In this document: positions 1-64,000 of the stretch, one piece after another
Layout of the letters: each line of letters opens with the position of its first letter
Position numbering within the stretch: the first letter of the stretch is position 1
NCBI GenBank assembly: GCA_018661505.1
Contig: JABJIE010000026.1
Coordinates: 1-64,000, forward strand
DNA from: Lentimicrobiaceae bacterium
GTDB taxonomy: Bacteria; Bacteroidota; Bacteroidia; Bacteroidales; F082
Direction: 5' to 3'
Length of the DNA: 64,000 nucleotides
Position numbers and translations under genes: made by a program
Notes under the pieces: model-generated
Told to the model about the DNA's origin: nothing
What the model saw: the letters and a program-made list of their open reading frames with translations, nothing else
Databases searched by the model: none

Positions 1-3000
1 ACCTTCTGCAGTTACGCTTACTCCTCCCATGCCAAGACCAGTGTTACAATCTGTAACCTGTCCAAAAATTGAACCTGGTACATAAACATGCATTGTGTTA
101 AATACACTATCAGATAATCTAGCTGGGTCATTGGTCTCAATGTTAAGCCACTCATCATATGATCCTGCTGGGAATCCAGCTGAACTATAAGTAACCATTA
201 CATCCAATGTACCTCCTGCTGGGATTTGTCCAGCTGCTGGTTCTACATCTACTATGTAACTTGGCTGTGGACATGTTCCATAAACAACTCCAACTGGTAA
301 ACTTACGTTACCCGCTGAATAGATTACGTTACCATCTCCATCTAAAAAGTCATAAGAACACTCATATGACCAACCACCTGGTGTAAAAACAGTACTAATA
401 TCATCACCAGTCTCTGCAGGGAATCCAAAACATTCAGGACCACTACCACTTGCCAATGTAATGTTATCTAATACAATGTTGCCATTTACAAATACACTAA
501 GGGTACCGCCATTCCAGCCGTCTCCAAAGGAATCCATTAAACAAACCTCCATTGTACATGAAAAACCTTTACCTGATACATAATCAGGGAAGGTAAAATC
601 TAACATACCATCACCACAGTTCTCTAGTGTAAGCATTACATCTTCCTCTACATCTGGCCATTGCCAGTTTTCTAAAGCAGTAGGTGTCCAACATAAAGCA
701 GGAATCAACCAATCAATACACTCAGGACCTGCTGGTGTTCCGTTTCCTTCTTGGTAAACAGGAGTTACTGTGTAACAATAAGTACCAAATGTAGGTGCAA
801 AATCTGTATATAGAGTAGTTGTTGATGTTCCAACTGTTATACCATCTCTCTTAATTGCAAAATACTGGAAAGTTGGGTTTGTAGAAGAAAACTGCCAGCT
901 TAAATCAACCTGACCAGTTACCATATTAACCAAATTAGCTTCCAGATCTGTTGCTGGATCCAATGGATCTCCAAATATAGTCATTGTTACAGGTATGTTG
1001 AATGTTCCAACATCAGGATCTGTTGTCATAACAATCTCTGCTGTATAAACATCACCTGCCTCTGTGCCTGCGGCATCAAAGTTAACTCCTACATTTTGGC
1101 TACCACCACTAGCAGCAACTGTTCCATCATAATCACTCAAGCTTAACCATCCTGATATACCACCACCATGTAAACACATAGCCAATCCTGCTGGAAGAGC
1201 TCCTGTGCCTTGTAAGGCTGGGTAAGAAGGTGTTGCATAAGTATTTAACCAATAGAATGTTGGTGAACCACCTGCTGTGGCTTGAACGGTAATCCATCCA
1301 TCTACCAATGATGATGATGGAATTTCTATTGTATAAGAATATGTATCATAACCAATAACCTGAACACCTGTGTTTACAGGATCAGCTAAAGCTATTGTTG
1401 TACTTTCTAGTGTTCCTGGTGAACCACCTGGGCCATAAACCTCAACTAGGAATTCACGCTGTCCCGATGGGGCACTGGTGTGTATTGCATAAGCTGTAAC
1501 CTTTGTAAAGGCACCAGTTGCACCTGAGAAACTTTGGAAACACTGCCAACCAGCGGTTGCATCTGATGTATATCCGTTATCTGAACCAACTGCAGGATAT
1601 GCAAATTTGGTACCATCAGGACAATCAAATCCTGCTCTAGTGTTCATGGCCTGACCATTACCTCCAGGTATAGTATTTAGATTTGCTCCTGTTAAGTCAA
1701 TATTAGTCCAGTCATAGCTATTTGCAGGTACAGGATTAGAACCACCAGCACTTGAAGAAGATGGGTAGTTAATTACTGCACTCCAGTCACCATCACCATC
1801 ACCTGTGTTAAGTATTCCCAAATAGGTTGTTAAATACTCTCCAGGGTTTAATGTTTCATCAAAAAATAGTGGATTGATGGTTAAACTAGGCTTAGTTAAT
1901 GTAAAGTTATGTAATGTTGTACCTGATGGTGTAATATAAATATTATCAGTAGTTACATTATAACCATCTTTCCAAGCACTTACATCTTGCCATTCGCCGG
2001 CAACTTGTAATAGTGAATAAGCTCCGGTTGGATCTGTTGTAACAGATGGATAACCATCCATCCATACTGTAGCTCCAGCTATGGATAAACCATCACCGTT
2101 CATTACATAACCTTCAACATCACCTATGGTAAGGTAAGATAACTCAAAGTTATCAAGATATGCTATATCACCCTCATTATAGTAATTTGCATAATATTTG
2201 TTAGATGTTTGCAGTGTAAGGGTAAAGGTAGAACCCTGATAAGCACTTAAATCAAATTCAAGCATTCCAAAATCATCATTATGAGTTGATGGCTGCCAAT
2301 AATAGTCGCCATTAGAATCATACAATGGGTTACCATTAACTAATGTACGGAACCATGAATAGTTAGGATTAAAAGAATATCCTTGCATTAAGTCAAAATA
2401 CATCATTAAATTACCTGCTGAACCATCTGGAACAACTGTAATATCAATCGTAGCAAAATGCGCTGATTTACTTGAAGCAAATGCTTGTGTGTAAGAGTAA
2501 GGAGTTGATCCCCACCCTGTAGAAGTATTACCTTCATAAAGAGCACCATAAGTGCTACCACTACCGGCATCACTGCTAACAAATAGACCTGCACCAGAAC
2601 CCATACTAGTAATAAATTCTCCTGGGAAACTACCACTTTCAAAGTCAGCGTAGTAAGGGAAAGTATCAACTTGTTGAGGCTCTACACCATCTCCAGCAAC
2701 AAAGGGATATGATCCGTATGAAGTATAACTATTTGAGCTCCATGATGTGATAGGCCAGCCTGTATCACTATTTGATACGTCGCCCGCAATACCACCGTCG
2801 CCATATGAGTCAAAACAATCAACATCATAAGAACTTCCTTCTGTTAGTGCTAAATAGTGTATTACTATTTCTCCGCCATAACTAAATGTTTGGTCAGAGG
2901 CCCAAATATAAGAACCCGCATCATAATCCCAAACATTGTAAGAAGCTTCAGATGCCCAACTGTCAACTTGAACTTCTAATTTTATATTACTAACTGCTCT

Positions 3001-3207
3001 GTTGCCTTTATTAGGTGCTACATATGTAAGACCTTTGGCTTTGAGTTTAGTTAAAGGAATTGTCATAGACTGAGCATTTGGATTAGCCCTTCTTTGGGTC
3101 ATCATCTGCTCTTCCTCAATTGAGATTGCATTAGAGGCAGACTGGCCTACTAATGCCGTTGATGATAGGAATATCATCATAATAATAAAACTTGTAATTT
3201 TTCTCAT
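1..3207 (-). CDS. Very large secreted multidomain protein, C-terminus beyond the window
   Basis: The frame stays open from an ATG at 3207 to the window edge (1069 codons), so the C-terminus is missing. The N-terminus is a signal peptide (MRKITSFIIMMIFLSSTALVGQ). Visible parts are a DSYGDGG motif near residue 130, a jellyroll-like region around 190-350, a carboxypeptidase-regulatory-like domain at about 360-430 (GDVEGYVMNGDGLSIAGATV), a repeat-rich beta region, a fibronectin-III-like segment near 750 (ATDLEANLVNMVTGQVDLSW), a Cys-rich DSFGDGWNGG module near 890 and the start of a second carboxypeptidase-regulatory-like domain at the edge. This architecture is typical of T9SS-exported Bacteroidota surface proteins. 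I infer a C-terminal sorting domain, but it cannot be seen. It lies downstream of the sigma/FecR/STN/beta-helix genes on the same strand, after a 426-bp gap. No catalytic motif was recognised; an adhesin or a peptidase partner are both possible. Confidence 0.85.
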   Translation of the reverse strand, partial: MRKITSFIIMMIFLSSTALVGQSASNAISIEEEQMMTQRRANPNAQSMTIPLTKLKAKGLTYVAPNKGNRAVSNIKLEVQVDSWASEASYNVWDYDAGSYIWASDQTFSYGGEIVIHYLALTEGSSYDVDCFDSYGDGGIAGDVSNSDTGWPITSWSSNSYTSYGSYPFVAGDGVEPQQVDTFPYYADFESGSFPGEFITSMGSGAGLFVSSDAGSGSTYGALYEGNTSTGWGSTPYSYTQAFASSKSAHFATIDITVVPDGSAGNLMMYFDLMQGYSFNPNYSWFRTLVNGNPLYDSNGDYYWQPSTHNDDFGMLEFDLSAYQGSTFTLTLQTSNKYYANYYNEGDIAYLDNFELSYLTIGDVEGYVMNGDGLSIAGATVWMDGYPSVTTDPTGAYSLLQVAGEWQDVSAWKDGYNVTTDNIYITPSGTTLHNFTLTKPSLTINPLFFDETLNPGEYLTTYLGILNTGDGDGDWSAVINYPSSSSAGGSNPVPANSYDWTNIDLTGANLNTIPGGNGQAMNTRAGFDCPDGTKFAYPAVGSDNGYTSDATAGWQCFQSFSGATGAFTKVTAYAIHTSAPSGQREFLVEVYGPGGSPGTLESTTIALADPVNTGVQVIGYDTYSYTIEIPSSSLVDGWITVQATAGGSPTFYWLNTYATPSYPALQGTGALPAGLAMCLHGGGISGWLSLSDYDGTVAASGGSQNVGVNFDAAGTEAGDVYTAEIVMTTDPDVGTFNIPVTMTIFGDPLDPATDLEANLVNMVTGQVDLSWQFSSTNPTFQYFAIKRDGITVGTSTTTLYTDFAPTFGTYCYTVTPVYQEGNGTPAGPECIDWLIPALCWTPTALENWQWPDVEEDVMLTLENCGDGMLDFTFPDYVSGKGFSCTMEVCLMDSFGDGWNGGTLSVFVNGNIVLDNITLASGSGPECFGFPAETGDDISTVFTPGGWSYECSYDFLDGDGNVIYSAGNVSLPVGVVYGTCPQPSYIVDVEPAAGQIPAGGTLDVMVTYSSAGFPAGSYDEWLNIETNDPARLSDSVFNTMHVYVPGSIFGQVTDCNTGLGMGGVSVTAEG

Positions 3208-3633
3208 ACACAAAACGTTTTAATTTAATTAATTAATAATAACAATCTATTTTTATATTTTTAAGAAAACTCTGCATTGAAAAATTCACATCAATGGACG
3301 TGAAATGTATTTTTGGAAAGAAACTAAGCTTGTTTTGAATAGTTAGTTCACTTGTCTGAAAAATGAGTAGATTTTTAGTCAATAGTTCTTAAACTTTTGT
3401 TTATAATATAAAAGACAATTTAAAGGTCTGTTACCCCTACTCCAATCAGGCTTTTTTACAAAAATAATTTCTTTGGAATTGATATGATAAAAGTTTCTTT
3501 GGAATTCCAAATAAACATCTATACTATTAATAGATTAATAGGTAATAAGTTAGAGGATTTTTTAAAATTATTGTTGGTCTAGAATTGCATTATAATAAAA
3601 TGAAAAATATTTTAAAAAAATAAATTTTGACAA
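3208..3633. other. 426-bp intergenic region, no gene
   Basis: This AT-rich stretch lies upstream of the large secreted protein and downstream of the beta-helix gene. No open frame of note is present. It contains a direct repeat and a perfect palindrome (listed separately). It also has a TATTTTTG element on the minus strand (3459-3466), which resembles a Bacteroidota -7 box but has no TTTG partner at the right spacing. The gap is long enough for the large gene to have its own regulated promoter. Confidence 0.5.
3468..3511. promoter_or_regulatory. Direct repeat and palindrome, possible operator
   Basis: TTTCTTTGGAATT occurs at 3468-3480 and again at 3494-3506, 26 bp apart. The second copy runs into a perfect 14-bp palindrome, TTTGGAATTCCAAA, at 3498-3511. 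The pair sits about 260-300 bp upstream of the large secreted protein. Two copies of a half-site element spaced by 26 bp suggest a protein-binding site, but no regulator can be assigned. Confidence 0.35.
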
Positions 3634-6600
3634 TCATCTTTCCCTAATTACGAAAGAAAATGAATTAATGAATGAGCCTGATTTAATATTACCAAAATAT
3701 AATCCCGATGGAAGTAATTCCACCTGAATTGAAACAACTCCATTTTGATTATAATAATTGCCAAGTTTATTTGTCATTTCCACTCCATTATAATTAAAGA
3801 TTCTGATTAAATAATCATCATCGGGTTTTAAAAAACTTATAACCTTAATAATATTTGATGCAGGGTTTGGATATACATCCAAGCTACCTGCTAATTGATT
3901 ATTGAATGAATTGGGAACGACTCCTATATTATTATTGGTTATCTCAATTTTAACCCCTGAAATATTTGGGTTATTTGGAGAGGTTGTTATAATAGGTGAT
4001 GATATTGGAAAATATCCAGCTTTCTCTGCATCAATAATATATTTTCCATAGGGTAAGTCATTGAAGTAAAAATTGCCAAGCTCATCAGTTAATGTATAAT
4101 TTAATAGTTTTGAGTGGGTTTGATCAAATAAAAATACTGTGAGGTTGGATAACCCACCAATGCAATATTCCATGTTACTACCTGTCAACCATGGTTGACA
4201 ATACAATTCACCGTTTACATTCGATTTCTCAGGCATCACCATGTTTCCTGATATTGTTGCCTCACCGTCAGGCAATACATAATCAACAGCAGAAAGAAAT
4301 ATATCTAGATCATATACATTTGCATCTACATTAATTAAATGGGCATATTCCCAGTGTCGTTTATGAGCATAATATCCAGGAACAAGGTTCTCATCATTAT
4401 TCGTATCTGGCAATGCATAAACATAGTACCCTCCTCTCATTACCTTTGGAAACCTATAACCACCGTCATCTTCTGATGTTTCAATTAACAATGCTCGGGT
4501 ACTACTATTATCTTTTCTGTATGCAACTACTGTTCCTTTATATATTGCATTATTGGATGTCCATAACCTACCTTCAACAGAATAATATGGTTCTATTTGA
4601 ATCATAATTGAATCCATTGTTGCTCCACAATCAGAATAAACATTCATTTCAAGAATTACAAAACCAGCTGCAATATCAGTATTGCCTGGAATATAAATAG
4701 GGTTTATTAATGTTTCGTTAACAAAATATCCATCTCCCTGAGTATCCCATTTTATTTCACTAAAATTAGATGCATGTGCTTCTATTAAGTATACTGAAGT
4801 ATCAGCAACTACAATTGTGTCGTTGCCTGCAAATGCAATGGGTTCATCAGCCATTCTTAACATAAAGCTATCCGAAATTGTATCTGTAACAGTTATAACA
4901 TTTAATGTAATTAGTGCACCTCCGGCATCAATATCCTCCTCACCTGGGGTATATATTGGAAATATGTACTCATAACTGTCAAATTTACCATCACCATTTG
5001 TCGTCCAAAAAAGAGATTCATAATCAAAAGGTATGGACCCCCTGTCAAAATGTATGGAGTTCACATATTTGCATACAAGAGTATCATCACCCGCAAACGG
5101 ATATAAGCTTGCAAAAGCATAAGGACTTTCATTGCCATTAAGTTGAGATGTATGATTGTAAATGGTCGTATCATGAGAGGTAACGGCAATTATATCATAT
5201 ATGGATATATCTCCGGAAACACTTACTGATGTATCTTTTCCAATATCTTCATATGATGCAAATTCGTAATCCTTATAATTTCCATAATACAAATAGTAGT
5301 TGTTTAAGTCAGTCTCTAGGTTTGGCACCCACGAAACTCTGACAATGTTGTCAACCAATTGCTTAATTACTTTGTAAGGAGGAGATATTGGATTTCGATT
5401 GTTAATGCTATCTAGATAGGGTTTAAATACAACATCTCCAACATCAGGATTATCATTCCGATCATAAATCAGTTTACTAATTTTAGATTCTAAATCTGTC
5501 CCCCAATAATTGCCAGGAATAGCTATGTTATTGGGAGTATTATTTATCACAATGTAATTTCCCCCAGAGTTATTAACCAAATTATTAGTTTCAATGTTTA
5601 AACCGGAAGTTTCCTTGATGGATATGGTTTCCTGAATATTTTCAGAGAATGTATTATTTAAAATATTATTGCCCACAGAACCACTACCTACTGCAAGTGC
5701 CCATCTATTTTTATAAAAGCTATTATTTAATATCCCGCAGTATCTTCCTCTTTCTGCAGTATAAATAGCTGTATTATTATTCCAAAATATGTTGTTTGAT
5801 ACTATTATTGAATCATGGGCTAAAAATAAACCAAATCCGATATCACCACCGTTGTTAATTATTATATTTTTCGTTATACTATTTCCATAATTAATTGTAT
5901 TTCCACCATTATCAATCCATATTCCATTATTTCCTTGGGAGATTTTATTATTATTCAGCTGGTTATTTACATACTTACCATTTTGCTCCACGAAAATATT
6001 AATGTTATGATTTTCGTTTTTTAGAAATGAATTAGTAACTATATTATTTGCCGTAAGACCTCCATCTCCGGTATAAATTTCTATTCCATTATAATTATTC
6101 TTTATGGTACAGTTTACAATGTAACAGAAACTACTGTTTGTTATATTTATTCCAACATTCTGACTCCCAGTAATAGAAGTATTTTCTACCTGTACATTTA
6201 TCGAGTTTTCAATCATAATGGCAGTTTCTGCATTAACTACCTTTAAGTACTGTAGGATGCTGGGATTTTCGTAATCAGAGTTTTTTATCTGTAACCCATT
6301 CCATTTCCATATTTGACCTGGTTCAGTGTAGTTCGAAAGGAAATAAACAGAATCTACCTGATCACCAATTGCGTATAAAGAACCATTATCTACTATAATA
6401 TTTCTGCCAAAATTAATTTTGACAACAGTTCCAGGTCTTATTGTCAATGACTTATTCTTTGGTATTATAAGATTCTGTACTACAACATACGTAGTATCTT
6501 CATAGAAAATTCTATCATTCTCTATTACCCCTCCAACATTAACTACCTGTGCTTTAGTACTTATTGATACTATGAATAAACTTGCCAAAATAAAATGGGA

Positions 6601-6657
6601 AATTGAGCTATTTAACAGCTTGATTATTTTTAATGCTATTGATAAGTTTATTGGCAT
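3634..6657 (-). CDS. Secreted right-handed beta-helix protein with T9SS type A sorting domain
   Basis: This 1007-residue protein opens with a signal peptide that has a long n-region and ends near STKAQ (about residue 37). Residues of roughly 60-390 are rich in Asn and short repeats of the NosD/pectate-lyase-like parallel beta-helix type (for example NNGIWIDNGGNTINYG). A fibronectin-like stretch and Ig-like segments follow (AFAGNDTIVVAD). A carboxypeptidase-regulatory-like domain comes next, near 830-900 (LTDELGNFYFNDLPYGKYI). The last 80 residues begin LDVYPNPASNIIKV, the usual start of a T9SS type A C-terminal signal. It is therefore expected to cross the outer membrane through the type IX system and stay at or leave the surface. 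It starts 22 bp after the STN-barrel gene, so the two are probably co-transcribed. No catalytic residues for a polysaccharide lyase are evident; an adhesin or glycan-binding role is possible. Confidence 0.85.
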   Translation of the reverse strand: MPINLSIALKIIKLLNSSISHFILASLFIVSISTKAQVVNVGGVIENDRIFYEDTTYVVVQNLIIPKNKSLTIRPGTVVKINFGRNIIVDNGSLYAIGDQVDSVYFLSNYTEPGQIWKWNGLQIKNSDYENPSILQYLKVVNAETAIMIENSINVQVENTSITGSQNVGINITNSSFCYIVNCTIKNNYNGIEIYTGDGGLTANNIVTNSFLKNENHNINIFVEQNGKYVNNQLNNNKISQGNNGIWIDNGGNTINYGNSITKNIIINNGGDIGFGLFLAHDSIIVSNNIFWNNNTAIYTAERGRYCGILNNSFYKNRWALAVGSGSVGNNILNNTFSENIQETISIKETSGLNIETNNLVNNSGGNYIVINNTPNNIAIPGNYWGTDLESKISKLIYDRNDNPDVGDVVFKPYLDSINNRNPISPPYKVIKQLVDNIVRVSWVPNLETDLNNYYLYYGNYKDYEFASYEDIGKDTSVSVSGDISIYDIIAVTSHDTTIYNHTSQLNGNESPYAFASLYPFAGDDTLVCKYVNSIHFDRGSIPFDYESLFWTTNGDGKFDSYEYIFPIYTPGEEDIDAGGALITLNVITVTDTISDSFMLRMADEPIAFAGNDTIVVADTSVYLIEAHASNFSEIKWDTQGDGYFVNETLINPIYIPGNTDIAAGFVILEMNVYSDCGATMDSIMIQIEPYYSVEGRLWTSNNAIYKGTVVAYRKDNSSTRALLIETSEDDGGYRFPKVMRGGYYVYALPDTNNDENLVPGYYAHKRHWEYAHLINVDANVYDLDIFLSAVDYVLPDGEATISGNMVMPEKSNVNGELYCQPWLTGSNMEYCIGGLSNLTVFLFDQTHSKLLNYTLTDELGNFYFNDLPYGKYIIDAEKAGYFPISSPIITTSPNNPNISGVKIEITNNNIGVVPNSFNNQLAGSLDVYPNPASNIIKVISFLKPDDDYLIRIFNYNGVEMTNKLGNYYNQNGVVSIQVELLPSGLYFGNIKSGSFINSFSFVIRER

Positions 6658-6679
6658 TTGTATTGAGTAGAACTGGTTA

Positions 6680-7984
6680 CTAGAAATAATATATTAGGCC
6701 AAATTTTAAACCAAGCCCATTTATTTTTGTTGACTGAGGATAATCCTTAACAATATCATCCATGTATCTTAAATAGTAAGCCTCTCCATTAAAATCGAAT
6801 TCTTCAGCTAATTTATATTTTAATCCTATACCGGCAATAAATGAAAATGATTGCTGATTAAATTTTAAGTCCGCAAAGTCGACTCCCTCAGACTGCTCTG
6901 GATAAGGAATTGCAAGTCCTTCTCTATAGATCAATACACCAAATTGACCCCCGGCTCGAATATAATATCTTGCTTTATCCGTTTTAACAAAATCATAGGT
7001 AACTGAAAGAGATAATTCTAATAGACCAATTCTATTATTTATGTTATAATCATAATCATGAATGTTTAATGGATTCCATGTTGAATCAGTAACATAGAAA
7101 TATGCAGTATCGCCCATATCAATAGTGTAATATTCATCTATGGTATCTGTTGAATAAAAGCCCCCTTCTTGGTCAGAGTATGTATGATTAAACTTTTCAT
7201 CAAAGTTTGTTAATTTTATTCCCCCTTTTATCATCCAATTTCTATAAATTTTGGATACCTCAGCACCCAAGGAATAGCTTCTCACTGTATATTGTTTATC
7301 ATTGCGTACAAGTGAAAAATTTGAAACTATTGGTGCAATGAAAAGATCTGCTGACCATCCACTCTCTCTCTTTGGTACCTGATTAAAATAATCAGAATAT
7401 ACTTCCTTATTTCTTGTGTTTTGAGTTGTATCCTGCGTCTGTTTTTCAATGAATATGGAATCGGTTATAATAATAGTGTCCTTTTGGATTTCTATTAAAG
7501 TATCTGTCAGAAAAATTGTATCGTAAATCAATTTGGGTATATACTTTGTTACTGTAATTGTTGATTCGTTGTTTATATTTTCTTTTTTTTCAGTTTTTTT
7601 GGTTTTATTTTCATTTTTTAAAATTACCACTTGGTTACCAATCATTTTGAAACCATATTCTGTATCATTCAAAATTTCATCAAGTATTATTAAGGGGTTC
7701 TTGTCATGGGCGGAATAGGTAATTTTTTTTGAAAAAACTGCCTCATCTGAATTGTAGGAAAAATTAATATTTGTTTTATCAGAAATGATAATTAAAACTG
7801 TTGATAGCTTTGCTTCACTAACATTTATGTCCATGGTTTCACCTTCCAACGATTGTGCAAAAACTGGTTGCTGATTTGGTAGAAATATGGCTAATAATAA
7901 AAATGTAATAGATAATATATACATCAATCCTGGTCTAGGATTAACACTTTCATGATTATCATCTTTGATTAAAAGGGTTTTCAT
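6680..7984 (-). CDS. STN-domain outer membrane protein with small C-terminal beta-barrel
   Basis: This 434-residue protein has a hydrophobic signal segment (residues about 21-44, ending VFAQS). An STN domain follows at about 50-123 (TMDINVSEAKLSTVLIIISD, then YGFKMIGNQVVIL). Then comes a Thr/Asp-rich linker with repeated DT motifs (124-205). The final 225 residues have alternating hydrophobic strands and a C-terminal Phe, as in small outer membrane beta-barrels. In classical FecA-type receptors the STN domain contacts the FecR anti-sigma factor in the periplasm. Here no TonB plug or 22-strand barrel follows it. The gene lies between fecR (127 bp upstream) and the beta-helix cargo gene (22 bp downstream). 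I infer that it is the outer membrane sensor for this sigma/FecR pair. The barrel assignment rests on pattern only. A start at Met21 is also possible. Confidence 0.75.
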   Translation of the reverse strand: MKTLLIKDDNHESVNPRPGLMYILSITFLLLAIFLPNQQPVFAQSLEGETMDINVSEAKLSTVLIIISDKTNINFSYNSDEAVFSKKITYSAHDKNPLIILDEILNDTEYGFKMIGNQVVILKNENKTKKTEKKENINNESTITVTKYIPKLIYDTIFLTDTLIEIQKDTIIITDSIFIEKQTQDTTQNTRNKEVYSDYFNQVPKRESGWSADLFIAPIVSNFSLVRNDKQYTVRSYSLGAEVSKIYRNWMIKGGIKLTNFDEKFNHTYSDQEGGFYSTDTIDEYYTIDMGDTAYFYVTDSTWNPLNIHDYDYNINNRIGLLELSLSVTYDFVKTDKARYYIRAGGQFGVLIYREGLAIPYPEQSEGVDFADLKFNQQSFSFIAGIGLKYKLAEEFDFNGEAYYLRYMDDIVKDYPQSTKINGLGLKFGLIYYF

Positions 7985-8111
7985 CAGTTAGTATGAAAGC
8001 TTATAATTTCTTAGAATGCTAAATTACAAAAAAAAAATCTGGATAGTTTTCGTGAAAATTTTATCGGAAGGAATTAGCATCAGTCATCAGGAAGATGAGA
8101 AAAGATAAATG

Positions 8112-9116
8112 CTATTTTTTTATTGTTACATTATTTCCATCAATAACATAGTCAAGGCTATAAATAACTTTGATGGACTGCAAAATATTTTCAGGTGTTT
8201 CATTTTGATAACGAGCTGTGAGATGGTAATTTTCGAGGTTTAACTTGCTCGTAACATTTAAATGATATGTATTCTCAATTGTATTAATTACATCATTAAG
8301 TGGAGCATTAATGAAATTGAGAGTACCTGTTTTCCAAGCTAGGTGGTTATTATCTGAAAAATTGAACTTTGAAATACTGCCGTCTATTTTATTGTAAACA
8401 CCCTTTTCACCTGGTAATAGAATTACTTGTTCAAGTATGCTATTACTTTCGTTATCAACTGAGTAAAACAATACCTTTCCAGTCTCAAGAAAAATCGTTA
8501 TTTCATCTGAATCGGTTTTGTTAGTAAGGTTAAAGGAAGTGCCTAAAACTTTAACTCTAATATTTCCTGTCTCTATTAGAAATGGTTGATTAGGATCATG
8601 TGCTATGTCAAAATATGCTTCTCCAGTAAATTCAATCCTTCGTGTATTTAATAAAAAGTGATCAGGATGAATTATTTCAGATTCTACATTTAGGAAAGAT
8701 TTTGATCCATCGGGCAAAATGTACGAGCTTCCTGTGGAAAATGATGATTCTGTTATAAGCACATCATTTACTTTATTTTGAGTCGGAATAACAACCCAAA
8801 GTGAAATGATAAGAGCTATAAAAGCTGCAATTCCTGAAGAAACAATGAAAAATGTTTCAATGGTCGATCTTTTTGAAATTTTAATATCATCACCAAGGTT
8901 TAATCTAGATTTTAAATTCTCCCACTTGGCATCCAAATCAACAGGTTCAGAACAAGAATTTGATATTGACACCTCCCAAATTTGCTTGAACTCTTTGAAT
9001 AGGGCCTTGTTTTCATGGGATAAATTAATCCATGCCTCAACATCTCTTATTTCATTTTCAGGTAAGTTTCCTGAAACATATGCAACTAAGCGTTGTATGT
9101 CAATTTCTTTGTTCAT
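8112..9116 (-). CDS. FecR family anti-sigma factor with DUF4974 domain
   Basis: The protein begins MNKEIDIQRLVAYVSGNLPE, a typical FecR N-terminus for holding a sigma factor in the cytoplasm. One membrane helix follows at about residues 88-111 (FFIVSSGIAAFIALIISLWV). The periplasmic part has a FecR domain (about 125-215, including GEAYFDIAHDPNQPFLIETG) and a C-terminal DUF4974 domain (about 265-334, LNFINAPLNDVINTIENTYH). The family transmits a signal from an STN-bearing outer membrane protein to the sigma factor. An in-frame ATG at 9164 would add 16 residues; I chose 9116 because family members start there. The gene lies 182 bp after the sigma gene and upstream of the STN-barrel gene. A TATTTTTG element at 9224-9231 (minus strand) could give it a second promoter. 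Confidence 0.88.
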   Translation of the reverse strand: MNKEIDIQRLVAYVSGNLPENEIRDVEAWINLSHENKALFKEFKQIWEVSISNSCSEPVDLDAKWENLKSRLNLGDDIKISKRSTIETFFIVSSGIAAFIALIISLWVVIPTQNKVNDVLITESSFSTGSSYILPDGSKSFLNVESEIIHPDHFLLNTRRIEFTGEAYFDIAHDPNQPFLIETGNIRVKVLGTSFNLTNKTDSDEITIFLETGKVLFYSVDNESNSILEQVILLPGEKGVYNKIDGSISKFNFSDNNHLAWKTGTLNFINAPLNDVINTIENTYHLNVTSKLNLENYHLTARYQNETPENILQSIKVIYSLDYVIDGNNVTIKK

Positions 9117-9298
9117 CCTTAAATCCAATAAAGATCCTTTGTAATAAGACAGTCGGCAATACATTTACCCCTATTCCCAATTATGTTTAATTTAAACTTT
9201 TTTCTTGGAATACCCAACGATCACAAAAATACTGACATACAAAAGGTTAGGGAGAATGAATATTGTAGTTTCGTGAAGTTACATAAAATTAAACTGCC

Positions 9299-9883
9299 TT
9301 AGAATGAATCTTTCAATAATAGAAATGTTAAAATCAATGTTGGCATGTGGTCTTTAAGAACTATTCTTAAATATTTTAATGCCTTGGTCATTTGGTTTTC
9401 AACCGTTTTGACTGATATTGATAAATGTTTGGCAATATTTTTATATTTCATTCCTTCAAACCTACTTAGCTCAAATATTTCTCGTCTTTTTTCAGGAAGT
9501 TCTAAAATTGCCCTCATGATTATTTGACGTACTTCAATGTTTTCCAGGGTTTTGTGTGGATCAGTAAACGTAATATTAATATCTTTGTTCTGTGATATAA
9601 CATACTTGTTTAAAATTTTGCGTCTGTTGAGATGATTTAAAGCACTATTTTGAACTGCTCTGTGAAGGTAGGAGCTTAAAGAGCTTGTTATTTTTATCTC
9701 AGAATGCTTTTCCCACAATTTTACAAAAACTCCCTGAACTATCTCTTCTGCCTCGTCAATATTTTCAACATATCTTATACAAAAGTAGAGAAGGGGAGTA
9801 TAATTATTACGATATAATTCCTCAAAAACGGATTTATTACCATTTCTCAAATCGGAAATAATATCTTTAGATCTTCTGCCCAT
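9299..9883 (-). CDS. ECF RNA polymerase sigma-70 factor
   Basis: This 194-residue protein has an ECF sigma region 2 (about 10-80, FEELYRNNYTPLLYFCIRYV and EAEEIVQGVFVKLWEKHSEI) and region 4 (about 125-175, ELPEKRREIFELSRFEGMKY, then NIAKHLSISVKTVENQMTKA). There is no region 3, as expected for the group. It matches the Bacteroidota sigma family whose members are controlled by FecR anti-sigma factors, and a fecR gene follows on the same strand. The gene has a clear house-type promoter (9948-9978), so its own transcription is probably driven by the main sigma factor. Control would then act on the protein through FecR. Targets cannot be read here, but the two linked T9SS-type secreted proteins are the obvious candidates. 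Confidence 0.92.
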   Translation of the reverse strand: MGRRSKDIISDLRNGNKSVFEELYRNNYTPLLYFCIRYVENIDEAEEIVQGVFVKLWEKHSEIKITSSLSSYLHRAVQNSALNHLNRRKILNKYVISQNKDINITFTDPHKTLENIEVRQIIMRAILELPEKRREIFELSRFEGMKYKNIAKHLSISVKTVENQMTKALKYLRIVLKDHMPTLILTFLLLKDSF

Positions 9884-9947
9884 TTTTTAAATTATTCCTA
9901 ATTATACTTGGGTTTGTAAAATTGGTTCTATTTTGAAGTAAAAAAAA

Positions 9948-9978
9948 CAAAAGTAATTAATATTTAATTTAATCCAAA
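9948..9978 (-). promoter_or_regulatory. Bacteroidota-type promoter of the sigma gene
   Basis: On the minus strand, TTTG (9978-9975) is followed after exactly 19 bases by TACTTTTG (9955-9948). This matches the TTTG-N19-TAnnTTTG consensus of the primary Bacteroidota sigma factor. It would start transcription about 55-60 bases before the sigma gene ATG at 9883. Confidence 0.75.
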
Positions 9979-10100
9979 TACATTGACCATCAAAAAATAC
10001 AATTAAAATTGGTTATTGAACTAACAACCTGTTGGTTAGATAGTGTTCCAATGTAGATTGATATAATTTCCTAGCTTTGCCAGGCTATTAAGAAATTTAA

Positions 10101-11039
10101 ATGCAAAATAGAAATACCCTTATTGCTTGGATAATTCTTGTCGTACTGGCAATTGTATGGGGTAGTTCATTTATACTCATAAAAAAATCACTTGATTATT
10201 TTTCAGCCTCAGAAGTTGGTTTATTACGAATTACGATTACTTTTTTATTTCTACTTCCAACCGCGCTGAATAATATTTCCAAAATAAATAGGAAGCACAA
10301 ATATTATCTAGCAATTGCGGGGGTGATAGGTAGTTTCATTCCTTCTTTCTTGTTTGCCATCGCACAAACAGAAATTAATAGCTCACTAACAGGTATTCTA
10401 AACTCTTTAACACCATTGTTCACATTGTTATTGGGATTATCTTTTTTTAAACTAAAAGTAAACAGGTATAATTTGGTGGGAGTAGCGCTTGGTCTAATAG
10501 GTGCCTTAGGCCTTATTTATGCTAGTGCTGGTGGTAAGGGGTTTGTAATTAATATTAAATATTCATCGCTAATAATGATTGCTACGGTATGTTATGCTTT
10601 TAACGTTAACTTCATAAAATCATATTTGAAAGAGATTGACGCATTAACAATCACTTCATTAACATTCTTTTATGTAGGACTACCAACCTTGCTTTATGTA
10701 TTGATATTTTCTGATATTCCAACCAAAATTATTCATGAGGATAAAATACTTATTGGAATGGGATACGTAAGTACTCTTGCCATCCTAGGAACTGGAATTG
10801 CACTTATAGCCTTTAATAAGCTCATAAAAATAAGCAGTCCTGTATTCGCATCCTCAGTTACCTATATTATTCCAGTAATCGCCATTATTTGGGGAATAAT
10901 TGATAACGAAATATTTGAACTCATCTATATCTTTTGGTTCTTACTCATAATTTTAGGAGTTTTCTTAGTCAATTCCAAGACTACTAACTCTCAGAAAATG
11001 AATATACCAGAAAAAGCCACAGGAAAAAATAAAATTTAG
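10101..11039 (+). CDS. EamA/DMT family inner membrane transporter
   Basis: This 312-residue protein has about ten membrane helices arranged as two EamA repeats. The first begins IILVVLAIVWGSSFILIKKS, the usual DMT signature, and the second covers about residues 155-295. The last 20 residues are a polar cytoplasmic tail. The family exports or imports small metabolites such as amino acids or purines; the substrate cannot be told from sequence. It stands alone, divergent from the sigma operon. A TAGCTTTGC element at 10072-10080 lies about 20 bp before the ATG and resembles a -7 box without a clear TTTG partner. The ribosomal operon downstream has its own promoter. Confidence 0.85.
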   Translation: MQNRNTLIAWIILVVLAIVWGSSFILIKKSLDYFSASEVGLLRITITFLFLLPTALNNISKINRKHKYYLAIAGVIGSFIPSFLFAIAQTEINSSLTGILNSLTPLFTLLLGLSFFKLKVNRYNLVGVALGLIGALGLIYASAGGKGFVINIKYSSLIMIATVCYAFNVNFIKSYLKEIDALTITSLTFFYVGLPTLLYVLIFSDIPTKIIHEDKILIGMGYVSTLAILGTGIALIAFNKLIKISSPVFASSVTYIIPVIAIIWGIIDNEIFELIYIFWFLLIILGVFLVNSKTTNSQKMNIPEKATGKNKI

Positions 11040-11048
11040 CAACATTTA

Positions 11049-11078
11049 TTTGTTAGTTAGTTTTTTTTTATATTTTTG
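11049..11078 (+). promoter_or_regulatory. Promoter of rplU-rpmA
   Basis: TTTG at 11049-11052 and TATTTTTG at 11071-11078 are separated by 18 bases, close to the Bacteroidota consensus spacing of 19. The sequence continues GCACC, which often surrounds the start site in this phylum. It lies about 45 bp before the rplU ATG. Confidence 0.7.
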
Positions 11079-11122
11079 CACCTCCAAAATTTCTTAGGAA
11101 ATTAAACTAAAGAACATTAATC

Positions 11123-11434
11123 ATGTATGTAGTTGTTGATATAGCCGGACAGCAATTTAAAGTTGAACAAGGGCAAGAAGTTTTTGTTAACAGACTTGAA
11201 GGTAAAGAAGGTGAAAAAGTTAAATTCGACAAAGTTTTGTTAGTTGACGATAAAGGTGCTGTAAAAGTTGGAACTCCATTGGTAGAAGGCGCTGGCGTTG
11301 ATGCACAGATTGTTTCTCATCTCAAAGGTGATAAAGTTGTCGTATTTAAAAAGAAAAGAAGAAAAGGATATCAAAAATCAAACGGTTTCCGTGCTGATTT
11401 AAGCAAAGTATTAATCAAAAAAATTACTGTTTAA
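11123..11434 (+). CDS. rplU: 50S ribosomal protein L21
   Basis: This 103-residue protein has the usual L21 length and start ([20 protein letters not shown]) and the basic C-terminal part ([17 protein letters not shown]) that binds 23S rRNA. It is a structural protein of the large ribosomal subunit. rpmA follows after 35 bp, the universal bacterial order, and the pair ends at a strong terminator. Nothing is unusual. Confidence 0.98.
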
Positions 11435-11469
11435 CCTGTCTGCTTCAGCAGGCCTTAAATAATCAGAAA

Positions 11470-11739
11470 ATGGCACATAAAAAAGGAATGGGTAGCTCCC
11501 ATAACGGACGTGAATCAGAAAGTAAGAGATTAGGTGTTAAGATCTATGGCGGACAAGGTGCAATTGCCGGTAATATTCTCATTCGTCAAAGAGGCACTGT
11601 TCATCATCCTGGATTAAATGTTGGAATGGGCAAAGATCATACCCTTTTTGCACTATGCGATGGAATCGTTGAATTCAGAAAAAGAAGAGATAATAAATCA
11701 TACGTAAGTGTGGTTCCAATGACTGAGGAAAGTAAGTAG
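11470..11739 (+). CDS. rpmA: 50S ribosomal protein L27
   Basis: This 89-residue L27 begins [20 protein letters not shown] and contains the conserved [19 protein letters not shown] stretch. Its N-terminal tail reaches the peptidyl transferase centre. Firmicute-type N-terminal cleavage extensions are absent, so no processing is expected. It is the second gene of the rplU-rpmA operon and ends 38 bp before a rho-independent terminator. Confidence 0.98.
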
Positions 11740-11777
11740 TTATACTTTCATCTATTCGATAATCTTAAAAGATATTT

Positions 11778-11812
11778 AAACCCGGCTTGTTACTACTTGC
11801 CGGGTTTTTTTT
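11778..11812 (+). terminator. Rho-independent terminator of rplU-rpmA
   Basis: A perfect 9-bp stem AAACCCGGC (11778-11786) / GCCGGGTTT (11799-11807) with a 12-base loop runs directly into a T tract. It ends the ribosomal operon before serS. Confidence 0.93.
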
Positions 11813-11853
11813 ATTTTAAAAATAAATACAGAAATTCAAAATATAATTTGGAG

Positions 11854-11861
11854 TAACTTTG
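11854..11861 (+). promoter_or_regulatory. Probable -7 element for serS
   Basis: TAACTTTG at 11854-11861 fits the TAnnTTTG box and lies 16 bp before the serS ATG, implying a very short leader. No TTTG lies at the expected upstream spacing, so the call rests on the -7 box and on the terminator just upstream. Confidence 0.45.
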
Positions 11862-11877
11862 TACAAATTTTTTAAAA

Positions 11878-13149
11878 ATGCTACAACTTAATTTTATTCA
11901 CAATAATAAAGCCAAAATAATTGATAGGCTTGCCATTAAAAATTTTGATGCCTCTACTATAATTGAAGAAATAATTGAGCTTGATATTAACAGAAAGGCT
12001 ACACAAACAGAACTTGATAAGGCTCTGGCAGAAACTAATAAATTAGCAAAAGAAATTGGAAATCTATATAAAACTGGTCAAAGAGAAAAAGCAGAAGAAA
12101 TAAAGAATAGATCCGGAGAACTAAAGTTGGCAGCAAAGGATTTGGAGCAAGCACTTTCTAACAATATTAGTTTATTAAATGAAAAACTTATTGAAATACC
12201 AAATATACCCCATGAAAGTGTTCCAGCTGGGAAATCTGATTCCGATAATGAATTAGTTTATGAAGAGGGTAACATTCCAAGCTTACCCAACAATGCCAAA
12301 CCACATTGGGAGTTAGCTTCAGAATATGATATAATAGATTTTGATCTTGGTAGCAAAGTTACAGGAGCAGGATTCCCATTTTATAAGGGAAAAGGAGCAA
12401 GACTACAAAGAGCCTTGATAAACTTTTTTCTTGATGAAGCTATTGAAAAAGGCTACATTGAATATCAGCCTCCTCTATTAATAAATTCCGATTCTGCATA
12501 TGGAACGGGACAACTTCCTGACAAGGAAGGACAAATGTATCATATAAACGAAGATAGCCTATACCTTATTCCCACGGCTGAAGTTCCAATAACTAATATT
12601 TACAGAAATGTAATTCTTAAATCCGAAGATTTCCCAATAAAAAATGTAGCCTATTCAAATTGCTTTAGGCGTGAAGCGGGTTCCTATGGTAAAGACGTTA
12701 GAGGTTTGAACAGATTGCATCAATTTGATAAAGTTGAAATTGTTCAAATTCAAGATCCAGAAAAATCATATGAAACCTTAGAAGAAATGAAAGATCAGAT
12801 AGCAGATCTTTTGAGAAAACTTGAGCTACCCTTCCGTATAGTGAGACTCTGTGGAGGAGACCTTAGCTTTACAGCTGCATTAACGTATGATTTTGAAGTG
12901 TATTCAGCTGCTCAAAAAAGATGGCTTGAAGTTAGTTCTGTCTCAAACTTTGAAAGCTTTCAATCCAATCGTATGAAACTTAGGTTCAAAGATAAAGATG
13001 GTAAGTCTCAATTTGCACATACATTAAATGGGAGCGCTCTTGCACTTCCAAGAATTGTAGCGGCAATGTTAGAAAATAATCAAACAAGCAAAGGAATTCG
13101 TATTCCAAATGCTCTACAAGGCTATACCAAGTTTGATATAATAAACTGA
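11878..13149 (+). CDS. serS: Seryl-tRNA synthetase
   Basis: This 423-residue class II synthetase charges tRNA-Ser in the cytoplasm. Residues 1-110 form the long antiparallel coiled-coil arm that contacts the tRNA. The catalytic domain follows, with motif 2 (NCFRREAGSYGKDVRGLNRL, about 260-280) and motif 3 (LNGSALALPRIVAAMLENNQ, about 382-401). Length and motifs are those of a full bacterial enzyme. It leads a tight operon: the next gene starts 2 bp after its stop, followed by a TPR protein (1-bp overlap) and rsmA (8-bp gap). Confidence 0.97.
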   Translation: MLQLNFIHNNKAKIIDRLAIKNFDASTIIEEIIELDINRKATQTELDKALAETNKLAKEIGNLYKTGQREKAEEIKNRSGELKLAAKDLEQALSNNISLLNEKLIEIPNIPHESVPAGKSDSDNELVYEEGNIPSLPNNAKPHWELASEYDIIDFDLGSKVTGAGFPFYKGKGARLQRALINFFLDEAIEKGYIEYQPPLLINSDSAYGTGQLPDKEGQMYHINEDSLYLIPTAEVPITNIYRNVILKSEDFPIKNVAYSNCFRREAGSYGKDVRGLNRLHQFDKVEIVQIQDPEKSYETLEEMKDQIADLLRKLELPFRIVRLCGGDLSFTAALTYDFEVYSAAQKRWLEVSSVSNFESFQSNRMKLRFKDKDGKSQFAHTLNGSALALPRIVAAMLENNQTSKGIRIPNALQGYTKFDIIN

Positions 13150-13151
13150 TT

Positions 13152-13667
13152 ATGCGTTTTTTATTTTATATTATTATCACTGGTTTGATAATGATATCAT
13201 CTTCATGCAACAATCCTAATTCGGAAATTCTGAGCGAAATAAATCACGAAATAGATAGGTTGGAAATAGAAAGATTAGCATATACAAATGTTGACAGCTT
13301 GGAAATTGCAGACATTAGAACAACAATAACTTCAAATTATTACAAGATTGGTAACCTTTCCAACGATTCAATATCTGCCACAGCTATCTCATACAGTCAT
13401 ATTGATAAATCTCTAAAACAAATTATAAGGATGGATAAAATTATTCGTATGGATTACCAAAAGACGATTAAGCAGTTGTATGATCTTTATTCAGATGCAG
13501 AAAAGAATATTATTGATGGGGCCGGCTTAAAAAATTATTTTCAAGAGGAGAAAAGAATAACTGAATCAATAATTCAAAGAATGAAATATAATAACCAAAG
13601 GTTAGAATCAGAAATTACTAAATTTGATTCATTGAATACAATCATAGTTAACCAGTTAAATAATTGA
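13152..13667 (+). CDS. Small coiled-coil lipoprotein
   Basis: This 171-residue protein has a lipoprotein signal ending ISSSC, so Cys19 should be lipidated and the protein held in the envelope. The rest is charged and helical, with long stretches likely to form coiled coil. No family is recognised. It lies between serS (2 bp upstream) and a TPR protein whose start codon overlaps its stop (TGATG). That arrangement suggests translational coupling and a shared envelope role for the two proteins. Confidence 0.75.
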   Translation: MRFLFYIIITGLIMISSSCNNPNSEILSEINHEIDRLEIERLAYTNVDSLEIADIRTTITSNYYKIGNLSNDSISATAISYSHIDKSLKQIIRMDKIIRMDYQKTIKQLYDLYSDAEKNIIDGAGLKNYFQEEKRITESIIQRMKYNNQRLESEITKFDSLNTIIVNQLNN

Positions 13668-15580
13668 TGCGTTTTTTTATCTATACAATAGCATTTTTCA
13701 TTTTTACGACTGCAATTTATCCCGCTATTGCAATGTCGCAGAATAATCAGAGTATAAATCCAATATTATCAAAAAAGAAACAGCAGAAAAAACCCAACTC
13801 AAAGGACCAACTTGCGATGAAATATTATCGTGAGAAAAAATATCAAAAGGCTTCAGAGCTATATGAGCAGCTATACTCCGCAAATCCCACAAATTATTAT
13901 TACAGCTATCTTTTTAATTGCTATAATATCTTAAAGGAGTATAAGAAAGCAGACCGATTGGTTAGGCAACATCGCAAAAGAAATCCAACTAATTATAAGT
14001 ATTTAATAGATGAGGCCTATTTAGCTGATCTCAATGGAAATAGTAAAAAGGCAAAAAAAATATTCAGTAAACTGCTAGACAACCTTCCCTCGCAAAGAAA
14101 TCAAATAATGCAGATAACCAGCAGCCTTCAAGCAAAAGGATATGCGAACATTGCTGTGGAGGTATATAAAAAGGCATCTTCGGAGGCTGGCAGTAATTAT
14201 ACCTATGGTTTTGAGATAGGCGATGCCTACATGTATAGCGGCAACTACAATCTTATGCTTGACAGTTATCTTAATCACCTTGTTTTAGTTCCTACGGACA
14301 TACAACGAATGAAAAGTAAGCTTCGAATGGTAATGCAAATGGACATAAATAGTAACCTAACGGGTATCCTAAAAAGTAAACTTTTGCAATACTCCCAAAA
14401 TAATCCTGACAATATACAACTTGCAGATATGCTCCTTTGGTTCTCAATGCAAACTAAAGATTTTGATATGGCATATCGCCAGGCCCGATCAATAGATATT
14501 AGGTTTGACAATGCGGAAAAAAATATGATGGAGCTTGCTTACATTGCATACTCAAATTACAAATATGAGATTGCAGCAAAGGCTTATGGCTATGTCAAAG
14601 ACAAAAAAGTGAATGGCCCATATACAGCTAATGCCTGGGTTGGCTATTACCTTGCTGTTTGTATGGCTGCCGAGGAAAATCCAAATACAGATATTTCGAT
14701 ATATGAAGATTTGGAAAACCAAGGAATTGAGGCTGTTAATGAATTGGGCATTAATAATATAACGTCTGATTTGATAGTCCGATTATCAGAAATAACTGCC
14801 TTTAAACTTTCAAAATATGAAGAGGCAATGGAGATGCTTGAAATAGCTTTAATGAATCCTGCCTTAAATAGTAAAAAACAGGCTGAATTGAAAATTGTGC
14901 TTGCTGACATATTTGTAGCAGATGATAAAATATGGGATGCTACTTTACTTTATTCACAAGTAGAGTCAGAAATGAAAAATGAACCAATAGGACATGAAGC
15001 TAAATTAAAAAATGCCAAGGTATTTTACTATGCTGGAGAGTTTGACTGGGCGGCAACACGTTTGGATGTGCTTAAGTCAGCAACATCAAAATTAATTTCA
15101 AATGATGCAATAGACCTTTCGCTTTTTATTAGTGAGATGAGAGATGAAGATACCCTTGGTTTCACACTTCGAAAGTTTGCGGGAGCTGATTTATATATGT
15201 ATCAAGGAAAATTGGATTCTGCATTATTTCTGCTTAACAAAATAGAGAATAATCCATCCGCTTATATAAGTAAAGAATATGCATTATTTAAAAAAGCTCA
15301 GATATTAGTAGAGCTAGGCAAAGTCAAAGAAGCAGATTCTGCTTATAATCTACTAATATCTAGGTACCCAATGAGTTTTAAAACCGACAATGCTTTATAT
15401 GAAAGAGCTGAACTCCTGAGAACTACAAACAATCTTGAAGAAGCTAAAAAGCTATATTTAATTATCATGACAGATTATCCCGAAAGTATTTTTGCTGCCA
15501 AGGCTAGAAAAATGTATAGACTTAACGAAGAAAGTGAAAAATTAGAGGATGAAAATTATATTTTAAATTCTGACTATTAA
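13667..15580 (+). CDS. Exported tetratricopeptide repeat protein
   Basis: The ATG at 13667 overlaps the stop of the preceding lipoprotein gene by one base; a TTG one codon earlier is less likely. The protein (638 aa class, 637 from this start) has a signal peptide (FFIYTIAFFIFTTAIYPAIAMSQ) and a basic low-complexity stretch. A long array of TPR-like helical pairs follows, from about residue 45 (AMKYYREKKYQKASELYEQL) to the C-terminus (LYLIIMTDYPESIFAAKARK). Such proteins serve as scaffolds for envelope complexes in Bacteroidota. The particular partner is unknown; the preceding lipoprotein is a candidate. Confidence 0.82.
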   Translation: MRFFIYTIAFFIFTTAIYPAIAMSQNNQSINPILSKKKQQKKPNSKDQLAMKYYREKKYQKASELYEQLYSANPTNYYYSYLFNCYNILKEYKKADRLVRQHRKRNPTNYKYLIDEAYLADLNGNSKKAKKIFSKLLDNLPSQRNQIMQITSSLQAKGYANIAVEVYKKASSEAGSNYTYGFEIGDAYMYSGNYNLMLDSYLNHLVLVPTDIQRMKSKLRMVMQMDINSNLTGILKSKLLQYSQNNPDNIQLADMLLWFSMQTKDFDMAYRQARSIDIRFDNAEKNMMELAYIAYSNYKYEIAAKAYGYVKDKKVNGPYTANAWVGYYLAVCMAAEENPNTDISIYEDLENQGIEAVNELGINNITSDLIVRLSEITAFKLSKYEEAMEMLEIALMNPALNSKKQAELKIVLADIFVADDKIWDATLLYSQVESEMKNEPIGHEAKLKNAKVFYYAGEFDWAATRLDVLKSATSKLISNDAIDLSLFISEMRDEDTLGFTLRKFAGADLYMYQGKLDSALFLLNKIENNPSAYISKEYALFKKAQILVELGKVKEADSAYNLLISRYPMSFKTDNALYERAELLRTTNNLEEAKKLYLIIMTDYPESIFAAKARKMYRLNEESEKLEDENYILNSDY

Positions 15581-15588
15581 GATTTATT

Positions 15589-16386
15589 ATGGTCAAACCT
15601 AAAAAACATCTTGGTCAACATTTCCTCAAGGATAAAAACATTGCACATAAAATCGTAGAGTGCCTTGATGTTAATTCTGACAACGTAATTGAAGTAGGTC
15701 CTGGAACAGGGGTTTTAACCGAGCCCCTTCTGAATAGAACACCTAAACTAAAATTCTTAAACTTAATAGAAATAGATTCGGAGTCGGTTGAATATTTAAA
15801 AACCCATTTTAGTGACCCACGATTGAATATATATGAGGATAATTTCCTAAAAATGAATCTTCATAACGTAACAGTAGAAAAATTCTCCCTAATTGGAAAT
15901 TTTCCATATAATATAAGCAGTCAGATATTTTTCAAAGTAATTGAAAATAGAAACCAAATCTCTCAAGTGGTTGGAATGATACAAAAAGAAGTTGCCGAAC
16001 GCATAGCATCTCCTCATGGTTCCAAGGCATATGGGATTCTTAGCGTACTACTTCAAAACTGGTTTAAAATTGAATATTGCTTCACAGTAAATGAGAATGT
16101 ATTTTATCCACCTCCGAAGGTGAAGTCAGCGGTGGTGAGGTTAACAAGAAATGATATAACTGAATTGGATTGTGATGAGGTATTGCTATTTAAAGTTGTG
16201 AAAATGGTGTTTAATCAACGACGAAAGACAATACGGAATACATTGAAATCCATTCTACCAAACATTTCTCAATCCGACCATCCATATTTTTCAAAAAGAC
16301 CAGAACAACTCTCACCTACGGATTTTATTGAATTAACTAATGTTGTATCTCAAATGACTAGTGCTCAGTCATCAAACACAAAATAA
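15589..16386 (+). CDS. rsmA: 16S rRNA (adenine1518-N6/adenine1519-N6)-dimethyltransferase
   Basis: This 265-residue enzyme dimethylates the two adjacent adenines near the 3' end of 16S rRNA during 30S maturation. It shows the SAM-binding motif I (NVIEVGPGTGVLT, about 35-47) and the KsgA catalytic motif NFPYNISSQIFFK (about 103-115). The N-terminus KKHLGQHFLKDKNIAHKIV is typical. It is the last gene of the serS operon, 8 bp after the TPR gene. A 128-bp gap follows. Confidence 0.96.
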   Translation: MVKPKKHLGQHFLKDKNIAHKIVECLDVNSDNVIEVGPGTGVLTEPLLNRTPKLKFLNLIEIDSESVEYLKTHFSDPRLNIYEDNFLKMNLHNVTVEKFSLIGNFPYNISSQIFFKVIENRNQISQVVGMIQKEVAERIASPHGSKAYGILSVLLQNWFKIEYCFTVNENVFYPPPKVKSAVVRLTRNDITELDCDEVLLFKVVKMVFNQRRKTIRNTLKSILPNISQSDHPYFSKRPEQLSPTDFIELTNVVSQMTSAQSSNTK

Positions 16387-16514
16387 TACTAGTTTAGCAC
16401 AAGCAAAATTGCAACTGCATAATCAATATTATCTAATATGTAGTAATACATCTAAGTTTGGTATAGTTGAATAGAAGAACATTTTTCTTACTTTCACATC
16501 CTCAAATAAGTTAA

Positions 16515-18467
16515 ATGCAAATAAAGAGCTTAATCATTGCCATCTTTCTTTTATCGGGCTTGATGAGCTATGGAAACGAAGCAATATCGCTTAATAAATT
16601 AAATACTAAGCTCGTCCTACCTGATATTATTGTTCAAGGAGTTAACCAGGAATTACAATTAAAAATAACAGATTTAAGCCTTGGAAAGAAACTTAATCAA
16701 AATGATATAATTGTAATAATTAATGATTCGGCTTACGTTGGTCACGTAATGGATGGAAGTGTTATTATAGACTACAATTTCCCATTGAAAGAAACAATTA
16801 AAGTTAGTGCTGATAATTTTAGCGATAGCGTTCCTGTGAATCCAATACCACTATGGCTATCCATTCTACCTCCGTTGATAGCAATTATGATAGCCCTGAT
16901 AATTAGAGAAGTTTATACAGCCTTGTTCGCAGGGATCTGGATAGGAACTGGAATTATTTATTATTATAAAGGATCATCCATTTTTTTAGCAGTTTTTCAA
17001 GGGTTCCTTTCAATTTTAGATACATATATAATAGAGTCCCTTAACGATAGTGGTCATTTATCAATAATTTTATTTTCTATGATTATCGCCGCAACCGTAA
17101 GCCTAATATCAAAAAATGGTGGAATGACGGGTGTTGTTAATCACCTTTCCAAATTTGCAAAAAGTCCTAGGTCTGGAGGTATCGTTACCTGGTTAATGGG
17201 TATTGTTATATTTTTTGATGACTATGCAAATACTCTCGTGGTTGGTAATACTATGCGTCCTCTTGCTGACAGATTAAAAATATCCAGAGAAAAACTTGCA
17301 TATATTATTGATTCAACAGCAGCTCCTGTTGCATCAGTTGCCTTTGTAACCACTTGGATTGGAGCGGAGTTAAGTTATATTCAAGATGGAATAAATACAC
17401 TTAATATCAATGAATCAGCATATGGTGTTTTCTTTCATTCACTAGCATATTCATATTATCCATTTTTTACTCTGGCTTTTGTATTTACTCTAATCTGGAA
17501 AAAGGTTGATTTTGGGCCGATGTATCTTGCGGAAAGAAGAATGTATGATTCTGCTCCTAAAAAAGATTTAGCTATTGATGCAAAAATTTCATCTGATATT
17601 ATGGAGGAGATAACTGCAAAAAAAGGTGTTAAAGCGAGAAGTTTCAATGCTATTATCCCCATACTCGTTATAATTATTGGCACTCTAATTGGATTACTAT
17701 ACAGTGGATGGGATAAGGAAGTTTGGGATAATAATTCATTGGGGTTTTTTGAAAAACTCTCAGAAACGATAGGAAATTCTGATTCTCTTGTTGCATTGTT
17801 ATGGTCCTCATTGGGTAGCTTATTCATTGCTATAATTCTTACATTAAGTCAGAAATTACTTAGTTTAACTGAAACTATTGAAAGTATTATAAAGGGCTTT
17901 AAGACGATGCTACCTGCCATAATGATTTTAACACTTGCCTGGTCTGTTGCCTTAATTACAAAACATATGCATACAGCAGACTTTATCTCTGGGCTATTAT
18001 TAGATGCATCAGTATCACCATATTTTTTACCTGTAATCACATTTATAATTTCTGCTCTTGTTTCTTTTTCAACTGGCAGTTCATGGGGTACTATGGCAAT
18101 CCTCTATCCGCTGATACTTCCATCGGGATGGATGCTTGCAGAGACATCGGGATTGGATTATGAAACAACATTATCAATATTTTATAATATTACAGCAGCA
18201 GTATTAACAGGATCCGTTTTAGGTGACCACTGCTCGCCAATATCTGATACAACAATTTTAAGCTCTTTAGCTAGTTCATGTCCTCACATTGAACATGTTA
18301 GAACACAATTGCCATACGCTTTAACAACAGGCATGGTAGCAATTGTAATAGGTACATTACCTGCATCTTTTGGGGTTTCATCATGGATTCTTTTCCCATT
18401 AGGATTTTCAGCTCTGTATTTAATCATTAAATTTTTTGGCAAGCCCACAGTTATCATATCAAGTTAA
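16515..18467 (+). CDS. NhaC-family Na+/H+ antiporter with extra N-terminal exported domain
   Basis: The first 20 residues are a signal peptide (KSLIIAIFLLSGLMSYGNEA). Residues about 25-110 are a soluble beta-rich domain that would lie in the periplasm. A polytopic NhaC-type domain with about 12 helices fills the rest (starting LWLSILPPLIAIMIALIIRE). Conserved polar segments such as IFFDDYANTLVVGNTMRPLA and GSVLGDHCSPISDTTILSSL fit the Na_H_antiporter Pfam family. At 650 residues it is longer than the usual 450-520 because of the N-terminal domain. The gene probably exchanges Na+ (or an organic acid) for protons at the inner membrane. GTTG-N19-TACTTTCA at 16466-16496 could be a weak promoter. 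Confidence 0.87.
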   Translation: MQIKSLIIAIFLLSGLMSYGNEAISLNKLNTKLVLPDIIVQGVNQELQLKITDLSLGKKLNQNDIIVIINDSAYVGHVMDGSVIIDYNFPLKETIKVSADNFSDSVPVNPIPLWLSILPPLIAIMIALIIREVYTALFAGIWIGTGIIYYYKGSSIFLAVFQGFLSILDTYIIESLNDSGHLSIILFSMIIAATVSLISKNGGMTGVVNHLSKFAKSPRSGGIVTWLMGIVIFFDDYANTLVVGNTMRPLADRLKISREKLAYIIDSTAAPVASVAFVTTWIGAELSYIQDGINTLNINESAYGVFFHSLAYSYYPFFTLAFVFTLIWKKVDFGPMYLAERRMYDSAPKKDLAIDAKISSDIMEEITAKKGVKARSFNAIIPILVIIIGTLIGLLYSGWDKEVWDNNSLGFFEKLSETIGNSDSLVALLWSSLGSLFIAIILTLSQKLLSLTETIESIIKGFKTMLPAIMILTLAWSVALITKHMHTADFISGLLLDASVSPYFLPVITFIISALVSFSTGSSWGTMAILYPLILPSGWMLAETSGLDYETTLSIFYNITAAVLTGSVLGDHCSPISDTTILSSLASSCPHIEHVRTQLPYALTTGMVAIVIGTLPASFGVSSWILFPLGFSALYLIIKFFGKPTVIISS

Positions 18468-18554
18468 TTATGTGAGTCTTATAACTTGTATAATTGTCTT
18501 TAATTCTTATATTTGAAGATATTACCTTGGTGTTTATTTTTAAATCGTAATATC

Positions 18555-18884
18555 ATGAAATTTCTACTGCCAATAATAATATTAGCTTCCTTACATAGTT
18601 ATTCACAAAATATATTTACTGTTGAATATGAATCTCAATCGGATATTAATGTATTTGTTGTTGAATATGAAGCGCAATGCGATTTAAAAGTGTTTAAAGT
18701 TGAGTATGAGTCACAAGTAAAAGGTAATGAAGGGTTATGGTTTTTTGTTGAATATGAATCTCAATCAGATAAGAAAATTTACTTTGTGGAATATGCCTCT
18801 CAGTCTGACCTTAAAATATTTTTTGTGGATTATAAATCACAAGCCGGCTGGAAAACAAATAAAAAGAAGTATCTAATGTATTAG
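18555..18884 (+). CDS. Small exported six-repeat protein resembling the 7(1) septoil knot (DUF6150) family
   Basis: I start this at the ATG at 18555, giving 109 residues with a clean signal peptide (MKFLLPIIILASLHSYSQ); an upstream in-frame TTG would precede the signal peptide. The mature part is six near-regular repeats around VEYESQSDLKVF: TVEYESQSD, VVEYEAQCD, KVEYESQVK, FVEYESQSD, FVEYASQSD and FVDYKSQAG. The third carries a short insert (KGNEGLW). The pattern of EY-x-x-Q every 13 or so residues, ending in QAGWK, matches what I recall of DUF6150, whose structure is a 7(1) knot. Function is unknown. It stands between nhaC and the convergent phoH gene. The repeat pattern is seen; the family call is from memory. 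Confidence 0.72.
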   Translation: MKFLLPIIILASLHSYSQNIFTVEYESQSDINVFVVEYEAQCDLKVFKVEYESQVKGNEGLWFFVEYESQSDKKIYFVEYASQSDLKIFFVDYKSQAGWKTNKKKYLMY

Positions 18885-18916
18885 ATAATTATAATTGAAG
18901 TTTAAGAATAAATATC

Positions 18917-20269
18917 CTATAATAGATCATTTGCCAAATTAGCTAACTCGGACCTTTCTCCCTTTTCAAGCCTCACATGAGCGTAAATTTCATTGTGCTT
19001 TATTTTGTCAATAAGAACTGATAATCCGTTTGATTGTGAATCCAGATAAGGTGTATCAATTTGATAAATGTCTCCGGTGAAAATTATCTTTGTGTTCTCT
19101 CCAGCCCTTGTTATAATAGTTTTTACTTCATGGGGTGTAAGGTTTTGTGCCTCATCAACAATAAAACAGATATTAGATATACTTCTACCTCGAATATATG
19201 CCAGAGGTGTTATCATAAGCTTCTCGTTTTCTACGGCATCGCTGATACGCTTGAACTCATTGTCCATTTCACCATACTGATTCTGAATAAATTTCAAATT
19301 ATCCCAAAGTGGTTCCATGTATGGATTAATTTTTTCATGAATATCGCCAGGCAGATATCCAATATCCTTATTGCTAAGCGGTACAATAGGTCTAGCCAAA
19401 TATATTTGTTTAAAATTTCTACGCTGTTCCCATGACCCAGCCAAAGCTAGTAATGTTTTACCTGTTCCTGCAACACCCTGAAGAGTAACAAGTTTTACCT
19501 CGGGATTCAAAATGGCATGAAGAGCAAAAACCTGCTCAGCATTGCGAGGAATAATCCTCGAAACACTATGTTTTTCGACCCTCTCAATACGTTTGGTAAT
19601 GGGATTAAAATATGCCAATGCTGATGATGATGAACTTTTAAGAATATAGTAATGATTTGCAATGCCTTCATCCAAACCAAGATCACTAGTATTACAAAAC
19701 CCATTGCTATATAGATCATCGATTATAGCGCTATCTATATTATCCAAAGTAGTTTTTCCGGTATACAATGATTCTATATTCTTAACCTTACCCGTTTCAA
19801 AATCTTCTGCTGTAAGATTTAATGATTTGGCCTTAAGCCTGAGGTTTATATCCTTGCTAACTAAAATTACCTTTCTATCTGGATGCTCTTCTTTTAGTTT
19901 TATGGCTGCATTTAGTATTCTATGATCAGGCTTGTTATCATCAAAAATCTTTCTGGCATCCAATTTACTACTCTCGTTCATTATAACCTTGAATCGACCC
20001 TTTTCTGGACCATTTAGTTTTTTCCAATTTTTCATTGTTGCTTTTCCTGATATACTATCAAGAAACCTAATAAACTCACGAGCTTCAAAATTTTTAATCG
20101 CGTTTCCCTTCTTGAAATTATCAAGTTCTTCAAGCACTGTTATTGGAATGGCAACATCATTATCATCAAATTCATTTATGGCATTGTGATTATATAGTAT
20201 AACCGATGTGTCTAGTACAAATATCTTTTTTGAACTTTCGGATGAGGGCTTTGCAACAACTTTTGCCAT
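18917..20269 (-). CDS. PIN domain-PhoH family ATPase
   Basis: This 450-residue protein fuses an N-terminal PIN-type nuclease domain (about 15-145) to a C-terminal PhoH ATPase (about 240-450). PIN acidic residues are visible in FVLDTSVILYN, VLEELDNF and DHRILNAA. The ATPase has Walker A GVAGTGKT (265-272) and Walker B FIVDEAQNLT. PIN-PhoH proteins such as mycobacterial PhoH2 are RNA helicase/RNases; the role here is inferred from that. It is transcribed alone, convergent with the knot-like protein and divergent from polA. TATGTTTG on the minus strand at 20356-20349 might be its -7 box. Confidence 0.93.
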   Translation of the reverse strand: MAKVVAKPSSESSKKIFVLDTSVILYNHNAINEFDDNDVAIPITVLEELDNFKKGNAIKNFEAREFIRFLDSISGKATMKNWKKLNGPEKGRFKVIMNESSKLDARKIFDDNKPDHRILNAAIKLKEEHPDRKVILVSKDINLRLKAKSLNLTAEDFETGKVKNIESLYTGKTTLDNIDSAIIDDLYSNGFCNTSDLGLDEGIANHYYILKSSSSSALAYFNPITKRIERVEKHSVSRIIPRNAEQVFALHAILNPEVKLVTLQGVAGTGKTLLALAGSWEQRRNFKQIYLARPIVPLSNKDIGYLPGDIHEKINPYMEPLWDNLKFIQNQYGEMDNEFKRISDAVENEKLMITPLAYIRGRSISNICFIVDEAQNLTPHEVKTIITRAGENTKIIFTGDIYQIDTPYLDSQSNGLSVLIDKIKHNEIYAHVRLEKGERSELANLANDLL

Positions 20270-20489
20270 ATGTTCAGAGGTTTAGTTATAGAGTGGTATA
20301 AATTTAAAGAATTAATATCCACCTCCACTTATTGCATAACAGTAGTTTCAAACATATTACGGTTGACAAATTATTAAAGGTCTATTATCGTGTATCTTAA
20401 ACCATTAATCACTTTCGGTATTTAAATGTGGCATATTTTTCGGTTGTGAACTTTCACAAATCATTAATGTAAAAACACTCTATTTCCAT

Positions 20490-20497
20490 TACCTTTG
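20490..20497 (+). promoter_or_regulatory. Probable -7 element for polA
   Basis: TACCTTTG at 20490-20497 matches TAnnTTTG and lies 18 bp before the polA ATG. The upstream TTTG is not evident. Confidence 0.45.
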
Positions 20498-20515
20498 TGA
20501 AATCAAAATTACCAT

Positions 20516-23275
20516 ATGGAATCAAAAAATAAACTTTTCTTACTTGATGGAATGGCTCTAGTTTATCGTGCATATTTTGCCATGAGCAGAAATCCACGAA
20601 TAAATAGCAAGGGCCTCAATACGTCAGCAATCCTTGGCTTTGCAAATACAATACTAGATGTGTTGAAGAATCAAAATCCAGATTATATTGGAGTTGCATT
20701 TGATACAAAAAAACCAACATTTCGTCATGAAACATTTCAGGAATATAAGGCTAACAGGGAAAAAATGCCTGAGGATTTAAGTGCCTCAATTCCATACGTA
20801 TTTGAATTACTGAATGGGCTAAATATCCCCATTTTAATGTTAGATGGTTATGAAGCAGATGATGTTATTGGAACACTATCTAAAAAGGCAGAAAAAGATG
20901 GATTTTGTACCTATATGATGACTCCTGATAAGGATTTTGGACAGCTAGTATCAGAAAATATTTTTATGTTCAAACCGGCGAGAATGGGCAACAAAGCAGA
21001 GGTATGGGGAGAATACGAAGTATGTGAGCGTTTTGGTATAGTGAAACCAGAGCAATTAATAGATATACTAGGCTTATGGGGTGATGCTTCTGATAATATA
21101 CCGGGTGTTCCAGGTATTGGTGAGAAAACTGCCATAAAGCTAATTGGTGAATATGATAGTATAGAAAACCTATTGGAGAATACTGATAAATTAAAAGGAA
21201 AACAAAAAGAAAATCTGGAAGCATTTTCTGAGCAAGCACTTCTATCGAAACAGCTTGCAACAATTGAATTAAACGCACCCATAGAATTTGAAAAAGATCA
21301 ATTAAAAAAGAAGGATCCTGATATGGTAACGCTCAAAAAATTATTTAATGAGCTTGAGTTCAGGACATTTGCCAAACGATTTTTTGAAGGTTCGGCTGAA
21401 AATATTAGTGAATCGTCTGTTCAATCATCCCTATTTGATGGTGATGAGGCGGCAAATCCGCAATTGGATAGTATTGATTCAACACCTCATAATTACCAAC
21501 TTGTAACTGATAAGAAGGAGATGCAATCACTTGCTGAGAGGTTGCTCAAAAGCAAAGAAATATGTTTTGACACAGAAACAACGGGTTTAGATGCAAATGA
21601 TTCTGAACTTGTGGGTATTTCATTTTCAGTTAAAGCATCTGAGGCATGGTATATACCAGTACCCGAGAATTATAATGATGCCTTGGAAGTAGTTATGATT
21701 TTTAAGCCTCTATTTGAATCCAATATCCTTAAGATAGGTCAAAATATAAAGTTCGACATTAACATACTTCTATGGTATGAAATTGAGGTTGCTGGTCCAT
21801 TTTTTGACACTATGATTGCCCATTATCTACTACAGCCTGACATGAGACATAATATGGATCTTCTTGCGGAAACATATCTCAAATACAAACCCGTATCAAT
21901 TGAAAGTTTAATTGGTAAAAAGGGTAGAAATCAGCTAAGTATGAGAAATGTTAATGTTGAAAAAGTAAAGGAATATGCTGCAGAAGATGCTGATATTACG
22001 CTACAGTTAAAACATTATTTTGAACCCGAGTTAAAAAAATCAGGCACTTGGAAGCTCTTTCAAGAAGTTGAGATGCCCCTTGTACCTGTATTAGCTTCAA
22101 TGGAAGCAGAGGGAATAAAGCTTGATACCGCTGCACTAAATGAGTTCAGTAAACAACTTGAAGTTGAAATCAATAAAATTGAAGGTAATATATATGAACA
22201 GTCCGATGCTAAATTTAACATAGCATCACCCAAACAACTCGGCGAAATACTTTTTGAGAAATTGGTTATTAGCGATAAGCCAAAAAAAACCAAAACAGGT
22301 CAATATAAAACCGGAGAAGATATTTTGGTTAAACTGGTTCACAAGCACCCAATTATTGAAATGATTCTAGAGTATCGGTCTCTAACAAAACTTAAATCAA
22401 CTTATGTTGATGCGCTTCCTGCACTTGTAAATAAAAGAGATGGAAGGATCCACACATCCTATAATCAAGCCGTAGCAGCAACCGGTAGGCTTAGCTCAAA
22501 TAATCCTAACCTTCAAAATATACCAATAAGAAGTGAAAAAGGAAGAGAAATAAGAAAAGCTTTTATACCCAGAAATAATGATTTTATTTTACTTGCGGCC
22601 GATTATAGCCAGGTAGAACTAAGAATTATCGCTCATATAAGCAAGGACCCAGGTATGTTAGAGGCTTTCAAAAATGGCCTTGATATTCATACGGCAACAG
22701 CGGCAAGAGTTTATGGTGTTGAATACAATGAGGTTACCAAAGATATGAGAAGAAATGCCAAAACTGTGAATTTTGGAATTGTTTATGGTGTTTCTGCCTT
22801 TGGACTAAGTGAGAGGTTAGGAATACCCCGACGCGAGGCTGCAGATATTATTAATAGCTACTTTGATAAATACTCAGGTGTTAAGAAATACATGAATAAG
22901 TCAATCGATTTTGCCAAAGAACATGGATATGTGGAAACAATTTTGGGAAGAAGACGCTACCTTAAGGACATTAATTCAGCTAATGCTGTAGTTAGAGGGT
23001 TTGCTGAAAGAAATGCCATTAATGCTCCAATTCAAGGATCATCAGCAGATATGATAAAAGTAGCAATGATTGATATTATGAAGGAGCTTAACAATAAAAA
23101 GCTTAAAACTAAGATGATACTTCAGGTGCATGATGAACTTGTGTTTGACATGTTCAAAGAGGAGGAAAAAATAGTCAAGAAGATTGTTGAAGACAAAATG
23201 AAGAATGCCATTAAACTTGACATCCCTCTTGTTGTGGATATGAATACGGGTAAAACTTGGCTTGAAGCTCATTGA
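20516..23275 (+). CDS. polA: DNA polymerase I
   Basis: This 919-residue enzyme fills gaps and removes RNA primers during replication and repair. The 5'-3' exonuclease domain spans about 1-290 and includes DGYEADDVIGTL and the helix-hairpin-helix GVPGIGEKTAIKLI. The 3'-5' proofreading domain (about 340-520) keeps its acidic motif FDTETTGLD (Asp352, Glu354), so proofreading is probably active. The polymerase domain has motif A DYSQVELR (from Asp696), motif B RRNAKTVNFGIVYG and motif C VHDELVFD (871-878). It is full length and typical. The ROK-family gene follows 67 bp downstream. Confidence 0.98.
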   Translation: MESKNKLFLLDGMALVYRAYFAMSRNPRINSKGLNTSAILGFANTILDVLKNQNPDYIGVAFDTKKPTFRHETFQEYKANREKMPEDLSASIPYVFELLNGLNIPILMLDGYEADDVIGTLSKKAEKDGFCTYMMTPDKDFGQLVSENIFMFKPARMGNKAEVWGEYEVCERFGIVKPEQLIDILGLWGDASDNIPGVPGIGEKTAIKLIGEYDSIENLLENTDKLKGKQKENLEAFSEQALLSKQLATIELNAPIEFEKDQLKKKDPDMVTLKKLFNELEFRTFAKRFFEGSAENISESSVQSSLFDGDEAANPQLDSIDSTPHNYQLVTDKKEMQSLAERLLKSKEICFDTETTGLDANDSELVGISFSVKASEAWYIPVPENYNDALEVVMIFKPLFESNILKIGQNIKFDINILLWYEIEVAGPFFDTMIAHYLLQPDMRHNMDLLAETYLKYKPVSIESLIGKKGRNQLSMRNVNVEKVKEYAAEDADITLQLKHYFEPELKKSGTWKLFQEVEMPLVPVLASMEAEGIKLDTAALNEFSKQLEVEINKIEGNIYEQSDAKFNIASPKQLGEILFEKLVISDKPKKTKTGQYKTGEDILVKLVHKHPIIEMILEYRSLTKLKSTYVDALPALVNKRDGRIHTSYNQAVAATGRLSSNNPNLQNIPIRSEKGREIRKAFIPRNNDFILLAADYSQVELRIIAHISKDPGMLEAFKNGLDIHTATAARVYGVEYNEVTKDMRRNAKTVNFGIVYGVSAFGLSERLGIPRREAADIINSYFDKYSGVKKYMNKSIDFAKEHGYVETILGRRRYLKDINSANAVVRGFAERNAINAPIQGSSADMIKVAMIDIMKELNNKKLKTKMILQVHDELVFDMFKEEEKIVKKIVEDKMKNAIKLDIPLVVDMNTGKTWLEAH

Positions 23276-23342
23276 TATTACTTAAACCAAATTATACTAT
23301 AAAGTAAGTGAATCCCAATCTTATCTAAATATATGATTTCAA

Positions 23343-24425
23343 ATGAAAAATGACATAATACTAACTTTAGATGCAGGTGGAACAAATTTAGTTTTCAATG
23401 CAATTGATTCTCATTATGATATTATCTCAAGCAAAGTAATTACTGCTCCATCTGAATCAATTGAAGAGTTCATAGAAAAGCTAATAACTGGATTTGGTGA
23501 CCTAAATAAATCCACAGGAAATATTGCAAGAGCAATTAGCTTCTGTTTTCCTGGACCTGCAGATTATGCAAAAGGTATAATTGGAGATTTGGAAAACCTC
23601 CCATTCTTCAAGGGTGGAGTTCCTTTGAAGAATATTTTAGAAGAAAAGTTTCGTATTCCTGTATTCATAAATAATGATGGAGACTTATTTACCCTGGGAG
23701 AAGCTATAAGCGGTATAATTCCCGAAATAAACAAGGAGCTTGCAGAAAAAGGCAATTCACGTATTTATAAAAATTTACTTGGTATTACCCTGGGAACCGG
23801 TACAGGTGGTGGAATTGTAATAGATGGAAAACTACTTATTGGAGATAATTCTGCTGGAGCTGAAATAAATCGATCTAATAATTTCATGGATAGTTCTATG
23901 AGTATTGAAGAAACTCTGAGTATACGAGGTGTCAAAACATTATACTCTAATAACTCAGGTATTTCGATGGATGAATGCCCTGAACCGGGTGATATTTTCA
24001 AAATAGCAGGTGGAACAGTTAATGGAAACAAAAATGCTGCAATAGAAACTTGGAAATTATTTGGAACAGTGCTTGGACACTCACTTGCAAATGCAGTTAC
24101 TTTAGTTGACGGACTTATAGTAATTGGTGGAGGCCTGTCAGGTGCTTATACCATGTTTATGCCAACGGTAATTGAAGCCATGAATGGGAAATTCACACGA
24201 ATAGATGGTCATAAATTCCAAAGACTTGAAGTTTACGCATATAATCTTGAAGATCCTGAAGGTTATAATAACTTTATGAAAAATGAAGATGTCGAATTGT
24301 CGATATTTGGTTCCACTAAAACAATAACATATTCACCCGTAAAAAAAATAGGAATAGGAGTAAGTAAACTTGGGACTTCCAAAGCTGTTGCAATAGGTGC
24401 ATTCGCATACGCATCAACACAATAA
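23343..24425 (+). CDS. ROK family protein, probable sugar kinase
   Basis: This 360-residue protein has the ASKHA ATP-binding start (ILTLDAGGTNLVFNAI) and a second phosphate motif, TLGTGTGGGIVIDGKLLIG. It also has the ROK region AGAEINRSNNFMDSSMSIEE and an adenosine motif, GLIVIGGGLSGAY. No N-terminal helix-turn-helix is present, so it is an enzyme rather than an NagC-type repressor. The usual ROK zinc-binding CxCGxxGCxE signature is not found; the corresponding region has SSMSIEETLSIRG. The substrate is probably a hexose or N-acetylhexosamine, but this is unproven. It follows polA on the same strand and faces the small lipoprotein gene 14 bp away. Confidence 0.85.
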   Translation: MKNDIILTLDAGGTNLVFNAIDSHYDIISSKVITAPSESIEEFIEKLITGFGDLNKSTGNIARAISFCFPGPADYAKGIIGDLENLPFFKGGVPLKNILEEKFRIPVFINNDGDLFTLGEAISGIIPEINKELAEKGNSRIYKNLLGITLGTGTGGGIVIDGKLLIGDNSAGAEINRSNNFMDSSMSIEETLSIRGVKTLYSNNSGISMDECPEPGDIFKIAGGTVNGNKNAAIETWKLFGTVLGHSLANAVTLVDGLIVIGGGLSGAYTMFMPTVIEAMNGKFTRIDGHKFQRLEVYAYNLEDPEGYNNFMKNEDVELSIFGSTKTITYSPVKKIGIGVSKLGTSKAVAIGAFAYASTQ

Positions 24426-24439
24426 GTAGGCTAATTATA

Positions 24440-24889
24440 TCATCTAAATATATCAAATGATATACTTTGATCGATTTTCAAAATATCATTTTCAAAATGA
24501 AAAAGTTTAATTGTTCCAGAAAGCTTATAATTATTATTGTTTTTTGAAAGGTTTATATCGATGGATTTACTACTCCCATTTATCCTAAAATAATAAGTAT
24601 TATCATTTTTTGTTGACGTAAAAGTAGTTGATATCTTATTTTCAACAACTGCTATTATCTTCAGCACCTTACCAGAGGGATTTTCTATTGAGATGGAAAC
24701 AGGAACATCATATTCCGTTTCATCCAGGCTACCCGAGTAGTAATCTCCTACGCCAACAAACTCACCTACCCACTCACTAATATCGCACTCTGCACAAAAT
24801 GACCAATTATCAGTGGACTCCTTTTGGCAGGATGATAGTGTGGCTAAAAAAGAATAAATAAAGATTACAAAACTGAATCTAATCACCAT
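24440..24889 (-). CDS. Small lipoprotein of unknown function
   Basis: From the ATG at 24889 the protein has 149 residues with a lipoprotein signal (IRFSFVIFIYSFLATLSSC), so Cys23 or so should be lipidated. An upstream TTG in the same frame (24961) would place the start inside the terminator of the next gene and is rejected. The mature part is beta-rich and begins with a Cys pair (FCAECDISEWVGEFVGVGDY). This suggests a small barrel or sandwich domain, as in other Bacteroidota lipoproteins with a repeated W-x-G-x-F start. No family is recognised. Confidence 0.7.
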   Translation of the reverse strand: MVIRFSFVIFIYSFLATLSSCQKESTDNWSFCAECDISEWVGEFVGVGDYYSGSLDETEYDVPVSISIENPSGKVLKIIAVVENKISTTFTSTKNDNTYYFRINGSSKSIDINLSKNNNNYKLSGTIKLFHFENDILKIDQSISFDIFR

Positions 24890-24933
24890 CTTCACAAAGT
24901 TAGTAAATGTATTAGCGAAAACAAATTCCATAA

Positions 24934-24969
24934 AAATAAAAAAAGCTACTTGAACGTTCAAGTAGCTTT
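24934..24969 (-). terminator. Terminator of the ppiD-like gene
   Basis: A perfect 28-bp palindrome spans 24942-24969 (arms AAAGCTACTTGAAC / GTTCAAGTAGCTTT). On the minus strand it is followed by a run of T (24941-24934). It lies 25 bp after the stop of the PpiD-like gene. Confidence 0.88.
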
Positions 24970-24993
24970 AAAATAACTTAGAGTATGTTGTTA

Positions 24994-27111
24994 TTAGTAA
25001 AAGTCAATTCTATTATCAACTATTTCCAATGACTCTTTTAAAGCCTGAAATGGCCTATCTTGATCAACACGCTGTGAAAAATCATCTGTCATTGCTGTTA
25101 TTGTAGGTGCATAGTCAGTTATGCCAGCTACTTTTGTCATATCATTAACTTTAACTATAAATACTGCAGATGTTCCGATGATTGGTTGGCTTACATCACC
25201 CTTTTTCATTCCAAAAACCGAACCTATTACTTCGTTTTCAATTGTAAAACCTGGCAAATTCCTTGAGCCATAAAACAATGGGTTAACCTCTTTATCAGTA
25301 ACGGACATATCGGCTTTTATTTTTGCCATATTACCATCAAGTTCATTCATTTTATTCAAAAGGTATTCTCCTTTAAATTCATTATAAACTCTAGGTTCAA
25401 TTCGTTCCATTACGCTTTCTAGTGACGGATAGCCATCAGGTTCCGAGGTCACCAACACTGCAACAACAAACATATCATCAAGATCAAATACACTTGATAC
25501 CTGACCTAACTCTGTTTCTTTATTAAATGCCCATCTAACTATCTGACGTGGATTGTTTAACCCTGCAATAAAATTGCTCATTTCACGGAGTACAGGCTGC
25601 TCGCGTTTATTCAACCTCTGTTCCGTTACCATTTTGCTGAACTCATCTTCTGTTTTACATTCGGTTGCAATTTTACTTGCCTTGGCGAACGTTTTCTGAT
25701 AGGTCTTATCACTAGCATAAACTTCTCTTTCAACCTGAGCAACTTTTACCTTTTTAACCAAATCACCTTTACCGATAACTTCAATAATGTGATAGCCAAA
25801 GGGTGTTTCTGTAAGAGTGAATTTACCTGCTTTAGTGTTATACACAGCTTCGTTAAAAGCATATATCATGGCTCCATCTTGGAACCAACCAAGGTCACCA
25901 TCATTTGACTCCACAGATGGGTCATTGGAATATTCCTTGGCAAAAGCTTTCATTTTATTCGGTTGACGTTTTAAAACATTAAACAAGCTATCAGCAAAGG
26001 CTTCTGCTTGGTCGCGTGAACGCTCAACTTCTATACGTGCATTGAATGCACCAGTATATGCAATAAGTATGTGTGATGCTCTCATGGAATCTGGACGATT
26101 TCCTATTTCCATTAATCTAGCAACATTTAAAACATTATTAAGTTTGTATGGTTTTGATACAGTACCTATCTCACTATTAAACATGATTGAGTCAATTTGA
26201 ACAGGTAGTTGTCCTTCCGCAAACCAACTAGTATCTATTGGTTTGTCAGAGTTAACTTTTACAAATCGTAGCGGATCAGGAGTTTCTTTTAGTTCAACTG
26301 TTATTTGTTGCATTTCATTTTCTGCAAGCTGAACATCTTCTGCTGAAGGAACAATATTAAAGATTACATATTCAATTCCACGTGAAGCTTTTTGTTTATA
26401 ATTTTCCTTGTTTTCATCATAATATTTCTGAAAATCTCTTTCGGTTGGATTAAACAGGCTATCATTGATGTCAATATACTTTGCAGCAACATATTCTATG
26501 TTTGCTTTGTCATTCTGCTCAGCATAATTCATACTTGCTAATTCAGCAGGAACATAATATCCTTTGGAAATAAGAGTATTAAATTTAGATCTAAGCCTAT
26601 CATCTTTGATATATTTCTCAAACCTAACCCATTGTTGTTTCGCAGATTCAGGAAGTGTTTCCATATTTTGCAAATATTGAACAACAAGATTTCTATTATA
26701 CTGATTTGTATTTGGATCCTTAAAATATTGTATAATTAATGGATGTGGAGTGGGACCTTGTACAAGATCAAACAGTTCATCAGGAGTAACTGATATTCCA
26801 ACTGACTCGTACTCTTTATCCATTATGATACGATGAACTATCTCATTCCATGTTTGATCCTTAACTGAAAAAATCTCATCGGATGAAAGTCTATCCTTTT
26901 GCTGTTGTTGCATTGTTGCATCGATATTTTTTTCAGCTTCAGAATTGAATTCCATTATTGTAACTTCTTCTCCATCAACTTCGCCAACATTTACGTTTCG
27001 CGAACCTCCCCCACCTTTTGCAAAATCTCCAAGAACAAATGCTGCTAACGCAACACCAATTACGATAACAAGAAGTGTAGAGTGCTTTCTAATATTTCCA
27101 ATTGCTGCCAT
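24994..27111 (-). CDS. PpiD/SurA-type periplasmic peptidyl-prolyl isomerase
   Basis: I use the ATG at 27111 (705 aa): it directly precedes the usual N-terminus MAAIGNIRKHSTLLVIVIGVALAA, and a promoter-like box lies within the longer 27180 frame. One N-terminal membrane helix anchors the protein in the inner membrane, followed by a SurA_N-like helical chaperone domain (about 40-230). A parvulin PPIase domain lies at about 345-445 (SMRASHILIAYTG, then VESNDGDLGWFQDGAMI), and a second, divergent half covers the rest. It helps outer membrane and exported proteins fold. It forms a single-gene unit ended by a strong terminator. Confidence 0.9.
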   Translation of the reverse strand: MAAIGNIRKHSTLLVIVIGVALAAFVLGDFAKGGGGSRNVNVGEVDGEEVTIMEFNSEAEKNIDATMQQQQKDRLSSDEIFSVKDQTWNEIVHRIIMDKEYESVGISVTPDELFDLVQGPTPHPLIIQYFKDPNTNQYNRNLVVQYLQNMETLPESAKQQWVRFEKYIKDDRLRSKFNTLISKGYYVPAELASMNYAEQNDKANIEYVAAKYIDINDSLFNPTERDFQKYYDENKENYKQKASRGIEYVIFNIVPSAEDVQLAENEMQQITVELKETPDPLRFVKVNSDKPIDTSWFAEGQLPVQIDSIMFNSEIGTVSKPYKLNNVLNVARLMEIGNRPDSMRASHILIAYTGAFNARIEVERSRDQAEAFADSLFNVLKRQPNKMKAFAKEYSNDPSVESNDGDLGWFQDGAMIYAFNEAVYNTKAGKFTLTETPFGYHIIEVIGKGDLVKKVKVAQVEREVYASDKTYQKTFAKASKIATECKTEDEFSKMVTEQRLNKREQPVLREMSNFIAGLNNPRQIVRWAFNKETELGQVSSVFDLDDMFVVAVLVTSEPDGYPSLESVMERIEPRVYNEFKGEYLLNKMNELDGNMAKIKADMSVTDKEVNPLFYGSRNLPGFTIENEVIGSVFGMKKGDVSQPIIGTSAVFIVKVNDMTKVAGITDYAPTITAMTDDFSQRVDQDRPFQALKESLEIVDNRIDFY

Positions 27112-27422
27112 TATAATACTTTTAAAAAATTGAGGTGCAAATGTACAAATGTATATTGAAGTATGAAAAAAAAATGTCATTAAAAACTTAATGCCAAACA
27201 GTTGCTATAATTTGGATTGCTTCCAATGACCCTTAAATTCAATTAAATTCCCCATACCCTAGTTAATCAGAGGCTTTTGAAAAAACATAAAATTGATAGA
27301 AATCAAATATCCTCTAAAGATGTATCTCTAGAAAGTATCAATTATTCTTGGAATGTATTTAACTTTGGATGTTAAAAAGTGTTAGAAAGAACCCATAATA
27401 CTGCTGAAATCGTTAGCAAATA
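27112..27422. other. 311-bp intergenic region
   Basis: This region holds the promoter-like repeat of the PpiD gene (27138-27153). Otherwise it is AT-rich sequence between that gene and the end of the HMG-CoA-lyase-like gene. I see no gene or structured RNA in it. Confidence 0.5.
27138..27153 (-). promoter_or_regulatory. Tandem -7-like boxes upstream of the ppiD-like gene
   Basis: On the minus strand TACATTTG occurs twice in a row (27153-27146 and 27145-27138). The second copy continues GCACC, as seen at many Bacteroidota start sites. It lies about 27 bp before the ATG at 27111. No good TTTG partner is seen 19 bases upstream. Confidence 0.5.
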
Positions 27423-28433
27423 CTATTTTCTACCGGATAACTCTTTTGGAATTCTTCCCTGATTTATTGTCTCGGACCTTAACCTTTTTCCTAATATTTT
27501 TTCAACCATTCGTCCAGTTTCAAGAACCTTATCAATGTCGATATTAGTTTCTATTTCCATCTCATCCATCATAACAAGCATATCCTCAATTGAAACCAGA
27601 CCAACACCTTCAGAATTTTTATAATAATAATCCCCCGTTCCAGAAACTGGCACTCCACTAATAAAATTAGCAGGTTGTCCTCCTATTCCTCCAAGGGTTG
27701 CTTCATAGTTTGTCATACCTGCCTGAAGAGCTGCAAGTACGTTGGCCAAACCCCAACCACGTGTTGTATGAAAATGAACTATTTGTTTGTTTACATTATC
27801 GACACCATCCAACAACATGGAGAAATATTTATATACTCTATCTGGTGAAGCACTTCCATCATGGTCCGCGTGTTCAACATCATTTGCACCTATACTAAAC
27901 CATCTTTTAGTGAACTCAACAGCTTTTGACATATCTGTTGGGCCTTCTATTGGGCAACCCCAAATGGTACTAACCGTTCCATTTACAGTCATTCCAGCAT
28001 CATGTGCCTTTGGAATCCATTCTTCCGCCATTGCCCAATATTCATCCAATGACAATCCAGAGTTCTTTCTCTGATGAGACTCGCTTGTTGATACCATTAG
28101 TAATATTCTATCAGGACCCCAGCCCTCTTTTTTGGCTTCAATGGCTCGTTGAATTGCTCGCTCACGTATTGTAACAGCAGTTAAACTAACATCATTCAAT
28201 AGATGTGAAACTTTTTTGCTAGATCTAATTTTTTTAAACAAATCATCCGCATCCTTAAATTGAGGCATCCCTTTAGGATTTCCAAAATTTGTTACCTCGA
28301 GATGTTTTAATCCTGCAAGAATCATCTCCTCAAGAACCCAAACCTTAGCTTCCGTTGGTACAAATATTTCCTCGTGCTGAAATCCGTCTCTAACGGTAAT
28401 ATCTCCTATTGTTACTTTTTTGGGGTAATTCAT
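27423..28433 (-). CDS. HMG-CoA lyase-like DRE-TIM metallolyase, catalytic Cys replaced by Gln
   Basis: This 336-residue protein has the HMGL/pyruvate-carboxyltransferase TIM-barrel pattern: TVRDGFQHEE (Arg15-Asp16), LEVTNFGNPKGMPQF, WGCPIEGP and the metal site HFHTTRG (His220, His222). In HMG-CoA lyases the GLGGCP loop carries the catalytic Cys. Here the loop reads GGIGGQP, with Gln253 at that place, and an insert lengthens the loop that follows. By location, beside methylcrotonyl-CoA carboxylase genes and divergent from them, it should act at the last step of leucine breakdown (HMG-CoA to acetyl-CoA and acetoacetate). The missing Cys leaves this open. TATATTTG at 28502-28495 (minus) could be its -7 box. 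Confidence 0.8.
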   Translation of the reverse strand: MNYPKKVTIGDITVRDGFQHEEIFVPTEAKVWVLEEMILAGLKHLEVTNFGNPKGMPQFKDADDLFKKIRSSKKVSHLLNDVSLTAVTIRERAIQRAIEAKKEGWGPDRILLMVSTSESHQRKNSGLSLDEYWAMAEEWIPKAHDAGMTVNGTVSTIWGCPIEGPTDMSKAVEFTKRWFSIGANDVEHADHDGSASPDRVYKYFSMLLDGVDNVNKQIVHFHTTRGWGLANVLAALQAGMTNYEATLGGIGGQPANFISGVPVSGTGDYYYKNSEGVGLVSIEDMLVMMDEMEIETNIDIDKVLETGRMVEKILGKRLRSETINQGRIPKELSGRK

Positions 28434-28733
28434 ATCTTTTATCTAGTTAGTTTAATCGTGAAATTTTTGTTTAAAAGGTAAGTACTTAGGTGGTCAAATA
28501 TAATAAAAAGGATAATTAACTCATCCTTACATTATCAAAAATTAAAAACATTCATATGAGGCGAAACTTGATTTTGTTCATTGAATACTTAGCAAAATAA
28601 TACTTTTAATAATGTAAAATATTTACCTGTGATTTATCTTATTTAACTTTTTTATCTCCTCATTTTTACTTAAACTTGCAATCAGCAGTTTAGACTTATT
28701 TAATTATTTAGTTGATAACCAAAAACGACTACT
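28434..28733. other. 300-bp divergent intergenic region of the leucine locus
   Basis: This AT-rich spacer lies between the HMGL-like gene (minus) and the carboxylase operon (plus). Apart from one -7-like box for the minus gene (28495-28502) I see no strong inverted repeat or RNA element. It must hold the promoters of both directions. Confidence 0.45.
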
Positions 28734-30341
28734 TTGTTTACATTAAAATCACGTTTAGATACAAGTTCTAAAGAGTTTAAAAATAATTCCAAAGAGTTTG
28801 AAAAATTACTCGCTGAATACAAAAGTATTCTGAAAGCAAATACGATGGGAGGTTCGCCCCAAGCAGTAGCTAAGCATAAGGAAAGAAAAAAGTTGCTTGC
28901 TAGAGAAAGAATCGACCTGCTCATTGATCCGAACACTCCGTTTTTAGAATTATCATCCCTTGCTGGATATGATCAATATGATAATGATTTCCCATCGGCA
29001 GGAATTGTTACTGGTATTGGAGTTGTTCATGGAAGGGAAACGGTTATAATAGCTAATGATGCCACTGTAAAAGGTGGTACATATATGCAGTTTACTGTCA
29101 AAAAACACCTACGAGCACAGGAGATTGCCATGGAAAACCATCTTACATGTGTTTATATGGTTGACTCTGGAGGTGCTTTTCTTCCTGAGCAGGATACGGT
29201 TTTTCCTGACAGGGATCACTTTGGTCGTATCTTTTACAACCAAGCCAGGTTGTCGGCAATGGGAATACCACAAATTGCCATAGTAATGGGATCATGTACA
29301 GCTGGTGGAGCATATGTACCGGCAATGAGTGATGAAACAATCATTGTGAAGAATCAGGGAACCATATTTCTTGGAGGCCCCCCACTGGTTAAAGCAGCTA
29401 CTGGTGAAGAAGTAACTGCAGAGGAACTTGGTGGTGCTGAAGTTCACACTTCTGTTTCAGGAGTTGCAGACCACTTTGCCGAAAATGATACTCATGCAAT
29501 TCAGATTTGCAGAAATATATTAGAAAACCCTGAATGCAGAGAAAAACAGAAGCTCAACACAGTTCCAATTGAGGAACCATTGTACGATCCCAGGGAACTG
29601 TATGGTATTGCACCCGTAGATTTAAGAAAACTCGTTGATCCACGAGAGGTGATAATGAGAATCGTAGATGGAAGTAAATTTCAGGAATTTAAGGCTAAGT
29701 ATGCAACAACTGTTGTGACTGGATTTGCATACATAATGGGATATCCAGTGGGTATTATTGCCAATTATGGTGTTTTATTTTCAGAATCGGCACTTAAAGT
29801 TACTCATTTCATTGAGTTATGTACCTCAAGAAAGATTCCATTGGTATTTCTTCAAAATATAACTGGCTTCATGGTTGGTAAGGATTTTGAAAGAGGTGGA
29901 ATAGCAAAAGATGGAGCTAAAATGGTACATGCAGTATCAAATGCAAATGTTCCAAAATTTACGGTGGTTTTTGGCGGTTCATTTGGAGCAGGAAACTATG
30001 GGATGGCAGGTCGCGCTTTTAATCCTAGGCTATTAATGATGTGGCCAAATGCAAAAATTTCCGTTATGGGAGGAGAACAAGCAGCAAATGTTCTTGCTAC
30101 TGTTAAAGAGGATCAACTACGTGCCAAGGGCAAGAAAATGACACAAAGTGAAATTAATGCTTTGAAAAAACCAATTTTAGAAAAATATGAACGAGAAGGA
30201 TCTGCATATTATAGCACATCTAGATTATGGGATGATGGAATAATAGATCCTGTAGACACCAGAAAAGTCCTTGCAATGGGCATATCAGCATCTTTGAATC
30301 ATAAATTTCCAGAGCAAAAGTTCGGAGTATTCAGAATGTAA
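28734..30341 (+). CDS. Methylcrotonyl-CoA carboxylase, carboxyltransferase (beta) subunit
   Basis: This 535-residue protein belongs to the acyl-CoA carboxyltransferase family. It transfers CO2 from biotin to 3-methylcrotonyl-CoA to give 3-methylglutaconyl-CoA. MCC-type signatures are [36 protein letters not shown] and [19 protein letters not shown]. The start appears to be TTG at 28734: the next codons give [14 protein letters not shown], the standard N-terminus. The only in-frame codons upstream lead to a TAA, and the first ATG lies well inside the conserved part. It heads the run of leucine genes; the hydratase follows after 29 bp. The acetyl/propionyl-CoA carboxylase alternative is less likely given the adjoining methylglutaconyl hydratase. 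Confidence 0.9.
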
Positions 30342-30370
30342 TTATTGAAATTGGAAAGGAAAAATATATA

Positions 30371-31165
30371 ATGGCTGCAAAAGAAGAAACGCTAGTAATC
30401 AATTATGGTACTGTAACAACAGTTAAGCTAAATCGACCAAATGTTCATAATGCAATGAACATAAAAATGATGGAAGAGTTAACTGTATTTTTTTTACAAT
30501 TAAATAATGAAAAAAAAATAAAGCTGGTTATTATTCAGGGCGAGGGTAAGTCATTTTGTGCTGGTGCTGACATTAATTACATGAAAAATATTGCAGCTTT
30601 TGGGTATGATCAAAATTTTCAAGATGCTCTAAATATCGCAACCCTATTCAAAGCTATATACGAATGTCCTCTGCCCACTCTTGCAGTGGTTCACGGAAGT
30701 GTTTTTGGTGGAGCAAACGGACTAATCTCAGCTTGTGATATTGTGCTCGCCGAAGAGGATACAACATTTGCATTTAGTGAGGTAAAATTAGGAATCGGAC
30801 CTGCAACTATTGCTCCCTTTGTAATAAAAAGAATCGGTGAATTTAATGCCAAAGATCTAATGTTATCAGGAAGGAAGTTTGGAAGTTCTGAAGCAAAATC
30901 AATTGGTTTAATAACAAGTTTCCATAAAGGTGCCAGTTTACATGATGCTGTTGAAGTTTACAAAAAAGAATTTGAATCCAGCGCTCCAGGTGCAGTTAGA
31001 GGTACTAAAGAACTTATTACAAACGTAACAAATCAAAAGCTTGATATCAATGAAGAAATAAAATATACTTCAAAATGTATAGCAAAACTGAGGCAGGCCG
31101 ATGAAGGACAGGAAGGAATGAGTGCTTTTTTGGAAAAAAGAAGACCTAAATGGAATAAAGGTTAA
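30371..31165 (+). CDS. Methylglutaconyl-CoA hydratase (enoyl-CoA hydratase family)
   Basis: This 264-residue crotonase-fold protein would hydrate 3-methylglutaconyl-CoA to HMG-CoA. The oxyanion-hole regions are visible (GKSFCAGADINYM and HGSVFGGANGLISACDIVLA). The first catalytic Glu of ordinary enoyl-CoA hydratases is not present (GGANGLISACD in place of GGxCELxxxCD). The second is kept in FSEVKLGIGPATIAPFVI, the pattern I associate with LiuC/AtuE-type hydratases. It sits between the two carboxylase subunit genes, the standard order of liu clusters. Confidence 0.88.
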   Translation: MAAKEETLVINYGTVTTVKLNRPNVHNAMNIKMMEELTVFFLQLNNEKKIKLVIIQGEGKSFCAGADINYMKNIAAFGYDQNFQDALNIATLFKAIYECPLPTLAVVHGSVFGGANGLISACDIVLAEEDTTFAFSEVKLGIGPATIAPFVIKRIGEFNAKDLMLSGRKFGSSEAKSIGLITSFHKGASLHDAVEVYKKEFESSAPGAVRGTKELITNVTNQKLDINEEIKYTSKCIAKLRQADEGQEGMSAFLEKRRPKWNKG

Positions 31166-31218
31166 TAATCATTGAACATAAAATAACCTAAAATCAACCC
31201 TAAGTACAACCAAATATT

Positions 31219-33213
31219 ATGATAATAAAGAGCTTCAACAAAATATTAATCGCAAACAGGGGTGAGATAGCTGTCAGAATAATGAAGACGGCAAAAAAGC
31301 TAGGAATATCTTCCGTTGCAATATATTCTGAGGTAGATTTGGAATCATATCATGTTCGGTTTGCAGATGAAGCATTTTGCATTGGAGAGCAGGAACTTAA
31401 TGATACATATCTTAACGTAGATAAAATTATTTCAGTTGCCTTAAAATCTGGATGTGATGCAATACATCCTGGATATGGTTTTCTATCCGAAAGTCCCATC
31501 CTAGTGGATGCATGTAATAAAGCTGGCATCACTTTTATTGGACCCGACATAGAAGCCATAACACTAATGGGTAATAAAATTGAAGCAAGAAATTTTGTGA
31601 GAAAGACGGGTGTGCCCATGACCGAAGGTATTACTGGCGATACTGAGCATCTACTCAAAAATGCAAATAAAATTAAGTATCCTATTCTTGTAAAAGCAGC
31701 AGCAGGTGGAGGTGGTAAAGGGATGAGAATAGTTAATGATCCTAAAATGTTAAGAGAAATTCTTGAAACAACTTCAAGGGAAGCATTAAACTATTTTGGT
31801 GATGGAACCATTTATATTGAAAAGTATATTGAGGAACCAAGGCACATTGAATTTCAAGTTATTGGTGATAATTATGGTAATGTTATTCATCTTTTTGAAC
31901 GTGAATGCACAATCCAAAGAAGATATCAGAAAATCATTGAGGAGGCCCCTTCTCCAACTTTAACACCAGAGGTCAGAAATAAAATGGGTAAATCTGCTGT
32001 GGATATTGCAAAAGGGGTTGGTTATAATAGTGTTGGCACCATCGAGTTTCTGGTGGATAATGATTTGAATTATTATTTTCTGGAAATGAATACCAGAATA
32101 CAGGTAGAACATCCAGTTACTGAGCTTGTAACTGGCATTGACCTTGTTGAAGAACAGATTTATATTGCTGCTGGAAATAAGCTAAGGCTGAAACAAGAGG
32201 AAGTTAAACAATCAGGTAATGCAATTGAAAGCAGAATATATGCAGAAGATCCTGCCAACAATTTTTTACCTCATCCTGGGTTAATTAGTCTGCTACTCTT
32301 TCCAGAGGGAAAGAATATTCGAATTGACTCATCCATAGATAGAGTGACCACAATTCATAGTTTTTTTGATCCCATGATCAGCAAACTAATAGTTTGGGAA
32401 AAGACCAGAGATAAAGCAATTGAACTCAGCATTAAATCACTCAAAGAGTTTGTTATTCATGGAATTAAGACAAATATCACTTTTTTAATAAATGTTCTTG
32501 AACACCCCACATTTAGAGAAAATAAATTATCAACAAAATTTTGCGATGAGCATATTGATGATATTTTAACTGAAGAAATTATTGCAAAGAAAAAGATAGG
32601 TGATGAGATACCAATTATCTCCTTGGCCTTATATACACTTAACAATAATAAAGAGAAAAATAATAATAATACTTGGGATAGAATAGGTTACTGGCGTAAT
32701 TCCATGAATCTTGGTTTTAAGTGTGATAAGGATGAAGTAACTCTTGAAATACTCAGCTTATGTTCGACGGAAATAATTTTTGCTTTTAATAAAAAAATAT
32801 TAAAAATTAATAATCCTCATATTTCCAAAAACAAGGTTGAGTTTAAACTAAATAACAAGCTTTATACTGCATTTATTTCTGCCGATAAGCATGGAGCGTT
32901 TGATGTTTCTATTAATGGTTTAATATTCAACGTTAAACGGAATGATCTCCTTTTTCTTGACACAGATTATGATAGTAATAATGAAGATATGGAAGGTAGT
33001 TTATTTGCTCCTATGCCAGGTAAAGTTATCAAAATTAATGTTGAAAAAGGCGATAAAGTATCAAGGGGTAAAGTACTATTGGTTGTAGAGGCCATGAAAA
33101 TGGAAAATAATATTATTGCATCACAGGATGCTATTGTTGATAAAGTGGCTGTAAATGTTGGTGATATGGTTGATGCTGATGTGCAGTTGGTAGTATTAGA
33201 AGAAATTAAATAG
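31219..33213 (+). CDS. Methylcrotonyl-CoA carboxylase, biotin carboxylase/carrier (alpha) subunit
   Basis: This 664-residue protein has an N-terminal biotin carboxylase (about 1-450). Evidence is KILIANRGEIAVRIMKTAKK, the glycine-rich ATP loop KAAAGGGGKGMRIV and EMNTRIQVEHPVTE. A variable central linker with Asn/Lys-rich sequence follows, then a C-terminal biotinyl domain with the biotin-accepting lysine in EAMKMENN (near residue 626). It carboxylates its own biotin with bicarbonate and ATP and hands the carboxyl group to the beta subunit encoded 0.9 kb upstream. The gene order carboxyltransferase, hydratase, biotin subunit supports methylcrotonyl-CoA as substrate. Confidence 0.92.
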   Translation: MIIKSFNKILIANRGEIAVRIMKTAKKLGISSVAIYSEVDLESYHVRFADEAFCIGEQELNDTYLNVDKIISVALKSGCDAIHPGYGFLSESPILVDACNKAGITFIGPDIEAITLMGNKIEARNFVRKTGVPMTEGITGDTEHLLKNANKIKYPILVKAAAGGGGKGMRIVNDPKMLREILETTSREALNYFGDGTIYIEKYIEEPRHIEFQVIGDNYGNVIHLFERECTIQRRYQKIIEEAPSPTLTPEVRNKMGKSAVDIAKGVGYNSVGTIEFLVDNDLNYYFLEMNTRIQVEHPVTELVTGIDLVEEQIYIAAGNKLRLKQEEVKQSGNAIESRIYAEDPANNFLPHPGLISLLLFPEGKNIRIDSSIDRVTTIHSFFDPMISKLIVWEKTRDKAIELSIKSLKEFVIHGIKTNITFLINVLEHPTFRENKLSTKFCDEHIDDILTEEIIAKKKIGDEIPIISLALYTLNNNKEKNNNNTWDRIGYWRNSMNLGFKCDKDEVTLEILSLCSTEIIFAFNKKILKINNPHISKNKVEFKLNNKLYTAFISADKHGAFDVSINGLIFNVKRNDLLFLDTDYDSNNEDMEGSLFAPMPGKVIKINVEKGDKVSRGKVLLVVEAMKMENNIIASQDAIVDKVAVNVGDMVDADVQLVVLEEIK

Positions 33214-33296
33214 TACTATATTTTCATTTTAATTTTTAGCTAAGAATTTCGTAATTTGCAACAGCAAAAACCTAATCATTAACTAATAGATGGGCA

Positions 33297-34442
33297 ATGG
33301 ATTTTGAACTTACAGAGGAACAAAAATTAATACGAGAAACAGTTCGTGATTTTGCTGAACGTGAAATAAAACCTGTTGCAAAAGAGCTGGATGAGAAGGC
33401 TATATTTTCCTATGATTTGACAAAAAAAATGGGCGAAATTGGTCTTTTTGGAATGAACACACCAGAAAAATATGGTGGACAGGGTTTGGATACTCTTTCA
33501 TACATAATCTCCGTTGAAGAACTTGCACGTGTTGATGGTTCTCAGGCAGCAACTCTTGCTGCACACAACTCACTTGGAATAGGTCCTTTGATTAACTATG
33601 GAACAGAAGAGCAGAAATTAAAACATATTCCACAACTATGCACTGGTGAGGCACTATGGAGTTTTGGACTCACAGAAGCAGGAGCAGGATCGGATTCAAG
33701 AGGAAGCAAAACTATTGCAGTTTTGGATGGAGATGAGTGGGTTATAAATGGTTCAAAAATATTCATAACTAATGCCTCTGTTGATATTAGTGTAGGATGC
33801 ACAGTACAGGCAGTAAGTGGGGAAGAAAATGGAAAGAAAATTTTCACAACGATAATTGTTGAGAAAGACACACCAGGGTTTAAGCGAATTACAATGCATG
33901 GAAAAATGATGTGGAGAGCATCTGATACAGCTGAACTGTTTTTTGATGATGTGAGAGTTCCCAAAGAAAACCTACTTGGAAAAGTTGGCCAGGGTTCCCA
34001 TATTATGCTTCATACTCTTGATGGAGGTAGATTATCCATTGCAGCAATGGGTTTAGGCTGTGCTCAAGGAGCCTTTGAACTTGCCTTAAATTATGCAAAC
34101 GAAAGAAAACAGTTTGGGAAACCAATTAGTAAATTCCAAATAAATGCATTTAAACTTGCAGATATGGCCACAAAAATTGAGCTGGGTAGAAACCTTTTGT
34201 ATAAGGCATGCTGGTTGAAAGATAATGGCAAACCATATTCAAAAGAAGCTGCAATGTCAAAACTTTACTGTTCAGAAATTGCCAAAGAAGTGGCCGATGA
34301 ATCAGTACAAATTCACGGCGGATATGGCCTCATGAAGGACTATGATGTGGAAAGGTTCTACCGCGATCAGAGATTATTACAAATTGGAGAAGGAACTTCA
34401 GAAATACAGCGTTTGGTCATATCCAGATTGATCGGATGTTAA
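33297..34442 (+). CDS. Acyl-CoA dehydrogenase, short-chain/branched type
   Basis: This 381-residue FAD enzyme has the three acyl-CoA dehydrogenase domains: helical N-terminus (DFELTEEQKLIRETVRDFAE), beta middle (FGLTEAGAGSDSRG) and helical C-terminus (ANERKQFGKPISKFQ). The location implies isovaleryl-CoA dehydrogenase. The catalytic Glu, however, is in IGEGTSEIQR (Glu365), as in short- and medium-chain enzymes. The position used by isovaleryl-CoA dehydrogenase (Glu before Arg in the middle of the protein) is Gly244 in LDGGRLS. It could act on isovaleryl-CoA, 2-methylbutyryl-CoA or butyryl-CoA. TAATTTGC at 33251-33258 resembles a -7 box, so it may also be transcribed separately. Confidence 0.88.
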   Translation: MDFELTEEQKLIRETVRDFAEREIKPVAKELDEKAIFSYDLTKKMGEIGLFGMNTPEKYGGQGLDTLSYIISVEELARVDGSQAATLAAHNSLGIGPLINYGTEEQKLKHIPQLCTGEALWSFGLTEAGAGSDSRGSKTIAVLDGDEWVINGSKIFITNASVDISVGCTVQAVSGEENGKKIFTTIIVEKDTPGFKRITMHGKMMWRASDTAELFFDDVRVPKENLLGKVGQGSHIMLHTLDGGRLSIAAMGLGCAQGAFELALNYANERKQFGKPISKFQINAFKLADMATKIELGRNLLYKACWLKDNGKPYSKEAAMSKLYCSEIAKEVADESVQIHGGYGLMKDYDVERFYRDQRLLQIGEGTSEIQRLVISRLIGC

Positions 34443-34554
34443 ATTTATTGTTTCTGAGTATATATTCATAAAATATCCGTTAATCTGACACGAATAATGG
34501 TAAAGGGCCACTTTTTTATTGTAAGACCTTTAACAAACATCAAACTAATTAACT

Positions 34555-36483
34555 ATGCTTTGGAAACCAAAAGCCTCCTATAGTATTAATTCAAACATGC
34601 AAAAATTTCTAAATCATGTCGCCCTAAGATATGACCTACCTAGAAATGATTATAGAACTGTTCATGGATGGAGTATAGAAAACACGGAAGAATTCTGGGC
34701 TGAAATATGGGATTATTGCGATGTTATTTACTCCACAAATTACGAATCAGTTGTGGACAATCCAAAAAAAATGCCCGGAGCATCATGGTTTAAAGGATCT
34801 AGATTAAACTTTGCTGAAAATCTATTAAAACGAAATGATGATCATGTAGCTTTGATATTTCGTGGAGAAGACACAGTAAAAAGAGAGATTACTTATAAGC
34901 AATTGAACGAAGAGGTAAGAAGAGTTGCAGCAGGATTCAAAAATATGGGTGTAAAAATCGGTGATAGAATAGCCGCATTTATGCCAAATATGCCCGAAAC
35001 TATTATTGCAATGCTTGCTGCCACATCAATGGGTGCAATATGGACATCCACTTCACCAGACTTTGGGATAAAAGGTGTTTTGGATAGGTTCTCTCAAATA
35101 GAACCAAAATTAATTATTGCTGCAGACGGATATTTCTATAAAGGCAAGGCTTTTGATTCACTTGAAAAACTCAAGGGTATCTTATCTAGTCTTCCCTCGG
35201 TTGAAAAAGTTTTACTTGTTGACTATACTGGTAATCTAAATACAACCGGCATGAAAAATGCTGTACTGTGGGAGGAATTAGGAAAAGGAAGTAATGACCC
35301 TCTTGTATTTGAGCAATTACCATTCGATCATCCTCTTTATATAATGTATTCATCTGGTACAACAGGGCTTCCAAAAAGTATAGTTCACTCTGCTGGAGGA
35401 ACTCTTGTTCAGCATTTAAAAGAACTTATACTTCATAGCGGTATTACTAAAGATCAAACTGTATTTTACTTTACAACGTGCGGATGGATGATGTGGAATT
35501 GGATTGTTAGTAGTTTGGCCATTGGATCAACACTTGTGCTATACGATGGAAATCCATTTTATCCAGGTCCGGATGCACTTATCAAAATGGCTAAAGAATT
35601 AAAAATTGATTTCTTTGGTACAAGCGCCAAATATATTGCTTCATTGGAAGATGCAGGTGTTATACCTTCGGAAATCGATAGTTTTCCACATCTTAAGGTG
35701 ATAGCCTCTACCGGTTCACCATTGTCAAATGATAGCTTTGAATATGTATATAAAAAGTGGAAAAGTGATGTTCAGCTTTCATCCATTGCTGGTGGAACAG
35801 ATATTATTTCATGTTTTATTCTGGGCAATCCCGTTTTGCCTGTTTACATAGGAGAAATTCAGTGTAAGGGACTGGGAATGGATGTTGATTGTTATGATCA
35901 TGCTGGCAATGGTGTTATAAATGAACAAGGAGAGCTTGTATGTAAAACCGCCTTCCCGTCCATGCCCGTATATTTTTGGAACGATACTGGGAATAAAAAA
36001 TATCATGCTGCTTATTTTGAAGAATACACGGGTATTTGGCATCATGGAGATTTTATTGAAATTACTGAACATGGAGGTATAAAAATGCTTGGCAGATCTG
36101 ATTCAACGTTAAATCCACAAGGAGTCAGAATTGGAACGGCTGAGATATACCGAGTGGTGGAAAGCATATCAGAAATAGAAGACTCTGTTGTTGTTGGACA
36201 CAAAATTGATGGTGATGAAGAAGTAGTTTTATTTGTCAAATTAAAAAATGGTAGTAACCTTGATGAAAAACTTGAAAAAAATCTCAGGTCTTCCATTAAA
36301 AATAACTGTAGTCCACGTCATGTGCCTTCAATAATCATTCAAGTTCCAGACATTCCTTATACAATAAATGGTAAAAAGGTTGAAATTGCTATAAAAAAGA
36401 TAATCCATGGGCAACCCATTGGAAATAAAGATGCATTGGCAAACCCAGAATGTTTGGAACATTTTAAAGGAATTCTAAATTAA
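34555..36483 (+). CDS. Acetoacetate-CoA ligase
   Basis: This 642-residue ANL-superfamily enzyme activates acetoacetate with ATP and CoA to acetoacetyl-CoA. Visible are the N-terminal ACAS_N-like start (WSIENTEEFWAEIWDYCDVI), the P-loop-like YSSGTTGLPKSIVHS and the C-terminal core GRSDSTLNPQGVRIGTAEIY. The catalytic Lys lies in INGKKVEIAIKK near the end. As the last gene of the leucine locus it would salvage the acetoacetate made by HMG-CoA lyase. The protein looks complete. Confidence 0.92.
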   Translation: MLWKPKASYSINSNMQKFLNHVALRYDLPRNDYRTVHGWSIENTEEFWAEIWDYCDVIYSTNYESVVDNPKKMPGASWFKGSRLNFAENLLKRNDDHVALIFRGEDTVKREITYKQLNEEVRRVAAGFKNMGVKIGDRIAAFMPNMPETIIAMLAATSMGAIWTSTSPDFGIKGVLDRFSQIEPKLIIAADGYFYKGKAFDSLEKLKGILSSLPSVEKVLLVDYTGNLNTTGMKNAVLWEELGKGSNDPLVFEQLPFDHPLYIMYSSGTTGLPKSIVHSAGGTLVQHLKELILHSGITKDQTVFYFTTCGWMMWNWIVSSLAIGSTLVLYDGNPFYPGPDALIKMAKELKIDFFGTSAKYIASLEDAGVIPSEIDSFPHLKVIASTGSPLSNDSFEYVYKKWKSDVQLSSIAGGTDIISCFILGNPVLPVYIGEIQCKGLGMDVDCYDHAGNGVINEQGELVCKTAFPSMPVYFWNDTGNKKYHAAYFEEYTGIWHHGDFIEITEHGGIKMLGRSDSTLNPQGVRIGTAEIYRVVESISEIEDSVVVGHKIDGDEEVVLFVKLKNGSNLDEKLEKNLRSSIKNNCSPRHVPSIIIQVPDIPYTINGKKVEIAIKKIIHGQPIGNKDALANPECLEHFKGILN

Positions 36484-36497
36484 ATGGAGAGATAATA

Positions 36498-36692
36498 TTA
36501 AGTGTTGATCTCTTTGAGAATCTTAGTTACCTCTTCTTCCGTGAAATGAAGCTTTTCCTTGCAAATTTTGATAAGCTCACTGGCTCTTTTTACTTTCTTG
36601 GTTAGCTCATCAACATCAATTTCATTTTTTTCCATTTCAGCTACAAGTTCCTCCAGCTCAATGATTGCATCTGTATATTTAATTTTATTCAT
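36498..36692 (-). CDS. xseB: Exodeoxyribonuclease VII small subunit
   Basis: This 64-residue helical protein has the XseB pattern: YTDAIIELEELVAEMEKNEI in the first half, then a coiled region and a short tail. It binds XseA to form exonuclease VII, which digests single-stranded DNA from both ends. It follows xseA by 5 bp, confirming the assignment. Confidence 0.93.
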   Translation of the reverse strand: MNKIKYTDAIIELEELVAEMEKNEIDVDELTKKVKRASELIKICKEKLHFTEEEVTKILKEINT

Positions 36693-36697
36693 GTGAT

Positions 36698-38020
36698 TTA
36701 CTTATTAACTATTGATATGGTTTTTCCTTTGGTGAAAGTCGTCTCTAAAATATCACCATCATTTAAAAATTTAGCATCTTTTACAACTTTTCCTTCATAA
36801 ACAGTAATTGAATAGCCGCGTTTTAAAATATTCTCTGGATGTAATAGCCTGATTTTCTCAGTTAGTGTCATTACCGTATGATTATTCTCAATAAATAATT
36901 TATTTGTTTGGTTTGTAATTAATAGCAATATGTTGTTCAGTAAATGATTCTGTTTATTTATGGATTTTTGTATTGCATTTATAAATTTGTAATTGATATC
37001 CTTTAGGATCAAATTATTTTGATAAACTAACCTTTCGGTTGTTGCTTTTAGCTTCGTGGATAACTGTTTTAATATTTCTCTATTATGACTGAGAATGCCA
37101 TTGGATTTTTCCAATAATATATTCTCAACATCTTGAATTCTAACAGATAGCTTATGAAATTTATGGATAAGATAATATCCTACTTCTGTGGGAGTAATCT
37201 TATTTACAAACGAAACCTGTTCGGAAACGGTAAAATTTGTTGAGTGTCCAATTCCTGTTATTACAGGTATTGGAAAATCTGCAACCGAAGATGCAAGATT
37301 ATAGTTATCAAATATACTTAGCCCTATATCACCACCTCCTCCTCTAATAATAAGAACTGCATCAAAATGATGAATTATCTTATTAATGGATGTTAGTTGA
37401 GATGTTATTGACTTTACGGCTCCATCTCCTTGAAGTAAAGCAGGAAACAACATGTGAAAGAATTTATATCCCCATTCGTTATTGTCTATAACTTTTATAA
37501 AATCCTGATATCCTTTGCTTGTTTCAACAGAAATAATAGCCAATCTTTGAATGAGTAATGGGGGTAGTAGCTGTTTATTTTTATAGAATTTACCTTCGTC
37601 CTTTAGCCTAGCTATTGATTTCTGTTTTTCCTTTGCCAGCTCTCCAAGGGTAAATGATGGTTCTATATCATGTATCTGAAGAGAAAGACCATAAATGGGG
37701 CTAAATTTCACACTACACCTCAGCAAAACTGTCATTCCATCACCTATTTTTTCATTGGTTACATTGGTGAATTTTAATGACATATCTTTAAATGATCCAG
37801 CCCAAATAATTGCTCTCATTTGAGCAACTACTTTTCCATTTTGTTTCTCTACCAAATCGGGATAACAATGGCCACTTTTGGGATAAAAATTAAGTTTAGC
37901 TATCTCGGCTTTAACCCAATAAGATTTTGTGTACGTTTTATTTATTACGGACTCAACACTTTGTGTTAATTCGAGTAGTGAGTGGTATTTATTATCAATA
38001 TTTTTAATCTCTAAATCCAT
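36698..38020 (-). CDS. xseA: Exodeoxyribonuclease VII large subunit
   Basis: This 440-residue protein has an N-terminal OB-fold (SYWVKAEIAKLNFYPKSGHC), the catalytic core (AIISVETSKGYQDFIKVID, VLIIRGGGGDIGLSIFDN, PVITGIGHSTNFTVSEQVS) and a long helical C-terminus that binds XseB. It degrades single-stranded DNA in repair and recombination. TAATTTTG on the minus strand at 38052-38045 may be its -7 box. The spacing to xseB (5 bp) shows one operon. Confidence 0.95.
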   Translation of the reverse strand: MDLEIKNIDNKYHSLLELTQSVESVINKTYTKSYWVKAEIAKLNFYPKSGHCYPDLVEKQNGKVVAQMRAIIWAGSFKDMSLKFTNVTNEKIGDGMTVLLRCSVKFSPIYGLSLQIHDIEPSFTLGELAKEKQKSIARLKDEGKFYKNKQLLPPLLIQRLAIISVETSKGYQDFIKVIDNNEWGYKFFHMLFPALLQGDGAVKSITSQLTSINKIIHHFDAVLIIRGGGGDIGLSIFDNYNLASSVADFPIPVITGIGHSTNFTVSEQVSFVNKITPTEVGYYLIHKFHKLSVRIQDVENILLEKSNGILSHNREILKQLSTKLKATTERLVYQNNLILKDINYKFINAIQKSINKQNHLLNNILLLITNQTNKLFIENNHTVMTLTEKIRLLHPENILKRGYSITVYEGKVVKDAKFLNDGDILETTFTKGKTISIVNK

Positions 38021-38112
38021 GTGATATCCAAAACAAGGTTAAAACAAAATTAATAAAATAAGCCTGTTAGTTTCCGTTAAATAAATTCTTTTGGAGGGCC
38101 AAATGGGTAACT

Positions 38113-39309
38113 TTATTTCTTAACAACCCAATAGGTTGGGTTTTGTAATGCACTCCCCTTCCAAACTTCAAAATGTAGCTCTGTATTACCTTTAAGATCA
38201 GTGTGAATTTGACCTATTAGCTCTTTGGTAATAATGTTGTCATCTTTTTTAACAAAAACCTTATCCAGATTGGAATATACAGTAAAGTATTCACCATGTT
38301 TAATTATTACTGCAAGATTGGTATTTGATATTTTTGTAATACTAACCACTTTACCATTAAATACTGCTCTAGCTTCACTATTTTTTGAAGTTGCTATATC
38401 AATACCATTATTTTTAACTTTTACTTTTTTAAGTACAGGATGCTGATGTACTCCATAGGTACCAGAAATAATACCTCTTTCCGTTGGCCATGGTAATTTC
38501 CCCCTATTTGATGCAAATGAGGAAGAGAGTTTCATTTCAGATGGTGTTAAAGCATATGTTTTATTTCCAGGCTTATCTTTTTTGGCAGATGTTTCAGATA
38601 GAATAATTTTTTGAATTTGTCTATCCAATGCCGCTGTTTGTTTTTCTTTTTCTCTTTTGGCTTTTTTTAATTGCCTTTCCCTAGATTGTAGATTCTTTTT
38701 TAATTTACTTTTTTGTGATTGTTCCTTTTCTAAATAATTTATTTCAGCTTGTTCATTTGACAATAGCTGACCTTTTTTTAATTTTTTTTCTTTTAACTCT
38801 TCCAGTAAAATATTTTTCTCATTTTCTGCTTTATTTATTATTTCTGCTTCAGTACGTATGTATGTACTAAGTTGGTCTAAATACCTCATCCTCTGAAATG
38901 CCTGATTTAAATCATCTGCTGAAAAAATAAATATGAGTTTATTGTATGATGTTTTATATTTATAAGCATGCCATGCTATTTCTGTATATTTAATTTTAAG
39001 CTCATTCAAATTTTCATTTAGTTTTCTCAATTGTACTTGTGTTCTTTCAATATTATCATTTAGCTGATAAATTTCCGAATCTATTGTAGCAATTAAATCT
39101 GATCGTTTGTTAAGTTTAACATCCAATAACTTTAACTCATTTAATGTAGCCTCTTTGGATGATTTTGTTTCCTTAAGAAGTTTATTGGTATATGCTATCT
39201 CACTTTCCAGACTCTTACGTTTTTGCTCAAGTTTATCTTGGTCTTTTTGAGCAAATACTATTACTGGCAAAAAAATAAGCAGTAATGGTATGTATATCTG
39301 CTTTGGCAT
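38113..39309 (-). CDS. EnvC-like murein hydrolase activator with degenerate LytM domain
   Basis: This 398-residue exported protein has a signal peptide (ending VIVFAQK) and long coiled coil (about 22-235). A C-terminal LytM/M23 fold covers about 275-398. Two of the zinc or catalytic residues of active M23 enzymes are altered: KNNGID has Asn300 where HxGxD has His, and ELHFEV has Glu377 where HLHFE has its first His. YSNL replaces YxHL. The fold is thus probably non-catalytic, as in E. coli EnvC and NlpD, which activate amidases. I infer a role in septal peptidoglycan splitting. It is the last gene of the dut-TPR-DUF4292 operon (10-bp gap). Confidence 0.9.
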   Translation of the reverse strand: MPKQIYIPLLLIFLPVIVFAQKDQDKLEQKRKSLESEIAYTNKLLKETKSSKEATLNELKLLDVKLNKRSDLIATIDSEIYQLNDNIERTQVQLRKLNENLNELKIKYTEIAWHAYKYKTSYNKLIFIFSADDLNQAFQRMRYLDQLSTYIRTEAEIINKAENEKNILLEELKEKKLKKGQLLSNEQAEINYLEKEQSQKSKLKKNLQSRERQLKKAKREKEKQTAALDRQIQKIILSETSAKKDKPGNKTYALTPSEMKLSSSFASNRGKLPWPTERGIISGTYGVHQHPVLKKVKVKNNGIDIATSKNSEARAVFNGKVVSITKISNTNLAVIIKHGEYFTVYSNLDKVFVKKDDNIITKELIGQIHTDLKGNTELHFEVWKGSALQNPTYWVVKK

Positions 39310-39319
39310 ATTTATTAAG

Positions 39320-40150
39320 CTAAAATAAATTTTCGTATTTCGAAGATAATTTAAAAGGGAAACGTAAAGGATTATTGATTGTTACTTTAGAGAAGTTAAT
39401 GTCTATAAAAATTGATTTTCCTGAAACTATCTCTATCTTCATTTTTGAAGGAAACAATTGACCACTAACATTCATATAATCACCATAAAATACTCTTAGT
39501 TTATTATTATCATCTTCTCCTTTTTCTTTTATATCAATTCTAGCAATTCGATAGTTTGAGGGATCTAACCAAATCTGCTGAACCAATACTCTGGATCTAA
39601 TGTCACCTTTTCTCATATACCGCTTTATCTTTCTTCTTTCTCGTATTGTAAGTCGATATAGGCCGTTATCAATAGTTGCCTTATATTTTTTAGTGTCATA
39701 TTGGGTAAGATCATTTCCAATAAGCATGGATTGTAAAAGTGAATAATCAATGGTCGTATTTAGCAGACTATCCACCAATTCATATTTACCTGAAAAATAT
39801 GTTTTATTTAACCGGTTCATGAATTTTATGGTATCATTAGTTAGCAAAAGTCTGGCAGCCTCAATTCCAAGAGCAGGAGTAAATGAAATCCATATTAAAC
39901 TATCTTTTTTAATTCTTAATTGTCCTCTTAAACTTGTTTTATTTTTATCCTGTTCATAAACCAAATTGAACTTTGCGCTTAGGTAATCAAAATTCATGTG
40001 GTTTTCTGTCATACGATTATATAAATATTGAAATCCATGTTCTTTCAATTCTGCCTTTAGAACCTTTTTCTTGGATTTACATGATGAAAACGAAAAGGCC
40101 ATAAGGAATAAAAAAATTAAAGCCCAAGCCTTATTTATATTACTATTCAT
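39320..40150 (-). CDS. DUF4292 lipoprotein
   Basis: This 276-residue protein has a lipoprotein signal ending in SFSSC (Cys24). The mature part matches DUF4292: NFDYLSAKFNLVYEQDKNKT and LIWISFTPALGIEAARLLLT. It probably forms a LolA/LolB-like half-barrel, so an envelope lipid-handling function has been suggested for the family; this is not shown. Its start overlaps the upstream TPR gene by 8 bp, so translation is probably coupled. The TPR-DUF4292-EnvC order is common in Bacteroidota. Confidence 0.88.
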   Translation of the reverse strand: MNSNINKAWALIFLFLMAFSFSSCKSKKKVLKAELKEHGFQYLYNRMTENHMNFDYLSAKFNLVYEQDKNKTSLRGQLRIKKDSLIWISFTPALGIEAARLLLTNDTIKFMNRLNKTYFSGKYELVDSLLNTTIDYSLLQSMLIGNDLTQYDTKKYKATIDNGLYRLTIRERRKIKRYMRKGDIRSRVLVQQIWLDPSNYRIARIDIKEKGEDDNNKLRVFYGDYMNVSGQLFPSKMKIEIVSGKSIFIDINFSKVTINNPLRFPFKLSSKYENLF

Positions 40151-41882
40151 AAATCTCTTGCATTTTTATTTTTTTATCTAAATAATCCGAATATCCAGTG
40201 GTTTCTTTTGCGCGTAACCAATATTCATTTGCCTCTGAAACTTTACCTAGCTTGAACAAAATATCACCATAGTGTTCCAATATGGCACCACTATTTTCAC
40301 CGCCATTATTATAAGCCTTGTTAATCCATTGCAGGGCCAAGTCAAAGTCTTCCATCTTATATAATACCCAGGCATAGGTATCAAGGTTACTACTGTTATA
40401 AGGATCTAATTCAACCGATTTAGCAGACATCTCTTTTGCTTTATCAAGGTCTAATGAACGCAATGAGAGGTAATATGCATAATTATTGAGGACAATAGAA
40501 TTTTCAGGATTTATTTTCAACACCTTATCATATGCTGAATATGAGGCAGCATAATTCCCCAATTCATTGTATGTATCACCAAGAGTTGAGTAAAACTGTT
40601 CCAAAAGAGCATTATTATTTACCACAAAGTCTTTACCAGATTCCAAAAAGGCCTTTGCTTTGACGAAATCTCTAATTTGAAAGTTGCCTATTCCAGCAAA
40701 GAAGTATGGAAGTGGGTAATTTGGAAAATAATCGATGCAATCTTCAGAGTCAAGTGTTAAATTTTTAAAGTCTTCAAGGTATAAGTCGCAAAATAACAAT
40801 TGCTCCCAGGCCATATAATTTCCCTTATTCGTTTCCACTATTTCTCTAAAAATTGGCTCTGCAGATACATAATTGGCATTTTCGTATAACATTGAAGCAT
40901 AAAATGAGGATGCAAGCGGATCATCCTTGTGTGTATCCATTATTATTTCAGATAATTCGAGGGCCTGCTGTTTCTGATTATCATCTAATTTTACACTATA
41001 GTAACTTGCCAAAAGATTAATCTTTGTCTTTATATCAAGGTCAGGATTTGAAATTCCCATTTTTAACTCATCAAATGCTTTTTCCTTATCGCCCTTTTTT
41101 GAATAAAAATCCGCAAGTGATATATGTACATATGGATCATTTGGGTTTATCTCTACTATTTTTTCATATGCACTCACAGCCTCATCTTCAAAGCCATTTT
41201 TAGAGCAGTATTCTGCTAGCAGAGCATAATATCTTGGTTCAAATGGATTTGTATTTATGAGTTTTTCTATTTCTTTTATGCCATTTTCAGGATCGCCAAT
41301 TTTTGTATAAAAGTCTGTTTTGTTACTTATTATTACTTCACTTATGCCCATCAATTCTTCAATTTTATCGTAGGCAATTATGGCATTTCTATAATCTCCG
41401 GTAAATTGATAGGCAAATGCCAGTTCATAAACAAAGTTTATATCATAAGGCTCTGCCTCTACTAGTTCCTCGTATGTTCTAACATAATCGTCATAGTTAT
41501 CATTTAACCGACTTGCTTTTGCATAGTTAGCTTTGTACCAAATATTATTTTTATCATACTTTACTGCCAGTTCAGCCTCTGCCAAGGCTTCGTCATTTCT
41601 GCCCAAAGCCAGCAAAATTTTTGAAACCTCAAAATGACTTGCAGCATCCTCACTATCAACTAATAGAGCTTTTGAAAAAAGATTTAGAGCATCATTGTAA
41701 TTTTTTAATTGCTTTTGTATTAAACCCTGAGCAAATAAATCAGATTGCTCATACTTTTGCTTATCCGTTAGCTGGGTCTGCTGTTCTTTTTTCTGTTTCC
41801 TTTTTTTATTTTTTTGCGCTTTAGCTGGCACATTGATTATAAAAGCACAGAATATTATTAATATTAGATATCGAGGATTCAT
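40143..41882 (-). CDS. Exported tetratricopeptide repeat protein
   Basis: This 579-residue protein has a signal peptide (LILIIFCAFIINVPAKAQ), a short Lys-rich linker and about 14 TPR motifs to the end. Typical units are AEYCSKNGFEDEAVSAYEKI and LGDTYNELGNYAASYSAYDK. The repeats build a superhelical scaffold facing the periplasm or the outer membrane. It lies between dut (42 bp) and the DUF4292 lipoprotein (8-bp overlap), and so probably belongs to that envelope operon. The exact partner is not known. Confidence 0.9.
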   Translation of the reverse strand: MNPRYLILIIFCAFIINVPAKAQKNKKRKQKKEQQTQLTDKQKYEQSDLFAQGLIQKQLKNYNDALNLFSKALLVDSEDAASHFEVSKILLALGRNDEALAEAELAVKYDKNNIWYKANYAKASRLNDNYDDYVRTYEELVEAEPYDINFVYELAFAYQFTGDYRNAIIAYDKIEELMGISEVIISNKTDFYTKIGDPENGIKEIEKLINTNPFEPRYYALLAEYCSKNGFEDEAVSAYEKIVEINPNDPYVHISLADFYSKKGDKEKAFDELKMGISNPDLDIKTKINLLASYYSVKLDDNQKQQALELSEIIMDTHKDDPLASSFYASMLYENANYVSAEPIFREIVETNKGNYMAWEQLLFCDLYLEDFKNLTLDSEDCIDYFPNYPLPYFFAGIGNFQIRDFVKAKAFLESGKDFVVNNNALLEQFYSTLGDTYNELGNYAASYSAYDKVLKINPENSIVLNNYAYYLSLRSLDLDKAKEMSAKSVELDPYNSSNLDTYAWVLYKMEDFDLALQWINKAYNNGGENSGAILEHYGDILFKLGKVSEANEYWLRAKETTGYSDYLDKKIKMQEIYE

Positions 41883-41924
41883 TTAAATTAAGTTTTGATA
41901 AATTGGTGTTGATGGTACATACCA

Positions 41925-42359
41925 TTATTTTTTTCCAGTATGTCCAAAACCACCAGAACCTCTTTCAGTTTCTGATAATATTTTCACCTCTTCCATTTGT
42001 GCCTGAATATGCTCAGAGATAATCATTTGTGCAATTCTATCTCCATTTGAAATAGTGAATTCTTCATTGGATAGATTTACTAAGATCACCTTTATCTCGC
42101 CCCTGTAATCTGCATCTATGGTACCCGGGGTATTTAAAACAGTAATTCCAAATTTTGCAGCAAGCCCACTTCTTGGTCTAACTTGTGCCTCAAATCCAAC
42201 TGGTAGCTCCATGAATAATCCTGTTGGTATTAATGCCCTTTCAAGACTTTTTAATGTTATATCCTTTTCGATACTAGCTCTTAAATCCATGCCTGCAGAT
42301 GCGGCTGTTTCATATTTTGGTAACCGATGACCCGAATCATTTACTATTTTTACTTTCAT
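41925..42359 (-). CDS. dut: dUTP diphosphatase
   Basis: This 144-residue trimeric-type dUTPase hydrolyses dUTP to dUMP, keeping uracil out of DNA. All five motifs are seen: AGMDLRA (1), RPRSGLA (2), [14 protein letters not shown] (3), [10 protein letters not shown] (4) and the Gly-rich [10 protein letters not shown] (5). It is the first gene of the run dut-TPR-DUF4292-EnvC, 108 bp downstream of the DEAD-box helicase. Confidence 0.97.
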
Positions 42360-42467
42360 TCACTTTTTTTTTATTCCTGTGGCCAAAAAATAACATGGCC
42401 ATCAATGCAAAAATAATTAAATAGTGTTAAGTAATAATCATCTATAACTGCTTTGGTAATTAACAAA

Positions 42468-43817
42468 CTACCTTTTGTTTTTTCTTTTATTTGAGATCTT
42501 ATCTCCTCTTGTTTTTGGATTCTTATACTTTTTTGCTTTTCGCCTCCAAGAACCACCTTGGTTTGTTTTCTTATTTTTAAGTTTTTTTTCGTGGAAGGCT
42601 TTTCCCTCAGTTATAGTGTTAGGTCTGGAGCTGAGGCCTTCTTTTATGGAAGGCTGTTCTTCACCATATAATTCATTTGATGTCTCTACACCCTCAGGAA
42701 ATTCGGATTGTGGTATGTTGTAATTCATCAATAATTCAATTTCTTTCTTATTAGCGGTTTCACTCTCTGAGAAAAATAATATTGAATTACCTTTTTTGTC
42801 TACTCTGCCTGTTCTTCCGATACGATGTATATAATTCTCTGGGTACGATGGAGTATCAAAATTAATCACATGTGATATATCCTCTATATCTATCCCTCTA
42901 GCCATAACATCCGTTGATATCATAATCCTTCTTTCCCCACTACCAAACTGTTCCAAAGATCTAATTCGGTAATTTTGAGATTTATTGCTATGAAGAATAA
43001 CCATATCAGAACCATAATTTTCTTCTAACAATTCAAATAGTTTATCTGCATTTTTTTTACTGGATACAAATACCAATACTTTGCGAAATGTTTCTTTATC
43101 TTCCAATAACCATGAAAGTAAATTCACTTTTGTAAAGAAATTGGGAGCTGGAATACTCTTTTGGTCAATATTTTCAAGCCTTGTTCCGCTAATAGCGATG
43201 GATATTTTTTCAGGATTATGAAAGTATTGATTTATAAGTTTAGCAACATCACCTGTCATGGTTGCTGAAAACATCAGGTTTTGTCTTTTATCTGGCAGCA
43301 ACTCAAAAATATTTGATAATTGGTATCTAAATCCCAAATCCAACATTACATCAACCTCATCTATTACCAGCTTATAAATCGATTTTAACTGCAGAACACC
43401 ACTTACTGCCAAGTCATAAAGTCTTCCTGGTGTTGCAACAAGTATATCACAACCCTCCAAAACCTTTTGTTTTTGTGTATTTATATTAGTTCCTCCATAC
43501 ACTCCAAGAATTCTAACATTTTGATAAGTTGCAATTTCCTCAATATCTTTTACAACTTGTAATACCAGTTCTCGAGTGGGGACAAGTATAAGTACTCTAG
43601 GATTAATTTGATCAGAGTAATTAAGTTGTTGCAAGATTGGTAAGACATAAGCAAGTGTTTTACCTGTGCCTGTTTGTGCTATTCCTACCACATCCTTTCC
43701 GGACATGATTACTGAAAAAGATTCATTCTGTACTGGGGTTGGTGTTGTAAACCCCAATTCAGTAATTGCTGATAATAATTGTTTCGAAAGATTTAGTTTA
43801 TCAAATGAATCTATCAT
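42468..43817 (-). CDS. DEAD-box ATP-dependent RNA helicase
   Basis: This 449-residue protein has the Q motif (FTTPTPVQNESF), motif I AQTGTGKT, Ia PTRELVLQV, motif III SATM, V ARGIDI and VI HRIGRTGR. Motif II reads DEVD rather than DEAD. A basic C-terminal tail (about 400-449, rich in Lys and Arg) probably adds RNA contacts. It unwinds RNA, for example in ribosome assembly or cold adaptation. The start lies 6 bp after the RND permease stop, so it may be co-transcribed with the efflux operon. A second frame at 42371-42556 overlaps its end and is not credible. Confidence 0.94.
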   Translation of the reverse strand: MIDSFDKLNLSKQLLSAITELGFTTPTPVQNESFSVIMSGKDVVGIAQTGTGKTLAYVLPILQQLNYSDQINPRVLILVPTRELVLQVVKDIEEIATYQNVRILGVYGGTNINTQKQKVLEGCDILVATPGRLYDLAVSGVLQLKSIYKLVIDEVDVMLDLGFRYQLSNIFELLPDKRQNLMFSATMTGDVAKLINQYFHNPEKISIAISGTRLENIDQKSIPAPNFFTKVNLLSWLLEDKETFRKVLVFVSSKKNADKLFELLEENYGSDMVILHSNKSQNYRIRSLEQFGSGERRIMISTDVMARGIDIEDISHVINFDTPSYPENYIHRIGRTGRVDKKGNSILFFSESETANKKEIELLMNYNIPQSEFPEGVETSNELYGEEQPSIKEGLSSRPNTITEGKAFHEKKLKNKKTNQGGSWRRKAKKYKNPKTRGDKISNKRKNKR

Positions 43818-43823
43818 TGAAAT

Positions 43824-46800
43824 CTATTTATTTCTCCAGTTTGACATCTTCACTTTAGCTTCGTAGAGAACATGATAAAGCGAAGGTACAATAACAAGTG
43901 TTAAAAATGTAGCAAAGCTTAATCCAAATATCACGGTCCAGCTCATGGGACCCCAAAAAAGAGAATTATCACCACCAAAGTATATATCAGGATCAAAAGT
44001 ATTGAAGAAAGAGATAAAATCAATATTAAATCCAACAGCAAGAGGCATGAGTCCTAAAATTGTTGTAATGGCTGTCAATAAAACTGGTCGAAGACGAGTA
44101 CGTCCAGCATCAATAATGCATTGTCTTGCAACATCATTCGGAAGATACTCTCCTTCTTCGAGAGAAAGTTCTTTTTTCTTTATCTTTTTTAATAGACCTA
44201 TATAGTCAATCAATACAATTGCATTATTAACAACAACACCTGCAAGGGAGACAATTCCTATTCCTGTCATTATCACTATAAAATCCATCTTGAAAGTAGC
44301 AAGCCCTCCAAAAACACCAATGGTGCTCATTACAACACTAAACATAATTATGGCAGGTTTTACGAAGGAATTAAATTGTGAAACCAAAATTATCATAATC
44401 AAAGCTAGAGCTATTATAAGTGCTTTTGATAGAAATGCCATGGACTCTGCCTGTTCCTCTTGCTCACCTGTAAACTCATATTTAGTTCCAGGAGGCATCG
44501 GATAATCTTTCATTACTTTTTTCAGTTGGTTATTTATCTCATTTGCATTGTAGCCTTCAAGAACATTTGACCATATTGTAATTAATCTATTTCTATCTTT
44601 TCTGGTAATTGCACCATAGGTTGAGCTATAACTTATATCTGCTACTGCGGATATGGGAACTTGAATTATCTTACCACTAGATTGGCTTCTAAATGTTATT
44701 CTTTGATTAATAATATCAGATATATTATATCTATATTTATCGTCAAGTCTCATTACAATTTTATAATCATCTTCACCATCTTTAAAATCTGATATCTCCT
44801 TTCCAAACAATGAAGTTCTTATGGCCTCACCAACTTGTCCAGTTGATAAGCCATATCTTCTGACTTTTTCCCTGTCTATGTTTACAAGTAGTTCTGGTTT
44901 ATCCATATCCAAATCTATCTTAAGTTGCTCAATTCCTGATATATTAGCTCTGTTTAGATCTGTTTTAATATTTTCCGCAAGAATTATTAGGTTTTCGAAA
45001 TCTTTCCCCATTATTTCAAGGTTTATGGGCTTTCCTGTTGGTGGTCCCTCCTCCTGCTTTTCCACAGATAGTATAACCCCTGGGTATTTACCTACCATTT
45101 GAGTTCCCAAACGTTCCAATACATCGGATGTGCTTTTTTTGCCTCTATCCTTAAAATCAACAAAATTTATTGTAATAAGACCTCTGTTTGGAGCTCCTCC
45201 CCTTGCTGAAAAACCATCATTCTCACTAACTGCACCTTTTCCAGCAACCGTCAAAACGGATTTAACTATATCCATGTCTGGATTTAATACCTCGTATACT
45301 TTTTCCTCAATTACCCTGATCATTGAATCGCTTACATTAACATCTGTTCCAATGGGCATTTCGGCAACAATATTTATTAGTTTCGGATCGCCAGATGGAA
45401 AAAATTCAACCTTTGGATTTCTAACTGCATAGAAAAAGATGGTAAATATCATAAGAAGAACTGTCCCAATTAAAAAATAAGAAGGATGCCTACCTCTTAA
45501 TGCAAATTGTATAAATTTTGTGTAAACCTCTTCCAGCCATACCAAACCAACTTTTTGAAACCATAGAGCCAGTTTTGACAAGAACAATAAATTTAAAAAT
45601 ACTATTAGGGCAGCTATTACTAAAACTGTACCAACCCAATTTATTCCTGCGATATAAAAAATAATTGAGATCAGCAGTAATACAGTAATAACGATGATTG
45701 ACCTCTTGGGTTTAGGTAAAGTAACATTTGCTTCCTTTTTATAAAATACTGTAAATACAACAGGAATAATTACTAATGCCACAAACAAGGAAGAAGCTAG
45801 AACAATAATCAAAGTTATAGGTAAATAAGACATAAATTCACCCATTATGCTATCCCAGAATACAAGAGGGAAAAAAGCTGCTAGTGTAGTAGCGGTGGAT
45901 GAAATAATGGGCATGGCAACCTCTCCTGTTGCTTGCTTTGCAGCCTCCAAAAGAGGATATCCCTTATTTACAAACCTGTATATGTTTTCTGTTACAACAA
46001 TGGCATTATCAACCAACATTCCCAATGCGAGTATGAGGGAGAATAGAACAATCATATTTATCCTGTAGTCCATTAACCCCATAATCATAAAAGAAAGGAA
46101 CATGGACATTGGTATAGCCAGGCCAACAAATAATGAGTTTCTTGTTCCTAAAAATAAAAACAGGATGAAGACTACGAAAATCATTCCCATTATTATACTA
46201 TTCTCAAGACTACTCAACTGCATTTTCACCATCTCCGACTGATCATTGGTAATGTCAATACTAAGATTCGCAGGGATCGTACCATTTAGTTTGGCAGTCT
46301 CCAGTATATCCATGGACTGGGATATTGTAGACAGTAAATTTTCTCCACTTTTCTTAACTACCTGTAATGATACCACCGGTTGTGTATCCAAATAAGCGTA
46401 ACTGTCGCGATCCTTAAATCCATAATCTACATACCCTATATCGGATATATATACAATATCCCCCTTTTCCCTTTTTACAATGATATTTTCAATCTCATTG
46501 GGGTCATTAAATTCTCCTATTACCCTTATGGTTCTTTTAATCTTACCAAGCAATAAATCACCTCCCGAGAGGGAAATATTTTCAGCTGTGATTGCACCTT
46601 CAACATCACCAAAACCAACTTTCAATTTTCGCATTAGGAAAGGGTCTAGCATTATCTTAACCTCCCTTTCGGTTATGCCAGTTAAGTTTACAGCAGATAC
46701 CTCATATATTGTTTCTATTTCATCCTTTAACTCTTCGGCATAACCCTTCAATTCACTTACACTATAATCACCAGAAAGATTGATGTTAATAACAGGAAAT

Positions 46801-47258
46801 TCGGAAAGATCAATATCTGTTACAATCGGATCAGCTGGTAAATCATCTGGAAGTTCCTTTTTTGCTTTATCAACAGCATCCTTTACATCCTGAAGAGCTA
46901 CTTTTATATCAACATCCGTATTAAATTCCACAAATACATTGGAAACATCCTGACTTGATACAGAATTCAAATCTTTGATCCCTTTCACAGATTCAACTTC
47001 TTTTTCAATCTGACGGGTTATGAGATTTTCAATATCAACCGGAGGGTTTCCAGGGTATAATGTCTGGACCATAACGGTTGGAATATTAATTTCAGGAAAT
47101 AATTCTTTGGGTAAACTTACATACGAATAGAAGCCAAATAATATGGTAACAGCAGTTATAAGATACACTGTATTTTTATTATTCAATGCCCAAGATGACA
47201 ACCAAAAGTTGCGCACCACCTTTTTATTATTGGTTGTTGTTTTTTCAATATTATCCAT
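43824..47258 (-). CDS. RND efflux transporter, inner membrane permease
   Basis: This 1144-residue HAE1/AcrB-type protein has the N-terminal membrane helix followed by PKELFPEINIPTVMVQTLYPG, two large periplasmic loops and two bundles of helices. The proton-relay region is in LALGMLVDNAIVVTENIYRF. It is longer than most (about 1040) because of extra hydrophobic segments around residues 510-580. The protein drives drug or lipid export with the proton motive force. It is the last member of tolC-tetR-adaptor-permease (31 bp after the adaptor). Substrates cannot be deduced. Confidence 0.95.
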   Translation of the reverse strand: MDNIEKTTTNNKKVVRNFWLSSWALNNKNTVYLITAVTILFGFYSYVSLPKELFPEINIPTVMVQTLYPGNPPVDIENLITRQIEKEVESVKGIKDLNSVSSQDVSNVFVEFNTDVDIKVALQDVKDAVDKAKKELPDDLPADPIVTDIDLSEFPVININLSGDYSVSELKGYAEELKDEIETIYEVSAVNLTGITEREVKIMLDPFLMRKLKVGFGDVEGAITAENISLSGGDLLLGKIKRTIRVIGEFNDPNEIENIIVKREKGDIVYISDIGYVDYGFKDRDSYAYLDTQPVVSLQVVKKSGENLLSTISQSMDILETAKLNGTIPANLSIDITNDQSEMVKMQLSSLENSIIMGMIFVVFILFLFLGTRNSLFVGLAIPMSMFLSFMIMGLMDYRINMIVLFSLILALGMLVDNAIVVTENIYRFVNKGYPLLEAAKQATGEVAMPIISSTATTLAAFFPLVFWDSIMGEFMSYLPITLIIVLASSLFVALVIIPVVFTVFYKKEANVTLPKPKRSIIVITVLLLISIIFYIAGINWVGTVLVIAALIVFLNLLFLSKLALWFQKVGLVWLEEVYTKFIQFALRGRHPSYFLIGTVLLMIFTIFFYAVRNPKVEFFPSGDPKLINIVAEMPIGTDVNVSDSMIRVIEEKVYEVLNPDMDIVKSVLTVAGKGAVSENDGFSARGGAPNRGLITINFVDFKDRGKKSTSDVLERLGTQMVGKYPGVILSVEKQEEGPPTGKPINLEIMGKDFENLIILAENIKTDLNRANISGIEQLKIDLDMDKPELLVNIDREKVRRYGLSTGQVGEAIRTSLFGKEISDFKDGEDDYKIVMRLDDKYRYNISDIINQRITFRSQSSGKIIQVPISAVADISYSSTYGAITRKDRNRLITIWSNVLEGYNANEINNQLKKVMKDYPMPPGTKYEFTGEQEEQAESMAFLSKALIIALALIMIILVSQFNSFVKPAIIMFSVVMSTIGVFGGLATFKMDFIVIMTGIGIVSLAGVVVNNAIVLIDYIGLLKKIKKKELSLEEGEYLPNDVARQCIIDAGRTRLRPVLLTAITTILGLMPLAVGFNIDFISFFNTFDPDIYFGGDNSLFWGPMSWTVIFGLSFATFLTLVIVPSLYHVLYEAKVKMSNWRNK

Positions 47259-47288
47259 GGATAGGATTTACAAGTTAAAAATCACATA

Positions 47289-48410
47289 TTATTCAATTAT
47301 GGTAACAACTGCTCCCTTTGAAACATTATTGTATCCATCAGTAATAACAATATCTCCCTCTTCTAAACCTTCAAGCACCTCTGTTTTATCCTTGAAAGAT
47401 TTACCTGTTTTGATATATATTTTTACTGCCACATTATCTCCATTTTCTTCTTTTATGCCAAAAATGAAAGATCCCGACATGTCCTCTCTGATAATTATGG
47501 AAGGAAGCACAACTGAATTTTCAGAATTGTAGTCGTTTATTGTGATGTTTGCCAGCATATTAGGCTTAAGTAATCCATCTGGATTGTCAACCTTTACTTG
47601 AACTACAAAAGTTCTGTTTTGCTTATTCACTACATTTCCTGTTCTCCATATCTTTTTTCGATATTTTAGATCAGGATATGAGGGGAAAGAAACATCAACA
47701 TAGTCTCCTTTTTTAATAACTGGCAGATATGCCTCAGATAGTTTTGCTGTTATATAGAGTTCGTTTAAGTTAACTATCTGCATTAATTGCATTCCGGGTG
47801 ATGCAAGCTCTCCTTTCTTTTGGAATATCTCTTCAACGACACCATTAATGGGTGTTTTAATAATCGCCATTTCTCTTTGCGCCTTGAGGGTGTAAATCTT
47901 ATTTTGAAGGCTTTCAAAATTATTTTTTGCTTCCAAAAACTGACGTTCTGAACCTATACCCTTTTCCCAAAGTTGTGATTGCTTGTCGAATATGGTACTG
48001 GCAAGTTCAAGTTGCGATTGTAGTTCAACAATGTTTTTATCTACAATTGTGGTATTTAGTTTTGCAATAACCTGACCTTTATTAACCACACTACCTTCCT
48101 TTACATTTATGGAAACTATCTGACCGTTTACTTCAGGACTGATATATGCCTCATAAATACTTTCAAGTTCCCCAGCAGCTGTAAAACTGTGAGAAAATGG
48201 CTGAATTGATACGGATTCCGCACGAACAGGTATTCTAAGGCCCGTATACTCTTCATCGGCATTTTCTGATTCAATATCAATTATTTGCTGCTCTAATTCC
48301 CTTATCTGCTTTTTGTAAAGACTCAATTTGTCTTGATCTGAAAGATTTTCATTATTGGAACAAGAAACAAATAAAATACTTATGGCAAATATTACTAATA
48401 ATCGTCTCAT
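47289..48410 (-). CDS. RND efflux periplasmic adaptor (membrane fusion protein)
   Basis: This 373-residue protein begins with a lipoprotein signal (VIFAISILFVSCSNN), so it is probably anchored by a lipidated Cys17. A coiled hairpin, a lipoyl domain split around it (SVVNKGQVIAKLNTTIVDKN and KTPINGVVEEIFQKKGELAS) and a beta-barrel domain follow. It links the permease to the TolC-like channel. It lies between the regulator and the permease, 14 bp after the tetR gene. Confidence 0.93.
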   Translation of the reverse strand: MRRLLVIFAISILFVSCSNNENLSDQDKLSLYKKQIRELEQQIIDIESENADEEYTGLRIPVRAESVSIQPFSHSFTAAGELESIYEAYISPEVNGQIVSINVKEGSVVNKGQVIAKLNTTIVDKNIVELQSQLELASTIFDKQSQLWEKGIGSERQFLEAKNNFESLQNKIYTLKAQREMAIIKTPINGVVEEIFQKKGELASPGMQLMQIVNLNELYITAKLSEAYLPVIKKGDYVDVSFPSYPDLKYRKKIWRTGNVVNKQNRTFVVQVKVDNPDGLLKPNMLANITINDYNSENSVVLPSIIIREDMSGSFIFGIKEENGDNVAVKIYIKTGKSFKDKTEVLEGLEEGDIVITDGYNNVSKGAVVTIIE

Positions 48411-48424
48411 TTCTATTATGGTGT

Positions 48425-49039
48425 TTAATTCTTATCTATTTTAAATTTTTTATGAACAATTTTTCTGCCTTCGTCAGATGTGATTCCGTATATTATATAT
48501 TTAAAAAGTTCCGAACACAGATTGGCAGACATGAACTCCTCTGGAGAAAATAAATGAGTATCCATCATTGATTCAAGCCTGATAATATTAATCTTGGTAA
48601 TTAGGTCCACATCTAAATCTTTTCTATATAAACCTTCCATAATTCCCCTATTTAAGTTTGAAACAAATTTGTTGTAAATCATCTCATGTTTAAATTTCTC
48701 AAAATTTGAAAATAAATCGGGATAATATTTTTTAAGGTCATAAATAAAAGCAGGTTTGTTGGTTTGAATCATTCTTATATGCACTTCATGGAAGTGAAAT
48801 AATTCTTCAATAGCAGTAAATTTATCCTTATCTAGACTTGAAAAATCTTTATCAATCTCACAATTAATTATTTTAACAACTGCCTTAACCAGTTCTTTTT
48901 TATCCTCAAAATATGTATAAAGGGTTTTTTTTGAAATGGATAGCCTTTGGGCAATATCATCCATTGTAACTCCTCTTATTCCATATTCCAGGAACATTTT
49001 GGAGACATTATCGACGATTATTGTTGACTTATCATTCAT
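48425..49039 (-). CDS. TetR family transcriptional regulator of the efflux operon
   Basis: This 204-residue protein has a TetR N-terminal helix-turn-helix (VTMDDIAQRLSISKKTLYTY, then FEDKKELVKAVVKI) and a helical ligand-binding C-terminus. It sits inside the efflux operon, 2 bp after the TolC-like gene. A perfect inverted repeat lies upstream of the operon (50419-50454). The simplest reading is autoregulation: it represses the whole operon until a ligand binds. Confidence 0.93.
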   Translation of the reverse strand: MNDKSTIIVDNVSKMFLEYGIRGVTMDDIAQRLSISKKTLYTYFEDKKELVKAVVKIINCEIDKDFSSLDKDKFTAIEELFHFHEVHIRMIQTNKPAFIYDLKKYYPDLFSNFEKFKHEMIYNKFVSNLNRGIMEGLYRKDLDVDLITKINIIRLESMMDTHLFSPEEFMSANLCSELFKYIIYGITSDEGRKIVHKKFKIDKN

Positions 49040-49041
49040 GA

Positions 49042-50370
49042 CTATTCCTCTTTTGCTAATATCTTCTCAATCTCTTCGCCCGTTTTAAGAAGTGAAAGGG
49101 CAGAATTTATATAATCATTCTCTGCATTTAAGAATTGAGTATGTGTATTAAGTATGTCAAGGCTAGTTGCCAATCCTTCAATATACTTAACGGTTGTTAC
49201 ATTATAAATACGTTCAGCAGTTTTTCTGTTTTTTTGCTTATTTAGATATACTCTATAGGCATTCATGTATTCATTTTTTGCCGCATCAAACTGTAAATTT
49301 AATTGTGATTCTAACTGTTGCTGGCTTACCCCCAACTTTTCATATGCGATCTGAGCCTGTTTTACCTTTGACCGTCTCATACCAGAGGAAAAAACAGGAA
49401 CGTTCATAGTTACTCCCAATGCTGAACTGGAATACCACTTGCCACTATTGAAAAAATTCCAATCATCCCTTTGAGCCTGAGTTTGATAATACAAACTAGC
49501 AGACAAACTAGGCATATAAGTTGATTTTTCAAGCTTCAATTGCAATCTGGATAGTTGTTTTTGCTTCTCCATGGAAATATAATCGATATTATCATTAACG
49601 TTAAAAGGATCTATAATTAATCCCTTTTTATGTCGTAAATCTATGAGTTCCTCTAGGTTATCTGTTAAAATTATACTATCTGAATTATTCAGACCAAGGA
49701 AAAATTTGAGATAAGCAGTTGATATTATCAATTGATTCTTCAGATACAATGCACTTGCCTCTAGATCTGAAACGATAAGTTCAAATTGGTCCACATCAAT
49801 ATCTTCACTAAATCCGACATTATATAACTCCCTAGTTTCATTCAGTTGATTTCTATTTACAACAAGGGTTGAGTCTACTATTTTTAGAGCTCTTGATGCA
49901 GATAAAACATCATAGTAGGAGTTACTTACCTGCTGCTTAACATCAACTTTACTTTTGAAAAAATCGGTATTGCTTTTTTCAAGATATTTTCTTGCAGCCT
50001 GAAGGCCAACAACATATTCGCCACTAAATATTAACTGATTTAAGCTTGCGCCAAGAGTTGCATCATATTTGGTACCAAATTGAATTTCACTTGACTGACC
50101 TGGTTGAGTAAATTCAGGAGGCAAAATCATTACGGGTCGTGCAATATTATCGTTGTATTGAATAGAACCATCAATTTGTGGTAAACCTATTGCTGTGGAC
50201 TCCTTAACTTTAAATATTGCAGCTTTAACATCTTTTTGAGCATTAATAACCTGATAGTTATTATCCATTGCATAGGCAATAGCTCCGTCAACTGAAAAAT
50301 ATTTAATATTCTGAGCAGGAAGCTCAAAAACAATAATCAATGCAAAAACAAATACTATGTGTTTAATCAT
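49042..50370 (-). CDS. TolC-family outer membrane efflux protein
   Basis: This 442-residue protein has a signal peptide (HIVFVFALIIVFELPAQN) and two repeats of the OEP helical-barrel domain (about 25-230 and 245-440). QQLESQLNLQFDAAKNEY is typical of the family. It provides the outer membrane channel of the tripartite pump. It is the first gene of the operon; TATTTTTG on the minus strand (50405-50398) is the probable -7 box about 28 bp from the ATG, next to the TetR-type inverted repeat. Confidence 0.94.
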   Translation of the reverse strand: MIKHIVFVFALIIVFELPAQNIKYFSVDGAIAYAMDNNYQVINAQKDVKAAIFKVKESTAIGLPQIDGSIQYNDNIARPVMILPPEFTQPGQSSEIQFGTKYDATLGASLNQLIFSGEYVVGLQAARKYLEKSNTDFFKSKVDVKQQVSNSYYDVLSASRALKIVDSTLVVNRNQLNETRELYNVGFSEDIDVDQFELIVSDLEASALYLKNQLIISTAYLKFFLGLNNSDSIILTDNLEELIDLRHKKGLIIDPFNVNDNIDYISMEKQKQLSRLQLKLEKSTYMPSLSASLYYQTQAQRDDWNFFNSGKWYSSSALGVTMNVPVFSSGMRRSKVKQAQIAYEKLGVSQQQLESQLNLQFDAAKNEYMNAYRVYLNKQKNRKTAERIYNVTTVKYIEGLATSLDILNTHTQFLNAENDYINSALSLLKTGEEIEKILAKEE

Positions 50371-50397
50371 TTAGGTATGATTTTGAATAATAAATAG

Positions 50398-50454
50398 CAA
50401 AAATACACAACTTAAAAACTTAGGAAACTTAATATATGTTAAAAGTTTCCTAAG
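50398..50454 (-). promoter_or_regulatory. Efflux operon promoter and TetR-type operator
   Basis: A perfect 12-bp inverted repeat CTTAGGAAACTT (50419-50430) / AAGTTTCCTAAG (50443-50454) with a 12-bp AT spacer lies just upstream of a TATTTTTG -7 box (minus strand, 50405-50398). It covers the -33 region. Together they fit a TetR-repressed promoter for tolC-tetR-adaptor-permease. The binding protein is inferred from location. Confidence 0.7.
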
Positions 50455-50563
50455 CTTTTGCTAATGGTTTAAGGCACTTGAGTTTTAGCCCTTATGGGTA
50501 TGAGGTTATTTGAAAGGAAAAGTGTAAATGATATCCCAAATTAGGGGGTGAATTTCATCCAAC

Positions 50564-52717
50564 CTATTTAACGGATTCTATCAAAAGTTTTAGCAAACTA
50601 ATGCCCGCATCGGAAACTACAGTTCCAGGTCCAAATATTGCAGCGACTCCAACATCGTATAAAAATTGATAGTCCTGAGGTGGAATTACTCCGCCTACAA
50701 TTACCATAATATCTTCACGACCAAGTTTTTTTAGTTCTGATATTACCTGAGGTACAAGTGTTTTATGACCTGCAGCCAATGATGAGACTCCTAAAATGTG
50801 AACATCATTTTCTATTGCTTGTTTTGCAGCTTCAGCAGGGGTTTGAAAAAGGGGTCCAATATCAACATCAAATCCAATGTCGGCATATCCTGTAGCAACA
50901 ACTTTTGCCCCACGATCATGACCATCCTGTCCCATCTTTGCAATCATAATCCGTGGTCTACGACCCTCTAATTTTGCAAATTCATCTGCAAGCTTATGAG
51001 CTTCTTTAAAAGAGGTATCATTTTTTGCTTCTGATGCATAAACTCCAGAAATTGACCTTATAACTGCTTTATATCTACCCATAATTTTTTCACAAGCATA
51101 CGAAATTTCTCCCAAACTGGCTCTATTTTTTGCTGCCTCAACTGCTAAAGCAAGTAAATTACCCTCTCCGGTTTCACACGCCTTTGTGATTGCATCCAAA
51201 TTATTTTTTACTAAATCATTATCTCTATTGGCACGCAATTTATCAAGTCTATTTAACTGTGATTCTCGCACAGCTGCATTATCAATATCGAGTGTATCGA
51301 TGGGGTCTTCTTTTTCTAATTTATACTTATTTACTCCAACTATTATATCCTTATTAGCATCTATTCTAGCTTGCTTTCGTGCTGCAGCCTCTTCAATACG
51401 CATTTTGGGTAATCCCGTTTCGATTGCTTTTGCCATTCCACCAATTTCTTCAATCTCACAAATGTGTTCCCAGGCTTTATGAGCAAGTTCATGTGTAAGA
51501 GTTTCAACATAATAAGAGCCGGCCCATGGATCAACTGAGTTGCATATGTTTGTTTCTTCCTGCAAATATATCTGAGTATTTCTTGCTATTCGCGCTGAAA
51601 AATCTGTGGGAAGTGCTATGGCCTCATCTAGGGCATTTGTATGAAGTGATTGAGTATGGCCAAGTGTTGCGCCGAGCGCTTCCACGCAAGTTCTAGCGAC
51701 ATTATTAAAAGGATCCTGCTCCGTAAGACTCCACCCGGATGTTTGAGTATGAGTGCGTAATGCCATTGATTTGGGATTCTTAGGATTGAATTTCTTAACA
51801 ATTTTTGCCCACAACATCCTACCTGCTCTGAGTTTGGCAATTTCCATAAAATGATTCATTCCTGAACCCCAGAAAAAGGAGAGTCTGGGTGCAAAATCAT
51901 CTATTTTCAATCCAGCTTTCAACCCTGTTCTAATATAATCCAAACCGTCAGCTAATGTATATGCAAGTTCAATATCTGCAGTACCTCCAGCTTCCTGAAT
52001 ATGATATCCTGAAATTGAAATTGAATTAAACTTTGGCATATTTTGAGATGTGTATTCAAAAATATCTGCTATTATTCTCATTGAAGGATCAGGTGGATAT
52101 ATATAGGTGTTACGAACCATAAATTCCTTGAGAATATCATTTTGTATTGTTCCAGAGAGTTCTTCTAGCTTAGCACCTTGTTCGAGTGCAGCCACTATAT
52201 AAAATGCCATTATCGGCAGAACTGCACCATTCATAGTCATTGAAACGGAAATTTTATCAAGCGGAATCTGATCAAACAAGATATGCATATCAAGTATTGA
52301 GTCTATTGCAACACCTGCTTTTCCAACATCACCCACAACACGTTCATGATCACTATCATACCCTCGATGTGTTGCAAGATCAAATGCCACTGATAGTCCC
52401 TTTTGTCCAGCGGCCAAATTTCTTCTATAAAATGCATTTGACTCTTCTGCGGTGGAAAATCCAGCGTATTGACGTATGGTCCATGGTCGAGTAACATACA
52501 TAGTTGAATAAGGTCCCCTGAGGTAGGGAGCTAAGCCTGCTGCATAACTTAGGTGCTCCATTTCCTTTAAATCATTTGCAGTATAAACAGATTTAACATT
52601 TATATGCTCTGGGGTTTTCCAATTTGCTCTTATATTATTATTAGTTTCCCACTCTTTGGTTGACATAGCATTTTTTGGATGTTTGTCAATCTCTATGTTT
52701 TTAAAATTAGGCTTCAT
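50564..52717 (-). CDS. mutB: Methylmalonyl-CoA mutase, large (catalytic) subunit
   Basis: This 717-residue protein interconverts methylmalonyl-CoA and succinyl-CoA with adenosylcobalamin. The TIM-barrel substrate domain is seen in [20 protein letters not shown] and the C-terminal B12 domain has the cobalt-ligand motif DGHDRG (near residue 596). Length is standard for the catalytic chain. It follows the small subunit gene by 12 bp. In leucine/valine/isoleucine users it handles propionyl-CoA; no epimerase or MeaB gene is in the window. Confidence 0.97.
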
Positions 52718-52729
52718 AATTATAGTTTA

Positions 52730-54589
52730 TTAGCTAATTTTCATTAAGTCATTATATCTGATAAGTTCTTCCAACATATTGCTTTTCATGTGGATAAAAT
52801 TGGTGATTCCAATATCTTGAAGTTTATCAAGACTCTCTTTTGGATAACCCGCTATAACAACAATTGCTGTTTCTTTTAAAGCATTAAATATTGGTTCTGC
52901 GATTTCATTGTATTCATCATCAGAACTGCATAGAACCACAATATTAGGTTTGGCAATTTTGGCAGCCGAGATCCCTTCATCAATTGAATTAAAGCCAGGG
53001 TTGTCTATTATTTCATAACCAGCACATCCAAAAAAGTTCTCTGAGAACTGAGCTCTGGCTTTTCGCATCGCCAAATTACCATATGTAAACATCCAAACGG
53101 TTGGACGTTTATTTGTTTTTGAATATTTATCTGTTTTAAATCTTAACTCCTCTAATTTAGATGCACCGCGATATATATTAATAGGCTCAACATCGGAATC
53201 ATGTTTGATTTTAGTATTGGGAAAAACAAAATCAGCACTTAAGCGTTCCTTAATATTTGGAAATTGATTGGTGCCTAAAATTGAACGTTTGCGAGTGGCT
53301 ACATTTTGATGTTTCGTTTCCGATTCCTCTCTTAAGACGTCCTGTATTACTCCTTTTTTAAATGCTTCTATGAAACCTCCTTTTTCATCAATATCTAGGA
53401 ATTTATCCCAGGATTTATGAATAAGTTTATTGGTAAGTTCTTCTATGTAATATGATCCAGCACTCACATCAGCAACCTTGTCTAGGTATGCCTCTCCTTT
53501 AAGAATTAACTGCTGGTTTCTAGCTATACGTTCTGAAAATTCAGTTGCATTTTCATAAACAGAATTAAATGGTAAAATTGTAAGTGAATTAACTCCTCCC
53601 AAAATTGCTGACATTGCCTCAGTTGTTGTACGTAGCATATTTACATATGGATCATATATGGTTTTGTTCCATTCAGAATTGGTACAATGTATATGAGTAG
53701 TTGCATTATTATTATTGGATAGACCATAAGCACTAATAATTTTTGCCCACAAATATTTAATGGCTCTAAATTTTGCAATTTCCATGAAATAATTCGACCC
53801 CACAGCAAAATGAAAACGAATTCTACTTGCGATGTCATCTGTTTTTAGCCCCTTTTCATTCAAATAAGTTAAATACTCAGCGCCCATAGAGAGAGCATAT
53901 GAAATTTCACTTGCTATATCTACACCGGCATTTTTAAAAATACCTGCATTTACAACAATAAATTGTATTCCCTTTGATTGCTTAGCCGCATCATACATAT
54001 CCAATAATGCAGAAAGATCGTTTTTTTGTGATGACTTGAATTTTCCAGTAATACAAAAATCTCCTATTGGGTCATATTCAACACTTCCTCTATATTTATT
54101 GTGCTCTATTGTATGTGTTTTTGAAAGTTCACCAATGGATTTTATCGCTAAAAGAGGATCTTTTGTCCTAAAATTCAACTCAATTAAATCAGGGTTAATA
54201 TTTTTGCATAAATCATCCAAATTTTGGAGATCCGGATTAATATCATCTTCAAGAATAAAGCAAATGGAGTTAACTCCACCCAGAATAATGTCGACTGCTT
54301 TTTTGTTAGCTTTTTCTATATCTTTTACTTTTATATTCTGACGAATAAGCCATTTATTATCTTTTACATGATTTCCCCTTACAAATGGGAAGTTGCCGGG
54401 TAAAATATCCGTGTGAGATAAAGATGTAAAATCAGTACTGCGATAATATGGTTGAACATCTATACCTTCATCGGTTTTCCAAACTAGGGTTTTGTCGAAG
54501 TTAGCGCCTTTTAAATCAGCTATTATCTTATCTTTCCATTCCTTATCAGTGATAGGTGGAAATACATCGAAAAGCTTTTCTTTTTTCAT
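52730..54589 (-). CDS. mutA: Methylmalonyl-CoA mutase, small subunit
   Basis: This 619-residue protein is the non-catalytic partner of MutB. It has the degenerate mutase TIM-barrel (YYRSTDFTSLSHTDILPGNF, SSILG-like loops) and a C-terminal B12-like domain in which the cobalt-ligand DxHxxG is absent. The pairing with mutB 12 bp downstream confirms it. A TAATTTTG box at 54661-54654 on the minus strand may be its -7, with a poorly spaced partner. Confidence 0.95.
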   Translation of the reverse strand: MKKEKLFDVFPPITDKEWKDKIIADLKGANFDKTLVWKTDEGIDVQPYYRSTDFTSLSHTDILPGNFPFVRGNHVKDNKWLIRQNIKVKDIEKANKKAVDIILGGVNSICFILEDDINPDLQNLDDLCKNINPDLIELNFRTKDPLLAIKSIGELSKTHTIEHNKYRGSVEYDPIGDFCITGKFKSSQKNDLSALLDMYDAAKQSKGIQFIVVNAGIFKNAGVDIASEISYALSMGAEYLTYLNEKGLKTDDIASRIRFHFAVGSNYFMEIAKFRAIKYLWAKIISAYGLSNNNNATTHIHCTNSEWNKTIYDPYVNMLRTTTEAMSAILGGVNSLTILPFNSVYENATEFSERIARNQQLILKGEAYLDKVADVSAGSYYIEELTNKLIHKSWDKFLDIDEKGGFIEAFKKGVIQDVLREESETKHQNVATRKRSILGTNQFPNIKERLSADFVFPNTKIKHDSDVEPINIYRGASKLEELRFKTDKYSKTNKRPTVWMFTYGNLAMRKARAQFSENFFGCAGYEIIDNPGFNSIDEGISAAKIAKPNIVVLCSSDDEYNEIAEPIFNALKETAIVVIAGYPKESLDKLQDIGITNFIHMKSNMLEELIRYNDLMKIS

Positions 54590-54859
54590 GATAGCTTCTT
54601 TACATTATAACTAATCCTCTATAGTGGATTTCATCTCTAATTAATCTGAATTGCAAAATTAATACAAAAACAATTGAAAGAGGCCAAAGATGTGAATCAT
54701 TGTTAATAATTTCACAATGTTCCAAAGATGGGAAGATCCCCCACAATAATATCATTTTTACTACCCGATAACCGGTTAGTTAACTGCTTAATAATTAATG
54801 TCAATTTTAATGATTAATCATCAAAATGCCAGAAATCAATTGAGTTATGGTAGGACAAT

Positions 54860-57250
54860 TTAGGGATGTATCAGTAAAACCCTTGAATTATTGATTTTGT
54901 CTTTGGAGTAATTAAAAACTCTATAATCACCATTGTTAAACAAATATGATTGATCTGAATAATGAGGACTAATTACATTACCTGATTGACCAGTAGGAAT
55001 TATTGAAAGAACATCAACAGAATCTGATAAGTCCACAAGTAATCTCATGGCTGGTCCATCTACAATTGGAAATACTCCCGAGCTGTTATACCTAAATCCT
55101 TCCTTATCTATAACGTCATTACTTCCAGATTTAGCAAATGGACCTACATTAAATATCATATCAAAAGGTTGGCTTCTTCCAATGGCATGAACGTGTGTTA
55201 GGGTATGTACCTTACCCCATTTCCACTTACTTAAATCATCGCCAAATTGGTTAATCAATGATGTTATTCCTTCTTCCAATGATTTTGTAAATATCATTGA
55301 TCTTGTTTCAATTTTATCACTATCGATATTATCAAACCATGGAGAATTATCATTTGCAAGAAGAGAAGACAAGTTAGCTCTTACCAAGAATGATTCAATA
55401 AGTCTGTATTTATCATCCTCAATCATCTCATCACCAACGATATTATATATGACAAAATATATAATGTTATTAAAAATAGTAGTTCCAACGTTATCTATGT
55501 CAGACGCTCCGTCCCATGATCTCAATTGGTCTATGGCTAGCTGATATGTAGGTCCTTTTTTCATCACTGCTTCTAGATTTGCATTATCCAGAATTAGATT
55601 AACCAAAATTGTATCCCTTTCGGATGTGTTATCTAACTGAACAGCTTTTAAATCATCCAAGCTCCATTTTTCCTTTGAAGACATTAGTTTCTTAATTCTT
55701 CTTGCTCTGATTCCAGATGTATAATATCCAGGATATAATACTCCATCAACACGAAGTGGCTCATCATTGGCAGTGGTTATGAACCCACTCTCTGGATTTA
55801 TAATTTGAGGATTTTTGGTAAATGGATAATAACCCAATATTTCGTCATTACCGCTAGCACCATCAAGAATAAACTTTGAATTTACATGCTTAGGTCGGAT
55901 GGGTATTTTACCTGCTGACCACAATGCAATATTGCCATCCACATCTCCATAGACAATGTTCATGCCTATGAGGTCTATGTATTTCATTGCAGATTCAAAA
56001 TCATTTATATTATTTGAGTTATTTATAAGATAAAGGGCTTCCATAATTGTGGACTCCATATCATTTAAGGCCCACCATAAAGTTACTGGAGGTTCATCAT
56101 TTTTAGCCACATTATTATATACTCCATTTATAACAGGCCCATGTCGGGTTTCTTTTATTTCAAACTCAACGGATGGCTTATCTTTAACTGGGATGGTTTT
56201 GGTTTTAATAACATAATCTTCCCAATGATCATTTACCCATACTTGGTTTGAATTATCAGGATTTTGCTTCTCCTGATACAAATCCATATTATCAAAAGGG
56301 AATATGGTTACGCCCCATGCAAAACTTTTATTATGACCAATTGCAGCATAAGGAACACTTGCCAGATAGTAACCTCCTAGCTCAAAACCAGGATACTCCA
56401 TATATGCCTCATACCAAACCGCAGGTTGCGAATATTTAATATGAGTATCATTGGCGAGTAGAACTTTGCCAGATTTTGACCTATTAGATGACAGCACCCA
56501 ATTATTTGAACCATGCCAAACTGGTATTATTAGTTTATCGAGCACTTCTGTAATCTTATTAACATAACTTAAACTACTAATTTCATCGGTTGATTCATAA
56601 TGTTTGCTGTGTGATATAGAGTCAAGATTAAAATCTAATAAGTATTCTTCTCCTAGGTTCTGGAGTATTTGTGTTGCCAGCGGATCTTGGTACAAGGCAG
56701 ATGTAAATGATAATGCCATATAACCTATTGCTGTATATACATCAACTGGTTTGAAGTGTTCAGGTTTAAAATCTAATAAAGCAAACTCTATGGGGAGGTT
56801 TCCGTTATCAATAAAATTATTTACGCCTTTTAAATATGCAAGTGTTTCTTTTTTATATGGCTGATCTGTGTTTTCAAAAAATTTATCAGCACTGCGTTGT
56901 GCCATATCCGTAATTGAAAGTGTAAGCATAGTTTTATCTGTATCTACCATACTTTCTCCAAGTAATTCGGATAACCTTCCCGAAGTAACTCTTCGGATCA
57001 TCTCCATCTGAAAAAGTCTTTCCTGAGCTTGCAAATATCCTAGTGTCATGTATGCATCATGGGCATTATTGGCATAAATATGAGGTACACCAAAATCATC
57101 AAAAACCACCTCAACTTTCTGATCTAATCCAGATAGCTTTATTTCACCTGTGTAGATGGGGTTTGTTGATCTTAACCAGAAATATCCCGCAATCAAAATG
57201 ATGACAATAAGTATAAATATCGCAAGGAAAATTTTTTTAAATACTTTCAT
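54860..57250 (-). CDS. Penicillin acylase family protein (Ntn hydrolase), membrane-anchored
   Basis: This 796-residue protein has an N-terminal membrane helix (about 5-27) and no cleavable signal, so it faces the periplasm from an anchor. The Ntn-hydrolase precursor would cleave itself before Ser248 in HGSNNWVLSS, making this Ser the nucleophile. Other family positions are LLANDTHIKY (after the Ser) and the early VPHIYANNAHDAYMTLGYLQ. Family members hydrolyse penicillin, cephalosporin or acyl-homoserine lactones, and many have unknown amide substrates. It stands alone between mutA and the Cache-like lipoprotein. Confidence 0.9.
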   Translation of the reverse strand: MKVFKKIFLAIFILIVIILIAGYFWLRSTNPIYTGEIKLSGLDQKVEVVFDDFGVPHIYANNAHDAYMTLGYLQAQERLFQMEMIRRVTSGRLSELLGESMVDTDKTMLTLSITDMAQRSADKFFENTDQPYKKETLAYLKGVNNFIDNGNLPIEFALLDFKPEHFKPVDVYTAIGYMALSFTSALYQDPLATQILQNLGEEYLLDFNLDSISHSKHYESTDEISSLSYVNKITEVLDKLIIPVWHGSNNWVLSSNRSKSGKVLLANDTHIKYSQPAVWYEAYMEYPGFELGGYYLASVPYAAIGHNKSFAWGVTIFPFDNMDLYQEKQNPDNSNQVWVNDHWEDYVIKTKTIPVKDKPSVEFEIKETRHGPVINGVYNNVAKNDEPPVTLWWALNDMESTIMEALYLINNSNNINDFESAMKYIDLIGMNIVYGDVDGNIALWSAGKIPIRPKHVNSKFILDGASGNDEILGYYPFTKNPQIINPESGFITTANDEPLRVDGVLYPGYYTSGIRARRIKKLMSSKEKWSLDDLKAVQLDNTSERDTILVNLILDNANLEAVMKKGPTYQLAIDQLRSWDGASDIDNVGTTIFNNIIYFVIYNIVGDEMIEDDKYRLIESFLVRANLSSLLANDNSPWFDNIDSDKIETRSMIFTKSLEEGITSLINQFGDDLSKWKWGKVHTLTHVHAIGRSQPFDMIFNVGPFAKSGSNDVIDKEGFRYNSSGVFPIVDGPAMRLLVDLSDSVDVLSIIPTGQSGNVISPHYSDQSYLFNNGDYRVFNYSKDKINNSRVLLIHP

Positions 57251-57423
57251 TAATAAAATCGTCTAATTGGTTTAAAAACATAATACTTTGCAATAATACT
57301 TAAAACCATGAAAATAATGGTGGAATTGTTTCCTAGTGGAAATAATTACCATGAACAATATTATTGGAATAATCACCAATTAAATCTGGATTAAAAACAA
57401 TACATTTTTTAACCATATAAAAT

Positions 57424-57933
57424 CTAATCATCCAATGGGATAACCTCCAAGTCAGTAGTTGCTACGGCTGCGATTTTTCCATCGATGTAAACCGGAACTG
57501 AACGAGTTATCATCCAAATATTACCACCACCTTCATCGAAATATGGATCTGTCCAAATTGCCTCACCTGTGTCGATTGGTAAACGAAGCCATTCCTGTGT
57601 ATTGATGTGATAGGATGTGTCAGCAAGGTTTACCTCATCAAGAGCATCATTAGATTTAAACCAATATGGACTGTATATTGCCAAACCAGAAGTGTCAATT
57701 AAAGCAACTGTGGAACCGTAAAAATCATTAATGTTCGCAAGCATATATTGTTTTACTCTTTCAGAAACATCATCAATTGATGGAGGATTGTTGGTTAAAT
57801 CTTCGGCAAATCCTGCCAGAGCAATTTCAACTTTTTCTTCCATTGTCTGGGTTTCATCCTTATTGCAGGAAATGGTAATTGTTGTGCAAATAAATATTAA
57901 TAGAATACTTAATGTGAAATTGATTTTTTTCAT
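57424..57933 (-). CDS. Lipoprotein with Cache-like sensor domain
   Basis: This 169-residue protein has a lipoprotein signal (ILLIFICTTITISC, Cys23 or so). The mature part reads like one Cache/dCache unit: ANINDFYGSTVALIDTSGLA, then EAIWTDPYFDEGGGNIWMIT and VPVYIDGKIAAVATTDLEVI. In most proteins this fold is a ligand-binding extracellular domain joined to a kinase or chemoreceptor. Here it stands alone, held at the membrane only by lipid. It could bind a small ligand and pass it to a partner. I cannot assign a pathway. It is downstream of neither a kinase nor a receptor. Confidence 0.72.
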   Translation of the reverse strand: MKKINFTLSILLIFICTTITISCNKDETQTMEEKVEIALAGFAEDLTNNPPSIDDVSERVKQYMLANINDFYGSTVALIDTSGLAIYSPYWFKSNDALDEVNLADTSYHINTQEWLRLPIDTGEAIWTDPYFDEGGGNIWMITRSVPVYIDGKIAAVATTDLEVIPLDD

Positions 57934-58286
57934 TTTTAAAATTTTAATTAATTATCTGAATTTGAAAAACAGGTGGAAAAATACAACCTTTTTTATTAAC
58001 ACTTTTAATAATTCATTCTCAGATCTTATTTTCGAGCACATTCAAAACTTTAGACTTAAAATATCAAGTATCTTTAAAATTAAACCATTATATTTGTTCA
58101 AATATAGGTTCACACCAGATATAAGAAAAATAACTTTTAAACAAGCTTTTAGTTTCCAGCAGGCATGAACTTCTATTAATAATTCAGCTAAATTCTTTTT
58201 TAAAGTAAATCAAATCTTATATAACTTAATGAAATGAATTATTAAACGCCAAAATTAGAGTTATCAAAATATCTAAATATACTATA
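57934..58286. other. 353-bp intergenic region
   Basis: This is AT-rich sequence between the Cache-like lipoprotein (minus) and the first of the tandem secreted proteins (plus). The right end (58252-58270) shares the sequence AAATTAGAGTTATCAAAAT with the start of the second copy (59205-59223), with two differences. I see no gene in it; a longer frame on the plus strand (57731-58168) is partly antisense to the lipoprotein and looks accidental. Confidence 0.5.
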
Positions 58287-58970
58287 ATGAAAAAATTATC
58301 TATTACTTTACTAGTGCTTTTTAGCACTCTAGCTTATTCACAAAATGCATTTATCATTTATGAATTTGAGGCAAAAAGAGGTTGTCAAGATGCCATTCTA
58401 GAATTGGCTGATGGCTTCTGGGGCGAGGCTAATTTTAAATCAGGGGGAATCGATATTGAAAGAATGGAAATTGGTGGAGAACCTTCTACACATAGGATTG
58501 TAATATATGGTGATCCTGCTAACTGGGGCAGAAGTGATACTACTGTAACAAAAGCTCAATGGGAAGCATTTATTGAGAAATTCCAAAATTTTGTGGAAGA
58601 ATGGACCTTTAGCACCTCAGGAGAAGCTTTGAGCTGGGTTGGTGGTGATGATGAAGCTTCTTATACATACGGACATATATATAACTTCAAGGCTGATGAT
58701 GAGCAGGCATTTAAAAATGCTCACGATAAAATAGTTGGAGAGTTATCCTCTGTGATGGATGGTAGAGAAATAGGTTATGGAAGTTTTCTTATCAATGGGT
58801 ATGGAGGCTCTACTCACTATGTTTATGTTGGCGCTAAGAATTGGACAGATTTAGTTCAGAACAGAAGAGATATGAGAACAAAAACAAAAGAGTGGGAAGA
58901 ATACTTTAATACCAGAGGGGGTGTTGAACATGTCCGCAATTTTACAATTGAAATACTAAGATCTTATTAG
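58287..58970 (+). CDS. Secreted protein of unknown function, tandem copy 1
   Basis: This 227-residue protein has a signal peptide (MKKLSITLLVLFSTLAYSQ). The mature protein consists of two similar halves: about residues 21-115 (FIIYEFEAKRGCQDAILELA, then EPSTHRIVIYGDPANWG) and about 120-227 (YGHIYNFKADDEQAFKNAHD, then GGSTHYVYVGAKNWTD). Both have the pattern Y-x-F-x-A-D, G-x-STH-x-V-x-x-G-x-x-N-W. This suggests a duplicated alpha/beta fold, perhaps of the dimeric ferredoxin-like kind. No family was recognised. The next gene is a near-identical copy (about 30 amino-acid differences by eye). Function is unknown. Confidence 0.8.
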   Translation: MKKLSITLLVLFSTLAYSQNAFIIYEFEAKRGCQDAILELADGFWGEANFKSGGIDIERMEIGGEPSTHRIVIYGDPANWGRSDTTVTKAQWEAFIEKFQNFVEEWTFSTSGEALSWVGGDDEASYTYGHIYNFKADDEQAFKNAHDKIVGELSSVMDGREIGYGSFLINGYGGSTHYVYVGAKNWTDLVQNRRDMRTKTKEWEEYFNTRGGVEHVRNFTIEILRSY

Positions 58971-59129
58971 AACTAAAATTTTACTCCTCAAATACTAAAT
59001 ATATTAAGATAAATACTTGTTTATTTAAATAAATATAATATTTTTGGTATTTTATTATATTACAAATTAACCGAAGTGATTGAAAAAGTGAACCCGAACA
59101 AATCTTCATTTTGTAACAAACGTGAATTT

Positions 59130-59146
59130 ACCTGAATAATTCAGGT
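59130..59146. promoter_or_regulatory. Perfect inverted repeat between the tandem copies
   Basis: ACCTGAAT-A-ATTCAGGT at 59130-59146 is a perfect 8-bp-arm palindrome centred on one base. It lies about 100 bp upstream of copy 2. It is not followed by a T tract, so it is more like a protein site than a terminator. Confidence 0.4.
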
Positions 59147-59247
59147 CCCCTTATTCGTTTAAATAAACTCTTTATTTATAAAGATATGAACAAGGGAAAT
59201 ACCCAAATTAGAATTATCACAATTTTTAACATTTAAATATATTATTT

Positions 59248-59931
59248 ATGAAAAAAGTATCTATTATTTTACTAGTATTTTTTAGCACTCTAGCTTACTC
59301 ACAAACCGCATTTAAAGTTTATGAATTTGAAGCAAAAAGAGGTTGTCAAGATGCCATTCTAGAATTGGCTGATGGCTTCTGGGGCGAGGCTAATTTTAAA
59401 TCAGGGGGAATCAATATTGAAAGAATGTCAATTGGTGGAGAACCTTCTACTCATAGAATTGTAATATATGGTGATCCTGCGAACTGGGGCAGAAGTGATA
59501 CCACTGTAACAAATGCTCAATGGGAAGCATTTATTGAGAAATTCCAAAATTTTGTTGAAGAATGGACATTTAGTACTTCAGGAGAAGTTTTAAGCTGGGT
59601 TGGTGGTGACGATGATGATGCATACCAATACGGACAAATATATGACTTCAAGGCTAAAGATGAGCAGGCATTTAAAGCTGCTCACGACAAGCTAGTTGGA
59701 GAGTTATCCTCTGTGATGGATGGTAGAGATCTAGGTTTTGGAAGCATTCTTATCAATGGGTATGAAGGATCCACTCACTGGGCTTATGTTGGTGCTAAGA
59801 ATTGGACAGATTTAGTTCAGAACAGAAGAGACATGAGAACAAAAACAAAAGAGTGGGAAGAATACTTTAATACTAGAGGGGGTGTTGAACATATTCGGAG
59901 TTTTGCAATTGAAACACTAAGATCATATTAA
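59248..59931 (+). CDS. Secreted protein of unknown function, tandem copy 2
   Basis: This 227-residue protein is the second copy, same length, with a signal peptide (MKKVSIILLVFFSTLAYSQ). By eye it differs from copy 1 at about 30 positions. Most of the mature first half (for example GCQDAILELADGFWGEANF and PSTHRIVIYGDPANWGRSDT) is unchanged, while changes are denser in the second half (DDDAYQYGQIYDFKAKDEQA). Recent duplication is the simplest explanation. It has its own upstream region and ends at a strong terminator. Confidence 0.8.
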   Translation: MKKVSIILLVFFSTLAYSQTAFKVYEFEAKRGCQDAILELADGFWGEANFKSGGINIERMSIGGEPSTHRIVIYGDPANWGRSDTTVTNAQWEAFIEKFQNFVEEWTFSTSGEVLSWVGGDDDDAYQYGQIYDFKAKDEQAFKAAHDKLVGELSSVMDGRDLGFGSILINGYEGSTHWAYVGAKNWTDLVQNRRDMRTKTKEWEEYFNTRGGVEHIRSFAIETLRSY

Positions 59932-59950
59932 GAATATCAATGTGAAAAGA

Positions 59951-59982
59951 AAAAAGAGGGTACTTTCATACCCTCTTTTTTT
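59951..59982 (+). terminator. Rho-independent terminator after copy 2
   Basis: A 12-bp stem AAAAAGAGGGTA (59951-59962) / TACCCTCTTTTT (59969-59980) with a 6-base loop runs into T's. The other strand also shows T-rich sequence, so it may serve both directions. Confidence 0.9.
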
Positions 59983-59984
59983 GG

Positions 59985-60036
59985 TTATAACTATAACCTC
60001 TAATCAAGTTTTGCCTTTTTAAACAAAATTAAAGCA
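59985..60036. repeat. 52-bp repeat, copy A
   Basis: This segment recurs at 60509-60563 with one 3-base insertion and two substitutions. In copy B the sequence is the 3' end and downstream flank of the GT87 gene. Copy A therefore appears to be a leftover of a duplicated gene end, lying downstream of the 97-aa protein gene. Confidence 0.8.
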
Positions 60037-60056
60037 TCGAAGATTAGCTTTAAACT
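60000..60056 (-). pseudogene. Remnant 3' end of a second GT87-type gene
   Basis: Read on the minus strand, this gives SLKLIFDALILFKKAKLD then TAG. The intact GT87 gene ends SLITALILFKNAKLD then TAG. The codons match base by base except for a few changes, so this looks like the last 18 codons of a lost paralogue. A TGA stop lies directly upstream of it. The 97-aa gene begins its stop codon just beyond (60062). Confidence 0.6.
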
Positions 60057-60061
60057 TCAAT

Positions 60062-60355
60062 CTAGTAATCTAACTGGCCAGTTGCCTCATCGTAATCACC
60101 ATCACTAATTGCCTTGTGGCGATTATGTAGCCACATATAGTCCCAAACTTGTTTAAGCTCATCATCATTAACCTCAAAGCCTTTATCCCTTAAATAATCA
60201 ACCATATCAAGTTTAGCGGCAACATCATCTCCATCAGTCCACTTCCTTTTTAACGACTTTATCCTTACTGAATTATCTCTGAAAATCTTTAGCAAGCCAG
60301 ACTTTAACTTTCTGTTCTGCTGTATTTCTTCTACCAATTTATTCGGTGTGTTCAT
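60062..60355 (-). CDS. 97-aa hypothetical protein
   Basis: This is a small cytoplasmic protein without signal peptide or Cys, acidic in its second half. It has a helical first part (NKLVEEIQQNRKLKSGLLKI) and ends GDYDEATGQLDY. The spacing of GFEVNDDELKQVWDYM before an acidic tail faintly recalls Nif11-like leader peptides, but there is no double-Gly and no maturation enzyme nearby. I do not recognise a family. It lies between the GT87 gene and its duplicated remnant. Confidence 0.6.
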   Translation of the reverse strand: MNTPNKLVEEIQQNRKLKSGLLKIFRDNSVRIKSLKRKWTDGDDVAAKLDMVDYLRDKGFEVNDDELKQVWDYMWLHNRHKAISDGDYDEATGQLDY

Positions 60356-60508
60356 AGGCTATTAATTTTTTTACAAAGTTAATTTAAATTGTTTTTATTT
60401 CATCAAAATTTAATCCCAATTATTACAACCTTACTTTATACTTTTGTAAGTAAAAGCCTGTAATTAGGGGGAAACAAGGATAATTAAAGTGTCCTTATTT
60501 TTTTATGC

Positions 60509-60563
60509 TTATAACTATACTAACCTCTAATCGAGTTTTGCATTTTTAAACAAAATTAAAGCA
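60509..60563. repeat. 55-bp repeat, copy B (end of the GT87 gene)
   Basis: This copy overlaps the last codons and stop (60527-60529) of the GT87 gene. See copy A at 59985-60036. Confidence 0.8.
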
Positions 60564-61693
60564 GTAATTAGAGATATTGTACCAAAGGTATAAACCGATA
60601 TACCTATTAAATAGTCCCTTAAAGCACTTCCCGTTATCTCGTGGATATTTCCTCCAATTAAAATGCATCCAATCACAACCATAATTTTTTGAGTAATATT
60701 CAAATCCTTAAAAAAGTATATTAAGTAAAGTATTATGGGTAATTCAAATATAAATAGATTATAAGTAGTAAATGCCAACAAAGGTATTATGCTTATTAGA
60801 AGTATCATTTGATATACAATATCACTATTGTGGTTTTTCTTTCTAAACTCAATAAATAATCCAGCACCAATTATAATTAATACAAGAGCTTGATAAACCT
60901 TCTCAATTATTTGGTTTACTAGGATAAATTTTAAAGGCGTGTAACGGGCAAAAACAGAAAAAACAGTATGGTTACCATCGGCAAGCAAGGCTTGTTTTTT
61001 ATTCAATTCGACCTTTAACTCATTAATCCAGTCAAAATAAAGATTGCTGAAGTCATGCCAATTTGGATAAAAAAGAAGAGGCAGTAGTGCTAGAATAAAA
61101 ATAAAAATAAGTGAGGTTAAAATTATCTTGTATTCTTTTTTTATGAGTAAATAGGGGAAAAATATAAGTCCAAACGGTTTTAAAAATACACTTATACTCA
61201 ACATAAGAGCAAACAGTATTTTACTTTTTTGTTGTAAAAAGTATATGAGTGTAATATACATTACTAATAGCAACATGTTTACTTGGCCCAGATGCAACTC
61301 CCTAAATATATGGGCAATAACAGCAATAATTGACAATATTATAATACTATTTTTATTGGCCCCAATTTTATATTTATTATCAATCAATTTATATAATACA
61401 TTAACTCCTATACACAGCAGTATGGTTAAAGCTAGCCAATATATGTACTTGGCATATTTTAAAGGAATAAAAGAAATGGGGATGAAGTATATTCCACTGG
61501 TTGTTGAATACTTAAAAACATAGTGGCCGTCTTGCTTAACAGAATATATATTCTCTTTATTTACAATCCTTTTGGCAGTTCTATGATAAACTTTATAGTC
61601 ACTCATATAAAGTCTACTGTTAATTTTTTCTGCTGTTAGAGCAGCTAGACTAAATAGGACAATAAATAAAATCCAAAAATATTTTTTGAGCAT
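60527..61693 (-). CDS. Glycosyltransferase family 87-like membrane protein
   Basis: This 388-residue protein has about ten membrane helices. The pattern with an early acidic loop (SDYKVYHRTAKRIVNKENIY) and LHLGQVNMLLLVMYITLIYF fits GT87/DUF2029 polyprenol-phosphate-dependent mannosyltransferases. The reaction would be transfer of a sugar from a lipid carrier on the outer face of the inner membrane. The acceptor is unknown. A TATATTTG box at 61740-61733 on the minus strand may be its -7. A remnant of a second copy lies 0.5 kb downstream. Confidence 0.8.
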   Translation of the reverse strand: MLKKYFWILFIVLFSLAALTAEKINSRLYMSDYKVYHRTAKRIVNKENIYSVKQDGHYVFKYSTTSGIYFIPISFIPLKYAKYIYWLALTILLCIGVNVLYKLIDNKYKIGANKNSIIILSIIAVIAHIFRELHLGQVNMLLLVMYITLIYFLQQKSKILFALMLSISVFLKPFGLIFFPYLLIKKEYKIILTSLIFIFILALLPLLFYPNWHDFSNLYFDWINELKVELNKKQALLADGNHTVFSVFARYTPLKFILVNQIIEKVYQALVLIIIGAGLFIEFRKKNHNSDIVYQMILLISIIPLLAFTTYNLFIFELPIILYLIYFFKDLNITQKIMVVIGCILIGGNIHEITGSALRDYLIGISVYTFGTISLITALILFKNAKLD

Positions 61694-61985
61694 ATGGCAA
61701 CAATCTATTTATTAAAAATCATTTGCAGGAGCCAAATATAAAAACAAATGCTCTATAATTATTGCTGATATTATTCAAAAAACATTCAGCTACTTAATTT
61801 TTTAAACACTTTTTATTTTTGTATAAAGCTATCCGAATTACATAATATTTCTGAATTTCGTATTCTTTTTAATTTGTTGGGTCAACATTTGTTTCACCTG
61901 TCTTTGTTTGTGTAAAAAAAAATATAAAATTACCTGTGAAATTTTTATGTAATACTGTATTTTCGCTTGCTAAATAAATAAAAAC

Positions 61986-63002
61986 ATGAAAAAAGTACTA
62001 GTAACAGGCATATCGGGATATATTGGTCAGCATTGCGCTGCTGAACTATTAAAAAAAGGATATTCTGTAAGAGGCTCCGTTAGAAATTTATCTAAAAAAG
62101 ATGAAGTTATTAATGGTTTAAAAAATGAAGTTGACCCTAAAGAAAATTTAGAGTTTTGTGAGTTAAACCTATTGAAGGATGAGGGTTGGGGAGAAGCAAT
62201 GGAAGGATGTGATTTTGTATTACATGTTGCATCACCTTTTATAATAAAGGTGCCAAAGGATGAAAATGAATTAATTAAACCTGCTGTTGATGGAACATTA
62301 AGAGCACTTAAGGCTGCTAAAAAAGCTGGAATAAAACGTGTTGTCCTAACCTCTTCTATGGTTGCGATGATGGGAGATAGCAATGATTCAATAAATATTA
62401 ATGAAGATACGTGGACTAATGTTGATGCAAAAAATACAACTGCCTACTCTAAAAGTAAAACCATGGCTGAAAAAGCCGCATGGAATTTTATAAAAAATCA
62501 AAAAGGAGATATTCCTTTGGAGCTGGTAGTAATTAATCCAGGTCCCGTATATGGGCCAACATTTTCTGGTAATTTATCAGGGGAATCCATGACTACCTTT
62601 GCCAAAATGATCACTGGTAAAATGCCTATGCTACCACAGGCTGCTATCAACATGTCAGATGTTAGAGATATTGCCGAGATTCATGTACAGGCCATGGAAA
62701 ACAAAAAAGCAAGTGGTAATAGGTATATAGTAGCTACGGAGAAACCTATATCTTTTAAAGATATTGCTTCCATCTTAAAAAATAATGGTTTTAAGAAAGC
62801 AAGTACAAATACCGCTCCTAATTTTTTAATTAGGTTCATGGCAAATTTCAATGACGAGATGAAAGGAATGTTGCCTTTTGTGGGATATACTTATTCTGGG
62901 GATATAAACGAGACTAAGAAAACATTTAATTGGATGCCGATTCCCATAGAAAAGACAGTACTAGATACTGCTGAGTCTGTTAAAAAAGCATTGAATAAAT
63001 AA
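61986..63002 (+). CDS. NAD(P)-dependent extended SDR, dihydroflavonol reductase-like
   Basis: This 338-residue Rossmann protein begins VLVTGISGYIGQHCAAELLK, the GxxGxxG coenzyme site. The catalytic pair is in YSKSKTMAEKAAW (YxxxK), with the active-site Ser in VLTSSMVAMMG. The layout matches 4-dihydroflavonol reductase-type extended SDRs (also called NAD-dependent epimerase family). The bacterial substrate is probably an aldehyde or ketone of a small metabolite. A TTTG-N20-TACCTGTG element (61907-61938) is a possible weak promoter. The next gene on the same strand starts 71 bp later. Confidence 0.88.
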   Translation: MKKVLVTGISGYIGQHCAAELLKKGYSVRGSVRNLSKKDEVINGLKNEVDPKENLEFCELNLLKDEGWGEAMEGCDFVLHVASPFIIKVPKDENELIKPAVDGTLRALKAAKKAGIKRVVLTSSMVAMMGDSNDSININEDTWTNVDAKNTTAYSKSKTMAEKAAWNFIKNQKGDIPLELVVINPGPVYGPTFSGNLSGESMTTFAKMITGKMPMLPQAAINMSDVRDIAEIHVQAMENKKASGNRYIVATEKPISFKDIASILKNNGFKKASTNTAPNFLIRFMANFNDEMKGMLPFVGYTYSGDINETKKTFNWMPIPIEKTVLDTAESVKKALNK

Positions 63003-63073
63003 ATTCATATTTCTATTGTGTATAGATCTGGTTATTGAATTCTTTCTAACTTTACTTTATCAAAAAACCATTT

Positions 63074-63958
63074 GTGGATTTAAGTAAAAGCATACTCCAG
63101 AGGATTGATAAAATTAATGGTATAGATCTTTACCTAAAAAGAGATGACCTTATACACAAAGATGTTTCAGGTAATAAATGGAGAAAGCTTAAAGAACATA
63201 TAAGGCTTGCTCTAGAAAAAAACATTGATACGATAGAAACCTTCGGGGGGGCATATGCAAACTTGCTTCCTTCAGTAGCAGCTACTGGAAAAATATATGG
63301 AGTAAAAACAATTGCCACAGTTAGAGGAGAAGAAATTGCTAATCCAACAATTGATTATTGTCGTAAACTTGGAATGGAGCTACGTTTTGTAAGCAGAGCT
63401 AGATACAAAGAAATCGCACGAAACTTGAGGGAGGTGGTAATTAAGGGAAAAACTCTTATTGTTCCCGAAGGTGGTGCATCAAAGTATGGTGTAATTGGTT
63501 GTGAAGATATCGTAAATGAAATAGACATGGATTTTGATATTATTACAGTTGATGCAGGAACTGGAGCCACAGCAGCTGGTATGTTAAGAGCGCTTAAGAA
63601 ACATCAGAAATTAGTCGTAATTCCAGTTTTAAAAGGAGAATTCATGAAGGTTGAAATCAAAAGGTTATACGAAGATACTTATGGCAAAACCTGTCCCGAT
63701 AATTATGATGTGATTGAGGATTATCATTTTGGTGGCTTTGTTAAATGGAACCTAGATCTCATTGAGTTCATAAATTTATTTAGAAATAAATATGGAGTTC
63801 AGCTAGATCCTATATATACTGGAAAACAACTTTACGGAGTTATTAACCTTATGGAAAATGGATATTTTAAAGGCATGAATAATATTGTGTCTGTTCACAC
63901 TGGCGGCCTTCAAGGAATTTCTGGATTTGAACAAAGGTTTGGTGTAAAGTGCTCATAA
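63074..63958 (+). CDS. PLP-dependent D-cysteine desulfhydrase/ACC deaminase family protein
   Basis: This 294-residue type II PLP enzyme has the start GIDLYLKRDDLIHKDVSGNK, with the PLP-binding Lys probably in SGNKWRKLKEH, and the phosphate loop TVDAGTGATAAGML. The family includes D-cysteine desulfhydrase (to pyruvate, sulfide, ammonia) and 1-aminocyclopropane-1-carboxylate deaminase; which one cannot be told here. The start is a GTG at 63074: there is no ATG in frame before the conserved part. The gene follows the SDR gene in the same direction. Confidence 0.85.
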   Translation: MDLSKSILQRIDKINGIDLYLKRDDLIHKDVSGNKWRKLKEHIRLALEKNIDTIETFGGAYANLLPSVAATGKIYGVKTIATVRGEEIANPTIDYCRKLGMELRFVSRARYKEIARNLREVVIKGKTLIVPEGGASKYGVIGCEDIVNEIDMDFDIITVDAGTGATAAGMLRALKKHQKLVVIPVLKGEFMKVEIKRLYEDTYGKTCPDNYDVIEDYHFGGFVKWNLDLIEFINLFRNKYGVQLDPIYTGKQLYGVINLMENGYFKGMNNIVSVHTGGLQGISGFEQRFGVKCS

Positions 63959-64000
63959 ACTATTAAAATAAAAAATTCACATAGTTTTTGCAGAATATAT

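Follow-up and report, generated by a model that had tools for sequence, protein, structure and literature searches.

We consider it reasonably likely that a block of genes on the minus strand of the window, the whole stretch of 64,000 nucleotides that was analyzed, encodes a TonB-independent trans-envelope signaling circuit linked to an exported partner, a FecR/STN version of a Dma-like sensor. This reading builds on the anatomy and conservation of the cassette, its motif sites, the homology of its tether and barrel, and a partner module shared with related systems. On the minus strand, the order is ECF sigma factor, FecR, STN-tether-barrel protein, beta-helix T9SS cargo, and the start of a giant gene. 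All the cassette genes named in the original prediction were present on this one strand and in the span given for them, as confirmed by open reading frames, domain matches, and conservation. The features are as follows.

9948..9955, minus strand: TACTTTTG upstream of the sigma gene, a fit to TAnnTTTG, the Bacteroidota consensus for the housekeeping -7 element
9299..9883, minus strand: ECF sigma gene, FecI-like Bacteroidota type, 194 aa (TIGR02985; Sigma70_r2 and r4_2 over cut-off)
9146..9170, minus strand: promoter-like motif GGGTAAATGTATTGCCGACTGTCTT upstream of fecR
8112..9116, minus strand: fecR-like anti-sigma gene (PF04773 and PF16344)
6680..7984, minus strand: protein of STN, DT-repeat tether, and small outer-membrane barrel, 434 aa, without plug
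7610..7852, minus strand: STN region, residues 45-125 (family profile matches)
7439..7534, minus strand: tether of repeated D-T/D-S steps, residues 151-182 (35/35 members; matched in the alignment to the tether end of the fused proteins)
6683..7360, minus strand: barrel region, residues 209-434, in which we read 8 strands (OMP matches in the family; alignment by eye)
7040..7186, minus strand: most conserved barrel loop, residues 267-315, with a DT-D-YY-DT-DS motif, a candidate contact site (conservation)
3634..6657, minus strand: T9SS cargo of 1007 aa with a beta-helix, the conserved partner that accompanies the barrel gene (over cut-off for Beta_helix and Por_Secre_tail)
3913..4587, minus strand: transthyretin-like/CarboxypepD_reg module of the beta-helix protein, residues 691-915 (common to partners of fused barrel proteins)
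3637..3894, minus strand: T9SS C-terminal domain of the beta-helix protein, residues 922-1007 (Por_Secre_tail; genome-wide tail match 3673-3876 over cut-off)
3412..3436, minus strand: promoter-like motif GGGTAACAGACCTTTAAATTGTCTT upstream of the giant gene
1..3207, minus strand: giant secreted-protein gene, 5' part (ATG at 3207, listed TTG at 3213; cut by the contig end)

The sigma factor scored 165.6 bits against TIGR02985 (cut-off, 126.4), and FecR scored 45.2 bits for PF04773 and 46.9 bits for PF16344, both exceeding the cut-off, giving the FecI-like ECF sigma with adjoining FecR that characterizes FecIRA-type signaling. Because the FecR of a close relative aligns from residue 17 and an ATG lies there, the true start of fecR is probably at 9116 and not at 9164, the start in the open reading frame list. 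The very large secreted protein that had been predicted on the same strand is real; the contig ends at window position 1, so only 1071 aa of it are visible. Complete genes behind the beta-helix gene encode 2268-2762 aa in relatives outside genus g11 (n = 7) and 974 and 1018 aa in 2 g11 genomes, and all 9 have a T9SS-tail match, with the Pfam tail identified in 3 of the 3 scanned. The genome of the window (2.46 Mb, 95.7% complete) encodes the T9SS machinery (SprA_N match, E 3.5e-162), together with 92 Por_Secre_tail matches and 1 M50 site-2-protease match.

The 434-aa protein consists of a signal peptide, STN, tether, and barrel, with the anti-sigma function residing in the separate FecR gene, and it had no Pfam match to a plug or TonB receptor domain. 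Its own Pfam matches were all below cut-off (STN, E 0.03; OMP_b-brl, E 0.0015; OMP_b-brl_2, E 0.0033). Among 35 aligned family members, including the window protein, matches at E<=0.01 were found for STN in 21, OMP_b-brl_2 in 13, and OMP_b-brl in 12, which agrees with the predicted STN protein ending in a small beta-barrel; FecR_C was matched in the STN region by 11 of the 35. Notable matches of the family profile in the PDB were on the STN side only, where PilQ N-domain chains were matched (E 0.00087-0.072), as was the PupA signaling domain (2a02; E 0.34), and a PDB sequence search with the window protein as query returned nothing at E<=10. Each of the 35 members carries 4-7 D[TS] steps in the linker, and the 49 residues of the conserved loop hold 11 of the 30 positions conserved at >=90%. 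Read by eye, the family alignment suggests a barrel of 8 strands. Two AlphaFold2 predictions from 2 input sequences (the window protein and that of locus L032) reached a mean pLDDT of 27.1 when the whole protein was modeled and 33.7 when the barrel region was modeled separately, both too low for inference; the strands in the low-confidence barrel model roughly match the by-eye reading.

Matches to the STN-barrel protein were identified in 89 of 173 genomes of the family. Listing the genome neighbors of its gene in relatives, as had been suggested at the outset, placed a sigma gene beside it in 39 and FecR in 40 of 41 family loci, and the same block was found in 5 other Bacteroidales families (L102-L113), where L108 and L109 have FecR in an open frame. 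The exceptions were L045, where barrel and partner occur with neither sigma nor FecR next to the barrel gene; L052, where no sigma was identified on the correct strand; and L063, which has the block without partner. Across the phylum, a search of 395 genomes at E<=1e-25, with 4 candidates scored per genome, matched only the window genome. At the level of the order, 301 of 393 genomes matched at E<=0.001, which is not a cassette count because most rows, among the matches listed, were STN-only or barrel-only; this order-level search indicates the reach of the cassette within Bacteroidales.

The block had been predicted to lack a plug or TonB receptor, and the cassette contains none. A sigma factor and FecR of the FecI/FecR kind, together with 22 Plug matches in the genome, would also suit an ordinary ferric-citrate type system with its TonB transducer elsewhere in the genome and the STN-barrel protein as an accessory, which we regard as very improbable. 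A search of all frames of the genome gave no STN match at E<=0.001. The weak STN of the window protein itself went undetected in this search, so a degenerate STN elsewhere could also escape it, and the 95.7% completeness makes a receptor in the missing part possible. FecR was matched once in the whole genome, by the cassette's own gene, and with one FecR and no STN match at that threshold, no TonB transducer fits despite the 22 Plug matches; the hidden transducer was rejected on this basis. Further, the gene after fecR in the loci examined was the STN-barrel gene and not a TonB receptor. A TonB receptor with its own STN beside another sigma/fecR pair, the case named against the original prediction, was searched for genome-wide and not found.

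Dma anti-sigma factors, in the description given in sections of PMC13088901, combine an anti-sigma domain, a membrane helix, a disordered tether, and a barrel in one polypeptide. In a comparison with 12 fused sigma-adjacent proteins of this domain order, the window protein aligned across its tether end and barrel at an hhalign probability of 99.95% (E 1.8e-38, 267 columns). The original prediction had inferred an outer membrane sensor of a new type; because its tether and barrel are homologous to these fused proteins, the sensor is better described as a putative FecR/STN-coupled variant of the Dma-like kind and not as a wholly new type. Dma anti-sigma factors are characterized by a neighboring sigma of the ECF21 group; the window sigma fell outside the clade of sigmas beside fused proteins (tree support 100/100, with the near-copy loci L069 and L071 left out). 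In the barrel tree, for which 54 of 73 barrel sequences were used, a second STN-barrel group (L117, L118, L125, and L126) fell among the fused-type barrels with modest support, and because of this grouping, STN may have been grafted onto the barrel more than once.

The beta-helix protein scored 49.4 bits for Beta_helix and 30.9 bits for Por_Secre_tail (residues 928-995), both over cut-off, and both were matched at E<=0.01 by all 30 aligned orthologues. Its gene lies directly behind the STN-barrel gene on the same strand in 79 of 85 strong orthologues, a count that compares 85 beta-helix places of at least 385 bits with 83 barrel places and leaves out weaker and partial rows. The C-terminal module of the partner was identified in 62 of 858 open reading frames from loci chosen around barrels, and each of the 62 follows a barrel or STN-barrel gene at a distance of one or two genes. 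A search from the partner side alone found 3 proteins, each behind a sigma-barrel pair, with 1 of the barrel matches being weak. Both the STN-barrel and the fused kinds often precede a T9SS protein with the shared transthyretin-like module. No copy of the module was present near 8 of the 17 fused-type barrels, and 4 of those 8 had <2 following genes to inspect. As a tentative possibility, the FecR/STN-coupled and fused Dma-like systems could be 2 builds of one sensor whose native ligand is the transthyretin-like module of the co-encoded T9SS protein, and the circuit would gauge the partner's arrival at or loss from the surface and set surface-cargo expression.

The barrel could instead read an external ligand, for example a polysaccharide or an ion, directly through its conserved loop, in which case the beta-helix and giant proteins may be outputs only, such as adhesins or proteins of polysaccharide handling. 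In the account given in portions of PMC9249621, what classical FecR systems sense is a ligand at the receptor; the Dma2 authors suppose an unknown glycan input in the relevant passage of PMC13088901, and the loop has 11 positions conserved at >=90%. We consider this reading rather unlikely, since it has no need for the same partner module behind 2 anti-sigma designs, a point on which gene order alone is indecisive.

The 2.46 Mb genome contains the pattern GGGTAA-N14-GTC(T/A)T exactly three times: within the cassette ahead of fecR and ahead of the giant gene, and once outside it. The reversed control pattern also had 3 matches genome-wide. In relatives' loci, the strict motif was identified in 24 of the 49 gaps between sigma and fecR and in 19 of the 42 that follow the beta-helix gene, compared with none of 379 other gaps and none of 51 for each of the 2 other cassette gaps. 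A leave-one-locus-out profile, trained on motifs from the same gaps and with near relatives remaining when one locus is left out, placed 46 of 49 sigma-fecR gaps and 27 of 42 gaps behind the beta-helix gene above the 1% level set on 308 control gaps (fewer than 379 because neighbors of fused-type genes were also omitted). Four of the 308 control gaps scored 1.6 to 9.8 with this profile, and none of 15 and none of 15 gaps in fused-type loci exceeded the 1% level. Of the 15 gaps behind the beta-helix gene that fell below the threshold, 5 were 0-10 bp long, and in these cases the following gene may belong to the same operon. With the set thinned to 33 loci, 19 had the core pattern and 29 a looser one (raw count). 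The motif is presumably the promoter of the cassette sigma, and its 2 sites would form a compact predicted regulon. Autoregulation of the sigma gene was not supported: of its 48 upstream regions, 1 contained the motif. The prediction that the sigma factor drives the exported proteins gains support from the conserved promoter-like motif before fecR and the giant gene. The gene for the sigma factor is not part of the units that the motif would control.

Folding, protease, or lipid genes are expected in a typical envelope-response regulon. The exact motif, the form that was searched, occurs outside the cassette only once in the genome, which argues against an envelope sentinel that reads barrel assembly, outer-membrane tension, or intermembrane distance and deploys the exported proteins as a responsive surface coat. 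We judge such a sentinel unlikely, even with a tether and barrel homologous to fused trans-envelope proteins and with loss of Dma1 or Dma2 raising vesicle production in B. thetaiotaomicron, as stated in part of PMC13088901.

In the partner-linked circuit that we favor, a housekeeping promoter would yield a little ECF sigma, and FecR in the inner membrane would hold it. The STN of the barrel protein would reach the STN-like C-terminus of FecR across the periplasm on the DT-repeat tether, a contact that we infer from the genes, and the large conserved barrel loop would contact the surface, most likely the transthyretin-like module near the anchor end of the T9SS-exported partner. Arrival, loss, or ligand binding of the partner would move the STN, leading FecR to be cut or reshaped and the sigma factor to be freed; the partner as signal, the direction of the signal, and the ligand are all putative. 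From one private promoter, the freed sigma would renew fecR, the barrel, and the beta-helix partner and so reset the switch, and from a second, it would make the giant exported protein.

Textbook accounts place the start of FecR signaling at a TonB-dependent receptor. The conserved cassette, where a small barrel lacking a plug would serve FecR, would represent another FecR input and ties FecR signaling to the recently described Dma family. The co-encoded transthyretin-like module is a concrete candidate for the sensed Dma-type substrate, and the substrate sensed by Dma2 is called an open question by its authors in the text of PMC13088901 that concerns it. A literature search for a FecR-coupled plug-less STN barrel or for Dma loci with T9SS partners found none among the matches listed. 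PMC12045153 covers both search subjects, with the Dma paper in its reference list.

Several known systems resemble the cassette. Proteins described as "STN and carboxypeptidase-regulatory" in other Bacteroidales (L119, L120, L129, and L133-L136; 514-534 aa) share the sigma-FecR-STN arrangement without plug, but have CarboxypepD_reg after STN (2 of 2 scanned) and no barrel-profile match, and are mostly without a T9SS partner behind them, with a weak tail match in one of seven, L119. The FecI-FecR-FecA system, like the cassette, has a FecI-like sigma and a FecR with an STN-like C-terminus; to its STN-bearing outer-membrane protein would correspond the 434-aa protein, whose own STN match is below cut-off. 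FecR/STN pairing has been described in Pseudomonas (in part of PMC11637429); in contrast, the 434-aa protein lacks the plug and large TonB-dependent receptor barrel of a FecIRA transducer, the cassette has no TonB receptor, and its neighbors are T9SS cargo. In Porphyromonas gingivalis, the surface protein PorA, which has a T9SS tail, works upstream of an ECF sigma, and other factors should mediate this according to the authors (PMC7712824, relevant sections). The cassette would resemble this PorA-PorXY-SigP pathway in having a T9SS-tail surface protein upstream of an ECF sigma, as proposed from its genes alone, whereas the P. gingivalis pathway runs through a two-component system and has the secretion machine as its target, and those sections of PMC7712824 do not mention FecR or an STN-barrel. 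Finally, the cassette resembles Dma loci in having a sigma gene beside a protein with a tether and C-terminal barrel, the aligned proteins being the 12 fused ones of Dma domain order; it departs from the single-polypeptide Dma build of anti-sigma domain, helix, tether, and barrel in that the anti-sigma domain and inner-membrane helix form the separate FecR, and the link is the STN domain.

We identified a putative signalling cassette on the minus strand of the window, which covers bases 1-64,000 of a contig 156,357 bases long in a 2.46 Mb genome (95.7% complete). The original prediction had reported a sigma-FecR-STN block with T9SS cargo where a TonB receptor would be expected, and this observation was right. 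The genes and promoter-like motifs of the cassette, in block order, are:

9883-9299, minus strand: ECF sigma gene, above curated Pfam/NCBIfam cut-offs
9146-9170, minus strand: promoter-like motif upstream of fecR (pattern match)
9116-8112, minus strand: fecR, FecR above its curated cut-off
7984-6680, minus strand: STN-barrel gene, STN and barrel matches weak alone
6657-3634, minus strand: beta-helix gene (the partner), T9SS tail above its curated cut-off
3412-3436, minus strand: promoter-like motif upstream of the giant gene (pattern match)
3207-1, minus strand: giant gene, start only

The STN and barrel assignments by Pfam were weak for the window protein singly and firm only across its protein family. 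Each of the 35 members has 4-7 D-T/D-S steps in its tether, and the most conserved part was one long loop of the barrel, which holds 11 of the protein's 30 positions conserved at 90% or above (strand limits drawn by eye). A Lentimicrobiaceae bacterium of the same genus group encodes a barrel protein 78% identical to the window's, and we assign the window to that family of Bacteroidales. The genome encodes a type IX machine, with SprA and 92 sorting-tail matches. Elsewhere in the window, 18513-18884 on the plus strand encodes a 123-aa protein of repeated VEYESQ-SD units (DUF6150, 70.7 bits versus a cut-off of 27).

The barrel protein was matched in 89 of 173 family genomes, and FecR and sigma lay beside its gene in 40 and 39, respectively, of the 41 family loci inspected. 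Barrel and beta-helix proteins occurred together in 81 genomes and each alone in one, with 79 of 85 strong beta-helix orthologues encoded directly behind the barrel gene at a median gap of 20 bases. The block was also present in families f6, f14, f43, f49, and f119 of the order. Single loci departed from this arrangement, with sigma and FecR both absent beside the barrel gene (L045), no partner (L063), or a shorter and weaker partner (L113). The genome searches turned up no TonB transducer fitting the cassette. FecR had one match genome-wide, the window's own, and Plug had 22. No STN match was found across the genome at E<=0.001, in a search also blind to the window's own weak STN, so that a degenerate STN elsewhere could conceivably have escaped it.

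In the gaps inspected behind beta-helix genes, a recurring element was TA(G/A)GGGTAAA, with GTC(T/A)T following 14 bases after GGGTAA. The window held 2 copies against 0.06 expected from shuffles. Genome-wide, GGGTAA-N14-GTCWT had 3 matches, as did the reversed control pattern; the matches of the motif itself were the two cassette sites and a plus-strand site (G000:C43:147781-147805, L160), which lacks the T preceding GTCTT found in 43 of 49 cassette motifs and is probably a chance match. The strict motif occurred in 24 of 49 sigma-fecR gaps and in 19 of the 42 that follow the beta-helix gene. Upstream of the sigma gene it was present in 1 of 48 regions, and it was absent from all 51 fecR-barrel gaps, all 51 barrel-partner gaps, and all 379 other same-strand gaps. 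For a leave-one-locus-out profile, whose training set retains near relatives of the tested locus, a threshold was set at the 1% level in 308 control gaps. It was exceeded by 46 of 49 sigma-fecR gaps and 27 of 42 behind the beta-helix gene, and by 0/51 and 0/51 of the other cassette gaps and 0/15 and 0/15 of two fused-type locus gaps. After loci were thinned by FecR at 60% identity, the core pattern was found in 19 of 33 and a looser one in 29 of 33. On our reading, the cassette's sigma uses this motif as its promoter, and the predicted promoters define two units, fecR-barrel-partner and the giant gene. Upstream of the sigma gene stood instead an element fitting TAnnTTTG, the housekeeping -7 consensus of Bacteroidota. 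Around 200 bases (3208-3411) separate the motif from the giant gene start, and long A+T-rich leaders recurred among relatives.

Seven complete giant genes outside genus g11 (L148-L152, L156, and L158) encode 2268-2762 aa and lie behind or adjoining the beta-helix gene, with a 452-aa gene intervening in L158; counterparts in two g11 genomes encode 974 and 1018 aa. All matched the T9SS tail, and in three of the long proteins Pfam recognised CarboxypepD_reg, fn3, or Cleaved_Adhesin domains in addition to the tail. The giant protein looks like a putative surface adhesin. Behind one cassette (L151:669-14618, G329), two giant T9SS proteins stand in tandem, 2268 and 2271 aa long, suggesting a duplicated output gene.

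Using profiles from the cassette barrel and others, we found further loci of the order in which the sigma gene is followed by a single protein of 455-574 aa. Its N-terminus is short and cytoplasmic-looking; then come a single hydrophobic helix, a tether that is long and of low complexity (helix and tether by eye), and a barrel. The tether end and barrel of the 35 cassette proteins aligned with a profile of 12 of these fused proteins (probability 99.95%, E 1.8e-38, 25% identity). In three loci (L116, L127, and L128), the fused protein was split over two genes. Sigmas beside fused or split proteins formed one side of the sigma tree (16/16, 100/100, the bootstrap not being fully settled), and the same barrel thus serves two sigma lineages. 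All but one of the 33 cassette barrels sat together on one side of the barrel tree (95/86), and a second STN-barrel group, made up of L117, L118, L125, and L126, fell among the barrels of fused type. These four are FecR-STN-barrel loci with proteins of 429-447 aa and DT-repeat tethers; the genes behind them encode 825-839 aa, 3 of 4 with weak partner-module matches (15-19 bits). In another group (L119, L120, L129, and L133-L136), the protein encoded behind FecR is an STN protein of 514-534 aa, with CarboxypepD_reg replacing the barrel in both of the two scanned; such proteins form another plug-less output of FecR loci.

In 44 of 47 cassette loci, the product of the gene directly behind the barrel bears a T9SS tail, a count partly circular since the cassette's own partners supplied the tail profile. 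The corresponding figures were 10 of 14 for fused-type loci and 4 of 240 for control genes; within three genes, the fused-type count was 13/14 versus 12/240 controls. Pfam's own tail model agreed for 30 of 30 cassette partners. Residues 691-915 of the beta-helix protein form a transthyretin-like pair, and a profile of this module matched 62 of 858 ORFs from loci picked around barrels; each of the 62 lay one or two genes downstream of a barrel or STN-barrel gene. It lay within three genes of 48 of 54 cassette barrels (contig ends truncate 5 of the 6 misses) and of 9 of 17 fused-type barrels. From the partner side, three family proteins among the matches listed matched the partner profile only in their C-terminal part, and the genes of all three immediately follow a sigma gene and a barrel-like one (barrel match weak in L165, 12 bits). 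The window genome has its own fused-type locus:

contig 66, 12705-16133 (L144:4706-8134): sigma, a 467-aa barrel protein with an anti-sigma-like N-terminal stretch, and a PKD protein of 523 aa that bears both a T9SS tail and the module

In Pseudomonas, according to passages of PMC11637429, anti-sigma factor and receptor are in contact via STN domains. As long as no signal has come, the signalling domain of the receptor shields the anti-sigma factor against proteolysis. Carried over to the cassette, STN would keep FecR stable, and a change at the barrel loop would pull or turn STN. FecR might then be cut, possibly by the only M50 protease matched in the window genome, and the freed sigma would renew its sensor and partner and make the giant protein. 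Because the module is common to both barrel designs, the evidence suggests the partner as the thing touched by the sensor. There is a precedent in Porphyromonas gingivalis, where PorA, a protein with a T9SS tail, acts upstream of a sigma factor according to passages of PMC7712824.

The proposal of an outer-membrane sensor acting through FecR, with exported proteins as output, stands in part, and the sensor type is not entirely new. The fused proteins have the same domain order as Dma2, as given in an excerpt of PMC13088901. The cassette's sensor is best called a variant, new in uniting two kinds already known, FecR/STN signalling and Dma-like trans-envelope barrels.
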